Source: Candidatus Colinaster equi
GTDB taxonomy: Bacteria > Bacillota > Clostridia > Lachnospirales > Lachnospiraceae
Length of the DNA stretch: 64,000 bases
Reading direction: 5' to 3'
Assembly: GCA_018064425.1 (NCBI GenBank)
Contig: JAGHVF010000011.1
Coordinates: 1 to 64,000 of the forward strand
Shown: positions 1-64,000 of the stretch, in pieces
Numbering within the stretch: position 1 is the stretch's first letter
Layout: each line of letters opens with the position of its first letter
Notes under the pieces: generated by a model
The model's input: the letters and a program-made list of their open reading frames with translations, nothing else
The model's database searches: none
What the model was told of the DNA's origin: nothing
Position numbers and translations under genes: made by a program

Positions 1-472
1 GATTATTACTAATCCCTTTTGTCAGACCGTAGATCGGTAAAAGAACATTAATTAGTGTTGAATATTCACTGACAGAATAAATCTTTGGCTGTGTTAATCT
101 ATATATTTTATCCTTCTTAGATAATACGCCATAGAACACCGCTTCATCTGTGTTTTGCAAATTTTTCTTAACATAGGGAGCATTAAAATAGACAATTTCG
201 CACACGTTTCTTTTTGATGTTCTGATTTTGCAAAAAGTAATTGCCTTTCCCTTTTTAACGGAATATATAGTATCAGCCAAAACATTTGCCCTTATAGCAA
301 CTGCTTTTCCGACCAATTCATCGTCCGGCTCAATCGGATCTTTCATTTCCATAAATCCTTTGGGTAAATCATATATAAGATCCCTAACGGTATTAATATT
401 TAAATGTTTTAATTTGGCTGCCGTTTTTTCGCCAACACCTTCAACCAGGCTCACATTATCTGTTAATTGCAT
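1..472 (-). CDS. recG: ATP-dependent DNA helicase RecG, N-terminal fragment (truncated by window edge)
   Basis: Minus-strand reading from ATG at 472 gives MQLTDNVSLVEGVGEKTAAKLKHLNINTVRDLIYDLPKGF..., typical of the RecG N-terminal wedge region. Gene order rpmB-Asp23-DAK-recG agrees. Confidence 0.85.
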   Translation of the reverse strand, partial: MQLTDNVSLVEGVGEKTAAKLKHLNINTVRDLIYDLPKGFMEMKDPIEPDDELVGKAVAIRANVLADTIYSVKKGKAITFCKIRTSKRNVCEIVYFNAPYVKKNLQNTDEAVFYGVLSKKDKIYRLTQPKIYSVSEYSTLINVLLPIYGLTKGISNN

Positions 473-484
473 ATATTATACCTA

Positions 485-512
485 AACAAAAAAGGCCGGC
501 ATAGCCGGCCTA
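485..512 (-). terminator. Intrinsic terminator downstream of fakA-like gene
   Basis: GGCCGGC-TAT-GCCGGCC stem (494..510) followed on the minus strand by a T tract. Confidence 0.8.
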
Positions 513-517
513 AAACT

Positions 518-2257
518 CTATTCCGCAGAAATAATATAGTAATATATCGGTTGACCACCATATTGAAGTTCAACATCTAAATCAGAATATTTTTCGCTAA
601 TTAAATCAGAGATTTCATTTGCATGTTCTTCGTCAACATCTTCTCCATAATAGATACTGATAAGTTCCGTATCATCATCTACCATTTCATCAACCATGCT
701 CATAACAGTCTCTTCCATGTCAGGACCTACCGACAGTATTCCCGAATCTCCGATGCCCATGTAATCGCCGGATTTAATCTCTTTATCATCAATAACAGTG
801 TCTCTTACCGCATAAGTTACTTCGCCGGTCTTAACGTTCTTAATCTCTTCTGTCATAGTCGCTTCATTCTCTTTAGCGTCCATATCCGGTACAAATGAAA
901 TCAAGGCAGTAATTCCTTGAGCAACAGTCTTAGTCGGGATAACCACTATATTCTTATCTTCAATAAGATATTGTGCCTGATTAGCTGCAAGAATAATATT
1001 CTTATTATTGGGAAGTACAAAAATTGTTTCCGCATTCACCTTGTTAGCAGCATTTACAATATCCTCCGTACTCGGATTCATTGTCTGTCCACCCGAAATA
1101 ATCATATCCACGCCAAGGCTTGTAAATATCTCATCCAAACCGGTGCCGACAGATACCGCAATAAATCCGAACGGTTTCTTCTCTTCAGGCTCATTAGGCT
1201 CAATCACCTCAGGCACTGCATCGCCTGCAGATGTGATTTTTACAACAGCATTGTCATCAAGTGCTGTTCCATCATCTACACCGGCAGCAGCTTTTTCAGA
1301 TGCCTTAAATATCTTTTCCTGATGTTCAAGGCGCATATTATCAATCTTCATATTGGAAAGTGCACCATACTTAAGCGCTCTCTGTATTGCCATTCCGGGA
1401 TCATTGGTATGAACATGCACTTTAACTATTTCATCATCAGCAACTACAACGATTGAATCACCGATTGATTCAAGAAAAGCTTTAAAATCAAGTTCAGTCT
1501 TAATATTAAAGGTCTTGTTAAGCATAATGATAAACTCGGTACAATAACCGAATTTGATATCATCATCGGTAACCTCGCCTTTATATTCACTAGCCACTTT
1601 TGTAACAGGTGCAGCTGCTTCTATTGTATAGTCAATCTCTTTACCAAGAAAAGCATCATATGCACCCTTAAGGACTTCCATAAGGCCTTGACCGCCCGAA
1701 TCAACAACTCCGGCTTGCTTTAAAACAGGTAACATCTCCGGAGTCTTAGCCAAAGTATCATTACCCGCCTGAATAACTATATCAATAAAAGAACTTAAAT
1801 CATCATGTCCGGCATTATTCAATTCAACCGCTTTATCACACATACCCTTTGCAACGGTAAGAATTGTACCTTCCTTTGGTTTCATTACTGCCTTATATGC
1901 AGATTCCACAGCCTTTTCACAAGCTTCGGTAATAAGAGGTATATCAACCTCCTCATTTTCCTTAAGTACCTTTGTAAATCCTCTAAGCAACTGGGACAAG
2001 ATAACGCCCGAATTACCTCTCGCGCCTCTCAATGAACCGCTTGATACACTCTTAGCCAATGTTGCCATATCATCATCACCAAGAGCAGCCACCTCTCTTG
2101 CCGCTGACATAATTGTCATCGTCATATTGGTACCTGTATCTCCATCTGGTACAGGAAAAACATTCAGCTCATTTATCCATTCTTTTTTAGCTTCAAGATT
2201 CTTAGCACCGGCCAAAAACATCTTCTTAAACAGTGCTGCATTGATTTTATCAGACAT
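518..2257 (-). CDS. fakA: DAK/YloV family fatty acid kinase catalytic subunit-like protein
   Basis: MSDKINAALFKKMFLAGAKNLEAKKEWINELNVFPVPDGDTGTNMTMT...; DAK2 N-terminal motif NVFPVPDGDTGTNM; 579 aa. Confidence 0.9.
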   Translation of the reverse strand: MSDKINAALFKKMFLAGAKNLEAKKEWINELNVFPVPDGDTGTNMTMTIMSAAREVAALGDDDMATLAKSVSSGSLRGARGNSGVILSQLLRGFTKVLKENEEVDIPLITEACEKAVESAYKAVMKPKEGTILTVAKGMCDKAVELNNAGHDDLSSFIDIVIQAGNDTLAKTPEMLPVLKQAGVVDSGGQGLMEVLKGAYDAFLGKEIDYTIEAAAPVTKVASEYKGEVTDDDIKFGYCTEFIIMLNKTFNIKTELDFKAFLESIGDSIVVVADDEIVKVHVHTNDPGMAIQRALKYGALSNMKIDNMRLEHQEKIFKASEKAAAGVDDGTALDDNAVVKITSAGDAVPEVIEPNEPEEKKPFGFIAVSVGTGLDEIFTSLGVDMIISGGQTMNPSTEDIVNAANKVNAETIFVLPNNKNIILAANQAQYLIEDKNIVVIPTKTVAQGITALISFVPDMDAKENEATMTEEIKNVKTGEVTYAVRDTVIDDKEIKSGDYMGIGDSGILSVGPDMEETVMSMVDEMVDDDTELISIYYGEDVDEEHANEISDLISEKYSDLDVELQYGGQPIYYYIISAE

Positions 2258-2275
2258 CTTAATAACTCTCCTTAA

Positions 2276-2635
2276 TTAATCAATAACTCTTACACCTTCA
2301 ACAAAGATGTTAATCTTATCTACCTCAATACCGGTAAACTCTTCTACTTTATATTTAACGCTGTCTATTAAGTTGTTGGCAACAGCCAAAATGCTGACAC
2401 CATACACTACAATTACATGGAAATCAATAACAAGCTTGTTATCATTAAGTGATACTGCTATTCCTCTTGTCATATTATCCATTTTTAGTAGTTTAACCAA
2501 TCCATCTTTTACATTAATTCCGGCCATACCGACAATACCGAAGCATTCCATAGCAACACTGCCGGCGTATTGACCGATTACTTCCTTGTCTATAGTGATG
2601 TTACCCATATGAGTATCCATTGATGAACTCTTCAT
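2276..2635 (-). CDS. Asp23/Gls24 family envelope stress response protein (YloU-like)
   Basis: MKSSSMDTHMGNITIDKEVIGQYAGSVAMECFGIVGMAG...; start chosen at the ATG preceded by AGGAGG. The ORF track extends further upstream. Confidence 0.88.
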   Translation of the reverse strand: MKSSSMDTHMGNITIDKEVIGQYAGSVAMECFGIVGMAGINVKDGLVKLLKMDNMTRGIAVSLNDNKLVIDFHVIVVYGVSILAVANNLIDSVKYKVEEFTGIEVDKINIFVEGVRVID

Positions 2636-2704
2636 ATACACCATCCTCCTTATCAAGTTAACAAAAGCAATCCTTGATATTATACTATCATAAGCAAGAA
2701 AAGA

Positions 2705-2740
2705 CAATAAAAAACCTCATCCTAATTAAAGGATGAGGTC
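2705..2740 (-). terminator. Intrinsic terminator of rpmB
   Basis: ACCTCATCC...GGATGAGGT stem followed by TTTTTTATT on the minus strand. Confidence 0.85.
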
Positions 2741-2754
2741 TGTAAATCTAATAA

Positions 2755-2940
2755 TTACGCTCTTTCTACTCTGCCAGACTTAAGACATGTAGTACAAACG
2801 TGCATTCTCTTGGCACCACCGTTAACCTTGCACTTTACGCTTCTAACGTTAGAATTCCAAATATGATTAGATCTTCTATGAGAATGGCTGACGTTATTTC
2901 CGAAATGAACGCCCTTACCGCAGATATCACACTTTGCCAT
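2755..2940 (-). CDS. rpmB: 50S ribosomal protein L28
   Basis: MAKCDICGKGVHFGNNVSHSHRRSNHIWNSNVRSVKCKVNGGAKRMHVCTTCLKSGRVERA. Confidence 0.97.
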   Translation of the reverse strand: MAKCDICGKGVHFGNNVSHSHRRSNHIWNSNVRSVKCKVNGGAKRMHVCTTCLKSGRVERA

Positions 2941-3057
2941 ATTAACACCTCCTCGAATGTATTCGTCTTTTTGACTCACAACATTGTTATATTATCAAAG
3001 AAAGAATCTAAATGCAAGCACTTTTTATGTAAATTTGCATTTTTTCTTATAGTGAAA

Positions 3058-6000
3058 TCAGGCTCCAAATTCAATAATATAATATGTCTTCGTTTTAGGT
3101 ACAAAATCATATCCATTATCAGGGAATTCCAACTTGTTAAACACTTTTATTCCTACCGATTTGTATTTTGCATTTTGTATATTATCTTTTTGAACCTCAC
3201 AGCTTAAAATGACATCTAACACATCACCAATGTCATCGGATGAACATACCACCATATTTTCAGCCATCATAGTATTACGTTCAACCGAAGACCATTCTTC
3301 GCCGCAAGGTCTGTTATGACTGTATAAATATGCAATCTCATATGCTCTTACGCCTGCCGCATCCGACAATTTACTATCCACTGCAAGCGGCAATGCGTTA
3401 TTGTCAATTCTATATTCATTGACAGCATCAAGAAGTTCATTAGCCTTTGCCGTATCATAATAGCCTCTGACAATTGCACTGCGGCCTTCTCCGATATTAA
3501 CCTCATATTTATCATGTGCATGTATAACTACTCTATCCTTAATACATCCACATGTTGAGCAAACAAAGTCAACTTCGCCATCTTCTGTCGGGGTAGCCTC
3601 CTTAGCAACTTCCTGTGTTACTGAATATTCGCAATGAGCACACGTCTCAAGCTCTTCTTTGTCCAAGACAGTATTGCATACAAGACAAATCTTTGTTTTA
3701 TATTTACCGGATTCTATGTAATATACTGCATTATCATGCTCACAACCTGTCAGTTTGTCTATCTTCTCATTCTTATCATATGAGCAGAAACGACAAAGCT
3801 CTCTCTTTGTGCCTTCTTCCTTATAGGTTGCAGGTTTAATGACATATTGTCCTACGCCTGATATTCCATTGCAATCAACATGATTATTCGGATTAAATAC
3901 GGCCGCACGATCTGTAGATTCAATAAAATACAATTCTCGTCCGCTTAATTCATCTTTCTTTTTAGTTGTAGAATAAAAATGACAATTGCTTGCTGTTCCT
4001 TCGCCCTCTACAACCTTAAAATCATATTCTGTTTCCGGATCAATTGTTTCTATATCTGTTGCATCACAATCTCTGCAGACAAACTTAAAATATCCTTCCG
4101 CGTCAGATGTTGCAGGAACATATTCATCTACAACCCAGCTATGATCATGATTCGAAAGTGGTTCAATATCTTCAACATCACCCAACAGTTCAGCACATAC
4201 CAAACAATACTTTTGCTTTGTTCCACCCTCTGTCTCTGTAGGTATCTTTGTCACAACATAATCAGTACTTTCAGTATGTTCTATTTTGTCAATTGACTCA
4301 GTAATATATTCACCACATTCACAATAGCAACGTTTCTGTCCTTCTTCAAAACATGTCGCCGGCTTAACAACTTCCGAATGATTGTTGTAATCATGAGACA
4401 ATCTCGCCACTACATCCGAACGCGTTTCATAACCGCAATAACAGGTATTAAGCGTATAACCTTCTGACGAATGAGTAGGCGCAACAATTTTACTTGTAAA
4501 TCTATGTCCTGTTGCTTCAATATCAGCTTCTTCACGTTTGCCGCATTTCTTACATACATTTATACAATGTCCTTTTTCCGTACATGTAGGATCTGATACA
4601 ATCGTCTTGGTCCAAACATGCTCATGCGGTGCCGGATTACCTCCGAATACACTAATATCACAAACAGCAGTTATACCATTAGCTGTGGCCGTAATTGTAC
4701 AACCACCATTAGCCATTGCTGTAACAACACCCGATACGGACACTGTAGCAACGCTTTCATTATTTGATTCCCAACTAACCGCACTATTTACACCGACAAC
4801 TTTAGCCGTAAGTGATGCCTTCTTTGAAGTCGCATTTGCCAAATCAAAATCAAGAGTTGTCCTATTAAGTGTTATGGTATTATTTATTACCGTCACCTTA
4901 CATGTAGCACTCACGCCATTCACGGAAGCAACAATATTACAATTACCGGCTCCGCACGCTACGACATTACCATCATCATCAACTTCGGCAATCTTTGAAT
5001 TGGAAGTTGTCCAAATAATAGGTGTGCCATCTTCAACTGTACCACTAATGCTCTGAACCGTGATTTTATCATTCATATTTGTTCCGGCAGCATTCAGCTT
5101 AAGCGCAGTTTTGTCCAAAACAACTTTATTTTGTGTAACTTCCACATCGCACACTGCAGACACCCCGTTGGCCATGGCAGTTACTCTTGCTGTTCCTTCT
5201 TTAATAGCTGTTACAGTACCTTTGGAATCAACTTTTACAACTGTGGTATCACTACTGCTCCAAGTCACTTTTTCCTCATGTCCGCTAACGGTAGCTACCA
5301 ATTTATATGTCTTCTGTGTCTTGCTGTTTGCTACTAATAAAACATTATTCTTATTAAGCGAAATGGTTGGAGTATCCATAGATGTTTCGTCAACATGAAC
5401 ATTAACACACTTTTCCAATCCATTAATCGTCACCTTAATAATACAATCGCCAATTCCTTTTGCAGTTACAAGTCCGCTATTTGAAACACTTGCAACCTTT
5501 GCATTGGTTGTAGCCCATTTAGTAGCGTTATTCACTCCGACAATATCCGTAACAGAAAGTTGACCTGTGTGACAATAGTAATCCTTTGTAAGTATAAGAG
5601 TATCTGTATTAATATTAAAATTCGTCTCATATACATCTACAGTACAGCTTGCAGGTATATCATTTGCTTCAGCCGTTACTGTAGCCGTTCCCGGAGCTAC
5701 AGCTACAAGTTTTCCGTTTTGTACCGATACAACATCCGGATTATCCGATTCCCAAATTACTCCCTTCGCATTACCAACAACAGTTGCTTTCAATGTGCTC
5801 GTATTTCCAACATTTGTGCCATAATATAATGTCACGTTTTCAGTATTCAATGCAGTTACCGGTCTGTTCACAATAACTGTACAAACATCTTTTACGCCAC
5901 TTGAAGATGCTGTAATCTTCGCTTTACCGTGACCTACAAAGCAAACTCGTCCCTCATTATCAACCGTTACAACTTTTTTATCTGAAGATGTCCATACAAT

Positions 6001-8838
6001 ATCCGATGATAATCCCGTGGCATGAGCGGTAATCTGATATCCGTCCGGATAATCATATGCATAAACGCTCAATTCATTTTCTTCCAATGCAAGGCTTGTT
6101 GTCGTTACATTAACTTTACACTTGCATGACAATCCGTTTGCAGTTGCATAAACATAACATGTACCGGTACTAATACCCGTGACTTTGCCGTTCTTATCCA
6201 CCTTGGCAACTTCTGTATCATCCGATTCCCAAATTACTTTACTACTGCTACCTACAACCGTTGCTTTAAGATTATAATAGTAATCCAATCCCTTGGTACT
6301 CGTATTAAGATTAATCTCTTCCTTATCTAATGCAATGGATGTCTCTTTAACATAAACAGGTATAGTTGTACTTAATCCATTACACGTAGCTGTTATAACA
6401 ACTTCACCAACATTTTGTGAATGAACATTGCAAACACTCGGTTTCTTACTATCAGCACTTACAATGGCAACAGAAGTATCCGATGATGACCATTTCACAT
6501 CCTTTTGCGCTCCTACAACATTGGCAGTAATTGTACACTCCGATGTTGCTGTGCCGCCGTAATATATTGTTTTTGGTTTATCTTTTATTACAAGGCTATT
6601 ATTCAATACCGTTACAGGGCATGTCGCTTTAACGCCGTTCAAGCAGGCTGTAATTGTTGTTTTTCCGGCCTTTAATGCACAAACTACACCTTCATCATTA
6701 ACGGATGCAATTTTAGGATTGGATGATAAATAAGTTACACCTGTTCCCGGTTCTCCTCCTATTGTAGGATTAAACATATATGACGTACCGTCATCATGTA
6801 GATTAAGTGTCAATTGCTTAACATCAAGATTAAGTGTATTATTTGTGACTATAATACGCACCGTATCTTGATAGTTCTTATCCTTAGAAGGTACATCTTC
6901 GTTGGCATAAGCCACCACAGTTGCAGTATAACTGCCTATTGGTAATTTGCTTGATGTCATACGCACATTACCGTTACTATCAACTTTTATAAGGTTGCCC
7001 GGATCATTATCTACTCTCCACTTCACCTTGTTTGAAGGTCCTTTTGCTATTGCAGATAATTTGCATGCCTTAACAGCCTTATTAAATATGACAGTTTTAA
7101 CAGAATTGTTTTCATCTAACGGAAGCATAATCTTACTGTCATAATTTATTGAAGTTTTAGGTTTGGTATTTCTCTTGCTTTCATCAGATGAATTAGCTAT
7201 TGATGCAATAACATTAACATGACATTGAGTCACCACATCATTTGCCGACAATATAATATTACATTCACCTGTCTTTCTTGCAGTAACAAGACCATTTTTA
7301 TCAACAGTTGCAATCTTTGTATCAGACGATTTCCATGTGTGTTTATCACTCGGACCAACAATATATGCCATCAATTGCCTTGTTTTTTCATAATAATCCT
7401 GTGTTAATTCAATATCGGACAGAGTAATATTTATTCCACTCTCATTCTTTATATATGGATCACGTATTGATACAGTTGGAGATTTGTATACAGTAACATA
7501 ACACTTTTTATAATAGTTCTTGTTTATTTCATCAGGGAAATATTCTCCTGTAGCTTGCATCCGACTTATCTGTTCTTCCGTAACCAATCCCGGAATATAT
7601 GCATATACATAGCAAAAACCGGACTCAATACCTGTTATCTTTCCGGAAAACTTATCAATATCCGCTATTTTTACATCTTTATTACCAACGCCCTCCTGTG
7701 TTTTTTTACCCGGAGCAGCAATAAAATTGGCTTCCTTAATATCACCGACCAAGCTCGCTTTTAATGATACGGAATACTTCGTGAATACATCTACTTTTTC
7801 CTTATCAATACTTATAGTCGGCTTATTAACTTTAAACTTATGCGAAACGGTAAGACCGTTAGCTTTTGCTGTGATAGTTGTACTTCCGCCTGTTAAGAAC
7901 GTAATTTTACCGTTACTGTCAATAGATGCAACTTTTGGATTAGAACTGGTAAATACAATTTTCTCTGTAAGTCCCGAACATACAGGTACAATCGTATAAG
8001 TAGGCATCTCATACGGATTTACCGGCTTATTGATTATATCTATCGGAAATTTCAATGTTGTTGTTGTAACATTTACAATACACGTATCAAGAATACCGTT
8101 ACAGGTTGCTGTAATGATTGACTGACCGGTCTTTTTACCTGTTACTTTACCGGTCTTATCTACTGTCGCAACAGTCGGATCGGAACTTTTCCAAACAATT
8201 GTCTTAGATGCACCTGTTACGCTACAGTTCAACTTGATACTGTTACCGTTTCCTTTTGTAACAATATTTGCCTTTGCTCTATCCAAAACAGTTGTAACAT
8301 CTACAACGGTAACCTTGCATGTTATATTAACACCATTAGCACTTGCCGTTATTTCTGCCGTACCTTCTCCGACAGATGTAACACGTCCCACTTCGGACAC
8401 CACCGCTACTTCGGCATTACTTGTTTCCCACAAGACATTGGTTCGTGCACCTTTTACATTAGCGCGCAATTGAACATTATCAACACAATTTCCGCCAATA
8501 TATATAAGCGACGAGGTCTTATTAAGCTTAATTGTCGGCGCATATACAGTCACACGATAGTAATATGAATGGCTGCTTGCTCTTGCAATAACAAAAACAC
8601 TACCACTCTTATTTGCCGTAATGATACCGTTTTCATCAACCGATGCAATAAGAGGATTCTTTGTCGAAAATTCAAGGTCGCTATTATCGACGCCATCAAT
8701 TGCAATCGTATATGTTTCTCCAACATTCATTTTCACAAAAGAAGTATCAAGAATAGATGCCTCGGCAGATACTCTCGGTATCGCCAACGCACATGCAAAT
8801 ACAATCAATAATGCAATCGTTTTAAGAATTTTCTTCAT
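3058..8838 (-). CDS. Secreted multi-Big2 (bacterial Ig-like) protein with CxxC-rich region and C-terminal CAP/SCP-like domain
   Basis: Signal peptide MKKILKTIALLIVFACALAIPRVSA; about 16 Big2-type repeats (...WESDDTEVAKVDKNGKVTGISTGTCYVYATANGLSCKCKVNV...); CxxC-rich modules; C-terminal LLDAVNEYRIDNNALPLAVDSKLSDAAGVRAYEIAYLYSHNRP (CAP-like). Confidence 0.88.
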   Translation of the reverse strand: MKKILKTIALLIVFACALAIPRVSAEASILDTSFVKMNVGETYTIAIDGVDNSDLEFSTKNPLIASVDENGIITANKSGSVFVIARASSHSYYYRVTVYAPTIKLNKTSSLIYIGGNCVDNVQLRANVKGARTNVLWETSNAEVAVVSEVGRVTSVGEGTAEITASANGVNITCKVTVVDVTTVLDRAKANIVTKGNGNSIKLNCSVTGASKTIVWKSSDPTVATVDKTGKVTGKKTGQSIITATCNGILDTCIVNVTTTTLKFPIDIINKPVNPYEMPTYTIVPVCSGLTEKIVFTSSNPKVASIDSNGKITFLTGGSTTITAKANGLTVSHKFKVNKPTISIDKEKVDVFTKYSVSLKASLVGDIKEANFIAAPGKKTQEGVGNKDVKIADIDKFSGKITGIESGFCYVYAYIPGLVTEEQISRMQATGEYFPDEINKNYYKKCYVTVYKSPTVSIRDPYIKNESGINITLSDIELTQDYYEKTRQLMAYIVGPSDKHTWKSSDTKIATVDKNGLVTARKTGECNIILSANDVVTQCHVNVIASIANSSDESKRNTKPKTSINYDSKIMLPLDENNSVKTVIFNKAVKACKLSAIAKGPSNKVKWRVDNDPGNLIKVDSNGNVRMTSSKLPIGSYTATVVAYANEDVPSKDKNYQDTVRIIVTNNTLNLDVKQLTLNLHDDGTSYMFNPTIGGEPGTGVTYLSSNPKIASVNDEGVVCALKAGKTTITACLNGVKATCPVTVLNNSLVIKDKPKTIYYGGTATSECTITANVVGAQKDVKWSSSDTSVAIVSADSKKPSVCNVHSQNVGEVVITATCNGLSTTIPVYVKETSIALDKEEINLNTSTKGLDYYYNLKATVVGSSSKVIWESDDTEVAKVDKNGKVTGISTGTCYVYATANGLSCKCKVNVTTTSLALEENELSVYAYDYPDGYQITAHATGLSSDIVWTSSDKKVVTVDNEGRVCFVGHGKAKITASSSGVKDVCTVIVNRPVTALNTENVTLYYGTNVGNTSTLKATVVGNAKGVIWESDNPDVVSVQNGKLVAVAPGTATVTAEANDIPASCTVDVYETNFNINTDTLILTKDYYCHTGQLSVTDIVGVNNATKWATTNAKVASVSNSGLVTAKGIGDCIIKVTINGLEKCVNVHVDETSMDTPTISLNKNNVLLVANSKTQKTYKLVATVSGHEEKVTWSSSDTTVVKVDSKGTVTAIKEGTARVTAMANGVSAVCDVEVTQNKVVLDKTALKLNAAGTNMNDKITVQSISGTVEDGTPIIWTTSNSKIAEVDDDGNVVACGAGNCNIVASVNGVSATCKVTVINNTITLNRTTLDFDLANATSKKASLTAKVVGVNSAVSWESNNESVATVSVSGVVTAMANGGCTITATANGITAVCDISVFGGNPAPHEHVWTKTIVSDPTCTEKGHCINVCKKCGKREEADIEATGHRFTSKIVAPTHSSEGYTLNTCYCGYETRSDVVARLSHDYNNHSEVVKPATCFEEGQKRCYCECGEYITESIDKIEHTESTDYVVTKIPTETEGGTKQKYCLVCAELLGDVEDIEPLSNHDHSWVVDEYVPATSDAEGYFKFVCRDCDATDIETIDPETEYDFKVVEGEGTASNCHFYSTTKKKDELSGRELYFIESTDRAAVFNPNNHVDCNGISGVGQYVIKPATYKEEGTKRELCRFCSYDKNEKIDKLTGCEHDNAVYYIESGKYKTKICLVCNTVLDKEELETCAHCEYSVTQEVAKEATPTEDGEVDFVCSTCGCIKDRVVIHAHDKYEVNIGEGRSAIVRGYYDTAKANELLDAVNEYRIDNNALPLAVDSKLSDAAGVRAYEIAYLYSHNRPCGEEWSSVERNTMMAENMVVCSSDDIGDVLDVILSCEVQKDNIQNAKYKSVGIKVFNKLEFPDNGYDFVPKTKTYYIIEFGA
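4660..8780 (-). repeat. Tandem Big2 domain-coding repeats (~16, diverged at DNA level)
   Basis: Recurrent W-x-S-S/N-D-x-x-V-A-x-V-D-x-x-G-x-V-x-x-x-G-x-G-x-x-x-I-T-A-x-x-N-G units counted by eye in the translation. Confidence 0.85.
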
Positions 8839-8858
8839 AAAAATACCTCATAATGCGA

Positions 8859-11723
8859 CTAAACATTCTCAATATTTTTCTTTTTCATTATTAAAAGAAA
8901 CGCTCCAACACACACAAGCATAAATGCAACAACATATTTAATATTCAAACTCATATCCCCTGTATCCGGCGAAGCATCCTTCTTAAGGTTTCTTACCGTT
9001 GTACCATTTCTCAAAAGAGTAATTCCGTTACTGTCATCAATTGAATAGATACCGTAAAAGCTTAAATGTGTTGCATCAAATTCAATATTTTCATTATCAA
9101 TCAAAGCTGAAACTTCCTCCAGCTGTCCATCCTCATCAATCGCAACAACATGATAAGTTCCATCTTCGATTCCTTTTGGTATAGGCATTGTTATATTCAA
9201 TGTTGCCTTTCCAAATTTATTAATATTACATGTATCTGTGGCATCGGCCAAACTAATATCATATCCTGCAATATTCGGCACATTATCCTCTCCGAAAAGT
9301 TCTGCATACTTATTGCCTATTGCATCACTTGCCTCATCACTTGTATTGATATAAAGTTTTCCAACGTTTTCAGACTCGGAAAATGTTGCCATAATTACAT
9401 CGGTTATATTGCCATCATAAACAACATCAACTGAAGCGGAAGAATCACTCACCATTCTTGTATCACCGCTACTCTCAAGTAAGTCAAAATCCTTTATGGT
9501 ATAATTCGAGCCATTAACAGTTACTGTTTCGGGAATATTCTCAATCACTTCATCGCTAAAAATGTAATTATCCTTTACTATCAATGAACCGGTATCATTA
9601 CCCGCTTCATCCTTTTCTTTTGTAAGTATCAGTCCCGAAAAGCCCAACTTATCAGAATCTAACACTGTTTCCGAATAATCATTTACATCTTCATTAACTA
9701 TGGCAAACAGTACATTATACAAGCTGTCGTTTCTGTAATTATCATTTTCAAGTCTCTTCGACAATTTTCCGGCCGAAATCTTTGGAATACTGTCCCCTTC
9801 AAAAACAACAACTTTTGTTGAATTCGTTTTATCACAATCGGAATAATCAATTGCCCTAAGTCCAATGTTTTCAACACTTGCCGGAATAACCATAGTTGAT
9901 ATCGGACACCCCATAAAAGCTCGATCTCCGATATTTTTCAAATTATTTCCTCCTGCAACAGATGTAAGCACATTACATCCGCGAAATGCATCATCTCCGA
10001 TATCTGTAACCGAATCAGGCAGCGACAAATTGGATATACTGATATTATTCATAAATGCACACGGAGCTATTTTTTTTACACCGTTTGGAATATTTACCGT
10101 TGCTGATTGTCCTTTATATGCTATCAAAATTCCATCACCGACTATAAGAAAATCTCCGCCCGAAACATTGCTTATGAAATTATTCATATATGGCGTATTC
10201 TCAAAAGCATGTGCTTCTATATCGGTGACAGTATTTGGAATACTAACATTTGCCAAATCATCACAATGATAAAACGCACCATATCCTATAGATGTAACTC
10301 CTGTCGGTATTTCAGCCGTAGAAATATTGCTTCTCGCAAATGAAAAGTCTCCTATTGCCGTAATATCTTGCGGAAAAGAATAATCAGTCATATCACTTGA
10401 GGCATAATATGCCTGCATTGCTATTTTTCCGTCATTCTCAGTAAATTTGGGCAAATACCCACCTTTTTTCGAATCATATATTACAGACTGATCCGAATCA
10501 TCGTTTGATGCATTATCAATAGCATTACTATCGATATTTGCGTCGGTTGCATTTGTATCCGTAACAATACCCGAGTTGAGTTGCTGACCCGATGATAAAA
10601 ACAGAACAGCATTACCGCCAACAACAACAGTCTTTGCCAAAACATTATCGTCATCAATTACAGATAACGGATCCACAGTAGGCATATATTCAACATTGCT
10701 CGGATCCTTACTTGCATCTACCAGGCTTATATTTTCTACCAATTCCGTCGGAGATTCCTTATATTCTTCATTGGTACTTGTCTCTTCAACGCTTGGCTCT
10801 TCCTTGGGAATAATTATCGTTTTAGTATCTGCTTTTTCGACACGGCTTACATCAGTCGAATCAAAATTCTTAAAAAATTCATATGCTGCCGTTCCTTCGT
10901 CAGCAATAATATTAAGCTTACCGCAACCGTCAAAAGCTGTCGGATCGATATATGATACGCTCGCCGGAATAGAAATATCCGCTAATGAAATACAATTCTC
11001 AAACGCTTTTGCTCCAATTGTTGTAACCGAATACGGAATATTGACAAATTTAAGATTTTTACAATTTGAAAAAGAATATGCGGAAATATCCGATACATAC
11101 GGAGAAATCGAAACCGAATCCAGTTTTTCATTTCCCCAAAATGAATACTTGTTAATTTTGTTAACGCTATCAGGCATCTTATAATATGTGGCATTATATC
11201 CATTCAAATATGATACCAACACTTCTCCCGTATTGTTATACAAACCGCCGCCGATTACTTTATATTTATCATTATTTCGGCTTACATTAACTGTTGATAA
11301 TCTGTTACATCCCGCAAACACTCCGTATCCAATATCATTAACATTGGCTCCGATATTAAAGATTTCAAGATTACCGCAACCTGCAAATGCCGCTGTATCA
11401 ATCTTCTCAAGCACATCATGATTGGATACGCTATGTAAATACGGACTGTTCGCAAACGCCGCATGCTTAATCTCTTTAAGATTTTTACCCGTATCAACAG
11501 AAGCAATCGTCTGATTACCCGCAAAGGACTCCTCACCAATATATTTAACTGTATCAGAAACAGACACGGCTGTTGCCGTGCCTGTATATTTAGCCAAGAT
11601 ATCATGGTCCATCTGAAATTCATCAAGTACAACAGCTTCTGTTCTGTCATACGGAATTGTAACGATAAGTACTGCAATAATTATCAATGCAATTCCTAAT
11701 AATTTTACAATACGTCGGCCCAT
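8859..11723 (-). CDS. BspA-like leucine-rich repeat (LRR_5) surface protein with SPDTG sorting signal
   Basis: LRR_5 repeats (SIPNTVTDIEAHAFENTPYM, DISIPASVSYIDPTAFDGCGKL); C-terminus SPDTGDMSLNIKYVVAFMLVCVGAFLLIMKKKNIENV. Start placed at internal ATG 11723; the ORF track starts at GTG 11735. Confidence 0.88.
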   Translation of the reverse strand: MGRRIVKLLGIALIIIAVLIVTIPYDRTEAVVLDEFQMDHDILAKYTGTATAVSVSDTVKYIGEESFAGNQTIASVDTGKNLKEIKHAAFANSPYLHSVSNHDVLEKIDTAAFAGCGNLEIFNIGANVNDIGYGVFAGCNRLSTVNVSRNNDKYKVIGGGLYNNTGEVLVSYLNGYNATYYKMPDSVNKINKYSFWGNEKLDSVSISPYVSDISAYSFSNCKNLKFVNIPYSVTTIGAKAFENCISLADISIPASVSYIDPTAFDGCGKLNIIADEGTAAYEFFKNFDSTDVSRVEKADTKTIIIPKEEPSVEETSTNEEYKESPTELVENISLVDASKDPSNVEYMPTVDPLSVIDDDNVLAKTVVVGGNAVLFLSSGQQLNSGIVTDTNATDANIDSNAIDNASNDDSDQSVIYDSKKGGYLPKFTENDGKIAMQAYYASSDMTDYSFPQDITAIGDFSFARSNISTAEIPTGVTSIGYGAFYHCDDLANVSIPNTVTDIEAHAFENTPYMNNFISNVSGGDFLIVGDGILIAYKGQSATVNIPNGVKKIAPCAFMNNISISNLSLPDSVTDIGDDAFRGCNVLTSVAGGNNLKNIGDRAFMGCPISTMVIPASVENIGLRAIDYSDCDKTNSTKVVVFEGDSIPKISAGKLSKRLENDNYRNDSLYNVLFAIVNEDVNDYSETVLDSDKLGFSGLILTKEKDEAGNDTGSLIVKDNYIFSDEVIENIPETVTVNGSNYTIKDFDLLESSGDTRMVSDSSASVDVVYDGNITDVIMATFSESENVGKLYINTSDEASDAIGNKYAELFGEDNVPNIAGYDISLADATDTCNINKFGKATLNITMPIPKGIEDGTYHVVAIDEDGQLEEVSALIDNENIEFDATHLSFYGIYSIDDSNGITLLRNGTTVRNLKKDASPDTGDMSLNIKYVVAFMLVCVGAFLLIMKKKNIENV

Positions 11724-11734
11724 AATCGTCCTCA

Positions 11735-14700
11735 CTACGCTGCTTTAGGAATAATAATCTTATCCTTTTTGAGGAACAAGAATAACGAAGATGCTGCTAA
11801 CGCAATTACTACAAACCACTTTGGATGAATTGGATCACCTGTCTTAGGTGTTGCATCAATTGTTCCTTCTGTCAGGTTATTTGTATCAACATAAATTGTA
11901 TACGGTGAAAAATGTGTTGCTGTAAAGCTTACACATGATATACCGTCAATTGTTGTAAACTTGCAGGCTAAATCTTCAAGCTGTGAACCGTTTACAACCG
12001 CTCCTACTTTATTATTTCCTGCATACTGAACCAATGCATCCGGAATTGGCATAGTAACATTAACGCTAAGATTAGATGTATCAGTAATCTTATTTTGTCC
12101 GGTTGCATCATATAAAGATATATCCATTGCGAAATACTTTATAGGTGTCATATCTCCGTATTTATTTGCAAGAGCCGTCGCAACCTGATTAGCCGCTTCA
12201 TCACTCTCTGTTATTCTTACAACAAAACTGTCGGTAGATCCCGATACAGAAGCATACGCCTTATCTGTATTAGATATTCCGGGTTTTGTAATATCTACTC
12301 TTGTACCGTTTGCATCCGTATTACCGTTTGTATTCGATGTAGTAGTACCTGTACCGTTTCTGTTCGTAGTGCCTGTTGCAGACGATGAAGAATTAGTACT
12401 TGTACCACTCTTTGCATCTTTGTATGTAGCAGTAACAATCGAATCACCTGCCGCCATTTTGATTGTTGTTGCTTTACTTGTCGCACTATATATTGTCGCA
12501 GATGCACCGGTTACAATCCATTTATCAAATACCTTTCCCGGAGGTGCATCTATAGCTTCAATAATAACCGTAGTATCCTTTGCATACTGACCAGAACCAC
12601 TACCATATACTACCTGAAGATTATATTTAGTTCCCGAACCGGTAGGTGACACTGCTCCTGTAGGTGTTACATTTGGTGTAACATTTGGTGTCGTCTTAGC
12701 CGGAGGAGTTACCTTACCGCCGGGTGTTGTTCCCGGTGTTGTTCCCGGCGATACTACAGGTGTTACATCAGGCGAAACAACAGGTGTTGTACCGCCGGGT
12801 GTATATATTGCCAAAATTGTTGTATCTTCGGTAATATTCTTTAATGATCTGTTCCAGCCTGAGAAAGTATATCCTTCTCTAACAGGTATCTCATCATCTT
12901 CCGGGGCTTCTACTGTACCGCCGCTTGCAACCTGCTCTGTTTTTATCAAATGCATAATCATACTATCGTCAATATAGTAGAATTTGACGGTAAACAAATC
13001 ATCCAACGTCTGACTTACATCTACGCCCTGTTGCTTGGCCGCCTCTCTTACACCTGAATCTTTGTATGATACTAAGAACGGTTGTTTAACTTTCTCATTA
13101 TCAGCCGTTGCACCGTATGCATTTGATCCCAAAGAAACCTCATGTCCTCTTACAATAACCTTTGTATAAGAACCTGTGCCGGCAAACGCTTCATTACCGA
13201 TAGCCTTAACATTAGCAGGTAAATCCACTTCCGTTAACATCTCACTATCTTTAAAACATCCTTCAGGAATAGTTGTAAATCCTTTACAGCCTGTGAAATC
13301 AACGCTTGTAATTGTGTCACAATCTTCAAATGCCGATGGTGCAATGTTAGAAACATTGGCAAGATCAGGATCATTATTGGCATTAACCGAGCTTGCACCT
13401 ACAGCCGAACCACGTCCTGCAAAACATTCAACAAGTTCCTTGCTGCCGGATGCAGTATTTGCATACAAAATACCGTTATTTGCCTCAAAATTGGTATTTC
13501 CGCAAGCAACAGATGTAAGAGACGTACAATTGTAAAACGGTAATTTACCTACATCGACAATATCTGTTCCGAGTGATACAGTCTCAAGGTTTTCACAACT
13601 GTCAAAGCACTTATCCGGAAGATATTTTACGTTATACATCGTAATTGTCTTCAGTCTATCGTTACCTTTTGCTTTATTCTCTGCTCTGTTTCCGGCATCA
13701 AATTCTCTTATCTGACTGTCAGTTCCTACAGTATGATCGTAATAACCATCGTTGTTACCTGTAGCCGCACCGTCAGCACCATAATATCCGCTAAATAAAC
13801 CTTGTGTTCTGTATGTCTCTGCAGGTGAAGTATATTCGCCCGAGCCATTAAAATATGCAGAAATACTTGCATCATTCTTTCTTGATGATGCTTCGCCGAA
13901 ATTCTCACTCGAATTACCGAAATAGCCAACCGTATCAATACTTGAAACACCCATAGGCACAATCATATTCTCAATAAGGAATTGTTTGTTTTCCTGTGCC
14001 GGTGTAAGCGCAACTCCTGACGCCTTAAATGCAGCTTTTTGAGCCGCATCCAATGAGCTTGAATTTCCTGCACCCAAAATTTGATTTTTAATGTCATCAG
14101 CACAATTAACACGTTTTACAACACGCAATTCTGCAGGTGTCAAATCAGCTTCGGTATCAATCTTTGTAGCGATTTCTGTCGGTAATATTCCTCTTTCTTC
14201 TTCTGTCAAATCTTCATAGTGAGGATAGCCGACAAGGGTTGCCAAGCCGTTTACATTATCAAGAATAACCGTAAGGCCATCATTTGATCTGTAACATACC
14301 CTTATACCCTGACTTTCATCTACATAATTGTCCTTTTGCATGCTCCACACAAAAGGTCCGTAATACAGTCCGATGTCGCCATGAAGTGTAAGTCTGTCGC
14401 CTTCGGTACTGAATGCCTTCGCGCCAATTGAATCAACTGTAAAATTGTCCAATCCGACATTCGGTGTATCAAAATAAATATCTGTTATCTTGTTACACTT
14501 CTCAAATGCACTCGCTCCTATCGATGTAACGCCTTTACCTATATATACCGATGTAAGTGACGGACACTGTGCAAACGCACTTGCACCTATCGTCTGAACA
14601 TCATCTCCCAAATCAACATTTGCAAGCTTTGGAGCGCCCTTGAATACAGAATCACCTATAGCCGTAACATTACCTTCAAATGTAAGATCCTTAATGTGAT

Positions 14701-16687
14701 TAAGCACACTGTCAGGCAAATCAATTTTACCAAAACATCCGGTCTCCAATCCCACTAACGGTATTGAACCAATCTTAGCAGGTACCTTTAAATCAATATC
14801 AGATGCACTGTTTCTGAACTCACAATTGTGCAACACACCTGTATTGTCATCATTTTTTATAATGGATTCAATATATTTTACGCCATCCGATTCCTGACAT
14901 ATTTCATAATAAGTATTTCCCCCGGACTCATAACAATATGGAACCGGTGTACTGAACTTATTATATGTATCCCAAGTTGCTTCACGCTCGGCAGCTTTTG
15001 TACTACCGCCGCTAAAACCGTTTTCAGGACCTTTTACATAGAATTCATCATTCTCAATTTCAGAGAAAATATCCTCATCTTCATATGTTATACTTGTACA
15101 CTGCTTAGGAAATTCAACACGTGCCAAGCTAACACAACCGGCAAAAGTATCATTATCAAGAGTAACTATCGTACCAGAATTACCATATCCGCCGGGCATT
15201 ACGACATCAGTAAGACTCTTTCGTCCCGAAAAAATCTTATCACCCAAAGCACCCATATTAGATGCTTCAGACATATCAATAGACGTCATCTTATCAACGC
15301 CATAATTGGTACAAGCAAAAGCTCCGTCCTGAATCTCCGAAATAGACGTTTTGCCTATAGTTATCGAGGCTAAGCCACAATTATAAAATGCGCCTTCTTC
15401 AATACATCCTCCATCATTATTTCCGGTACTGATTTTAGACATATCAACCGTATTAAGGTTAAGGCATTCCGCAAAAGCTCCTTTTCCGATAACTCCAACC
15501 TGGTATGGGAATGTTATACCTTCCAAAGCAGAACAATTGTAAAATGCTTCCTTACCGATATATGATGCATTCTCCATCTCTATTGTTTTCAACTGAGTGG
15601 ATCCGCTAAACGCTCTGTTACCTACGGTCTCAGCTCCATACAAATGAACATCCGTAAGGAACGAACCCTTAAATGCCTCATCACCTATATATTTAATTTC
15701 ATTTGGCAGATTAAGTACTTTAACATTTTCTACGCCCTGGAATGCCTTGTTTCCGACAGCAAGAACTGTAGTCTGTTCATCTACAACAAAGTTATTCTCA
15801 TCAAGAAGTTTTCCTTCCGGCTTACTTTGTGCCTGAACAAGATACAAATGTGCATCACCAATTGCACCCGTAGGCTTCGGCGAATCACTTCTCATGTCAA
15901 TTACATCAACAAGTACACCTTCACATCCATCCCAGCCAAGAACCTTATCGCAGTACCATCTCTTTCTTATATCAGATACATTACTGTCAACAGGCATATC
16001 ACTTGGAGTAACCACAAGCGGTGCAGGTTCTACAGGTGCAGGAATTGTATATGACCCTTCACCATGTTCATCCTCGTAAGCCTTCTTATCAAGTAACCAT
16101 TGATTATATGAAGCCTCATATTCCCTATATTTGTTATTATATGTCTGCAGAGAATTCGAGAAATACTTCTCAAACAAAGCAACACTCTGAGCGTTATCTT
16201 TATCATATGTAAATGTCTTGGTCGCGCCCTCTCCGGTTGCATAATACGTATCATATGTATCAAAATCCACAGTCATATATGAATAATTGACAACATCGCT
16301 AAGAGTAACGGTCTCTGTTGCAAAAGTTGAATTATACTTTGAAACAACAGCAGCTTTTGTAGGCGAAAAATTACCAATATAAAAATCAAAAATGTCATAT
16401 AACATATACTGATCTGACGTAGATGTCTTACGCGTAGCATATGCTGTATAGGTAGTAGCGGTCTTATCTCCCAAATTAACACCGCCGGTATGTGCTGTAT
16501 CTACTGTCGAAGTATCCGTATCATCATACGGATATGTATACGGTTCTTTACCTACACCGGTACCGGCTTCAATATCCGGAACAGGAATGGCCGCAACCGT
16601 AATCGCACTTACCATAAGTAAAGCACCTATAGTTCTACGCACCGACTTTCTTAATTTTCTGTTTGATTTCTTAGCAGATTTTCCCAT
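11735..16687 (-). CDS. Large BspA-like LRR_5 surface protein with InlB B-repeat-like segment, Thr/Pro linker and TPKTG sorting signal
   Basis: Repeated ...VTSIGASAFEKCNKITDIYF...; VKFYYIDDSMIMHLIKTEQVASGGTVEAPEDDEIPVREGYTFSGWNRSLKNITEDTTILAIY (InlB B-repeat-like); C-terminus TPKTGDPIHPKWFVVIALAASSLFLFLKKDK. Confidence 0.9.
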   Translation of the reverse strand: MGKSAKKSNRKLRKSVRRTIGALLMVSAITVAAIPVPDIEAGTGVGKEPYTYPYDDTDTSTVDTAHTGGVNLGDKTATTYTAYATRKTSTSDQYMLYDIFDFYIGNFSPTKAAVVSKYNSTFATETVTLSDVVNYSYMTVDFDTYDTYYATGEGATKTFTYDKDNAQSVALFEKYFSNSLQTYNNKYREYEASYNQWLLDKKAYEDEHGEGSYTIPAPVEPAPLVVTPSDMPVDSNVSDIRKRWYCDKVLGWDGCEGVLVDVIDMRSDSPKPTGAIGDAHLYLVQAQSKPEGKLLDENNFVVDEQTTVLAVGNKAFQGVENVKVLNLPNEIKYIGDEAFKGSFLTDVHLYGAETVGNRAFSGSTQLKTIEMENASYIGKEAFYNCSALEGITFPYQVGVIGKGAFAECLNLNTVDMSKISTGNNDGGCIEEGAFYNCGLASITIGKTSISEIQDGAFACTNYGVDKMTSIDMSEASNMGALGDKIFSGRKSLTDVVMPGGYGNSGTIVTLDNDTFAGCVSLARVEFPKQCTSITYEDEDIFSEIENDEFYVKGPENGFSGGSTKAAEREATWDTYNKFSTPVPYCYESGGNTYYEICQESDGVKYIESIIKNDDNTGVLHNCEFRNSASDIDLKVPAKIGSIPLVGLETGCFGKIDLPDSVLNHIKDLTFEGNVTAIGDSVFKGAPKLANVDLGDDVQTIGASAFAQCPSLTSVYIGKGVTSIGASAFEKCNKITDIYFDTPNVGLDNFTVDSIGAKAFSTEGDRLTLHGDIGLYYGPFVWSMQKDNYVDESQGIRVCYRSNDGLTVILDNVNGLATLVGYPHYEDLTEEERGILPTEIATKIDTEADLTPAELRVVKRVNCADDIKNQILGAGNSSSLDAAQKAAFKASGVALTPAQENKQFLIENMIVPMGVSSIDTVGYFGNSSENFGEASSRKNDASISAYFNGSGEYTSPAETYRTQGLFSGYYGADGAATGNNDGYYDHTVGTDSQIREFDAGNRAENKAKGNDRLKTITMYNVKYLPDKCFDSCENLETVSLGTDIVDVGKLPFYNCTSLTSVACGNTNFEANNGILYANTASGSKELVECFAGRGSAVGASSVNANNDPDLANVSNIAPSAFEDCDTITSVDFTGCKGFTTIPEGCFKDSEMLTEVDLPANVKAIGNEAFAGTGSYTKVIVRGHEVSLGSNAYGATADNEKVKQPFLVSYKDSGVREAAKQQGVDVSQTLDDLFTVKFYYIDDSMIMHLIKTEQVASGGTVEAPEDDEIPVREGYTFSGWNRSLKNITEDTTILAIYTPGGTTPVVSPDVTPVVSPGTTPGTTPGGKVTPPAKTTPNVTPNVTPTGAVSPTGSGTKYNLQVVYGSGSGQYAKDTTVIIEAIDAPPGKVFDKWIVTGASATIYSATSKATTIKMAAGDSIVTATYKDAKSGTSTNSSSSATGTTNRNGTGTTTSNTNGNTDANGTRVDITKPGISNTDKAYASVSGSTDSFVVRITESDEAANQVATALANKYGDMTPIKYFAMDISLYDATGQNKITDTSNLSVNVTMPIPDALVQYAGNNKVGAVVNGSQLEDLACKFTTIDGISCVSFTATHFSPYTIYVDTNNLTEGTIDATPKTGDPIHPKWFVVIALAASSLFLFLKKDKIIIPKAA
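12640..12806 (-). repeat. Low-complexity Thr/Pro/Val/Gly linker repeats
   Basis: Encodes TTPVVSPDVTPVVSPGTTPGTTPGGKVTPPAKTTPNVTPNVTPTGAVSPTG; tandem 12-nt units such as ggtgttgttccc. Confidence 0.8.
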
Positions 16688-16742
16688 TGGGTCTCTCCTT
16701 ATACACGAAACTTATATTCGTGAATCCACAATCTCTTTATTT

Positions 16743-16769
16743 TTATCGGCATTTTCTGCCTTTTTCTTA
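16743..16769 (-). promoter_or_regulatory. SigD/FliA-like promoter upstream of the LRR/Big2 operon
   Basis: Minus strand TAAG-N15-GCCGATAA, close to the Bacillus SigD consensus TAAA-N15-GCCGATAT; about 50 nt upstream of the start codon. Confidence 0.45.
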
Positions 16770-16874
16770 ACCTTTGAACAGATTCACCCCATTTATATTA
16801 CATACCATACTAATTTTACTATATATTGACATTTTTTCAACCCTTTTCGCAACATTTTGTGGTTCATTTTAATA

Positions 16875-16917
16875 TAATAAAAGCTATCTTTGCACCAAAC
16901 ACAAAGATAGCTTTTAT
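16875..16917 (-). terminator. Intrinsic terminator downstream of tandem-Cache histidine kinase
   Basis: AAAAGCTATCTTTG...CAAAGATAGCTTTT inverted repeat (16879..16892 / 16902..16915). Confidence 0.75.
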
Positions 16918-16940
16918 TGAAATTATGTTATTAAACAACA

Positions 16941-19900
16941 CTATTTTTTATCACCCGAAGCATCTGCAAAATTTGCTACATAAGATGCCATTACTGTTTC
17001 TCCCAACTTATTATGCCTTTTTGTATGCGCTTCATCGGAATCTACAGATTTTTCATTTACTATGTCAGACGTATTACCCGAAGCAGTATTATCATTCTTT
17101 GCCATTTTCTCTTTTTCATACGTACTTTCTTTGCTATCATCTTTTGATAACTTTATCGTTTTCGCTCCGCCAACACTTGCAGTGTCCATTCCAACCTGCT
17201 TGCTGATTTTGGCATCTTTAAGATAATATTCCGGCATAACCGATACAATATCACCGTTCATATTCTTAAAATTGACATACTTATTCGGCAATAAAACAGA
17301 AATAACGCTTTCAAGCTGCTTAGCATCATATGGTTTGGCAATAAAATCATCAAATCCGTTTGAAATGTAGAATTCTCTGGAATCATAATCTACATTGGAG
17401 GTTATCGCCACAGTCTTACTGCTCTCTGACAACAGCCCCTTATCTCTCAATTCGTTTAACAGTTCAATACCATCCATTCCCGGCATTAAATGATCAATAA
17501 AGAACAAATCATAATCCGCTCTCATGGCCATTCTGATACATTCTTCACCGTTCAATGCCGTATCCACCTGTACACAATTTCGCTTAAGCAATCCTTTAAA
17601 TATCTTTAAGCTTACAGCACTATCATCTGTAACAAGAATTCTTGCCTTAGGAGCATACAAATACGATTCATTACGATCTCTGGCCGCCATATGCCTTTCA
17701 GTCTCAAACTCGCCAACCGGAGTGGGATCAATCACTTTTTGCTTGACTTCAAATGTAAACGTCGTACCTCTTCCAAATTCACTGTCTACTTCAATTTTTC
17801 CGTCAAGCAATTCGGTTATACGTTTTACTATAGGCAATCCAAGTCCTGTACCGCCCAAATCATTATCGAAATAATCAATTTTCTCAAAGGAATCAAATAC
17901 CCTGTTAATATCTTCCTTCTTTATTCCTATTCCCGTATCGGATATCACAATTCTAATGTATACCTCATCTTCGCCAATATCCGATGTAATAAACGAATCA
18001 ATTTTTGTTGTAACTTTACCCTTTTCGGTATATTTTACGGCATTAGACATTAAGTTAATCACAACCTGAGTTATTTTCTTAACATCGCCGTTCAATACAA
18101 GCGGTAAATCAGGACTTGGTTCCAATTCCATATTCAGTCCCTTGGCATGTGCATCGGGCGAAAATCTAACAGCCAAAGCAGTAATTATATCCTTGGTATT
18201 GTAATCAACATTATGAAGCGTCGCATTACCGTTTTCCATTTCGGAATAGTTTAATATGTTATCAACCAGATTCTTTAACGCTTTGCTTGCTCTTGATATA
18301 TTTTCGGAATATGACTTAACCTCATCCGATACATCTTCACGTTTAATCATTTCATTCATTCCGACAACCGTATTAATCGGAACTCTGAATTCATGACTCA
18401 TCTGTTTTACAAACCTGTTTTTTGCTTCATTTGATTCAGCCATCTGATCATAGGTTGCCTGCAAAGAGTCATTCACGTCGTTCTGCCATTTTGTTATTTT
18501 CCTCATGGATATTGACAGATATACTATGCAAAACAGGAATACTACTATTATCATAAGTGCAAATCTAAACAAGCCACCGTATATTTCTTCAAAGCTGTAC
18601 ACAGTAATCAATCTATATCTCGGAATCTGGCAATTGCCCGATACACCGGTTGACAAAACATCATTGTAATCATAAAAAGCAAATATTTTGTCGTTTGAAA
18701 ACAGAATACTACATGGTGTTTTAATCACATTAAATGTTTTTTCCGCCGTAAAATCAAATGTTCTATTTGGATTATTAATTATTGTTCCGTCAGGCGACAC
18801 AAGAAAGGCATATGAATTATCATTGTATGATGATGATAAAATATTCGACATAGTTGTTGCCGAGTATTCCAATCCAATTATCATAACATTTCCGGAATTC
18901 GTTCTATATGCTCTGGAAATAACTACTCTGTTCTCGCCCGTTGTTATATCTGTAAACGGGCCGGTGCAATATGCCGTATCCTTATCAATCAATCCAATTG
19001 CACCAATATACCAATCCAATTGCGTTAATATATATTCTTCGACATTCTCAATACCATTGCTTGTATACAAGATATTATTATCATCCGCCGAATATACAAA
19101 CGCACGGTTAATAGCTTTGTTTTGATTAACGGCATCATTCAAAACCACACTAAGTGAATTCTTTGATACCGGCTGCATTACTGTCATAAGCGAAATGGAA
19201 TCAATCGAATGCAACTGATTTTGATACCAAGCAGACACAACACCGTTATTCGCATTATGCATACCGAACAATCTGCTGTTCTCGGTTTTCAAGTTAACAC
19301 TTCCGCTGATAAAAATAGCAAGTACCATTGTAATCCATAGAATAATCGTCAGATTTTTTGCAATTCTATAACTCATCGATTTCTTATAGGATTTTCTTCC
19401 TTGCTTGATAACATCGCTATAATCTTTTCGATACTGATTAGCATCCAAGTATGTCTTAATATTTGCTACTAATTCTTTAATCTCATTTGCCGAATAATTA
19501 ATTTTATCCAAAGCGGCCTTTTTATCATCCGATTGTGAGAAAACATCAAAATCACTATATTCAATTATAGTGGAAAGCGGTGTCACAGCTTCGTCAACCA
19601 CTTTTTTTGCCATTCTCTCTCTTGTATTAGAATGTCCCTCAAACATTCTTTTTCTTTTTGCGTCGCTTTTATATACCCACGTAATAAACATGGCAATAAT
19701 GAGTAACAGTGAAGTATTTGTAACAATTAAGTACATTCTGTCTTCAAACAGTATATTTTTCTCCATTATTTCAACAGAATATATTTCATTATCACATTCC
19801 CTAAAAAATACCGTTACATTTCGGCCATCTGATTTTGCATCGAAGTAATACATATCTGCCGGCAAATTACATAATTTATCAAATATAGTTGCATATTGAG

Positions 19901-20597
19901 GCAAATATTTATAAATATTACGTCCGATAGAATCTTTTTGATCATTATAGATAATTATTGTTCCGTCTTTAGCGACAAATATTACATCTTTTTCACCGCC
20001 ATTATTATCAGGAATTTTTGTAATTATTGAATCCGTCGGATACGCTATCGCAACAGCACAATCCGTATGTCCTTTGATTTTCTTAGCACATATCAGACCG
20101 TATTTGTTACCCAATGCGTCTTTATCATTCGGCCCAACGTATGAAGAATCTTCAGAATTCATCAAACTCTTATACCATGTTGATCGGATTATTTCTGAAA
20201 ATGTGACATCATCGTCTGTTGCTACGCATTCATCAGTTGTAACAACATAGATGACAACTCCTGAATTGTTATCAAATGAAGGTATGCACTCATCAATCAA
20301 TGCATAAACACCGTTTTTATCTATTTTACCGTTAGCATTAATATAATCAGCACATACTATAGATAAGGCATCTGTAATTTTTGTTCCTTCATTGGTAATT
20401 CTATCTATTGAATTACCTATATTATTTATTTCTTCTCTCCCAATTTTTTGAATATAAGCAGACGATATCTTATTAACCAATAAAACATTAAAAAGCATTA
20501 CTGTTACCAAGCACAAAAACGCTGCCTGTATCAGATGCCCTTTTATTTTGCTTTTTTTGCCGTTAACTTCACTCAAGTCCTTTACATTAGCTTTCAT
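16941..20597 (-). CDS. Hybrid sensor histidine kinase with two Cache-like extracellular modules, HisKA-HATPase and C-terminal REC
   Basis: FVKQMSHEFRVPINTVVGMNE (H-box), NLMSNAVKYTEKG (N-box), DTGIGIKKED, GTGLGLPIVKRI, REC ILVTDDSAVS...FFIDHLMPGMDG...AKPYD; four TM segments bracket two extracellular segments. Start placed at MKANVKDL. Confidence 0.88.
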   Translation of the reverse strand: MKANVKDLSEVNGKKSKIKGHLIQAAFLCLVTVMLFNVLLVNKISSAYIQKIGREEINNIGNSIDRITNEGTKITDALSIVCADYINANGKIDKNGVYALIDECIPSFDNNSGVVIYVVTTDECVATDDDVTFSEIIRSTWYKSLMNSEDSSYVGPNDKDALGNKYGLICAKKIKGHTDCAVAIAYPTDSIITKIPDNNGGEKDVIFVAKDGTIIIYNDQKDSIGRNIYKYLPQYATIFDKLCNLPADMYYFDAKSDGRNVTVFFRECDNEIYSVEIMEKNILFEDRMYLIVTNTSLLLIIAMFITWVYKSDAKRKRMFEGHSNTRERMAKKVVDEAVTPLSTIIEYSDFDVFSQSDDKKAALDKINYSANEIKELVANIKTYLDANQYRKDYSDVIKQGRKSYKKSMSYRIAKNLTIILWITMVLAIFISGSVNLKTENSRLFGMHNANNGVVSAWYQNQLHSIDSISLMTVMQPVSKNSLSVVLNDAVNQNKAINRAFVYSADDNNILYTSNGIENVEEYILTQLDWYIGAIGLIDKDTAYCTGPFTDITTGENRVVISRAYRTNSGNVMIIGLEYSATTMSNILSSSYNDNSYAFLVSPDGTIINNPNRTFDFTAEKTFNVIKTPCSILFSNDKIFAFYDYNDVLSTGVSGNCQIPRYRLITVYSFEEIYGGLFRFALMIIVVFLFCIVYLSISMRKITKWQNDVNDSLQATYDQMAESNEAKNRFVKQMSHEFRVPINTVVGMNEMIKREDVSDEVKSYSENISRASKALKNLVDNILNYSEMENGNATLHNVDYNTKDIITALAVRFSPDAHAKGLNMELEPSPDLPLVLNGDVKKITQVVINLMSNAVKYTEKGKVTTKIDSFITSDIGEDEVYIRIVISDTGIGIKKEDINRVFDSFEKIDYFDNDLGGTGLGLPIVKRITELLDGKIEVDSEFGRGTTFTFEVKQKVIDPTPVGEFETERHMAARDRNESYLYAPKARILVTDDSAVSLKIFKGLLKRNCVQVDTALNGEECIRMAMRADYDLFFIDHLMPGMDGIELLNELRDKGLLSESSKTVAITSNVDYDSREFYISNGFDDFIAKPYDAKQLESVISVLLPNKYVNFKNMNGDIVSVMPEYYLKDAKISKQVGMDTASVGGAKTIKLSKDDSKESTYEKEKMAKNDNTASGNTSDIVNEKSVDSDEAHTKRHNKLGETVMASYVANFADASGDKK

Positions 20598-20621
20598 ATG
20601 TCTACCCCATGACGTACTCAA

Positions 20622-21803
20622 CTATCTAATCTTCTTGGCAACCACAACAAATCTTCCATCCGGTTCGGACGAATCACACGTCGATAATGTAATAAGCTTA
20701 TCACCATATGTGGCCGATACCCCTGTATCATATAATGATAACTCAGCCATTTCATTCATATTGGAGTTAAACTCATCTTCACTCATCGCATCTATAAACT
20801 GATAATATTTGAAAACAATTTCTTCCTCTGAGTATATACGCGAGCGAAAAACATACATAACCGCATACTCGCCTTCCTCATATATTGTATCAAATGTAAA
20901 AGTAGGATTTTGAGAATAGAAATCCTGTTTTGCATAGTAATTCAAATTACCGAACATCTTACCTGATTTCATATGATGTCCGTACAAAATCATATTATCA
21001 TTTGGGAATGCCGGTGTACAATTCATATCCATAAAAATTGAGCCGTTCTTGTCATAATCCTGCTGATAATTATGATCGAGATAATACTCGTTATTGTTTG
21101 TCTGCATAACCGGATAATCTATATTACATCCCTTAATGGTAATCCAGCCAACTATTTTTTTGTTTTTATTATACAATGTCTCATACTTCTTCAGTATTGG
21201 TGGCGCATCGTTCTCCTGCGTATAATTGATATGCACAGTCCCACCCGCATCATTTTTCTTAAGTGCCGCTAAAGAATTGTATTCGAAATCATTCTTCTCA
21301 TATAATGCAAAATAGAATACAAGATAGCCGACGCTTCCAAGAATGCATGCCGCTAAAATTGCTAAAATGACTCTTCTCTTAATCTGATTGACTTTCATTT
21401 GATGAAGCACTTCCTTTTTCATCTCTTCATCAAAATCATCAAGCGACGATTTATTCTTTGCAGACTTTCCTTTTTTATCATTCGCCGATTTGTTATTAAC
21501 CGACTTATTGAATCTGCCATATCCGTTATGAGAAGAATTCTTCGTATTCTTTGTTGCTTCAGCCTGACTGCGAAGCGTCTGTTCCAATTCAATTATCTCA
21601 TCAATGAAATCTTCACCAACAAGCGATTCAAATCTATATTGGCCCTTTTCAAGTTCGCTTCTTAATTTGCTGACCTCATCAAGTTTCGTCAAATCAACGG
21701 AATTCTCAATTTGTTCAATTTTTCTATTGTCTCTATAACCTAGCGCGTAATCATTCTTTGTTCTGAAATGTCTTCCGCGAATTACAAGTTCCATCTCATT
21801 CAT
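20622..21803 (-). CDS. Class B sortase with long cytoplasmic N-terminal extension
   Basis: VGWITIKGCNIDYPVMQTNNNEYYLDHNYQQDYDKNGSIFMD...LYGHHMKSGKMFGNL...TLSTCD...GRFVVVAKK: sortase H, C and R residues present; one TM at about residues 115-140. Confidence 0.9.
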   Translation of the reverse strand: MNEMELVIRGRHFRTKNDYALGYRDNRKIEQIENSVDLTKLDEVSKLRSELEKGQYRFESLVGEDFIDEIIELEQTLRSQAEATKNTKNSSHNGYGRFNKSVNNKSANDKKGKSAKNKSSLDDFDEEMKKEVLHQMKVNQIKRRVILAILAACILGSVGYLVFYFALYEKNDFEYNSLAALKKNDAGGTVHINYTQENDAPPILKKYETLYNKNKKIVGWITIKGCNIDYPVMQTNNNEYYLDHNYQQDYDKNGSIFMDMNCTPAFPNDNMILYGHHMKSGKMFGNLNYYAKQDFYSQNPTFTFDTIYEEGEYAVMYVFRSRIYSEEEIVFKYYQFIDAMSEDEFNSNMNEMAELSLYDTGVSATYGDKLITLSTCDSSEPDGRFVVVAKKIR

Positions 21804-21812
21804 AACAATATA

Positions 21813-21841
21813 ATTATATAAAAACAGTGGTGGACATTCAA
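21813..21841 (-). promoter_or_regulatory. Candidate sigma-A promoter for sortase gene
   Basis: Minus strand TTGAAT-N17-TATAAT, overlapping the leuS terminator hairpin. Confidence 0.5.
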
Positions 21842-21853
21842 CCCACCACTGTC
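21819..21853 (-). terminator. Intrinsic terminator of leuS
   Basis: CAGTGGTGG...CCACCACTG stem followed by TTTTTATA on the minus strand. Confidence 0.8.
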
Positions 21854-21864
21854 AAAACGCTTAA

Positions 21865-24288
21865 TTATTTAACAACAATATTTACAATTTTGCCCGGAAC
21901 ATATATTTCCTTAACAATTGTCTTGCCTTCAATAAAACTTGCAACACCGTTTGCTGCCTTGGCTTTTGCAAGCGCACTGTCCTTATCTTCGTCAACGGCA
22001 AGTTCCACTACACCTTTTACTTTACCGTTAACCTGAACACCTATCTCAACTGTATTCTCTTTTACAGCTTCTTCATCATATTCAGGCCATTTTGCAAAAG
22101 CAATTGTATCTGTATGTCCGAAACGATTCCAGATTTCCTCACCTATATGCGGTGTAATACAGCTTAACATTTTAATAAGGCCTTCCGCATATTCCATAGA
22201 ACAAGAGCCCTCTTTATAAATAGCATTAACAAATATCATCATCTGTGAAATCGCTGTATTAAATGCTAATTTTTCAAAATCGGAAGTTACTTTCTTTACA
22301 GTTTGATGATAAAGTTTTTTAAGTGCTTCTTTCTTATCATCATTAATATTTTCAGCTACCGTAAAGAAGTTCCAAACTCTGTTAATAAATCTTCTGGCGC
22401 CCTCAACGCCCTGTGAACTCCATGGCTTAGATACCTCAAGAGGTCCCATAAACATCTCATACAATCTTAATGTATCCGCACCGTACTCTCTGACTACATC
22501 AGATGGATTTACAACAAACTCAGGGAATCTTTTTCCCATTTTGATTCCGTTTTCACCAAGAATCATTCCCTGATGAACAAGTTTCTTAAACGGCTCTTTA
22601 ACAGGAGACAAACCGTTATCATACAAGAATCTGTTCCAAATTCTACTATACATCAAATGACCGACTGCATGTTCCGGTCCTCCAATATACAAATCTACCG
22701 GCATCCAATGCTTAATAAGTTCCTGATTGGCAAATTCTTCCTCATTATCCGGATCGATATATCTGAAATAATACCAACTGCTTCCGGCAGATCCCGGCAT
22801 GGTAGATGTCTCTCTTGTTCCTTTTATATTATTGTTATCGTAGTTCTTCCACTCAACGGCATTTTCAAGCGGTGCCTTACCGTTCTTTCCCTTATAGTCT
22901 TCAAGTTCCGGTAAAATAAGCGGTAATTCGGAATCATCAAGAACATTAATCTTTCCGTCTTCGCTATGTACAACGGGAACCGGCTCACCCCAATAACGCT
23001 GACGTGCAAAAATCCACTCTCTGAAATGATAATTGACCGTTCTCTTGGCAACACCCATTTTTTCAAGCTTTGAAGTAATCGCCTCTTTAGCTTCTTCAAC
23101 CGTTAATCCCGTAAACTCTTCGGAATTGATAAGTTTGCAGCCTTTGCCCAAATAATCTTGTTTCTCAAACGCATGCTCACTTACATCTGCTCCGTCAATT
23201 ACCTGAATCATATCAATTTTATGAGCAATCGCATATTCAAAGTCTCTCTGATCATGACTCGGAACAGCCATAACCGCACCCGTACCATAACTTGCCAAAA
23301 CAAAATCGCCGATAAACATTCTGACTTCTTTTCCGTTAACCGGATTAATACAGGTTACTCCCTTAAGTTCGCAACCTGTTTTTCCTTTATTAAGTTCGGT
23401 ACGGTCCATATCATTTTTCTTTAATGTCTCGTCAATATATTTCTGCACCTCATCCTTGTTTTGCACACGCGGCATAAGGTTTTTGACAATCTCTCCGTCA
23501 GGAGCAAGTACCATAAATGTTATACCGTAGATTGTTTCAATACATGTTGTAAATATCGAGAATTTTCCACCACCAACAATATCAAATTCAACCTCTACAC
23601 CTGTCGACTTACCGATCCAGTTACGCTGAATCTCCTTTGTTGATTCCGGCCAATCAATTTCATTGAGCCCGTCAAGTAGTTTCTCGGCAAATGCAGGCTG
23701 GTCGATAACCCACTGCTTCATATTCTTACGAATAACCGGATATCCGCCACGCTCGGATTTGCCGTCAATTACCTCATCATTGGACAAAACTGTTCCCAGT
23801 TCCTCACACCAATTAACAGGCATATCAATATACTTGGCATATCCGGCTTCATACAACTTCTTAAAAATCCACTGAGTCCACTTATAGAACTTAGGATCGC
23901 TTGTTGCAATCATTTTATCCCAATCATAATCAAAGCCGAGTTCTTTCAACTGCTTTGAAAATGTTTTAATATTCTCTTCCGTAAAACTATTCGGATGATT
24001 ACCTGTTGTAACCGCATACTGCTCCGCAGGAAGTCCGAAGCTATCATATCCCATCGGGTGCAAAACATTATATCCCTGCATTCTCTTCATACGAGACATA
24101 ATATCAGTTGCTGTATATCCCTCCGGATGTCCTGCATGAAGACCTACACCGGACGGATAAGGAAACATATCCAAAACATAATACTTAGGCTTGCTAAAAT
24201 CCCATACATCAGTTTTAAATGTATGGTTCTTTTCCCAGTATTCCTGCCATTTTTTCTCAACCTCACTATGATTATACGGTTCTGCCAT
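21865..24288 (-). CDS. leuS: Leucyl-tRNA synthetase
   Basis: Class I signature MFPYPSGVGLHAGHPEGYTATDI and KMGKRFPEFVVNPSD (KMSKS-like); 807 aa. Confidence 0.97.
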   Translation of the reverse strand: MAEPYNHSEVEKKWQEYWEKNHTFKTDVWDFSKPKYYVLDMFPYPSGVGLHAGHPEGYTATDIMSRMKRMQGYNVLHPMGYDSFGLPAEQYAVTTGNHPNSFTEENIKTFSKQLKELGFDYDWDKMIATSDPKFYKWTQWIFKKLYEAGYAKYIDMPVNWCEELGTVLSNDEVIDGKSERGGYPVIRKNMKQWVIDQPAFAEKLLDGLNEIDWPESTKEIQRNWIGKSTGVEVEFDIVGGGKFSIFTTCIETIYGITFMVLAPDGEIVKNLMPRVQNKDEVQKYIDETLKKNDMDRTELNKGKTGCELKGVTCINPVNGKEVRMFIGDFVLASYGTGAVMAVPSHDQRDFEYAIAHKIDMIQVIDGADVSEHAFEKQDYLGKGCKLINSEEFTGLTVEEAKEAITSKLEKMGVAKRTVNYHFREWIFARQRYWGEPVPVVHSEDGKINVLDDSELPLILPELEDYKGKNGKAPLENAVEWKNYDNNNIKGTRETSTMPGSAGSSWYYFRYIDPDNEEEFANQELIKHWMPVDLYIGGPEHAVGHLMYSRIWNRFLYDNGLSPVKEPFKKLVHQGMILGENGIKMGKRFPEFVVNPSDVVREYGADTLRLYEMFMGPLEVSKPWSSQGVEGARRFINRVWNFFTVAENINDDKKEALKKLYHQTVKKVTSDFEKLAFNTAISQMMIFVNAIYKEGSCSMEYAEGLIKMLSCITPHIGEEIWNRFGHTDTIAFAKWPEYDEEAVKENTVEIGVQVNGKVKGVVELAVDEDKDSALAKAKAANGVASFIEGKTIVKEIYVPGKIVNIVVK

Positions 24289-24388
24289 AATTACTCCTCC
24301 TAACGGATGATATATATTATTTTTTCTATATTTTGCACCCGTTTATTATATGTTCAATATTATCAAAAGACAAGCCTGCATATATATG

Positions 24389-25375
24389 TTATCCAAAAAC
24401 ATATAGCCAGACAAAAGATACACTGACAACTATCTGTATAATAGCAAATCGATAGCAGACTTGTGTGTTCGACCAATTATTTACCTTTCTTGCCTGATCA
24501 TGTAACGGACATCTTACATTTTTTAAAATAGGTATCTTTAAAAATCTTGTAACAGCAATCTTAACAAGTCCAAGTCCACCGTCAAAAATCAATACAATGG
24601 CAAATGGAATAAAAAGAAGTGCATGTCCGCAAAGTAACGCAGATATTGCTATCATTGCGCCCATTGCTCTACTGCCTGCATCGCCCATCAAAATTGTACT
24701 CGGCGTTGCGTTATACCATAAATATGCAACCAATACAATAATGAAAAGCATAATACTATAATTGCTCTCGCCTACCCCATTATCCAAACGATTAAGGAAA
24801 TAGAACGATCCTAATGTAATAACGGTAAGTGTCGCACTTAGTCCGTCTACTCCGTCGGAACAATTTGTTACATTAATTGACACCCATACAAGTATAACAA
24901 TCAATACACCATACAACCAATACGGAATATCAAATGTAAAATCAGTAAAAAGGCTCCAATGATAAGTGTTTCCGTTATATGTTAGATATGTAATCGCAAT
25001 AATAACAGCTATCAGGAAATCCAAAAAGCCTTTTAAATACTCATTCCATGGCTTATCCGACGCATCATCAAAATATCCGGTCAACATGCAAAGTAAAATG
25101 TCGGCAAGATAAATCGACCTCTCAACCGTTATTGTATTAAACAATAAATCAACCACAACAAAAACCAGTACAAAAATTATTCCGGCTCCACGTGCCTTTC
25201 CTTTCGATAAGGCTCCGTCAACGGCAAATGCCCTGCCTTGATCGTGCGGTAACTTATCTTTAAAAATGTTCAAAAAAACAATAGTCAAAAAAAAGGCCGC
25301 AAGGAGCCCCGGTAACATTATTACCGGGGTAGAAAACATAGTAAACATTATCAATTTGCTCCTCAATATGTACAA
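24389..25375 (-). CDS. MraY-like phospho-N-acetylmuramoyl-pentapeptide-transferase / glycosyltransferase 4 family protein
   Basis: GYFDDASDKPWNEYLKGFLDF, VTNCSDGVDGLSA and MGDAGSRAMGAMIA motifs, multiple TMs. The start may be internal, at MFTMFSTPV. Confidence 0.8.
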   Translation of the reverse strand: MYILRSKLIMFTMFSTPVIMLPGLLAAFFLTIVFLNIFKDKLPHDQGRAFAVDGALSKGKARGAGIIFVLVFVVVDLLFNTITVERSIYLADILLCMLTGYFDDASDKPWNEYLKGFLDFLIAVIIAITYLTYNGNTYHWSLFTDFTFDIPYWLYGVLIVILVWVSINVTNCSDGVDGLSATLTVITLGSFYFLNRLDNGVGESNYSIMLFIIVLVAYLWYNATPSTILMGDAGSRAMGAMIAISALLCGHALLFIPFAIVLIFDGGLGLVKIAVTRFLKIPILKNVRCPLHDQARKVNNWSNTQVCYRFAIIQIVVSVSFVWLYVFG

Positions 25376-27067
25376 CTAATTTTTCAAATTTCTATGAAGA
25401 AGTTCATGCTCCTTACCGCAAATCACTTCATCATAAACCAACTTAAGATTAGGATTCTCACTTGTATATCTAACAGGTGTCATACGATCGGCTTTATAGA
25501 TTCCTTCTGTTCTTGCTGAACGTGTATTATGTCCTTCTTCATATGGCTGACCGCCGCCTAAAATACATCCGCGTCTGCATGCCATTACTTCAACAAAATC
25601 ATATTGAGCCTTACCGGCTTTTATATCCTCCAGCAATTGTCCGGCTCTTGCAAGTCCATGTACAATGGCAATCTTAACATCACGCTCGCCTACTTTTGCC
25701 GTAAGTTCTTTAAAATTATCATTTCCTCTCACGCCGGAAATACTGATTGCGTTGAGCGAATTATGACTCTTATCATCGGAAAGATGTCTTAGAACCGCTT
25801 CCGTTACGCCACCGGTAATACCAAAAATCGTTGCAGATCCGGATGCATATCCGAATGGCATATCTGCAGCTTCCTCAGCTATCTCCGAGAACTTGATTCC
25901 TACCTGTCTAATCATTCGAATCAATTCAACTGTTGTAATAACAATATCCGTATCCTGTCTGCCATTGGTAAAATTATCCGGTCTTAATATCTCAGCTTTT
26001 TTAGCTGTACATGGCATAATAGATACAACATAAGTTGTCTTTCCTTCTTCTTCGTCCTTCTTCTTAAAATACTCTTTTATTGTCGCTGACAACATTCCCT
26101 GAGGAGAACGACATGTAGATACATTATCGGCAAATTCCGGATACTTATTCTCAAGGAATTTAACCCATGCAGGACAACATGATGTGAACAGTGGCAGTTT
26201 CTCTCCGCTTTCCAATCTCTTAGCAAGCTCAGTACTTTCTTCAATAACTGTCATATCTGCGCCAAAATTAGTATCATATACTTCATCAAAGCCCATCATA
26301 CGTAATGCTGTCACAAGTCTTCCCATGCTATTCTCACCTTTGGGAATACCAAATCTGTCACCTACAGCCAAACGAACAGCAGGTGCAACCTGGGCAACTA
26401 CTCTTACATTAGGGTCATTAATTGCATCCCAAACTTCGGTAACATTGGTTCTGATAGAAATAGCTGCTGTCGGGCAAACCACTCTACATTGACCGCATCC
26501 AACACAATCTGTCTCGGACAGGCACTTATTAAACGCAGGTGTTACTTGCATTTTCGAACCTCTATATGCGAAATCAATAGCACCTACACCCTGTATTTCT
26601 GCACATGTACGCACACAGTCACCGCAAAGAATACATTTATTCGGATCACGTACGATACAAGGCGAGCTCATATCAAGCGGTAACTGCTCCTTGTTATTTA
26701 AGAATCTGACCGCATGAACGCCAACCTTGTACGCAAGACTCTGTAAATCACACATTCCGTTATTTGTACAGGTTGTACAGTCTCTGCAATGTGATGATAA
26801 AAGCAATTCAATAATAAGCTTACGATATTGCTGTAATTTTTTTGTATTGGTCTTAATAACCATACCCGGACGTGGTTGTTCTGAACATGAAGCAAATATT
26901 CTTCCTCTGTCATCTTCAACAACGCACATTCTGCACGCTCCGTATATTGACAGTTCTGAATGATAACAGAACGTCGGTATATCTATTCCCGCCTTACGAA
27001 TAACCGCAAGAATATTTTTCTCTCCCTCGATAGGTACCAAGCGGGAGTCAATTGTCATATATTCCAT
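25376..27067 (-). CDS. hydA: [FeFe]-hydrogenase catalytic subunit of an NAD(H)-linked (HydABC-type) enzyme
   Basis: H-cluster motifs TSCCPAWVKFLE, MPCTAKKAE and MACRRGCILGGGQP; N-terminal 2Fe-2S (CRMCVVE...) and 4Fe-4S ferredoxin motifs. Confidence 0.95.
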   Translation of the reverse strand: MEYMTIDSRLVPIEGEKNILAVIRKAGIDIPTFCYHSELSIYGACRMCVVEDDRGRIFASCSEQPRPGMVIKTNTKKLQQYRKLIIELLLSSHCRDCTTCTNNGMCDLQSLAYKVGVHAVRFLNNKEQLPLDMSSPCIVRDPNKCILCGDCVRTCAEIQGVGAIDFAYRGSKMQVTPAFNKCLSETDCVGCGQCRVVCPTAAISIRTNVTEVWDAINDPNVRVVAQVAPAVRLAVGDRFGIPKGENSMGRLVTALRMMGFDEVYDTNFGADMTVIEESTELAKRLESGEKLPLFTSCCPAWVKFLENKYPEFADNVSTCRSPQGMLSATIKEYFKKKDEEEGKTTYVVSIMPCTAKKAEILRPDNFTNGRQDTDIVITTVELIRMIRQVGIKFSEIAEEAADMPFGYASGSATIFGITGGVTEAVLRHLSDDKSHNSLNAISISGVRGNDNFKELTAKVGERDVKIAIVHGLARAGQLLEDIKAGKAQYDFVEVMACRRGCILGGGQPYEEGHNTRSARTEGIYKADRMTPVRYTSENPNLKLVYDEVICGKEHELLHRNLKN

Positions 27068-27085
27068 TTTCCTCTTTCCTCCTGC

Positions 27086-29005
27086 CTACTTAATCTTTAC
27101 AGCCTTAAATGCACAATTACCTTCACAGGCACCACATTTAATACATTTACTCTGGTCAATAACAAATGGTGACTTAATCTCACCGGAAATAGCACCAACA
27201 GGACAATTACGCGCACACTTTGAACATCCCTTACAAAGCGATGGATCGATTTCGTACGATCTGAGTGCCTGGCAAGTGCCTGTACGACATTTCTTATCCT
27301 GAATATGTTCAACATATTCATCCCTAAACACGCGCAATGTACTAAGTACCGGTAAAGCTGCACTCTTACCCAAACCGCACAAAGCAATATTTGTTATTGC
27401 CTCGCCCAATTCTTCGAGAATATCAAGCTGTTCCATGGTACCGCGTCCTGCAACAATATCTTCAAGAATTTCAAGCATTCTCTTGGTACCTTCACGACAA
27501 GGAACACACTTTCCGCAGCTTTCATTCTGCGTGAAATTCATAAAGAATCTTGCTACTTCTACCATACATGTATCTTCGTCCATAATAACAAGACCGCCAG
27601 AGCCAATCATTGCTCCACGCTTTTTAAGCGAGTCAAAATCAAGTGGCATATCAAGATCGGCTTCAATAAGACAGCCGCCCGACGGTCCACCTATTTGAAC
27701 AGCCTTGAACTTTTTACCATTCTTAATACCACCACCGATATCATATACGATTTCTCTTAATGTTGTACCCATCGGCACTTCAATAAGTCCTGTATTATTT
27801 ATACTACCCGTAACAGCAAAAGCCTTTGTTCCCGGGCTGCTCTCAGTTCCGATTCCATGATACCAATCCGCACCATTATTTATAATCATCGGAACATTTG
27901 CATATGTCTCAACATTATTAAGTACAGTAGGCTTGCCAAACAAACCTTGTTCTACAGTACGCGGCGGTTTTGTTCTCGGCATACCTCTCTCACCTTCAAT
28001 AGAAGCTGTAAGAGCTGAACCTTCACCGCAAACAAACGCACCGGCTCCACGATTAATATGAAGTCTGAAGCTATATCCGGATCCCAAAATATTATCACCA
28101 AGTAATCCGCATTCTTCTGCATCTGCAATAGCTTTCTTTAATCGCTTAATTGCAAGCGGATACTCTGCACGAACATAAATATATCCTTCCTGCGCAGCAA
28201 CGGCATATCCGGCAATAATCATACCTTCAATCATCTTATGAGGATCGCCTTCCATTACGCTTCGATCCATAAACGCTCCCGGATCGCCCTCATCACCGTT
28301 ACATACAACATAACGAATCTTTTCTTCCTGACGTGCAACCTGCTTCCATTTATATCCTGTCTGGAAGCCACCGCCTCCACGACCACGCAAATTGGAATCG
28401 TAGATTGTATTAATAACCTCTTCCGGGGTCATCTCAAAAAGTACTTTCTCCAATGCGGAATATCCACCGCACGCAAGTACCTCATCAATATGCTCGGCAT
28501 CAATATGTCCGCAATTTTTCAATACAAGTCTTTTCTGTTTTGCATAAAATGGTATATCTTCTTGAGCCTTATACTTTACACCGTCCATCTCATACAAAAG
28601 TCGCTCAACCGGTTTGCCTTCAAGCACAGTTGTTTTATAAATTTCCTCACAATCTTCCGGCTTGACTTTGATATACAAATAATTGTATGGCTCAATTCGC
28701 ATAAGCGGTCCCATCTCACAAAAGCCATGGCAACCGCTTCTTTTTACAGCAATTGTCTCCGGTTTATTTACAGGACAACTACCATCTGCATTATGTGCTA
28801 CACCTTCTCCAAATTCGACTTCGGCAAGATTATCTGCTTTAACCAGCTCGCACATTTTTTCATAAATCTTATCAGAACCGCCGGCCAAGCATCCGGTTCC
28901 CGCACAAATTAGTATTCTGCACTTATTTGAATCAATTCTTTCCTTAGCTGTCTTTCTTACTGCAGCCAACTCTTCTGCGTTATTTATTCTATTCATTGGC
29001 TTCAC
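27086..29005 (-). CDS. hydB: NuoF-like flavoprotein subunit (HydB-type)
   Basis: GRGGGGFQTGYKW, GEGSALTASIEG, ESCGKCVPCREG and C-terminal CKGCSKCARNCPVGAISG / CIKCGACEGNCAFKA. Confidence 0.93.
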   Translation of the reverse strand: MKPMNRINNAEELAAVRKTAKERIDSNKCRILICAGTGCLAGGSDKIYEKMCELVKADNLAEVEFGEGVAHNADGSCPVNKPETIAVKRSGCHGFCEMGPLMRIEPYNYLYIKVKPEDCEEIYKTTVLEGKPVERLLYEMDGVKYKAQEDIPFYAKQKRLVLKNCGHIDAEHIDEVLACGGYSALEKVLFEMTPEEVINTIYDSNLRGRGGGGFQTGYKWKQVARQEEKIRYVVCNGDEGDPGAFMDRSVMEGDPHKMIEGMIIAGYAVAAQEGYIYVRAEYPLAIKRLKKAIADAEECGLLGDNILGSGYSFRLHINRGAGAFVCGEGSALTASIEGERGMPRTKPPRTVEQGLFGKPTVLNNVETYANVPMIINNGADWYHGIGTESSPGTKAFAVTGSINNTGLIEVPMGTTLREIVYDIGGGIKNGKKFKAVQIGGPSGGCLIEADLDMPLDFDSLKKRGAMIGSGGLVIMDEDTCMVEVARFFMNFTQNESCGKCVPCREGTKRMLEILEDIVAGRGTMEQLDILEELGEAITNIALCGLGKSAALPVLSTLRVFRDEYVEHIQDKKCRTGTCQALRSYEIDPSLCKGCSKCARNCPVGAISGEIKSPFVIDQSKCIKCGACEGNCAFKAVKIK

Positions 29006-29471
29006 CTCTCAGTTCCTTTACCAGTGTTGATACCTTTTCAGGTGTCATAGCAGGATGAACCTCATCATTAACAGTAAGTGCAGGTGCCAATCCACATGCT
29101 CCCAGGCACGAAACAGTCTCAACCGTAAACATCATGTCATCCGTAGTATGCTTATCCTTGGACAACCCCAACTCCTCATACAATTTGCTTAATATTGTAG
29201 ACGATTTACGTACATGGCAAGCCGTTCCATCGCACACCTTAATAACATATTTACCCTTTTGTTCAAAAGAGAAATTCTCATAAAATGTAGCAACACTATA
29301 GGCTTTTGCTTCCGTAACACCAATCTCTTTAGCCACATAGGTGAGAAGTTCCGGAGCCAAATATTTGTATTCAGCCTGAATATCCTGCATGATTGGTATT
29401 AATGCAGCCTTTGTCTTACCATGGATATTAATTATCTCATCCACTTTTTGATAATAACTTTTGTCTAACAT
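28989..29471 (-). CDS. hydC: NuoE-like 2Fe-2S subunit (HydC-type)
   Basis: KVCDGTACHVRKS...VSCLGACGLAPALTVND thioredoxin-like 2Fe-2S motif. Confidence 0.93.
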   Translation of the reverse strand: MLDKSYYQKVDEIINIHGKTKAALIPIMQDIQAEYKYLAPELLTYVAKEIGVTEAKAYSVATFYENFSFEQKGKYVIKVCDGTACHVRKSSTILSKLYEELGLSKDKHTTDDMMFTVETVSCLGACGLAPALTVNDEVHPAMTPEKVSTLVKELRGEANE

Positions 29472-29485
29472 AGTTCCTCCTGTGC

Positions 29486-31168
29486 CTATTCTCTTTCAGC
29501 TTTCATATTCTTCTTCATAGCATACATTCTGTCATCGGCAATTTTCATAACAGTATGTCTGTCGTATGGATGTGCTTCATCGCTGTAGGATACACCATAA
29601 GCAGCGCTGACAACGAATTGATAGCCGCAATTGTTCTTTAATTCAATTGTTGTTTCATATATCTTAAGCATTCGCTCAATTTCTTCTCTATCACAGCCGG
29701 GCACAATAACCGCGAATTCATCACCGCCCATTCTGTATGCGATGGATTTTGTACCAAAGCTTTGTGATATTGTTTCAGCAAAAACAATCAATAATTGATC
29801 GCCCGTTTCATGTCCCATGCTATCATTTGATTTCTTCAAGAAATTCAAATCAAAAGAAATCAACGTATATTCTTTACCACCTTGTTCTATTTCCAAAATA
29901 TCTTCATTAAACTTAGCTCTGTTATTCAAAAGAGTAAGCTGATCGGTAAACGCAATTTTTAGTAAAATATCTCGTTCCGTCTTATCCTCAACTTGCCTAA
30001 TCAGTTCAACACATATCTCATAAATCATGAAACCTGTGAATATTATTCCGCCCCAACTGCTCAAGCCAACCATACCGCTAAACCAGCTAAGATAATATTT
30101 TCCCAAATTGAAGACAACAATATCATACCCAACACATAATGCCAGCAAACCTGCTCCTAACAGCATTCTGCTTTCCGATCTGCGTCGTCCCGATAACCTA
30201 TAATACAATCCCGAACCAATATAGTATATTATTCCAATCAAATCCAATATATGAAACGGAATCAACATTGCAACAAAATGTACGATATTAAGCAGATGTA
30301 AAACAATTGTTACAACGATAAGAAGTATATTGGCACAAAGTAAAATCTCCAAAGTAACATTAAGGAATTTGTTCTTAGCATCCCTACGCATATGTTTAAG
30401 GAACAAGAAGACCGGAATCATGCCAACATATACAGAGAAATATTCAACTAACATAGTCAGCATTCTATTACCGCTAAGCATTCCAAGTATCGGAACATTT
30501 GTAATTGTCCAGCCGCCAATAATGAAAGCAAATATTCCCGTATACACAAGTGGCATACCGTCAGCATTGCGTCCTATCATTAATATACCCAGCAAAGTCA
30601 ATCCCAAACTAAAAAGTATCAAGAACGTTCCACATAATACCTGTGGCATATATTCACCCAATATATCCAAATGGACATCCGCTGCATCATCAATAAACGG
30701 TGTATTAATATTGGTCCAGGCATCGTTCTCCGAAAACAAGAACTTAACGCGTAATTCCTTGCCTGATGAATCTGCAGGAAGATTAATATAATTGTATCCT
30801 CCCAAAATCATTTTTCCGCTTTCAAGTTCGCTCATTCCGTATGAGAAAATGAATTCATCATCAACATAGACGCTGTAAGCAGAATGATATACATCCAAGA
30901 CAAGAATCGGTTCAATATAATCAAACTCGGGAATTGTACATATAATATCTATCACATCACCCTTGTCGGTTGCATCAAAAGAAAGCTTATCAAGAATCAC
31001 ATCTTCATAAACTTTATCATTAATTTTCACGTCCCACTTATCGTTTAAGACAATCGCATTCTCTAAGCCCGGAAGCGAAAAGAAATAGCGAAAAACAAAC
31101 AGTGTTATCGCAAAAACAATAAGTGAAACAAAATATGAACCTATTCGTACTTTATCATTTTTACTCAT
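29486..31168 (-). CDS. Membrane diguanylate cyclase (extracellular jelly-roll-like + multi-TM + GGDEF)
   Basis: YRMGGDEFAVIVPG and DQLTLLNNRAKFNEDI; N-terminal TM, about 130 aa extracellular segment, then about 7 TM helices. Confidence 0.9.
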   Translation of the reverse strand: MSKNDKVRIGSYFVSLIVFAITLFVFRYFFSLPGLENAIVLNDKWDVKINDKVYEDVILDKLSFDATDKGDVIDIICTIPEFDYIEPILVLDVYHSAYSVYVDDEFIFSYGMSELESGKMILGGYNYINLPADSSGKELRVKFLFSENDAWTNINTPFIDDAADVHLDILGEYMPQVLCGTFLILFSLGLTLLGILMIGRNADGMPLVYTGIFAFIIGGWTITNVPILGMLSGNRMLTMLVEYFSVYVGMIPVFLFLKHMRRDAKNKFLNVTLEILLCANILLIVVTIVLHLLNIVHFVAMLIPFHILDLIGIIYYIGSGLYYRLSGRRRSESRMLLGAGLLALCVGYDIVVFNLGKYYLSWFSGMVGLSSWGGIIFTGFMIYEICVELIRQVEDKTERDILLKIAFTDQLTLLNNRAKFNEDILEIEQGGKEYTLISFDLNFLKKSNDSMGHETGDQLLIVFAETISQSFGTKSIAYRMGGDEFAVIVPGCDREEIERMLKIYETTIELKNNCGYQFVVSAAYGVSYSDEAHPYDRHTVMKIADDRMYAMKKNMKAERE

Positions 31169-31203
31169 AATTGTTAATATTATATCATACTCATTTTCTT
31201 TAA

Positions 31204-31236
31204 GAAAGACCTGTAAGCAAAAAGCTTACAGGTCTA
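31204..31236 (-). terminator. Intrinsic terminator of EF-G-like gene
   Basis: AGACCTGTAAGC-N5-GCTTACAGGTCT hairpin immediately downstream of the stop codon, then TTTCTT on the minus strand. Confidence 0.7.
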
Positions 31237-31241
31237 TAAAA

Positions 31242-33335
31242 TTATTCATCAATATTGTTTTCCGCAACTTTGGCAGCTCTTGCAGCAACCTCACGTTCCT
31301 GTACATCTGACGGGCATTGCTCATATCTTACAAACTCATATGAATACTCTCCGCTTCCGCCTGTCATAGAACGTAAATCCGTACAATACTTAAATATCAT
31401 ACTCATAGGAACTTCAGCTTCTATCTGCTGTTTATCATCCCCGGCAGGATTCATTCCCAATACTCTTCCGCGTCGTTTATTCAAATCGCCCATAACATCA
31501 CCTGTATATTTTTCAGGCACAACCACTTTTAAGCTCATAATCGGCTCAAGTAAAACCGGAGTAGCTTCCATAATGCCCTTCTTAAATGCTTGAATCGTCG
31601 CCATCTTGAATGCCTGTTCAGACGAATCAACCGGGTGATAAGAACCATCATATAAAACCGCTTTAATGCCTACAACAGGATATGCTGCCAGCGGACCTCT
31701 CGGAACGCTCTCACTCAAACCTTTTTCAACCGCCGGGAAGAAGTTCTTTGGTACGGCTCCTCCTACAACAATTTGGTCAAACACATATGGCGTCTCAATA
31801 TCTCCGCTTGGCTCAAACGTCATCTTTACATGTCCGTATTGTCCATGTCCGCCGGATTGCTTTTTATATTTATACTCAACATCCGATTTCTTCTTTATCG
31901 TCTCTCTGTACGCAACTTTCGGATCAGACAATTCAATCTGAACTTTATATTCATCAAGTAGACGGCTAACCACAATATCAAGATGCTGCTCACTCATACC
32001 ATATAACAAAAGCTGTCTGTTCTCGGCATCATTGACATTCTTTAGCGTCTGATCCTCATGCATCATCTTCTGCAATGACTGACTAACTTTATCAATATCT
32101 TCTTTCTTAACTGTCTTATATCTTCGATACGTATACGGTACCGGTAATTCAACCTTACCATATTGAATAGTCGTCGCCTTCGTTGACAACGTATTTCCTG
32201 TCCTCGCAGCCGTAAGTTTTGCAATTGCGCCAATGTCTCCTGCATGTAATTCACTTACTTCAATCGGCTTATTGCCCTGCATAATGTATAATTTTGAAAT
32301 CTTCTCATCAACATCCTTATCCTTGTTATATAGCACATCATCTGATTTAATTACGCCGGAATATACTTTTATCAGACTATATTTTCCAATAAACGGATCA
32401 ACAATCGTTTTCCAAATATATGCTGACTTTGCTTTTGCAAAATCATAATTCGCTTCGAAAATCTCATTTGTCTTTAGATTAACTCCGGCAACAGTTCTGT
32501 TCTCGGGACTCGGGAAATACTTTACAATATCATCAAGCAACGTATAAACACCCTGGCATAAAATGCTTGATCCCATCGACATCGGTACAATAGAACCGTC
32601 ATTAATATTATTCCTTAATGCAGCTCTAATCTCTGCTTCCGAAAATGTCTCTCCGCCAAAATATCTGTCCATGAACTCTTCGCTTGTCTCTGCAACAGAT
32701 TCCATCAATGTATCCAAGCATATATCCAGATTAGCCTTACTGTAGTCAGGTATTTCGCATTCAACAACCTCTTTACCTTCCCAACGATAACCTTGTTTAG
32801 AGATGACATTGATATATCCGACAAATTTTTCATTTTCTCTTATCGGCAAATGAAACGGCGCCATCTTTTTACCATATAATGCAGTCATATCTTCTACAAC
32901 CTGTCTGTATGATGCATTATCAATATCCATATCAGTTACAAAGATCATACGCGGAAGTTTGTATTTCTCGCATAAATCCCACGCCTTCTTAGTACCGACC
33001 TCTATACCTGCTTTTCCGTTAACAACAATAATAGCAGCATCTGCAGCACTAACAGCTTCTTCTGTCTCACCGACAAAATCAAAATATCCGGGTGCATCCA
33101 ACAAATTAATCTTTACACCATCCCACTCAATAGAAACCACGGATGTTGAGATAGAAAATTTTCTCTTCTGCTCCTCTTTGCCATAATCACTGATTGTATT
33201 ACCGTCTGCTATCTTACCCATCCTGGATGTTAATCCCGCCAGGTATGCCATTGACTCTACCAAGCTGGTTTTGCCGGCCCCGCCATGACCTAACAATACA
33301 ACATTTCGAATCTTATCAGTTGTGTAAATGTTCAT
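31242..33335 (-). CDS. Elongation factor G paralogue (EF-G-like translational GTPase)
   Basis: GHGGAGKTSLVESM, DAPGYFDFVGE and VTDMDIDN; EF-G domain order. Start at the ATG preceded by AGGAGG (33335). Confidence 0.9.
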   Translation of the reverse strand: MNIYTTDKIRNVVLLGHGGAGKTSLVESMAYLAGLTSRMGKIADGNTISDYGKEEQKRKFSISTSVVSIEWDGVKINLLDAPGYFDFVGETEEAVSAADAAIIVVNGKAGIEVGTKKAWDLCEKYKLPRMIFVTDMDIDNASYRQVVEDMTALYGKKMAPFHLPIRENEKFVGYINVISKQGYRWEGKEVVECEIPDYSKANLDICLDTLMESVAETSEEFMDRYFGGETFSEAEIRAALRNNINDGSIVPMSMGSSILCQGVYTLLDDIVKYFPSPENRTVAGVNLKTNEIFEANYDFAKAKSAYIWKTIVDPFIGKYSLIKVYSGVIKSDDVLYNKDKDVDEKISKLYIMQGNKPIEVSELHAGDIGAIAKLTAARTGNTLSTKATTIQYGKVELPVPYTYRRYKTVKKEDIDKVSQSLQKMMHEDQTLKNVNDAENRQLLLYGMSEQHLDIVVSRLLDEYKVQIELSDPKVAYRETIKKKSDVEYKYKKQSGGHGQYGHVKMTFEPSGDIETPYVFDQIVVGGAVPKNFFPAVEKGLSESVPRGPLAAYPVVGIKAVLYDGSYHPVDSSEQAFKMATIQAFKKGIMEATPVLLEPIMSLKVVVPEKYTGDVMGDLNKRRGRVLGMNPAGDDKQQIEAEVPMSMIFKYCTDLRSMTGGSGEYSYEFVRYEQCPSDVQEREVAARAAKVAENNIDE

Positions 33336-33467
33336 AAATGTGTAACCTCCTATTGTGTGCTTTAAGTCTTTTCCCCTAAAAAACTTATGCGATAATTTTA
33401 ACAAATTATCGCACAATTCACAATAGTATTATTTACTTGACGGATTATTGTATTTATTTTCAGACTT

Positions 33468-36047
33468 TTACAAAGATTTAATCAGCAATTCATATTCGGC
33501 TGCCGGGATAGGCTGTGAATATAAGAATCCCTGTATAACATCACATCCCATTTGCTCAAGGAATTCGGCCTGTTCGTTGGTTTCAACGCCTTCGGCAATA
33601 GTTTTCAATCCTATTGTATTTGCCATATGAATAATGTATTCAATAATCTTTGTACCCTTATCCATATTAGTATCGCCACGTAAAAAGCCCATATCAAGCT
33701 TAAGGATATCAAGCGGCATATCTTTTAAAACATTGAGTGATGAATATCCGGTTCCAAAATCATCCATCGCAATTTCAAAGCCCATATCCCTAATTCTGTT
33801 TACTCTCTCAATAATGGCATCCTGATCCGCCATATATGCCGATTCCGTTACTTCAAAATGCAAATACTTGGTATCAATATTATACTCATCCTTGAATCTG
33901 TGAATGATACCGATAATCTCATCATCAACCAAACTCATTCGTGAAACATTAACAGAAATCGGTACCATCGGAATGCCTTCATCCATCCATTTTTTTATAA
34001 GTATAAATGCACTCTTCCAAACATGTCTGTCAAGTTCCTTAACAAAACCGTTTTTCTCAAAAATTGGTACAAATATAGCCGGAGAAATAATAGTTCCATC
34101 CTTTTTTACCCATCTCGAAAGGACTTCCGCTCCAACCAATTTATTGGAAGCATGATTAAACTGCGGTTGTAAATATATAACAAATTCACCATCAGCCATT
34201 GACTGCTTCATTTGTTTGGTTATTTCCGAATCAAGGATTATCTCCGTATGAATCGCATCGTCAAAATATCTAAAATCATTATGAGATCTGTCAGTAATCT
34301 TTGTCATTGCATAAGTACAATAATCAAGAATCTTACCGACCGGCACCTCATCTCCCGGCACTGTCTTATACACACCGGCTCTTACGGTAACAGGGAAATC
34401 GACACCCAAATGTCTATAATCATATGTCTCTGTTTCTTTCAATTTTTTAGCTTTTTCAGATGTATTCAAATAGCAAAAGCCAAAAAATCCGCCACCCAAT
34501 CTACAGCACAATCCGCCGTCACCGATGAATTCACGCATATAATTTGCAAAATTAACAAGTACCGCATCTCCGACGCTACGGCCGTATAATCTGTTTATTA
34601 CCATTACTTTATTAATATTGCACACGCCGAGCACATAACTTCTGTCTTTATGAGTGCTTAATAAATGCTCAACTTCAGGAATAAAACGTGCCATATTAGG
34701 CAATCCCGTCAACATATCAATATATACCTGACTTTTAAGCTCATCATTCAGATAATGAATGCAATTCTCCATTTTGGCATATCCGCTTGCAACAGCCTTT
34801 GCCATCTCAACGCATGTCGGATATCCGCAGAACTTACAATTGATATTTCTCTTGGCTTGTGTATCCTTATGCATTCTCTCAAAAATTGCTTCATATGCTT
34901 TTTGCGGTACAATATACGGTTGTCTGTAATTCTCGGAAAATTCACGGGTAAAATCAAAGAAATTGAGCGATTTAAATTTGGCACACAACTCCTCATAGCG
35001 TTCCTTATAATCCTTAGAATCCTCCAACTGTTTATAAACATTGTGGCTGCGCTCAGCAAATCTTTCATATACTTTATTGTAATTAAATCCGGGCGCATCT
35101 ATTCCTCCGCCCATCAAGCAGCCCATAGCACACGCACTGATTTCCGTTAACATCGGATGTTGTTCCCACTCTTCGTTTATGCCTTTTTGCTTGCAAAACG
35201 GAGCAATCATTTTCTCATCAATATGATCAAAATTGGTAAATACTTCCGTCGACGGGAAGTATCTCTCCACCATTCTTCTGAATACACCGTTTGAACATAT
35301 CAATCTTCCTTCGGTTTCACATTTGTAATCAGGTTTGGAATAATATCTGTCAAAATCTATCTCGCGCAAATAATCCATCAAGTGCGCAATTGTCACATTA
35401 TACAGAATGCTCTTAAATGTTTCATTCGAAGATGTCTCATCAGTCATAGCAATACATGGTCCGAGATATGCAATCGGATTAGTATCTTCCAAATATTTTC
35501 GAACATATATTGCCGTACATATTGCAGGGGTCTGAACCGGAATAATATACGGCAGCATCTCCGGATTACATTTCTTTGCATAATTTGCCACTGCCGGGCA
35601 AATATGTGTAATAAATGCTTTTGGCTTTGTCTCGGACTCTTTATATTCCTTCAAATATTTAGCATGAGCCCACACGCTGATTTCCGCGCCTATTCCAACA
35701 TCATATATTTTATCTACACCAATTGTACGCAAATATCCGATTAATTTGTATGCTGTCTTACCATACAACATATAAAATGTAGGATCGATAATAACAGATA
35801 TTTTCTTACCGTTCTCCAAATCCTTAAAGAAAAACAATGTATCATCTCTGTAATCTCTGGCTCCGTGTGAACATTCTCTTATACAATTTCCACATTCGAT
35901 GCATTTTTTACCGGAAACCTCAATGCAGTTTTTGCCTTCCGTTTTGCCATTAACATTTGTTCCGACAACAGGGCACGAAGCAACGCATCTGTTACAGGCT
36001 ATGCAATTTTTATTGGTTGTAATAACACCATCATTATATCTTGACAT
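33468..36047 (-). CDS. Sensory [FeFe]-hydrogenase-like domain + 4Fe-4S (PF04060-like) + degenerate GGDEF + EAL fusion
   Basis: 2x ferredoxin (CIACNRCVASCP, CIECGNCIRECS); H-cluster-type THICPA / LGPCIAMTDE / SACAMGCLMGGG; CKFCGYPTCVEMA; RLGGGFFGFCY in place of GGDEF; GAEVLSRW, SVNVS, DDFGTGYSS, AEGVET and QGFLYSQP of EAL. Confidence 0.88.
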   Translation of the reverse strand: MSRYNDGVITTNKNCIACNRCVASCPVVGTNVNGKTEGKNCIEVSGKKCIECGNCIRECSHGARDYRDDTLFFFKDLENGKKISVIIDPTFYMLYGKTAYKLIGYLRTIGVDKIYDVGIGAEISVWAHAKYLKEYKESETKPKAFITHICPAVANYAKKCNPEMLPYIIPVQTPAICTAIYVRKYLEDTNPIAYLGPCIAMTDETSSNETFKSILYNVTIAHLMDYLREIDFDRYYSKPDYKCETEGRLICSNGVFRRMVERYFPSTEVFTNFDHIDEKMIAPFCKQKGINEEWEQHPMLTEISACAMGCLMGGGIDAPGFNYNKVYERFAERSHNVYKQLEDSKDYKERYEELCAKFKSLNFFDFTREFSENYRQPYIVPQKAYEAIFERMHKDTQAKRNINCKFCGYPTCVEMAKAVASGYAKMENCIHYLNDELKSQVYIDMLTGLPNMARFIPEVEHLLSTHKDRSYVLGVCNINKVMVINRLYGRSVGDAVLVNFANYMREFIGDGGLCCRLGGGFFGFCYLNTSEKAKKLKETETYDYRHLGVDFPVTVRAGVYKTVPGDEVPVGKILDYCTYAMTKITDRSHNDFRYFDDAIHTEIILDSEITKQMKQSMADGEFVIYLQPQFNHASNKLVGAEVLSRWVKKDGTIISPAIFVPIFEKNGFVKELDRHVWKSAFILIKKWMDEGIPMVPISVNVSRMSLVDDEIIGIIHRFKDEYNIDTKYLHFEVTESAYMADQDAIIERVNRIRDMGFEIAMDDFGTGYSSLNVLKDMPLDILKLDMGFLRGDTNMDKGTKIIEYIIHMANTIGLKTIAEGVETNEQAEFLEQMGCDVIQGFLYSQPIPAAEYELLIKSL

Positions 36048-36059
36048 AAGAGGCTCCTT

Positions 36060-37181
36060 TTATTCGAAAACAGCTAAAATCATCGTCTGATTAAGATGCT
36101 CGTATTCATATTGTTCTCCATAACCGGAGAATCCGATATAGGTTCCATATTCGCTAAGTACTTCGACAAAATCACCCATTATTTCCTGTTCGTTAAAATA
36201 TCTTGTTCGTGACAAGCAATTAACAACAATCGAAAATGACGGATTTACCACCTTTGTTTTAACAGCATTAGCTGTTCTGTTCCATACTTCTTTGGGATCA
36301 TCCGGCTCCAGTAAAACAAGCTTTGAATAATTATGAATACGTGAATAGTATGATAACTGTCCATCCGGATATACAACATTGTGCTCTGTAATATAGATAT
36401 TGTCACCGTCAATTCTGCCTACCGGATGCATAGATGTATAATTAAACAGCTTGTTAACAGGCACGCCTAAGGCTGCCGCAACAACCTCCGCCGCCGGTCT
36501 GTTATTATATTCATATACTGTTCTGTCGTCACAATCAACATCTGTTGCAACCATAATATGTTCTGTAGGCTTAAACATATTTTCCTTGAAAAGTCTTATC
36601 TTTCCATGCGTATTCTTAATAATGACAAATGCGCACGCATCATTGTATACTATGCCGTTTAGTGCTACAAAAGATGCATTTATTCCGTCAGGCGCACCTG
36701 CTGTACCACCAAAAATCGGAATTTGCTTCTCAGCAAACGTTATCTTAAACGCATCCATTATCAGTTCTTCGCCACCGCTGAATGCAGTTGTAAATTCAAA
36801 GCAGCATGTATTATCAAGGTTCTCACCAATCTTATCTATGGCATTTCTTATGGTCTCTTTATATCGTAGCGGATATCTGTCAATCTCCAAAATGATGCCT
36901 GATGCAATCTCAATACCTGAATAAATTGCAAGCGCAGTAACTGCATTAGGATTATATCCCTTTGACGAAAGAACAACATACGAAGACATTCCGATAACGG
37001 TTGTATTCGGAAATGCTTGAGCCAAATGACGTGAAAACCACGTGAAATTCAAATAATCCGTTGTAAAAAAGATAAGCTTCGGAGCTTTTTCATCTCCGTC
37101 TTTTTGCAGAGTTTTCTTAATCTCCTCCATTGCAACTGCCGTATCTTTTGCATCACTAAAAGCAATTCTTGTTCTGTCCAT
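36060..37181 (-). CDS. FIST N/C domain sensory protein
   Basis: LIFFTTDYLNFTWFSRHLAQAFPNTTVIGMSSYVVLSSKGY...IPIFGGTAGAPDG...YEYNNRPAAEVVAAALGV...FNEQEIMGDFVEVLSEYGTYIGFSGYGEQ: FIST-like order. Confidence 0.85.
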   Translation of the reverse strand: MDRTRIAFSDAKDTAVAMEEIKKTLQKDGDEKAPKLIFFTTDYLNFTWFSRHLAQAFPNTTVIGMSSYVVLSSKGYNPNAVTALAIYSGIEIASGIILEIDRYPLRYKETIRNAIDKIGENLDNTCCFEFTTAFSGGEELIMDAFKITFAEKQIPIFGGTAGAPDGINASFVALNGIVYNDACAFVIIKNTHGKIRLFKENMFKPTEHIMVATDVDCDDRTVYEYNNRPAAEVVAAALGVPVNKLFNYTSMHPVGRIDGDNIYITEHNVVYPDGQLSYYSRIHNYSKLVLLEPDDPKEVWNRTANAVKTKVVNPSFSIVVNCLSRTRYFNEQEIMGDFVEVLSEYGTYIGFSGYGEQYEYEHLNQTMILAVFE

Positions 37182-37207
37182 AGCGTAAACTCTCCCCTAA
37201 TACACAC

Positions 37208-39502
37208 TTATATTCTGGCTGTAAACAACTCCAAATTACCCTTAACTTTTATCTTGTTTTTTCTTCTCGGTACAAAAATGCAATCACCCTTATTAATGAC
37301 CATATGTGTCTTTTCAGCTATTAACTCTCCGCATCCGTCAAGTACCATCACCGCATAAAACGACTCTTCACCCGTATCCAGCAAATACGTCTTATTTACT
37401 TCAACATGTTCGCATTCAAAATACTTACATGCGACATTACCTTTGTATGCACTGTAATCAAGTACATCCAATGCCTTTTCAACATCTAACTGACGCTTAT
37501 TACCATACTTATCGACACGATTATAATCATATAATCTATATGTTGAATTAGAATTCTGTTGCACTTCACATATAAGTACGCCCTTACCGATGGCATGCAC
37601 TGTTCCGGCCGGAATAAAATAGTCTTCACCCGCGTGAACCTTAACTTTATTAAGTAAATCTACAATGCTTCCGTCAGAAAGTCCCTGAAGCACTTCTTCC
37701 TTAGTTACATCTTTACGAAAGCCCATATAGATACAGCTATCCTTGGCCGCTTCGATTATATGCCATAATTCGCTTTTTCCGTATTCATTCTCATGCTCCA
37801 AAGCATAATCATCTCCGGGATGAACCTGCACGGACAAATCTTCTTTGGCATCAATCAACTTAATAAGTAGCGGAAATGTCCTATAATTCTGATATTTCCA
37901 GCCAAGATTCTCCGCGCCGATTTTGGTCAGATATTCGCCAAAGGTCATTCCTTTATATCTGCCGGAAGCAACAACGCTCTGTCCATCGGGATGTGCCGAT
38001 AATTCCCACGACTCCGCAATAACATCATAATCACAATGCTTATCATATTTTTCTCTAAGCTTATTTCCACCCCATAAATAATCCTTATAGGCAGGCTGCA
38101 GCTTAATAAACGGCTCCATTGTATATCCCAAAGCTGTCTCGCTCGGTGTTTCGGTCGGAACCGTAACAAAATCTTCCGAATCAATATTCATACCGGTTGC
38201 CGTCTCAATGATTATTAACGGTGCTTCACCCGTACAAGATATCTGATGTGGTGTACCGGCCGAAATAGCAAAGGAATCTCCAACTTTAATATTATAATTC
38301 TTATCACCTATAACTGCCTTGCCTGTACCGCCAATAACAGTTAAATTCTCATTTCTTTCACTATGTGAATGCGGAACAATTGTTTTACCCGGAAGAATTG
38401 ACAGCTTTCTTACCTGATAACCTGTTTTGGGATCTTCTTCCAGGATTTTTGATTCTCCCCACACTCTGTAAAAAAGCCTGCTTTTATTAAAATATCCCCA
38501 TAAACTTTGGGATTGCAAAATAATCTCTTTTAAATCGTTACTTTCGCCTTTTTTGCCAATATAAGTTGCATCTTCCGTATTAACAACCAAAATATCGTTC
38601 AAATGATTAACCAATACCAAGCGGTCATTGCATCTGTTAATAACGGTTGTATTCTCGCACTTATTGGCAATCAATTGGTTTTCAAACTCACTGCTTAATT
38701 TTACATCCACCAAATCGTCAAGACTTCCGACATCCTTCCAATCAAATCCGATTTTAACCACCTTACCGATTGAAGTATGTTCAAATAATGACGCTTCGAT
38801 AGAAGCATTATCAATCATATCCAGTGCTTTTTTTGAATAATATATCTTATTACCAACAGTCTCCTTTGATAAATATGCCTTCTCACATTTTGCAAGCATA
38901 TCTCCGGTCGTTTTTCTGATCTCATTAAGGAATGTTCCGATTGAAAACATAAACATTCCCGTATTTGTGTAATACTTGCCGTCTTCTCTATATTTTTGAG
39001 CTTCCTTATCAGTTGGCTTGCCTGTAAATTTAACAATATCTTCTCCCGAATGCTTTATACATCCGAATCTGATATCCGCAGACACCATTTCCTTGCCAAA
39101 CGCAACCAAATATCCCTCTTTAGCAAGTTCTTTTCCTCTCAAAATATCATCTTTGTACTTTTCACCACTAATAAGATTATCACTGGAAACCACAAAAAGG
39201 ATTTCGGAATCAGGTAAAGAAAGGGCAGATAAAACAATCGGAGCCGAAGTATTACGCCCCGTCTCCTCATATATGCACCGATACGTCAATCCGTTAAAAG
39301 CCTTCATCTGGTTCTCAATTATTGACTCATACGCCGAACTTGTCGATATAATAAACTCATCGCAAAAAGCCATATTTCTGGCAACTGTTTCCTGAAATAT
39401 GGAGTGATTATTCTTTATCTGTATAAACTGCTTCGGATAATTTTTACGAGAAAGAGGCCACATTCTGTCGCCTCTTCCTCCTGCAAGTATCAAACACTTC
39501 AT
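37208..39502 (-). CDS. Fusion of mannose-1-phosphate guanylyltransferase/type II PMI cupin (ManC-like) with type I mannose-6-phosphate isomerase (ManA-like)
   Basis: LILAGGRGDRMWPLSRKNYPKQF (ManC signature); cupin SILPGKTIVPHSHSERNENLTVIGGTG; then ManA-type LWGGNKLREKY, QVHPGDDYA, KSELWHII and GTVHAIGKG. Confidence 0.92.
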   Translation of the reverse strand: MKCLILAGGRGDRMWPLSRKNYPKQFIQIKNNHSIFQETVARNMAFCDEFIISTSSAYESIIENQMKAFNGLTYRCIYEETGRNTSAPIVLSALSLPDSEILFVVSSDNLISGEKYKDDILRGKELAKEGYLVAFGKEMVSADIRFGCIKHSGEDIVKFTGKPTDKEAQKYREDGKYYTNTGMFMFSIGTFLNEIRKTTGDMLAKCEKAYLSKETVGNKIYYSKKALDMIDNASIEASLFEHTSIGKVVKIGFDWKDVGSLDDLVDVKLSSEFENQLIANKCENTTVINRCNDRLVLVNHLNDILVVNTEDATYIGKKGESNDLKEIILQSQSLWGYFNKSRLFYRVWGESKILEEDPKTGYQVRKLSILPGKTIVPHSHSERNENLTVIGGTGKAVIGDKNYNIKVGDSFAISAGTPHQISCTGEAPLIIIETATGMNIDSEDFVTVPTETPSETALGYTMEPFIKLQPAYKDYLWGGNKLREKYDKHCDYDVIAESWELSAHPDGQSVVASGRYKGMTFGEYLTKIGAENLGWKYQNYRTFPLLIKLIDAKEDLSVQVHPGDDYALEHENEYGKSELWHIIEAAKDSCIYMGFRKDVTKEEVLQGLSDGSIVDLLNKVKVHAGEDYFIPAGTVHAIGKGVLICEVQQNSNSTYRLYDYNRVDKYGNKRQLDVEKALDVLDYSAYKGNVACKYFECEHVEVNKTYLLDTGEESFYAVMVLDGCGELIAEKTHMVINKGDCIFVPRRKNKIKVKGNLELFTARI

Positions 39503-39511
39503 ATATAACCT

Positions 39512-39856
39512 TTATTGTTTCTGTGCATTATTTATCGTCTGATAAATCTCAATTCTCTGAGAATCCATCTCCGGCATACCAATAAATATCGCACCATAAT
39601 CAAATGTATCATCTCTTTTGACAATACGAACAATCTCCATAAACGAATGAATAACTTCCTTTGTCCAAATAGTAAGAAAGCCTTCATACACTGCACCGAT
39701 TTCCAATTTCTCTGTGCATGCAAATCCTACTCCCGCTTTGGATACATCAGTAATTTCAATAGCAACCTCTTTTGCCTCAGACACACCGTTTAACTGCTTA
39801 ATAATAAGTCTTGATGTAAGTTCGGTTCTCTCAGCTTTTCTCTTCTCGCTTCCCAT
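39512..39856 (-). CDS. PilZ domain c-di-GMP-binding protein
   Basis: RKAER (RxxxR) followed by DVSKAGVGF ([D/N]xSxxG); 114 aa. Confidence 0.88.
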   Translation of the reverse strand: MGSEKRKAERTELTSRLIIKQLNGVSEAKEVAIEITDVSKAGVGFACTEKLEIGAVYEGFLTIWTKEVIHSFMEIVRIVKRDDTFDYGAIFIGMPEMDSQRIEIYQTINNAQKQ

Positions 39857-39907
39857 AGAAAATCAACCTCCGCTCGGGTTCTCCCCGTCAAATACATTAA
39901 CATAACT

Positions 39908-39936
39908 ATTATACGCGAAATGTCGCTATTTGTCCA
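39908..39936 (-). promoter_or_regulatory. Sigma-A-type promoter of PilZ-led operon
   Basis: Minus strand TGGACA-N17-TATAAT, abutting the queA stop codon. Confidence 0.65.
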
Positions 39937-40962
39937 TTATCGTATGAACATAGCATCACCAAACGAGAAAAATCTGTATTTTTCCTCAATTGCTTCCGCA
40001 TACGCATTCATAATATTATCTTTACCTGCCAAAGCAGATACAAGCATTACAAGTGTCGACTCCGGTAAATGGAAATTGGTAATCAACGCATCCAACACTT
40101 TGAATTTATATCCCGGATATATAAATATCTCGGTATTATCTTCGCATTCATGTAATATACCGTTTTCATCGGCCGCGCTTTCTATCGTTCTGCAGCTGGT
40201 CGTTCCGACACAAATTACACGTCCGCCCCTTGCCTTCGCGGCATTAATTTTATCTGCGGCTTCCTTCGTAATCATATAGAATTCCGAATGCATATGATGA
40301 TTTGTCACATCATCCACCTTTACAGGTCTAAATGTTCCGAGACCGACATGTAACGTGACATACGCAATATCTACACCTTTATCTTCAATCTTTTGTAACA
40401 GCTCTTTTGTAAAATGCAGTCCGGCAGTTGGTGCAGCCGCGCTTCCGTCATATTTTGCATATACAGTCTGATATCGGTTTTTTTCTTTCAATTCATGCGT
40501 TATATACGGCGGCAAAGGCATCTGACCAAGCTTATCAAGAATCTCTTCAAAAATTCCCTCATATTCGAATTTTACCAATCTGTTGCCTTCTTCCAAAACA
40601 TCCATAATTTCGGCTTTCAGCAATCCATCGCCAAATACCACTCTTGCACCCGGGCGAAGTTTTTTACCGGGTTTAACCAAAGTTTCCCATGTATTATCGC
40701 TCATTCGTTTTAGTAAAAAGACCTCAACACCTGCTCCGGTATCTTCCTTCACTCCAAGCAAACGTGCCGGGATAACCTTTGTATTATTTAAAACTAAGCA
40801 ATCACCCGCCCTAAGCATATCAACTATATCTCTGAAAATATGATGCTCTGTTGCGCCCGTATCCTTATCAAGACACAAAAGACGTGATGCGCTTCTATCC
40901 TCCAACGGATCCTGAGCTATTAATTCTTTTGGCAAATCAAAATAGAAATCACTGGTTTTCAT
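39937..40962 (-). CDS. queA: S-adenosylmethionine:tRNA ribosyltransferase-isomerase
   Basis: [29 protein letters not shown]...[10 protein letters not shown]...[16 protein letters not shown]. Confidence 0.96.
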
Positions 40963-42359
40963 TATTTCCCCATTTCAGAAAGGAATACTTTGTATCCTTC
41001 AAATGTTTCATATACATCAGCTTTACTTATCGCTTCAAAAGGAGCATGCATATTAAGAACAGCAACACCGCAGTCAATAACGTTCATTCCGTATAAAGCA
41101 AGAACATATGCTATTGTTCCACCGCCGCCTACATCGACTTTACCGATTTCTCCTGTTTGAAAAATAACACCCTTTTCATCGAAAATCTTTCTAAGTGCGG
41201 CAATATATTCCGCATTGGCATCATTTGAACCGGATTTACCTCTGGAGCCGGTATATTTACTGAATACCATACCGCCGCCAAGTACAGATGCATTTTTCTT
41301 TTCGAATTTATCAGCATAAGACGGATCAAATGCCGCACAAACATCAGAACTTAACATATAAGAAGCTGCCATACATCTCTTTAACATCAATTCACTGTAT
41401 TCACCATTAATAAGGTTAATTAATTCCGCAACCGAATTGGCATAGAATTCGGAACGCATTCCTGTCGCTCCTACGCTTCCGATTTCCTCTTTATCAACCA
41501 AAATCAAGCTTGTAGTTCTTGTCGGCTTTTTCACCTCAAGCATAGCCATAAGTGATGGATAAGCGCACACTCTGTCATCATGACCATACCCCAGTACCAT
41601 ACTCTTATCAATTCCTGCTTCTCTTGCTCTTCCTGCGGGAACCACTTCAAGTTCTGCCGATACAAAATCATCTTCTTCAATGTCATATTGCATCTTTAAT
41701 AATTTTAGAATGTTGTTCTTTACCGCTTCTTTTTTATCTTCATCAGCTCCATTAAGAGGCATACTGCCGACAACTATGTCAAGTGCTTCACCCTCGATAA
41801 CTTTAGAAGCTTTCTTTTCCAATTGTTCGGATGCCAAATGAATAAGCAAATCCGAAATGAAAAATACCGGATCATCTTCATCTTCACCAATATTTATTTC
41901 TACAATTGTGCCGTCTTTTTTTGCCACTACGCCGTGAATAGCCAAAGGTAACGTAACCCACTGATACTTTTTAACGCCACCGTAATAGTGAGTATCAAGA
42001 TACGCTATTTTGTCTGTTTCATACAACGGATTCTGTTTAATATCTAATCTGGGGCTATCAATATGCGCACCAAGAATATTCATTCCATGCTCAATAGGTT
42101 CTGTTCCTACCGTGAACGCTACAACAGATTTATTCATACATACAGAATACACTCTGTCTCCGGCCTTTAAACGCTTATTACTTGCAATCGCCTTATCCAA
42201 TTCAATAAAGCCCGCATCTTCAAGCATATTAACCGCCAAATCGGTACATTCTCTTTCAGTTTTTCCATCAGATATAAAATCAATGTATTTTTTTGCAAAT
42301 GTATCAATCTGCTTTACTTTCTTTTGATTAGCACTTTCCCATACATTTCTATTATTCAT
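40962..42359 (-). CDS. M18 family aminopeptidase
   Basis: [30 protein letters not shown] and [14 protein letters not shown] motifs. Confidence 0.92.
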
Positions 42360-42380
42360 GGTACGCTCCTATCTGTCACA

Positions 42381-44804
42381 TTACTGACGAAGTTCTATTC
42401 CAAGACCTTCCAATCCGTTAAGTATTTTCTTCATTGCACCGTTTACATCATTATCTTCAAGAGTTCTGTCTTTAGCTCTAAATGTAATATTGTATGCAAT
42501 TGACTTAAAGCCACTCTTAATCTGTTCGCCTTCATATACATCGAAAAGTGAATATGACTCAAGTATCTTTCCGCCTCGCTGTGCAATCATTGCCTCAATA
42601 TCACCAACAAGAATTTCCTTCGGTACAACCATAGAAATATCTCTGCTTACAGCCGGATATTTTGCAACGCCCTCATACTTTCTGTCAAATGAAGCCTGTG
42701 GCACAATATTTGGCATATCCAAAACAGCTACATATGCCTTCGTTCCAATTTCATAGTTATCAAGCACTTCCGGATGAACTTCACCCAAATATCCGCAAAC
42801 TTTACCACCATAACATATATTGGCCTGTCTACCCGGATGCAGGAATTTCTTTGAAGATTTCGGATCATATATTATCTTATTGCTCATTCCGATACTATCA
42901 AAGAATTCTTCAACAACACCCTTCATAGTGAAGAAATCTCCGTCTCCGTAGAATCCCAGAGTAAACTGCATACGTTCATCAGGGCTTTCTGTAAGAGGCA
43001 AACTCTTAGGCAAATAAATGTTGGCAAGCTCGTACAATTTTGCATCCTTGTTACGTCTGTTATAGTTGGTTGACAAGCTTGTAAGCATACCGTTAAGTGA
43101 AATTGTACGCATAATTTTGTAGTCTTCGCCAAGCGGATTACTTATCTCTATTGCATTTCTAAGTACATCATTTTCGTCAAGGCACAACTTATCAAATACT
43201 TTAGGGCTTTCAAATGAATAACACATTCCCTGTGAAAATCCGCAGTATTCGGCAACTTCTCTGGCCTTAGCTTCGATTCGCTGCTTAAAGCTGATTTTAC
43301 CTGTAGTTGCTTCACCGCTCGGAAGTGTTGACGGAATCTTATCATATCCGTAAAAGCGAGCAACTTCCTCTGCCAAGTCAGCCAGTCCTTCAAGGTCCTG
43401 TCTAAATGAAGGTACTGTAAGCATATTCGTTGACTTATCATACTCAAGTTTAAGCTTTGCAAAAATATCAAGCATATCCTCAGCCGGTACATCTGTGCCG
43501 AGAAGTTCATTAATTCTACCCGGTCTGAACTCAAGTTTTCTAAGTTCTTTAAGTGGAACGCATACATCAACAACGCCTCCCACAACTTCACCGCAGCCTA
43601 ATTCTTCTATCAGTGAACAAGCTCTGTTAATTGCATCATATGCATTACGAGGATCCAATCCTTTTTCAAATTTTCCCGATGCATCGGTTCTAAGTCCGAG
43701 TCTTTTTGCTGATTTTCTGATATTAGCACCGTTAAATGTTGCCGCTTCGAAAAGCAATGTTGTTGCACTGTCAGTAATCTTACTGTTCTCTCCGCCCATA
43801 ATGCCTGCAATACCGATTTGTTTTTCGGCGTCACAAATCATAAGCATATTGTCATCAAGAGCTCGCATTGTGCCATCAAGTGTCATAAATTCATCGCCGT
43901 TAGCAGCTCTCTTTACAACAATCTTATGTCCTGCCACAGTATCAAGATCATATGCATGCATAGGCTGACCATACTCTTCCATTACATAATTGGTAATATC
44001 AACAATATTATTGATTGGTCTGATTCCGCTGGCCGCCAAACGTCTCTGCATCCACTTCGGGCTCGGTCCGATTTTGATATTTTTAACAACTCTTGCGCAA
44101 TATCTTGAGCAAAGCTCTGTATCGGCAACTTCTACCTTCACATAATCATTTACATCTTCGTTATTGCCTTTAACATTAACCGTAGGCATAACAAACGGCT
44201 TATCAAATGTTACCGCAGCCTCCAATGCAATTCCAATTACACTGTAACAATCTACTCTGTTTGATGTAATCTCATACTCAAAAACCGTATCATTAAGTCC
44301 AAGTGCTGCGATAGCATCATCACCGGGCTTAACATCACCATCTTTGAAAATATACACTCCGTCTTCGGGAGCTTCCGGATAGAAGTCTCTGCTACTGCCC
44401 AGTTCTTCAATTCCACACATCATGCCATAGCTTTCAACGCCACGCAATTTTCCGTTCTTAATCGGTATACCGTCTTCCGGAAGCGGTCCGCCGTCATGTC
44501 CGCCGGCAACTTTTCCACCGTCCAAAACTATAGGAATCAAGTCTCCGACTCCCACATTCTGAGCACCTGTAACAATCTGAAGAGTCTCCGTTCCGACATC
44601 CACTTGGCAAACAATCAATTTATCTGCATCCGGATGTTTTTCCGTACTCATTATTTTTCCGACAACAATCTTTGCAAGATTCTTATCAAGGCATTCAAAT
44701 GTCTCCACTTTTGTACCTGTAAGCGTCATTCTATCCAAATATTCCTGAGGTGTACATTCCAACTCGGGAACATATGCCTTTATCCAACTTAATGCTGTAT
44801 TCAT
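42381..44804 (-). CDS. pheT: Phenylalanyl-tRNA synthetase beta subunit
   Basis: MNTALSWIKAYVPELECTPQEYLDRMTLTGTKVE...; EMAP-like and B3/B4 regions; 807 aa. Confidence 0.97.
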   Translation of the reverse strand: MNTALSWIKAYVPELECTPQEYLDRMTLTGTKVETFECLDKNLAKIVVGKIMSTEKHPDADKLIVCQVDVGTETLQIVTGAQNVGVGDLIPIVLDGGKVAGGHDGGPLPEDGIPIKNGKLRGVESYGMMCGIEELGSSRDFYPEAPEDGVYIFKDGDVKPGDDAIAALGLNDTVFEYEITSNRVDCYSVIGIALEAAVTFDKPFVMPTVNVKGNNEDVNDYVKVEVADTELCSRYCARVVKNIKIGPSPKWMQRRLAASGIRPINNIVDITNYVMEEYGQPMHAYDLDTVAGHKIVVKRAANGDEFMTLDGTMRALDDNMLMICDAEKQIGIAGIMGGENSKITDSATTLLFEAATFNGANIRKSAKRLGLRTDASGKFEKGLDPRNAYDAINRACSLIEELGCGEVVGGVVDVCVPLKELRKLEFRPGRINELLGTDVPAEDMLDIFAKLKLEYDKSTNMLTVPSFRQDLEGLADLAEEVARFYGYDKIPSTLPSGEATTGKISFKQRIEAKAREVAEYCGFSQGMCYSFESPKVFDKLCLDENDVLRNAIEISNPLGEDYKIMRTISLNGMLTSLSTNYNRRNKDAKLYELANIYLPKSLPLTESPDERMQFTLGFYGDGDFFTMKGVVEEFFDSIGMSNKIIYDPKSSKKFLHPGRQANICYGGKVCGYLGEVHPEVLDNYEIGTKAYVAVLDMPNIVPQASFDRKYEGVAKYPAVSRDISMVVPKEILVGDIEAMIAQRGGKILESYSLFDVYEGEQIKSGFKSIAYNITFRAKDRTLEDNDVNGAMKKILNGLEGLGIELRQ

Positions 44805-44828
44805 ATCCTTTATCCTCTCTATCCAAAA

Positions 44829-45848
44829 TTAGAATTGCTTAAGAAATCTCACATCATTTTCATACAACAATCTCATATCATCAATCTCATATTTAAGCAG
44901 TGCAATTCTCTCAAGTCCGATACCAAATGCAAATCCGCTGTATTCCTCCGGATCAATTTTGCTCATCTTAAGCACATTCGGATGAACAAGTCCGCATCCA
45001 AGTATTTCAATCCAACCGGTTCCTTTACAGAATCTGCAGCCTGCACCACCGCATTTAAAACAGCTTACATCCATTTCGGCACTCGGCTCGGTAAAATTAA
45101 AATGATGAGGTCTGAATCTTACCTTTGTATCTTCGCCAAACAGCTCCTTGGCAAACTCTGCAAGTGTTCCCTTTAAGTCTGCAAATGTAATATGCTTATC
45201 AATAACAAGTCCTTCAATCTGATGGAACGATGGTGAATGTGTAGCATCAACCTCATCCGATCTGAATACTCTTCCGGGAGCAATCATTCTTATTGGCAAA
45301 TTGCCTTTTTCCATAACATGAACCTGAGTTCCGGATGTCTGCGTTCTGAGCAAATACTCTCCGTTAATATAGAACGTATCCTGCTCATCCTTTGCCGGAT
45401 GATCTGCCGGAATATTAAGTGCTTCAAAATTATAATAATCAGTCTCTATTTCCGGACCTTCAATAACCTCATATCCCATACCGATAAAGATATTCTGCAC
45501 TTCTTCCTGCGTTGTAATATTAGGATGACGATGTCCTACTATATTCTTCTTTGCAGGCAATGTTACATCAATAACTTCTGCCTTCATCGTCATTTCACGT
45601 TTGATATTCTCAAGTTTCTTAGTTGCCTCTTCCAATATTCTTTCAATTTCCGCTCTTGTCTCATTAACAAGCTGGCCAACCTTAGGTCTGTCTTCCGGTG
45701 CAACATCCTTCATTCCTTTAAGTACTGCTGTCAATTCACCCTTTTTTCCAAGAAAATTGACTCTCACGTCATTAAGTGCATCAAGTGCATCAGATTTTGC
45801 TATTTGCTCAATAGCTTCTTTTTTGATTTGTTCAAGCTTTTCTTTCAT
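44829..45848 (-). CDS. pheS: Phenylalanyl-tRNA synthetase alpha subunit
   Basis: GHRHPNITTQEEVQNIFIGMGYEV...FGIGLERIALLKYEIDDMR. Confidence 0.97.
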   Translation of the reverse strand: MKEKLEQIKKEAIEQIAKSDALDALNDVRVNFLGKKGELTAVLKGMKDVAPEDRPKVGQLVNETRAEIERILEEATKKLENIKREMTMKAEVIDVTLPAKKNIVGHRHPNITTQEEVQNIFIGMGYEVIEGPEIETDYYNFEALNIPADHPAKDEQDTFYINGEYLLRTQTSGTQVHVMEKGNLPIRMIAPGRVFRSDEVDATHSPSFHQIEGLVIDKHITFADLKGTLAEFAKELFGEDTKVRFRPHHFNFTEPSAEMDVSCFKCGGAGCRFCKGTGWIEILGCGLVHPNVLKMSKIDPEEYSGFAFGIGLERIALLKYEIDDMRLLYENDVRFLKQF

Positions 45849-45872
45849 TAATTATCCAAACCTCCTTAAAAA

Positions 45873-46145
45873 ATAAAAAAAACCTAAAGTGCATCTACAC
45901 TTTAGGGACGAAATTGCTTCCGCGGTACCACCCTTATTCCCATATCCTGGGCTCTTAATTAGGACTTAACGCATCCATACGATTATGACTACTCACAAAA
46001 TGCTTCACCATAACAGCTCCGGTGTGAAATTCATATATACACATTGACGTAAACAGGCTTCCAGCCGATGACCTGTTCTCTCTTACACGTGTATGCACAA
46101 CTACTATGCCAAAACGGCTCACCATCATTGCTTTTATATACGTTT
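45873..46145 (-). promoter_or_regulatory. T-box leader (Phe) controlling pheST
   Basis: T-box core AAGGGTGGTACCGCGG (45920..45935), terminator CCTAAAGTG...CACTTTAGG + T8, candidate specifier TTC-A at 46025..46028. Confidence 0.92.
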
Positions 46146-46147
46146 GT

Positions 46148-46176
46148 ATAATAACTTTATGTTTATCAAAAGTCAA
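46148..46176 (-). promoter_or_regulatory. Sigma-A promoter for pheST T-box transcript
   Basis: Minus strand TTGACT-N17-TATTAT. Confidence 0.6.
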
Positions 46177-46188
46177 GTCGGATTTGTC

Positions 46189-47073
46189 TTACTCATCCAA
46201 ATAATCAAAGGTTTCATCACCTTCATTTTCCCTATTATCATTTTTTCTTTTTTTATAGAATGCTTTGATAACAGGATGAAAATATCTGTTCATATTGGCA
46301 CCGATAAGTAACAAATACATGCTGAAGTATAACCACATCATAATAATAACAATCGTTGACAAACTTCCATATGTACTCATTCCGTCAAATTTATCAATAT
46401 AAATCGAGAAAAAGAGTGAATAGACACTCCAACCTATACCTGCAAATGCTGCACCCGGTATCTGAAATTTCAATTTAAGTTTAACATTTGGCAAAAACGT
46501 ATAAATAAGCGTAAACACAAAAGTCAAAATCACCCAGCCGAGCACAAATCTGTAATGAATAAAAAAGCCAACCACATCTGCAATATGCGGAACATATTTT
46601 GTTACGTAATTCATAACAATTTCACCAAGTGTTGACAATGCAAAACATAGCAAAACCGCCAGCATCGTTATCACCGTATAAAATGTTGCCTGTAATCTGA
46701 TAACAAAGAAATTTCGATTTTCAATAACTCCATGTGCAACATTGAGGCCCATCTGCAACCCCATCATTCCTTTTCCCGCTGACCATAATGCAACAATAAC
46801 AGCTATCGGCAAAATTGCTCCCGCTCTCATATACATCTGCTCAACAAAAGCCACTGCCACTCTGTCCAAAGCATCCGGCATTATTTTGGCAATCGCCTCT
46901 GTAAGTTGCGCCTCTGTTAAAGGGGTATATGTAATGATCGCACATACAACAAGCAAAATCGGTGCCAATGACATAAAAAAGAAAAAGGCCGTGCTGGATG
47001 CATACGCTGCAATATTATCACGCTTTAACTGATTTCCGAATTCATAAAAAATTTTATATAATTTCTTTACCAT
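46189..47073 (-). CDS. YihY/BrkB family membrane protein
   Basis: AAYASSTAFFFFMSLAPILLVVCAIITYTPLT...ALWSAGKGMMGLQMGLNVAHGV...GSLSTIVIIMMWLYFSMYLLLIGANMN. Confidence 0.9.
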   Translation of the reverse strand: MVKKLYKIFYEFGNQLKRDNIAAYASSTAFFFFMSLAPILLVVCAIITYTPLTEAQLTEAIAKIMPDALDRVAVAFVEQMYMRAGAILPIAVIVALWSAGKGMMGLQMGLNVAHGVIENRNFFVIRLQATFYTVITMLAVLLCFALSTLGEIVMNYVTKYVPHIADVVGFFIHYRFVLGWVILTFVFTLIYTFLPNVKLKLKFQIPGAAFAGIGWSVYSLFFSIYIDKFDGMSTYGSLSTIVIIMMWLYFSMYLLLIGANMNRYFHPVIKAFYKKRKNDNRENEGDETFDYLDE

Positions 47074-47090
47074 ATATTTTCCCTGTCACA

Positions 47091-47301
47091 AGAAAAGCAG
47101 CTTAAACAAGCTGCTTTCTTAATACGCCCAAGTAACAGGCTCCTGTATTTTGACTCCTAGCTATCGGCTAGGTGGGTTACCGCAATCTGACTTCTGCCTT
47201 CCACTGATATAATGAGGCCTGACATCTATCAGAAGATATAAGTGTCCCTTTTAAAGTAAATGTAGGTTCAAAACATCAGGTAAATCCTGTTCTCAGGTTA
47301 C
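47091..47301 (-). ncRNA. ssrS: Structured ncRNA, probably 6S RNA
   Basis: Standalone promoter, about 210 nt non-coding transcript, terminal pairing AAGTAAC/GTTACTT, extended hairpin potential (CACCTAGC...GCTAGG), strong terminator AAAGCAGCTTGTTTAAGCTGCTTTTCTT. Family call from recall of the Firmicutes 6S pattern. Confidence 0.68.
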
Positions 47302-47305
47302 TTAA

Positions 47306-47334
47306 ATTATAAGATATTCTGCACCATTTTTCAA
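47306..47334 (-). promoter_or_regulatory. Sigma-A promoter of the ncRNA
   Basis: Minus strand TTGAAA-N17-TATAAT. Confidence 0.8.
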
Positions 47335-47358
47335 CCATAGTTAAATCATTAACACATA

Positions 47359-49746
47359 CTATGACTTAACAATTTTGTCCGAAGGCAACAGCTTATACAA
47401 GACATTATGTAAGGTCTTGGCATTAACAGGTTTTGAGATATAATCATCAAATCCTTCTTTACTGTATACATCTCTTGAATCATTTGTAACATTTGCCGTC
47501 AGCATAACAGCCGGCGTATTTACATTAACATTATTTTCATTGCTTCTTATCTCACGTAATGCCTCAATTCCGTCTTTATCCGGCATCATATGATCCAAGA
47601 AAATCAAATCATATTTTTTATTTAGCGAAAGGCTGACACACTCATCTGCACTTAATGCCGTATCCACTTTAATTCTTGTATCACTCAGCAGCTTCTCAAA
47701 TACAATAATATTGACTTTAACATCGTCAACCACAAGTATTTCAGCTTCGGGCGCAGTAAAGTTCGTCAACGAATCCGTTGCCCTTTGATTATTCTTTATT
47801 TTTTCATCATCATTAATCTCGGCAATGCCTTGCGGAATAACAACTCTAAACAGCGAGCCTTCACCAAACGTACTATCGACTTCAATTGTTCCGTGCATTA
47901 ATTCAACCAACTGACCTGTTATTGCCAGTCCAAGTCCCGTGCCTTCAATATTTCTGTTGTGCAATTCATCAGCTCTGACAAAGGCTTTAAACAAACCGGC
48001 TTTATCTTCATCGCGAATTCCTACACCTGTATCTTTAACATCAATACACAAACTCAACCTGTCGCTTTCAACGTTCTTAAAAAACGCTCTTATCGAAATC
48101 GAGCCCTTATTGGTATACTTAACAGCATTTGTCAAAAGATTGGTAACAATCTGCCTTATTCTTACATCGTCGCCCCTAAGAACAGTCGGAAAACCGCGTT
48201 GAATATCAACATTGATTTTAAGTCCTTTTTCATCCGCTCTCTTCTTAATCATATTACGACAACTACCCAGCAATTCATACAAATCATATGTGTTTTCACA
48301 TATCTTCATATTTCCGGATTCAAGTCGTGAAAAATCAAGAATATCATTAACAAGTGTCAAAAGCATGTTACCGGATTTATCCACCTGTTTTGCATATTCG
48401 ATAATCTTATCATCGTCGGTCTCTCGCAAGATTACTTCATTCATTCCAAGTACAGCATTTATCGGAGTTCTTATCTCATGAGACATCGTTGACAGGAAAT
48501 TGGACTTCATTAAAGCAATCTCTGTTGCCTTGGTTCGCTCCTTTTCGGTAGTCAATATATCAGCAAAGCCTTGTGAAAAGCAGAAAAAGCAAAGTATCGC
48601 AAAACCGCCGCAAAGCCACGTTGCATCGCAATCACCGGGATGTGCAATAAAATCCGCAATCTGAAAAGTACCGATAAACATATTGCCTATAAAGCCATAT
48701 AGTACTCTAATATAATTGTACGCATATCCCGCCTTAAAATCCATAACAAGCGTAACGCATATTACCACCGAATATGCGTAAATGAGTGCAAATATCGTAG
48801 GCAATCCCTGATACAAATCAGATATACATGTAAACTGCAAAATTGCCCTAAACAACATATGGATTAATGCAGCAAGCACAAATCCAAAGTGCCATTTTGC
48901 ATATCTGTTCTTTTGTATAGAATTGAAATACATTGCAACCGGTATCGGAAACAGCATCAACATAAACGCCGGAACAAGACTGATACCTTTAATATTAGCA
49001 AAAAGCATATCTCTGAACGACGATTGAGTAATATTCCACATCGACAAAATAAACATTGCCCAGCCAATATAATCGTATCTGTACATTCCGTTTGTAACCT
49101 GCTTAATAAACAATCCGAGTATTACACTGATTACACCAAGTACAAAAAACGAAACTGCCATGATGAAAGCAAATGTATTATTTTTGAAATACTGATCGAT
49201 AATGGCCACTTTCTCGCCACAGTAGATTTCCGAAAAATATCTTTTATTATTTAATAAGCCCGTTGCTTCAATTCGTATTGTTTTGCCAATATCAGACCTA
49301 TACATCGGAATATATATGTTTCTATTCACATAATCATTCCTAAACGGTTTGGCCTCCATATCGTTTATGAATCTTCCACGTACCGCACCATCAACATACA
49401 TTGTCACGTTCTGTGCAACAATACGCGTAGATAAATAATCTTTATCCGTTAACGGCTCAATAATCTGATGTTCCAACACGATTTTGTCCGTCGCATTACA
49501 CTTTACAATTGCAGGCATAGCCACTTGCTCACATTGGCCACTAGGGAAAGTTAACGTCCAATTACCATTCATTGTCACGCATGTATGGTTTCTCAATTCC
49601 GAATAACCGGCATATGTCATGTTACGTATTCCGACATATATTATCGTTCCCACAACGCATGCAATAAATATAATATCAACCAGCAATCTTAAGATATCAA
49701 TCTCTTTTTTGCCCCATACAAAGCCTTTATTTTTCGCTTTCCCCAT
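47359..49746 (-). CDS. Hybrid sensor histidine kinase (extracellular sensor + ~7 TM + HisKA-HATPase-REC)
   Basis: FLSTMSHEIRTPINAVLGMNE, NLLTNAVKYTNKG, DTGVGIRDED, GTGLGLAITGQL, ILVVDDVKVN...IFLDHMMPDKDG...SKPVN. Confidence 0.92.
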   Translation of the reverse strand: MGKAKNKGFVWGKKEIDILRLLVDIIFIACVVGTIIYVGIRNMTYAGYSELRNHTCVTMNGNWTLTFPSGQCEQVAMPAIVKCNATDKIVLEHQIIEPLTDKDYLSTRIVAQNVTMYVDGAVRGRFINDMEAKPFRNDYVNRNIYIPMYRSDIGKTIRIEATGLLNNKRYFSEIYCGEKVAIIDQYFKNNTFAFIMAVSFFVLGVISVILGLFIKQVTNGMYRYDYIGWAMFILSMWNITQSSFRDMLFANIKGISLVPAFMLMLFPIPVAMYFNSIQKNRYAKWHFGFVLAALIHMLFRAILQFTCISDLYQGLPTIFALIYAYSVVICVTLVMDFKAGYAYNYIRVLYGFIGNMFIGTFQIADFIAHPGDCDATWLCGGFAILCFFCFSQGFADILTTEKERTKATEIALMKSNFLSTMSHEIRTPINAVLGMNEVILRETDDDKIIEYAKQVDKSGNMLLTLVNDILDFSRLESGNMKICENTYDLYELLGSCRNMIKKRADEKGLKINVDIQRGFPTVLRGDDVRIRQIVTNLLTNAVKYTNKGSISIRAFFKNVESDRLSLCIDVKDTGVGIRDEDKAGLFKAFVRADELHNRNIEGTGLGLAITGQLVELMHGTIEVDSTFGEGSLFRVVIPQGIAEINDDEKIKNNQRATDSLTNFTAPEAEILVVDDVKVNIIVFEKLLSDTRIKVDTALSADECVSLSLNKKYDLIFLDHMMPDKDGIEALREIRSNENNVNVNTPAVMLTANVTNDSRDVYSKEGFDDYISKPVNAKTLHNVLYKLLPSDKIVKS

Positions 49747-49763
49747 ACATTCACCCCAAAAGA

Positions 49764-51674
49764 TTATGCAATACTGTTACCCGTATATAACTGATAGTAT
49801 TTTCCTTTTTGGCTAATCAGCTCATCGTGTGTACCACGCTCAATGATTCTGCCTTGTTCAAGCACCATAATACAGTCAGCATTTTTGACAGTTGACAGTC
49901 TATGTGCAATAACAAACGTTGTTCTGCCTTTCATCAACTTATCCATACCGTCTTGAACAATTTTTTCCGTTCTCGTATCTATACTCGATGTCGCCTCATC
50001 TAAAATGAGCACCGGCGGATTACCTATTGCAGCCCTCGCAATAGCCAACAGCTGTCTTTGACCATGACTTAAATTAGCGCCATCACCTGTTAACATTGTA
50101 TCATATCCTTCAGGTAATCTTCTAATAAAACCGTCAGCATTTGCAAGTTTTGCAGCCGCAATTATTTCCTCTTTTGTTGCATCAAGTTTTCCATATCGTA
50201 TATTATCTGCAACAGTACCCGTAAAAAGATGCGTATCTTGCAAAACTATTCCTAAGCTATGACGTAAATCAGCTTTTCGAATCTTATTAATATTTATTCC
50301 GTCATAACGGATTTTACCATCCTGAATATCGTAAAAACGATTAATAAGATTGGTTATTGTTGTTTTTCCGGCACCTGTTGATCCTACAAATGCAATCTTC
50401 TGACCGGGATCTGCAAACATTTCTATATTATGAAGTACCATCTTGTCTTCATTATATCCAAATGTCACATCATCAAACAGTACTCCGCCTTCCCATTCTT
50501 TATATTCAACTTTTCCGTCAGCCTGATGTGTATGTTTCCACATCCAACGTCCGGTTCTTTCTTCAGTCTCGACAATTTTACCGTTTTCTTCTTTAACATT
50601 AACCAAAACAACATATCCGTCATCAGTCTCTTTTGTCTCATCAAGAAGATTAAAAATTCTGTCCGCGCCGGCAAGTGCCATTACAATAGAGCTTATTTGC
50701 ATACTCACCTGATTGATAGGCATATTAAAGCTCTTATTAAATGTAAGAAAACTTGCAAGTGCGCCCAAAGTCAATCCTGTCCATCCATTAAGTGCAAGCA
50801 CTCCTCCCACTACCGCACACAACACATAACTAATGTTACCAATCTGTGCGTTAATTGGGCCTAAAATATTACCATATTTATTAGCATTGTATGCAGAATC
50901 ACATAAATTATTATTGAGCACTTCAAATTCATCAATGCATTCTTTCTCATGGCAGAATACTTTAACAACCTTCATGCCATTCATCATTTCTTCAATATAT
51001 CCGTTCGCCGCGCCTATATCTTTCTGCTGTTTGACGAAAAATTTACCTGATAATCCACCGGCCCACTTTGCCGAGAACATCATAATAAAGACCATAATAA
51101 GAGTAACAAATGTAAGCGGTATGCTAAGTGATATCATACTAATAAGTACCGCAACAATTGTCAAAACGCTCTCAACCAACATAGGTATTGTCTGACTAAC
51201 AACCTGTCTAAGCGTATCCACATCATTGGTATATATACTCATAATATCGCCATGACTATGTGTATCAAAATACTTTATCGGCAGGCTTTCCATATGCGTA
51301 AAAATCTCATCACGCAAATTACGCTGAACTCCCTGAGTAATGATTACCATGAGTTTCTTATTGGCAAACACAGATAAGCAACCGATTGCATAGAATCCGG
51401 CCACTCTGATAATTGCATTCCTCAGCGGTGTAAAATCAGGCGTAGCCACATCAAGCAAATATGGGGTAATATAATCATCAATCAGGCTCTTCATAAACAA
51501 AGTACCCTGTACACTTGCCAAAACAGATATAAGAATAAGTGCAAATACGATACCAAAATGTACACCGTAATCCTTGAAGATATATTTTATTAAACGGGCA
51601 AATACTTTACCCGGATTCTCTACCGAAGGCTTAACACCTCGTTGTACTCTTCTGCCGGGCATATTATTCACCAT
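49764..51674 (-). CDS. ABC exporter subunit (TMD-NBD), canonical NBD
   Basis: Walker A GSTGAGKTT, signature LSHGQRQ, Walker B VLILDEATSSID, H-loop VIAHRLST. Confidence 0.93.
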   Translation of the reverse strand: MVNNMPGRRVQRGVKPSVENPGKVFARLIKYIFKDYGVHFGIVFALILISVLASVQGTLFMKSLIDDYITPYLLDVATPDFTPLRNAIIRVAGFYAIGCLSVFANKKLMVIITQGVQRNLRDEIFTHMESLPIKYFDTHSHGDIMSIYTNDVDTLRQVVSQTIPMLVESVLTIVAVLISMISLSIPLTFVTLIMVFIMMFSAKWAGGLSGKFFVKQQKDIGAANGYIEEMMNGMKVVKVFCHEKECIDEFEVLNNNLCDSAYNANKYGNILGPINAQIGNISYVLCAVVGGVLALNGWTGLTLGALASFLTFNKSFNMPINQVSMQISSIVMALAGADRIFNLLDETKETDDGYVVLVNVKEENGKIVETEERTGRWMWKHTHQADGKVEYKEWEGGVLFDDVTFGYNEDKMVLHNIEMFADPGQKIAFVGSTGAGKTTITNLINRFYDIQDGKIRYDGININKIRKADLRHSLGIVLQDTHLFTGTVADNIRYGKLDATKEEIIAAAKLANADGFIRRLPEGYDTMLTGDGANLSHGQRQLLAIARAAIGNPPVLILDEATSSIDTRTEKIVQDGMDKLMKGRTTFVIAHRLSTVKNADCIMVLEQGRIIERGTHDELISQKGKYYQLYTGNSIA

Positions 51675-53424
51675 CCTTTCCGGATTTCACATCAAAATCA
51701 CCGAATCCGCCGCCTGTTTGCGACTCATATACTTCACGATAGATTGCATTACTTTCAAGCAATTCTTCATGTGTTCCAAATCCGTTAATTCTACCTTCAT
51801 CCATAACAATTATTCTGTCAGCATCCATAACAGAACTGATTCTCTGTGCAATAATAAGCTTTGTTGTATTCGGTATTTCCTCTCTGAAGGATTTACGAAT
51901 TTTTGCATCCGTAGCTGTATCTACAGCACTGGTGCTATCATCCAATATCAAGACTTTCGGATTTTTAAGTAATGCTCTTGCGATACACAGTCTCTGTTTC
52001 TGTCCTCCCGAAACATTGTTACCGCCCTGTTCTATATGCGTATTATAGCCATCCGGGAATCTGTTAATAAATTCATCGGCACATGCAAGTTTTGCGGCAT
52101 AAATACATTCATCGTCAGTCGCATTCATATTGCCCCATCTCAAATTATCAAATATTGAGCCTGAAAACAGAGTGTTGGCCTGAAGAACAACAGCAACCTT
52201 ATTTCGTATCACTTCAAGATCATAGTCTTTAACCGATACTCCGCCGACTTTCACATCACCGCTTGATACATCATATAGTCGACTGATTAAATTAACAAGT
52301 GAAGTCTTGGCACTGCCTGTCGAACCGATAATACCTATAACTTCGCCGCTTTTGATATGTAGATTTATATCCTTCAACACATACTCATCTGCTGATTTGC
52401 TATATGCAAAATTGACATTTTCAAAATCAATTGAGCCATCTTTAACTTCATATATTGGATTTGCAGGATTGACAATCGAACTTTCCTCTGCAAGAACTTC
52501 ATATATTCTCTGAATAGAAGCCGATCCCATTGAAAACATAATAAAAATGATTGAAACCATCATTAAGCTCATTAATATATTCATACAATATGCAAGTAAG
52601 CTCATTAATTCGCCTGTTGTAAGTGAATTAACCGCAATCATCTTTGCGCCTACCCAGCTAATCAATAATATGCATGAATAAATTACAATTTGCATAGCGG
52701 GTGCCTGATAAACAGTTGCCCCTTCTGCTTTACTGAATATCTGATATATAGCCTCACTTGCCTTCTTAAATTTGCTTATCTCCTCGTCTTCTCTAACATA
52801 CGCCTTTACAACTCTTATAGCAGAAACATTCTCCTGAACCGACGCATTAAGTTCGTCATATTTCGGAAAAGCCTGTTTAAAATATCCCATTGCTCGACGT
52901 ATAAGGAAAAAGAGAATAATTGCCAGCACAAATACAGCCCCCAAATAGATGCATGCAATTTTTGGGCTAATAATAAATGCCATAATAAGTGCAATTATCA
53001 AACTCGACGGAGCTCTCATCATCATTCGTAAACACATCTGATAACCCATTTGCAGTGTATTTACATCCGTTGTTAATCTTGTTACAAGTCCCGCTGTAGA
53101 GAACTTATCTATATTAGCAAAGCTGAAAGTCTGAATATTATCAAACATCGCTTTACGAAGATTCTTGGCAAAGCCGGTGCTTGCCTTCGAAGCATATATT
53201 CCACCTAACAATCCTGCAATCAAACCAATTGCAGCAATTACAAACATTAATCCTCCGATTTTAATAATATGATTCATATCTCCGGCTGTAACGCCCTTAT
53301 CAATAATCGAAGTCATAAGATAGGGAATCAGCATTTCCATTCCCGCTTCAATAATCATATATATTGGGGTTGCAATAGATGCAGCCTTATATTCTTTTAC
53401 TTCATGTAATATTCTTTTAAGCAT
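51664..53424 (-). CDS. ABC exporter subunit (TMD-NBD), degenerate NBD
   Basis: Walker A GSTGSAKTS, signature VSGGQKQ, Walker B VLILDDSTSAVD (Asp in place of Glu), H-loop position IIAQRIS (Gln in place of His). Confidence 0.92.
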   Translation of the reverse strand: MLKRILHEVKEYKAASIATPIYMIIEAGMEMLIPYLMTSIIDKGVTAGDMNHIIKIGGLMFVIAAIGLIAGLLGGIYASKASTGFAKNLRKAMFDNIQTFSFANIDKFSTAGLVTRLTTDVNTLQMGYQMCLRMMMRAPSSLIIALIMAFIISPKIACIYLGAVFVLAIILFFLIRRAMGYFKQAFPKYDELNASVQENVSAIRVVKAYVREDEEISKFKKASEAIYQIFSKAEGATVYQAPAMQIVIYSCILLISWVGAKMIAVNSLTTGELMSLLAYCMNILMSLMMVSIIFIMFSMGSASIQRIYEVLAEESSIVNPANPIYEVKDGSIDFENVNFAYSKSADEYVLKDINLHIKSGEVIGIIGSTGSAKTSLVNLISRLYDVSSGDVKVGGVSVKDYDLEVIRNKVAVVLQANTLFSGSIFDNLRWGNMNATDDECIYAAKLACADEFINRFPDGYNTHIEQGGNNVSGGQKQRLCIARALLKNPKVLILDDSTSAVDTATDAKIRKSFREEIPNTTKLIIAQRISSVMDADRIIVMDEGRINGFGTHEELLESNAIYREVYESQTGGGFGDFDVKSGKDGE

Positions 53425-53450
53425 TTCTTCCTACCACAATAATCTAATGT

Positions 53451-53494
53451 AAAATGGGGGCAATAATAGAAATTACTATCATTGCCCCCACATT
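53451..53494 (-). terminator. Intrinsic terminator of pckA
   Basis: TGGGGGCAAT...ATTGCCCCCA inverted repeat with flanking A/T runs. Confidence 0.8.
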
Positions 53495-53512
53495 TTATTT
53501 ACAGAAAAATAA

Positions 53513-55228
53513 TTAGCACTGAGCTACAAGCTTCTCAAGAGCTGCAAGAGCCTCATCAGGAAGCTTATCATAACCTTCCTTCTTCTCAGCAAATCCCTTA
53601 ACAGCATCTACACGGTTCTGCATAGCTGCCTTAAGAGCTGCCTTATACTCAGCATTGTTCATATCAGGCTTGAAATCAGCTGTCTTTCCTGACCAATCAT
53701 ACATAATCTCGATATCATCGAAATTACCCCACTTCTCAAACTTAGCCTTTCCTTCAACGATTGTCTCAAGAATACCAAGTGTATCAGCAGGCTTACACTT
53801 TGTTCCCATAAAGTCACCTGTGTTAACAATGTAGCAATCTACATTCTTCTCACTAACAAGCTTCTTGAACTTCTCGTAATCATTTACAAGAGGATATGTT
53901 CTGAATGGGTTAGCATAAGGAACAATACGAAGAGCATTCATATCTGTACCTGCAGCAACTCGCTCAGCTGTTGAAGTCTTTGTTGCAAGAGTAGCACCCA
54001 TTACAGATGCAAGTGCAGCACCTTTAAGCTTAACTACTGGTGGGATTGTAGGATCCTTCATAATCCAGAAAATAGCATTAACAGGAGCATCAATCTTATC
54101 TACACGGTTAGGGCTCCAAAGCTTTGACTTAATAGCACGACCGTTACCGTTACGGATATCTTCTGTTACAAGCTGAACCTTACCATTCTCATCAAGAGTA
54201 GCTGAACAGTTCTGAACTGTAAGAAGGTACTCATTATCAGGACATCCTGTAGGATAATCTGCTGTCTTATCGAAGTATGTAGGCTCAAGAGCTACTGATG
54301 AACATGTATCAGTATTAATGATAAATGCATCATCATGAAGAACCTTGATACCGCCGAATGCATCATACTTACCTGCATGCTTAGCATGTGTAAGTGTTGA
54401 CTTACCTGATCCTGAAAGACCATATACAGATGCAACGAACTTCTTACCACCTTCAAGAGAGTACTCTTTCTGTCCACCGTGGCAAGATGCATATCCGTTA
54501 CGGTTTGCAAGTGCCCATGCCATTGTAAGTGTACCCTTCTTGTGCTCACCAAAGTACTTCATACCAAGGATAGCAGCACAGTTCTGGTTTGTATCAAAAT
54601 AGCAAAGTGTAAGTGGATCGCTTAAGCAGCTGTAATCAACATCAGGAGCTTCTTCAGGTACCCACTGAGGATCAGAGAAGATATAGATATCAGGCTCTTT
54701 ACCATCACCGATAGGCTTAGAGTCTCTGTACATCTTTACATACTCATCTGACATATACTGGAAGTTGAGCATCCAGTTATAAAGAAGGTTCTCTTCTCCT
54801 TCCGGAATAAGAAGATGAGCCTTTGCCATGAATTCCTTATCAAGACCTACAAAACATGTTGCATGATACATTGTCTTCCAACGTGTCTTATATACAGCGT
54901 CCATAACAACCTTATCAAGCTTTACTTCATCAACGCCGGGCTCACCCTTAATACGACGAGCTGCTGCGTAACGTCCTGTAACAGCACCATCATTGAAAAG
55001 AAGAACCTTTGCGTCCTTATCAAGTCCGAATGTTTCACCATCCTTTACAGGCATATCTGTAACGATAGTTCCCGGTGAATTCTTTGCTAACTCATAAGCT
55101 TCCTTAAGAGTCTCAACCTTTACTACATTGTTGCCGTAGAAAGCGCCTTCGATGATTGATCTTGTTCTTGAAAAGCCAACCTTTCCTGCGCCAATCTCAG
55201 CTATTGGATAATAAGCTTTTGTTGACAT
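53513..55228 (-). CDS. pckA: Phosphoenolpyruvate carboxykinase (ATP)
   Basis: GLSGSGKSTLTH kinase motif, LLTVQNCSATLDENGK, CKPADTLGI; start at MSTKAYYP preceded by AAGGAGG. Confidence 0.93.
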   Translation of the reverse strand: MSTKAYYPIAEIGAGKVGFSRTRSIIEGAFYGNNVVKVETLKEAYELAKNSPGTIVTDMPVKDGETFGLDKDAKVLLFNDGAVTGRYAAARRIKGEPGVDEVKLDKVVMDAVYKTRWKTMYHATCFVGLDKEFMAKAHLLIPEGEENLLYNWMLNFQYMSDEYVKMYRDSKPIGDGKEPDIYIFSDPQWVPEEAPDVDYSCLSDPLTLCYFDTNQNCAAILGMKYFGEHKKGTLTMAWALANRNGYASCHGGQKEYSLEGGKKFVASVYGLSGSGKSTLTHAKHAGKYDAFGGIKVLHDDAFIINTDTCSSVALEPTYFDKTADYPTGCPDNEYLLTVQNCSATLDENGKVQLVTEDIRNGNGRAIKSKLWSPNRVDKIDAPVNAIFWIMKDPTIPPVVKLKGAALASVMGATLATKTSTAERVAAGTDMNALRIVPYANPFRTYPLVNDYEKFKKLVSEKNVDCYIVNTGDFMGTKCKPADTLGILETIVEGKAKFEKWGNFDDIEIMYDWSGKTADFKPDMNNAEYKAALKAAMQNRVDAVKGFAEKKEGYDKLPDEALAALEKLVAQC

Positions 55229-55296
55229 ATAGTCATCCTCCTTTATTAATACGCGGGAAAAAGATATTCCCTGCAATTTTGCACATCTACATAATT

Positions 55297-55322
55297 ATTA
55301 CAAATTCAATTTGTAATGTCAA
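55297..55322 (-). promoter_or_regulatory. pckA promoter with 21-bp palindromic operator candidate in the spacer
   Basis: Minus strand TTGACA (-35, 55317..55322) followed by the perfect palindrome ATTACAAATT-G-AATTTGTAAT (55297..55317). Confidence 0.6.
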
Positions 55323-55376
55323 TGATAAGCATCCAAAATTCTCTGTAAAAAAATGTCATCTTTTGCAAAAAAAATG

Positions 55377-57185
55377 CTACACCACTTCCTTACACACATT
55401 CTTAAGCCAATCATATTCATTTTTATTCAGACGGCCTTCCATCTGTTCGAGAAGCTGCTTATTGTACTCATTAAGCATTTCTATCTCTGATTTATCCAAC
55501 ATATCATAATCAATAAGTTCATTATCAAGCGGCACCCATGTCAGGCTTTCAAACTCAAGATATTCATCCGACATATTAGATTCCTTTATTAACAATGTGT
55601 TTTCCGTTCTTATGCCGTACTTTCCTTCAACGTACACTCCCGGCTCGCAAGTTACAACCATTCCGCTTTTAAGAACAGTTTCAGTACGTCCTTCAATATA
55701 TTTATAACGAATGGCATGCGGTCCCTCATGTACATTAAGGCAATATCCGACACCATGCCCTGTTCCGCACTTATAATCAATTCCTTTTTTCCACAACGGC
55801 TCCCTTGCAAGAATATCCAAATTTCTTCCTGTACATCCTTTAATAAAAACAGCATTCATTAATGCGAGGAATCCTTTAAGAACCAATGTATAATGTTCCC
55901 TTTCTTCGTCAGAGACAGGGCCAAGTGCAACTGTACGTGTAACATCTGTTGTCGCTCCCGGGTATTGTCCTCCGCAATCGGTTAAAATCATACCGTTTTG
56001 CATACACACACTGTAATCAGCATCTGTTGCCTCATAATGCATCATGGCTGCATTGGCACCATAAGCTGCTATAGTCGGAAATGACAATCCCATGCATCCC
56101 GGAACCGCTTTTCTTAATTCATCACATTTATCAGCAGCCACAATTTCATTTAATTCTCCATTCATAAATGCTTGATTTTTAAGCCAATAAATATATTTGA
56201 CCATTGCGACACTGTCATCAAGAAAGAATTTTTTCATCCATTTAATTTCAGTCTCATCTTTTACTGCCTTCAACTCCGTTGTCGGATTAATTCTGTCGAC
56301 AACTACATCTTTACAATATTTGTCGGCATATCCTACTTCAACAGCCTTTGCCAATGAATATGTAATCTTTGAAGTATCCATCATTGTCTTGCCATCATAA
56401 GGATATTCAGATAAGAAATCGACAACATCGTTATACTCGCACGTGACAACGCGCATATTATTTAGACATATTCTTGCTTTATTGCTTAAGCTTTCGGGTG
56501 AAATGAAAAAGTATATCTCATCCATAGTCACAAACGCATAACTTAAAGCAACCGGATTAAAAGCAATATCGTTTCCTCTGACATTAAGCAGCCACATAAT
56601 ATCATCCAGCGAATTAATCAACAATTGCTTGCAATCAAATCTCTCCATAAGCTGTCTTACCTGTTCCAGCTTCTCTTCCATTGATTTTCCGATATATTCC
56701 GCATCCTGAATTAATAATTCTTTGGTGCTTACAGGAGGTCTGTCCGTCCATATGTCATCAATAATATCATCTGCATATATTTCAAGTTTGTTTCGCTCAA
56801 CATTCTCAACAATTCGCTCAATATCCTTGTATGCTGTACATGTTCCGATAAATCCAAGTTTTACCTTGTTCGCAGAGTCATTTATTTTGCGAACAAGATA
56901 ATCGCTTACACTTACGCTGTCAGGCTCTCCCATCTTCATCATTTTAATGCCTGTACCCATAAGTTCCTTTTCACATTGGATATAATATCTGCCATCTGTC
57001 CATAGCAGCGATTCTTCCTTGCTTACAACAAGTGTCGCATTACTACCGGTAAAACCTGTAAGCCACAAAACAGTTTTATCATGTTCACCGACATATTCGG
57101 AACAATGCGAATCACATATGCCGACAATGTAATAGTCGATACAATTCTCTTTCATTTTCTTTAACAATTCGCTAATGTGATTCAT
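55377..57185 (-). CDS. pepP: M24B family Xaa-Pro aminopeptidase
   Basis: LLWTDGRYYIQCEKEL, ILTDCGGQYPGATTDVTRT, GTGHGVGYCLNVHEGP, GMVVTCEPGVYVEGKYGIRTEN. Confidence 0.93.
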   Translation of the reverse strand: MNHISELLKKMKENCIDYYIVGICDSHCSEYVGEHDKTVLWLTGFTGSNATLVVSKEESLLWTDGRYYIQCEKELMGTGIKMMKMGEPDSVSVSDYLVRKINDSANKVKLGFIGTCTAYKDIERIVENVERNKLEIYADDIIDDIWTDRPPVSTKELLIQDAEYIGKSMEEKLEQVRQLMERFDCKQLLINSLDDIMWLLNVRGNDIAFNPVALSYAFVTMDEIYFFISPESLSNKARICLNNMRVVTCEYNDVVDFLSEYPYDGKTMMDTSKITYSLAKAVEVGYADKYCKDVVVDRINPTTELKAVKDETEIKWMKKFFLDDSVAMVKYIYWLKNQAFMNGELNEIVAADKCDELRKAVPGCMGLSFPTIAAYGANAAMMHYEATDADYSVCMQNGMILTDCGGQYPGATTDVTRTVALGPVSDEEREHYTLVLKGFLALMNAVFIKGCTGRNLDILAREPLWKKGIDYKCGTGHGVGYCLNVHEGPHAIRYKYIEGRTETVLKSGMVVTCEPGVYVEGKYGIRTENTLLIKESNMSDEYLEFESLTWVPLDNELIDYDMLDKSEIEMLNEYNKQLLEQMEGRLNKNEYDWLKNVCKEVV

Positions 57186-57201
57186 AGTAATGCCTCTTTC
57201 A

Positions 57202-58953
57202 TCATAATTTTATTACAAGTTCTTCCGGTAAAAATCTAAGCAACGTCTTCTCAAGCTCGACACCTCCGACCGGCTTTGTCAAATACTCATCGCATCCAGT
57301 CTCTTTATATAACTTATTTCTGTCCAATCCCACATTTGCAGTTACCAAAACAATCGGTATATCCTTATTGGGATTACCTTCCATACTTCTAATCTTCTTT
57401 GTTGCTTCCAGTCCGTCCATCTGAGGCATCATCTGATCCATGAAGATAATATTGTATTTCTGCTTTTTAACCATCTCAATACATTCTTCACCATCCTGTG
57501 CTTTATCAATCATTATTTGTGTTCTTTCAAGCAACAGTTCTATAATGTCTCGGTTCATTGCAACATCATCAACAATAAGCAATCTTGCCTCCGGTGCATG
57601 GAAAATTTCACCATATTTTTCCTTTCCGGTCTTTTCAGATCTAAGTGACTCGTAATCTCCTATCGGCGAAATATCGGCAAGCTTCTGCGGGATATGCAAT
57701 GTGAATTCCGATCCCACATTCAATTCGCTTTGTACTTCAATGGAGCCATTCATCATCTCCGTAAATTGCTTTGTAATAGTCAGTCCAAGTCCGGTACCCT
57801 CAATATTTCTGTTTCTGTTAATATCAATTCTGGTAAAAGTATCAAACAAGGTCTTCATCTCGTCCTTGGGGATACCCCTGCCGGTATCCGATACGCAAAC
57901 ATCAAGTGAAATTCCGATAGGCACTTTATGATATGTTGCTTTTAATACCACTTCTCCGGAGTCGGTATATTTTATAGCGTTTGTAAGAAGATTATTAATC
58001 ATCTGAATAATCCTCACATCATCGCCTATCAAGCCTTTAGGTAACGAAGGATCAATCTCAAGCTTAAGTTGCAATCCCTTGTCTATCGCGCGCGTTTTTA
58101 CCATGTTGTAACAACCGTTTAGCAGTTCAAACAGACTGTAATTTGTTTCTACCAATTCCATTCTTCCTGCTTCAATCTTTGACATATCCAACAAATCATT
58201 AATAAGTGCAAGCAAAGTATTACCTGCCGAATCAATGGTTCTTGCATATCCTGCCACGCCCTCATCCTTGTTTTTTCTAAGAATCATCTCATTCATACCA
58301 AGGATTGAATTAATCGGAGTTCTAATTTCGTGCGATACATTTGCAAGCAATTCGCTTTTTGCCGAATCCGCCTTCTCAAGTTCTGCACATTTTTTGTTAT
58401 ACAAATATGTCTGATATTTAAAAACAACACCAAATATTAACGCTGCCAGAATCATCGTGGCATATATACTCAACGTCTTTATTCCGGCATTATCCATCGG
58501 CTCTACAATATTGGGATAATTGTATGCCATAAAAAAGCACATACCGTCAACAACAATTGTAAATACAGTAAGAATATATGAAGTAGCACCGTATAAAATG
58601 TGCATATTATAAATTAATCCAAACACCATCCATATTGGTATGCCGGAATCAATACCACCATATACAAAGAACATAAACGGAAACATAATCCCGTTACACA
58701 CACCTGAAAGTATAATTCCCGACAGTTGCATATTATTCTTAAAGTTCAAAATATATGCTGAAATTATTACAGCAGCCAATGTCAGTACAATTGGAAGAAT
58801 TACAATAATTTTCATACGTACAATTAACGAATAAATGCACATAACTATTAATGCTATCGTTATACAAACATCTACCAGGTTCATAATACGATGGCGTAAT
58901 TCATATTGTTCACTAATAAAAAGTTGCTCAACTTTTTTTCTAAAAAATTCCAA
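57202..58953 (-). CDS. Hybrid sensor histidine kinase (multi-TM + HisKA-HATPase-REC)
   Basis: LLANVSHEIRTPINSILGMNE, NLLTNAIKYTDSG, DTGRGIPKDE, GTGLGLTITKQF, LLIVDDVAMN...IFMDQMMPQMDG...TKPVG. Confidence 0.92.
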   Translation of the reverse strand: MEFFRKKVEQLFISEQYELRHRIMNLVDVCITIALIVMCIYSLIVRMKIIVILPIVLTLAAVIISAYILNFKNNMQLSGIILSGVCNGIMFPFMFFVYGGIDSGIPIWMVFGLIYNMHILYGATSYILTVFTIVVDGMCFFMAYNYPNIVEPMDNAGIKTLSIYATMILAALIFGVVFKYQTYLYNKKCAELEKADSAKSELLANVSHEIRTPINSILGMNEMILRKNKDEGVAGYARTIDSAGNTLLALINDLLDMSKIEAGRMELVETNYSLFELLNGCYNMVKTRAIDKGLQLKLEIDPSLPKGLIGDDVRIIQMINNLLTNAIKYTDSGEVVLKATYHKVPIGISLDVCVSDTGRGIPKDEMKTLFDTFTRIDINRNRNIEGTGLGLTITKQFTEMMNGSIEVQSELNVGSEFTLHIPQKLADISPIGDYESLRSEKTGKEKYGEIFHAPEARLLIVDDVAMNRDIIELLLERTQIMIDKAQDGEECIEMVKKQKYNIIFMDQMMPQMDGLEATKKIRSMEGNPNKDIPIVLVTANVGLDRNKLYKETGCDEYLTKPVGGVELEKTLLRFLPEELVIKL

Positions 58954-59108
58954 GACTTCTCTCCTTGTTTTCCCACTGATTATATAATTGTATCACAAAA
59001 TTTATAAATTTTCTGTAAATATTATTGTCCAATTGTTGTCACACTCATAGTCTCTATGGTACACTCACACTACTATATATTTTATACAAATCATTCTAGG
59101 AGGTCAGT

Positions 59109-60473
59109 TTGGATCATAATATTTACTCAATTGTAACTCCCGAAATAATTGAATTATCAAAGATTTCCAAAGAAGCCGACATCATTGAACAAGAACTGTT
59201 TACAAAATATGATGTTAAACGAGGCTTAAGAGATCAAAACGGCAAGGGTGTATTAACCGGCCTTACACATATTTCAGATGTGCGCGCGACCAAAATTGTC
59301 GGCGACCATATCGAACCGGATTACGGTACTCTTACATACCGAGGAATAAATGTAAAAGATTTGTGTAACGGTCTTGGTGACAAACGTATAAACGGATTTG
59401 AAGAATCAACATATCTGCTTCTCTTCGGTGAATTGCCAAATAAGCAGCAGTTAGATCAATTCTGTGAGATTCTTGGTTATTATCGAAGTCTTCCAACAAG
59501 TTTTGTACGTGATATTATTATGAAAGCGCCAAGTAAGGATATGATGAACACACTTTCAAGAAGTGTTCTCACATTATACTCGTATGATGATTTTGCCGAT
59601 GATGTTTCGTTACCTAATGTGTTAAGACAATGTCTTCAATTAATCAGTCTTTTCCCTATGTTATCAATATATGGATATCAGGCGTACAAACACTACCATG
59701 ATGGCCAAAGTCTGATTATTCACAGACCTAATAAAAAGCTTTCAGCTGCGCAAAATATTTTACATCTGTTGAGACCCGACTCGAAATACTCCGAATTGGA
59801 AGCACAGATACTTGATATCTGTCTTGTTCTTCATATGGAACACGGCGGTGGTAACAATTCATCTTTTACAACTCATGTTGTTACTTCATCACTTACCGAT
59901 ACATACTCGGTTATTGCAGCTGCAATAGGTTCACTAAAAGGCCCAAGACATGGTGGTGCCAACATAAAAGTAGTTCAAATGTTTGATGATATTAAAGAAC
60001 ATATTAGCGATTGGGATGATGAAGATGAAATCAAAGCATATTTGAACAAGATACTTGAAGGCGAAGCATTTGATAAACAGGGGCTTATATATGGTGTCGG
60101 ACATGCAATATATTCCAAATCCGATCCACGTGCCGAAGTTCTAAAATCATATGTAGGAAAATTAGCTATTGAGAAAGGGTTGGAAAAGGAATATGCTCTG
60201 TATTCGAAAGTCGAAAAGCTGGCGCCTTTGGTTATTTCCGAGCACCGCAAAATGTACAAAGGCGTATGTATTAATGTAGATTTCTATTCCGGTCTTGTAT
60301 ATCATATGTTGGATTTACCATTGGAATTATATACACCTATTTTTGCAATGGCCCGAATATCCGGCTGGTCTGCTCATCGTATGGAAGAACTTGCAAATAA
60401 CGGAAAAATTATCAGACCTGCTTATAAAACATTATGTGTAGACAGAGAGTATTCTCCGCTCGACAAAAGATAA
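59109..60473 (+). CDS. Citrate/2-methylcitrate synthase family protein
   Basis: TTG start after AGGAGG; LTHISDVRATKIVGDHIEPDYGTLTYRGINVKDL..., LHMEHGGGNNSSFTTHVVTSSLTDTYSVIAAAIGSLKGPRHGGAN, GVGHAIYSKSDPRAEVLK. Confidence 0.94.
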   Translation: MDHNIYSIVTPEIIELSKISKEADIIEQELFTKYDVKRGLRDQNGKGVLTGLTHISDVRATKIVGDHIEPDYGTLTYRGINVKDLCNGLGDKRINGFEESTYLLLFGELPNKQQLDQFCEILGYYRSLPTSFVRDIIMKAPSKDMMNTLSRSVLTLYSYDDFADDVSLPNVLRQCLQLISLFPMLSIYGYQAYKHYHDGQSLIIHRPNKKLSAAQNILHLLRPDSKYSELEAQILDICLVLHMEHGGGNNSSFTTHVVTSSLTDTYSVIAAAIGSLKGPRHGGANIKVVQMFDDIKEHISDWDDEDEIKAYLNKILEGEAFDKQGLIYGVGHAIYSKSDPRAEVLKSYVGKLAIEKGLEKEYALYSKVEKLAPLVISEHRKMYKGVCINVDFYSGLVYHMLDLPLELYTPIFAMARISGWSAHRMEELANNGKIIRPAYKTLCVDREYSPLDKR

Positions 60474-60481
60474 CACCAAAA

Positions 60482-60510
60482 ACGGTACATATCATAACGA
60501 TATGTACCGT
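60482..60510 (+). terminator. Hairpin downstream of citrate synthase, possible terminator
   Basis: ACGGTACATATC-N5-GATATGTACCGT inverted repeat 9 nt after the stop codon. The following T tract is weak. Confidence 0.45.
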
Positions 60511-60562
60511 CAGACTGTGCTTATATTATTAAACTTGGTCTCATTAAGAGGCCGGGTGTGGT

Positions 60563-61156
60563 TCACTCCGGAATTCTTTCTTTTATATATTCCACTACGA
60601 AATCATAATCTTCACCATTCGCGTATATCTGGTTATGATTTAAAAGACCGTCTAATTTAATTGTATGTAATCCCCGAAGAACTTTCATTTTCTTAACTTT
60701 AGAAAATTCGGTTACTGTTTCCTGTTTGGTTGCTGCCAAAAGGCCTGTTCCCGAAATTCCCGGATGACCGGACGCTGCACCAATCAAAGCCGTAAGCCAT
60801 CCCATGGCCTCAGCCTTCTTAAATTGCTTATTCATATGAATGTGTCTGATTGCTTCCTCATTCATTTCAAAAAGAACGATATATTTCCAGCCGTAGATTC
60901 CGGCAAGAATCAAATAAGACACAATCGATAAAGCAAACAAAATAGCAGCCGGAAGAATCAATGCTTTTGCCTCGTATACAAATGCACCGAAAAATCCCTC
61001 GTCTTTAACCAGAAATAGCCCGAAAAACATCCACATTCCAATTAAGACAAGAGCAAATATCTTTAAAACCGTCAGCAATATGATGGGATTTTTCAGCATG
61101 CTGAATTCATATATCCACCTATACGTCCCATCCTCGCATTTCTTTATCTCGCTCAA
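60563..61156 (-). CDS. Conserved membrane protein of unknown function
   Basis: ORF of 197 aa with two TM helices, 16 bp downstream of the zinc-ribbon gene; ribosome-site-like AAATGGAGATAAAT upstream. Confidence 0.75.
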   Translation of the reverse strand: MSEIKKCEDGTYRWIYEFSMLKNPIILLTVLKIFALVLIGMWMFFGLFLVKDEGFFGAFVYEAKALILPAAILFALSIVSYLILAGIYGWKYIVLFEMNEEAIRHIHMNKQFKKAEAMGWLTALIGAASGHPGISGTGLLAATKQETVTEFSKVKKMKVLRGLHTIKLDGLLNHNQIYANGEDYDFVVEYIKERIPE

Positions 61157-61172
61157 ATATTTATCTCCATTT

Positions 61173-62072
61173 CTACCGCATCAGACCAAGAATGTAGAGT
61201 TCGCCCGACGGATACTGAAATGCACCAATCACATATTCATGTTCCTTATCTTTTGAAATATAGAACTCCGACAATTCCAAATTTCCATCGCTGCCATGAG
61301 CCGTTATCACTCCGTCTGCAGGATTTCTCTGCCCACTGAACACACTGCTTCCGTCCTCTTCATAAGTGGTCCCTTCAAGACAAAAATACTTCCAATTTAG
61401 GGTGATATTGATTTTCCCCTCCGAAGCATCTATTTCTGCATTCATATATCTCTCGCCATAGTCCGAATCGGTACCAAACATGTAAGCCTTCCACCCGCCG
61501 TTCAGATAACTGTTATCGTCTGTCGGAATTGGATCAGCGTGTGATGTGTCCAGAATTATTCCCGCTCCGGTACCATCTGATTTCGTCACATCATGTAACC
61601 ATTCGAAATCCATCGCGTTTGCGTAGTCTGTTGTAGAAAGCGCACTTGCTATTGACGCACCATTTTCACTGTTATCCGTCACATCCTGCGAGTAGTCTTC
61701 TTCCACCAAATCATCCTCTACTGCTACAATTTCATCTCCGGTCTCGTCTCCCAGGGTAAGATATTCAAGCTTGTCGAGAAATGCTTCGTACTCCTCTTCC
61801 GAATCGGGTGCAAGCTCCGGAAGTTCAGTCAAGGTCTCCGTCGAAGTATTCGATTCCTTTTCACTCGAATCCGTGTCACCCTTACCCGCAATCTTCATAG
61901 CAATCAGAATAGCCAGCGCAATTACAACAACTGACACTATTAGAATCAAAATCACAATCTTGCGGCTCTTTGGCTTCCGGCTCTGAACTGCATTTGTTGC
62001 GATAGTGGCACCGCATTCTTCACAGAACTTTGCGCCGGTTTTTAATTCTTTTCCACAATTATTACAAAACAT
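61173..62072 (-). CDS. Zinc-ribbon domain membrane-anchored protein of unknown function
   Basis: MFCNNCGKELKTGAKFCEECGATI zinc ribbon, TM IVILILIVSVVVIALAILIAM, acidic Ser/Thr linker, C-terminal domain of unknown family. Confidence 0.82.
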   Translation of the reverse strand: MFCNNCGKELKTGAKFCEECGATIATNAVQSRKPKSRKIVILILIVSVVVIALAILIAMKIAGKGDTDSSEKESNTSTETLTELPELAPDSEEEYEAFLDKLEYLTLGDETGDEIVAVEDDLVEEDYSQDVTDNSENGASIASALSTTDYANAMDFEWLHDVTKSDGTGAGIILDTSHADPIPTDDNSYLNGGWKAYMFGTDSDYGERYMNAEIDASEGKINITLNWKYFCLEGTTYEEDGSSVFSGQRNPADGVITAHGSDGNLELSEFYISKDKEHEYVIGAFQYPSGELYILGLMR

Positions 62073-62085
62073 GCCGTCCCTCCTA

Positions 62086-63834
62086 TCAATTAACCTTATC
62101 CATAAGAGCCAATGCCTGCTTCTCTAAATCCGCATTATATAATCTGCAACTGTAAATATAGTATGTCGTCGAGCCCTCTGACGAAAAGATAATTGCCCTC
62201 TTCTCATCCTCGTCCGCTTCGCCTCCGATCGAACCCGTTACTGTCATCTCACCGGATTTTTCGCAATTTGCTCCTTCCGGGTTTGTACTTACGGTAATTC
62301 TGTAATCATCATTTTCGTCACACCATGCACTCTGGTAATTCCACCATGTGTCATCACCTTTATATTCGGTACAGTTCACCTGAATATAATCTGTAAATAA
62401 CAGTCCGGACTCTCCCGATGCCTGAGCCGAAATTGTGACTGAAATCTGCTCATCAGCTTCAGCATAAGCAGGTGGTGCCGACCAAGTCATATTAAAATCG
62501 CCTTCCTCGTGGTCCTTATCATAACTAAATTCTGCGTGATGATAATGCGAACCGGCCGATCCTGTATAAATGTCCGAATAGTTTTCATTGCCTGAACTTG
62601 TACCCGAAGGTTCGGAAGTAATAACCGTATCAATCAGATACCAGTAATACTTTCCTTCCTTGTCTTCATCCGACTTTGTTTCATCCGTTTTCTCTTTATT
62701 ATTTTTGTTGTCTTTGTCAGATGATTTACTCTTTAAATTTTTAAACGTACCTTTGGGCACAATACCGTTCTCTTCCACAAAATCATAAAAATGAGCTCTG
62801 TCTTTAACTCCTGCTGATAACCATTCCGACATCAGCATTGTCAACACTTCTTCATCCGTCGACATTGTGAAGTTACCCTTTTGGAGTTTTCCGTTCTTCG
62901 TAAACATTTCTTTCATCAATTCGCGGATTTCGTATAAAGACCTCAATCTGTCCTCTACGGTCCAGTTTTTCGGATAATTGTACATATTGGGATTTAAGAA
63001 ATTCTCGTTATCCCATATTTCCACAAGTTTATCCAATTCTTTTTGTTTGTCGGCAATTTTGTTTTCAGAGGCTACACGTTCTTTAAATTTAGCACGGATC
63101 ATCTCCTCGTCTACTCCGTCAGACTCATACATGGCCCAAGCTCCACGATTGCCGCCATAGAAAACTTCCCAGTCACTGTCGGAAATGTTGCCGTTTTTAT
63201 CGGAGTTTTCTTTATATTTGTTATAGACATCCTCCATTGAATCAATTGCATAAATATCTCGGCAGGCACCGCAAACGGAGGCAAATTTATCCACCACATC
63301 TATTGCCGGAAATACCTTCTTCTGAATGGCTTTGGAAAGATTAATTGCCTGCTCCGCTAGGTTTTCTCCCTTTGAGCCATCAGCGACCAGATCGACAATA
63401 TTCCCTGCTCCTTCGAAATTTGCCGCCTTTTTAAGAAGAAACTCTGCCATCAGAGAAGCACTTTTCTCTGTCATCGTCTGAGAATCTCCTTCCAGCGCCG
63501 CTGACAACAGTTCTCCTTTTGTGTCATGAGAAATAATATATTTATACATCGCGTTGCCGTAGGTACCCTGCTCCATTCCAAGCTCTTCCAAAGATTTATT
63601 CACGATATCGAGCAGGCCATTTTTCATCTTGCCATCGGCAATCCCATTTAACACGATGTTCTTGGATGCCGTTTTTATCCACGTATCAACCTCTGTACGA
63701 TGCTGTGGATGTTCTGCAATCCAGCCCTGCTCCGTTCCGTCATCAGACGTTTTCGTATCAGCCAAGCAAACCGTAGGAAACGCAGAAGCAAGAAGTATTG
63801 CCGCCATTATCATGCTGATGATTTTTTTCCTCAT
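62086..63834 (-). CDS. Secreted protein of unknown function
   Basis: Signal peptide MRKKIISMIMAAILLASAFPTVCLA; no family recognised by eye; start preceded by AAAGGAAA. Confidence 0.78.
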   Translation of the reverse strand: MRKKIISMIMAAILLASAFPTVCLADTKTSDDGTEQGWIAEHPQHRTEVDTWIKTASKNIVLNGIADGKMKNGLLDIVNKSLEELGMEQGTYGNAMYKYIISHDTKGELLSAALEGDSQTMTEKSASLMAEFLLKKAANFEGAGNIVDLVADGSKGENLAEQAINLSKAIQKKVFPAIDVVDKFASVCGACRDIYAIDSMEDVYNKYKENSDKNGNISDSDWEVFYGGNRGAWAMYESDGVDEEMIRAKFKERVASENKIADKQKELDKLVEIWDNENFLNPNMYNYPKNWTVEDRLRSLYEIRELMKEMFTKNGKLQKGNFTMSTDEEVLTMLMSEWLSAGVKDRAHFYDFVEENGIVPKGTFKNLKSKSSDKDNKNNKEKTDETKSDEDKEGKYYWYLIDTVITSEPSGTSSGNENYSDIYTGSAGSHYHHAEFSYDKDHEEGDFNMTWSAPPAYAEADEQISVTISAQASGESGLLFTDYIQVNCTEYKGDDTWWNYQSAWCDENDDYRITVSTNPEGANCEKSGEMTVTGSIGGEADEDEKRAIIFSSEGSTTYYIYSCRLYNADLEKQALALMDKVN

Positions 63835-64000
63835 ATACAATTTCCTTTCCGTGCCACACCTCAGAGCCCTGGCACAAGGCCCCGGTTCAATTATATGATA
63901 ACAGATTTATTTGATTTTTTTAATATCCAGATAAAACAAACCGTCTCGATTGCAGAAAATATATATTCTCTTCACCCCGCGAAGCTTGAACCTTGTTTCC

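Follow-up and report, generated by a model that had tools for sequence, protein, structure and literature searches.

The window (the whole stretch of DNA that was analysed, 64,000 nucleotides) encodes, on its minus strand at 33468..36047, a putative sensor-phosphodiesterase of 859 amino acids with the domain order Fer4-Fe_hyd_lg_C-FeS-GGDEF-EAL. All five domains score above their Pfam cut-offs (E-values: Fer4_10, 8e-7; Fe_hyd_lg_C, 1.3e-23; PF04060, 5.4e-9; GGDEF, 8.4e-15; EAL, 2.3e-64). An earlier, sequence-only reading of this DNA had placed the gene exactly at this open reading frame, leaving out its strand, and the motifs that it picked out in the translation are all present (THICP, LGPCIAMTDE, EISACAMGCLMGGG, CKFCGYPTC, GGGFF and, in the EAL domain, EVL, NVS, TES, DDFGTGYSS and AEGVET). 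Two [4Fe-4S] ferredoxin motifs (residues 1-66, 35850..36047, minus strand as for all features of the gene), with Cys15/18/21/25 and Cys49/52/55/59, precede an [FeFe]-hydrogenase-like H-domain (PF02906; residues 82-320, 35088..35804), which is followed by a PF04060 FeS domain containing CKFCGYPTC (residues 402-430, 34758..34844; Cys404/407/412/429), a degenerate GGDEF domain (residues 438-595, 34263..34736) and an EAL phosphodiesterase domain (residues 610-850, 33498..34220). Within the H-domain, alignment places Cys150 in the L1 motif THICP (residues 147-151, 35595..35609), with Ile149 at the proton-transfer Cys299 position; Cys198 in the L2 motif LGPCIAMTDE (residues 195-204, 35436..35465), with Gly196 at the Met353 position and Met201 at the Lys358 position; and Cys306 and Cys310 in the L3 motif EISACAMGCLMGGG (residues 302-315, 35103..35144), with Ser304 at the Met497 position, while Ala175 occupies the Gln325 position. 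The alignment bears out the claims that the four H-site cysteines are present, that the proton-transfer Cys has been replaced by Ile and that the Lys of MPCxxK has been replaced by Met.

A structure model of the window protein (AlphaFold, 30 sequences) reached a mean pLDDT of 88 and backed both of the proposed halves, with Foldseek matching the C-terminal half to the GGDEF-EAL structures MorA, PA0575 and DosP (3e-32); for the N-terminal half, its matches were [FeFe]-hydrogenases, CbA5H among them (1e-18). Modelled alone, the N-terminal 436 residues gave a pLDDT of 90 and a pTM of 0.90 and matched CbA5H, TmHydABC and CpI with a query TM of ~0.65 (Foldseek); the geometry of the cysteines at the cluster sites is predicted from this fold match and the alignment. 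Full-length relatives that share the domain order are ~31-45% identical, and, given these relatives and the structure model, the protein is far beyond chance. In the output region, GGGFF (34482-34496) departs from the GG(D/E)EF signature of an active cyclase, which is degenerate in nearly all members of the branch to which the protein belongs (see below), and the EAL catalytic motifs (E of EAL, N, E, DD, K, E, and Q) are present and conserved in the branch (28 relatives), so that c-di-GMP phosphodiesterase activity is expected from the sequence. The pairing of a degenerate GGDEF with a catalytically complete EAL, as first read from the motifs, was confirmed by Pfam, the branch alignment and Foldseek.

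Relatives were collected from a survey of 250 Lachnospiraceae genomes and from a scan of named genomes that added more. The N-terminal module of the window protein is carried by ~52 of the 250 genomes, and the proteins that share it are mostly MCP fusions, with others being kinases or kinase-receiver hybrids. In a quick maximum-likelihood tree with a long outgroup branch, the sequences related to the window protein (33, including that of the window, with near-duplicates removed; hereafter, the EAL branch) form one side of a split with a support of 92, apart from the MCP and kinase relatives, and the Roseburia-type EAL relatives form a branch of their own (nine sequences, support 100). Hosts of the EAL branch belong to the Lachnospiraceae, the Oscillospiraceae and rumen Treponema, including three T. 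bryantii isolates, and an added far C-terminal PAS domain occurs only in the Treponema members. The Fe_hyd_lg_C domain occurs in three proteins of the window genome (2.33 Mb, 84% complete): an A3-like HydA encoded in the hydCBA operon of the window, the sensor-phosphodiesterase, and an MCP-fused paralogue with the same N-terminal module. That paralogue (G000:C57, in the same genome) and other MCP- or kinase-fused Lachnospiraceae relatives (e.g., L002/L063) are 30-37% identical in the shared module, but differ in an invariant Lys358 and pocket, in the lack of a FIST neighbour and in their MCP, kinase or kinase-receiver outputs. The Roseburia-type relatives (L046, L168-L176, L179) have the same five-domain architecture as the window protein, but, besides their separate branch, they keep the Lys, have no FIST neighbour and occur with HydG in five of seven checked genomes.

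The sensor gene has a conserved operon partner that did not figure in the sequence-only reading. Immediately upstream, at 36060..37181 on the minus strand, lies the gene for a NosP-like protein of 373 amino acids with FIST N and FIST C domains (Pfam, NCBIfam), and the 12-bp gap that follows its stop codon contains the GGAG ribosome-binding site of the sensor gene (36054..36057, minus strand). Within the EAL branch, 28 of the 33 members have a FIST gene directly upstream on the same strand (gap of -14 to 180 bp, mostly <75), and no FIST neighbour was found for any of ~104 MCP, kinase or Roseburia-type relatives, some of whose loci end at contig ends. This distribution is strong evidence for a functional FIST-sensor pair. 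The window FIST protein and 27 relatives share conserved Cys127, Cys183, Cys217, Cys322, His252 and His362 (window numbering), possibly a metal, heme or thiol site, and a PDB sequence search with the window FIST protein returned no relative. Near the pair, at 39512-39856 on the minus strand, a weak PilZ-like protein (19.9 bits, below the cut-off) is a possible c-di-GMP receptor. A terminator-like hairpin of 14 pairs with a T-run lies 3' of the sensor gene (33385..33416, minus strand), as a consensus match only in a scan whose count equalled the shuffled mean.

Across the EAL branch, the cluster ligands are fixed and the residues of the [2Fe] pocket vary freely. All 16 cluster-ligand cysteines (eight ferredoxin, four PF04060, and H-site 150, 198, 306, and 310) are invariant in the 33 members, bar a Ser306 in one of them (L078), and Cys150, Cys177, Cys198, Cys310 and Glu204 are almost invariant in the H-domain. 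Cys177, an extra cysteine near the Gln325 position, hardly varies anywhere in the sensor family. In CpI, Lys358 and Gln325 touch the CN/CO ligands of the [2Fe] subcluster, and altering Lys358 hampers its retention. Within the EAL branch, the CpI Lys358 position holds eight different residues (R8, K7, I6, M4, N3, Q2, H2, and S1), such that Lys is gone in 26 of the 33 members and Met201, which the sequence-only reading had singled out, sits at an unconstrained position, whereas in the MCP, kinase and Roseburia-type relatives the position is Lys in 104 of 104 and Pro354 is likewise invariant. The Gln325 position is never Gln within the branch, the Pro354, Ala230 and Pro231 positions are relaxed, and the column-entropy percentiles are high (Met497, 91; Cys299, 85; Gln325, within 85-91); the 104 other relatives, by contrast, have a constant Pro at the Cys299 position and a constant Leu at the Met497 position. 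The hydrogen-bonding residues that stabilise [2Fe] are conserved in sensory enzymes (PMC10055695) and are not conserved in the window protein, where Met201 and Ala175 take the Lys358 and Gln325 positions. Overall divergence is greater in the EAL branch (mean H-domain identity of 0.35 vs. 0.57 among the other relatives), so part of the pocket variability is general divergence. The cysteines of the H-domain, however, are unmoved, and the neighbouring cluster and EAL domains are far better conserved (identity to the window protein of ~51-53% for the Fer4, FeS and EAL parts and of 35% for the H-domain).

The maturases of the H-cluster are missing from most of the carriers. HydE, HydF and HydG were not found above cut-off in the window genome, in the congener G213 (99% complete) or in the carriers G206, G241 and G249, and HydG and HydF were not found in the three T. 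bryantii isolates and 16 further carriers. Of 31 checked EAL-branch carrier genomes, mostly drafts and including that of the window, 23 lack both HydG and HydF, and BLAST searches with a Lachnospiraceae HydG agree with the HydG absences. The cleanest case is G249, which has no maturase and no other intact hydrogenase-domain protein, has lost one H-site Cys, and keeps the FIST-EAL pair. HydG is above cut-off in 111 of the 250 Lachnospiraceae genomes, where it has no association with the wider sensor family (25/52 vs. 86/198, p = 0.64), and within the EAL branch maturase presence has no significant link to the retention of Lys (p = 0.16). Missing maturases were considered as proof that no H-cluster is made and were rejected as such because some genomes without maturases still keep a canonical, intact-motif HydA, and HydG is lacking from several genomes that have HydF or HydE. 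The absence of HydEFG counts against an H-cluster and is not decisive.

The reading that we favour, at somewhat better than even confidence, is that the window protein is an Fe-S switch responding to redox or gas, likely without a full H-cluster, which controls c-di-GMP hydrolysis together with the FIST protein. Its observed basis is the domains, the conserved operon, the conserved cysteines, the variable [2Fe] pocket, the absent maturases and the intact EAL. We infer that the protein is soluble and cytoplasmic and that its Fe-S clusters and the FIST partner gate its c-di-GMP phosphodiesterase activity. Four clusters are proposed for the N-terminal half, which would keep the hydrogenase fold: a [4Fe-4S] cluster in each of the two ferredoxin motifs, another [4Fe-4S] cluster where the H-cluster once sat, and one in PF04060, with the [2Fe] subcluster most likely absent. 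The signal would be the redox state or the integrity of the clusters, set by electrons from ferredoxin or by O2 or NO attack, and a change in the clusters would alter the linker between PF04060 and the GGDEF domain and so turn the EAL phosphodiesterase on or off, with the degenerate GGDEF acting as a GTP-binding or structural relay and not as a cyclase. The FIST protein encoded in the same operon would touch the sensor and bind a ligand of its own, either heme/NO as in NosP or some other small molecule.

A broader proposal is more tentative and falls a little short of an even chance: that bacteria independently made an [FeFe]-hydrogenase sensor into a [2Fe]-less Fe-S signalling module that sets c-di-GMP with a FIST co-sensor, and that the vacated pocket, with Cys177, may bind another ligand. 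Nar1 sets a precedent, having the hydrogenase fold with [4Fe-4S]H and no [2Fe] (PMC12621388). As an analogy only, Nar1/IOP1, a eukaryotic CIA protein, resembles the favoured reading in these features and in the absence of the maturases, but serves in cluster trafficking and not in signalling.

A rather unlikely alternative is that the FIST protein is the real sensor, of heme/NO or a small metabolite, and that the hydrogenase-like half serves mainly for docking or for checking that the clusters are intact, which would make the pair an anaerobic equivalent of the NosP type of c-di-GMP control. NosP-type FIST proteins regulate c-di-GMP-linked partner signalling proteins (PMC12570481), binding and regulating partners without a sensor of their own, and the window FIST protein shares with NosP both FIST domains and a position beside a c-di-GMP-linked signalling gene, here in a tight conserved operon. 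However, its match to the NosP model (151 bits) is far under the NCBIfam NosP cut-off of 450 bits, and the fixed Cys set of the sensor speaks for a role of the clusters themselves. The window FIST protein also differs from NosP in its partner, an Fe-S EAL protein and not a kinase. Members linked to FIST tend to have lost the Lys, Lys358 being retained in four of the five EAL-branch members without a FIST neighbour vs. three of the 28 with one (p = 0.004), which is a lead only because relatedness is uncorrected; on this lead, some of the sensing may have passed to the FIST protein while the H-site was changing.

The sequence-only reading had proposed a sensory hydrogenase, H-cluster-competent and coupling H2 or redox state to c-di-GMP hydrolysis. 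A group-C-like sensory ancestry fits, with the window protein sharing with group C and TmHydS the 2x[4Fe-4S] N-terminus, an H-domain with four H-site cysteines, the C-terminal FeS (PF04060) and the loss of the proton-transfer Cys, and with TmHydS the Gly and the Ser that stand in place of Met353 and Met497, respectively. In a true H2 sensor, a complete H-cluster would oxidise H2 and reduce the relay and PF04060 clusters, setting EAL activity. We judge this unlikely, though the four kept H-site cysteines are in its favour, as are the HydABC encoded in the same window and the Lys retained by L162, L165 and L167 in genomes with HydF or HydG. Further, changes at Cys299, Met353 and Met497 alone do not prevent [2Fe] binding in TmHydS (PMC10055695), and the Gly/Ser pair of the window protein (P0001) is the same as in TmHydS (PMC8163306); this tolerance and the shared pair count against the [2Fe]-less reading. 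On the other side stand the loss of Lys358 and of Gln325, the member that lacks one H-site Cys, the carriers without HydG and HydF, and the independence of the wider sensor family from HydG. The claim of H-cluster competence for H2 sensing is not supported by these data, and the H2-sensor reading is weakened. With the Fe-S sites kept, the [2Fe] pocket mostly lost and the partner gene nearly always present, an Fe-S switch is likelier than a true H2 sensor. Simple relay models are already questioned by TamHydS, in which the redox state of the C-terminal cluster is unchanged by H2 (PMC13104023). That the H-domain is a decaying relic and only the EAL domain matters is very improbable, since, although the H-domain has changed more quickly than the cluster domains on either side of it and one member has lost an H-site Cys, four cysteines and Glu204 are almost invariant in that same domain.

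HydDB divides the [FeFe] group C into C1 (histidine-kinase), C2 (chemotactic) and C3 (phosphatase-linked) and lists the NiFe group 2c as putatively linked to a diguanylate cyclase (PMC5037454); a GGDEF-EAL output of a sensory [FeFe]-hydrogenase-type protein is not listed. Compared to group C, the window protein has this output in place of a kinase, MCP or phosphatase, no PAS between the FeS domain and the output, neither the Lys nor the Gln of the [2Fe] pocket, a FIST operon partner and, mostly, no maturases in its carriers. The NiFe group 2c shares the proposed link from a hydrogenase-type sensor to c-di-GMP, but is an unrelated NiFe enzyme connected to a cyclase rather than a phosphodiesterase. 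In the open-licence literature, no paper was found that describes an EAL domain fused to an [FeFe]-hydrogenase or that links FIST to a hydrogenase, nor were tests of an H2 response found for the HydDB-listed [FeFe] sensor outputs (kinase, chemotaxis, and phosphatase). The conserved operon of FIST, hydrogenase-like and EAL parts offers a soluble single-enzyme readout, by which H2, redox or NO/O2 sensing is directly testable. If the favoured reading is true, counts of 'sensory hydrogenases' in gut and rumen metagenomes may take in proteins that bind no H-cluster.

A plasmid search returned no match spanning most of the sensor protein. In the same window, a membrane-type GGDEF cyclase (29486-31168, minus strand) is encoded 14 bp upstream of hydC; a conserved link between such a cyclase and hydCBA was rejected, with no match in the hydABC loci of 10 relatives. 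Intact-motif HydA or HydABC occurs despite no detectable HydG/HydF in the window (25376-29471, minus strand) and in G213, G241, G260 and G262-G264, with HydE likewise absent where tested, and in the genomes with HydABC the HydA is ~75-79% identical to that of the maturase-positive relatives G255, G258 and G193. HydF is present and HydG was not found in G232 (single contig), G272, G274, G083 and G134, the last two of which also have HydE. Many Lachnospiraceae group-A-like HydA (L102-L117, L122-L125, and L128-L138) have TSCSP, which puts a Ser at the [4Fe-4S]H ligand Cys300, and an open frame of G213 (C24, L224) joins a HydA-like domain (TSCCP, with TPC for MPC) to rubredoxin-/rubrerythrin-like sequence.
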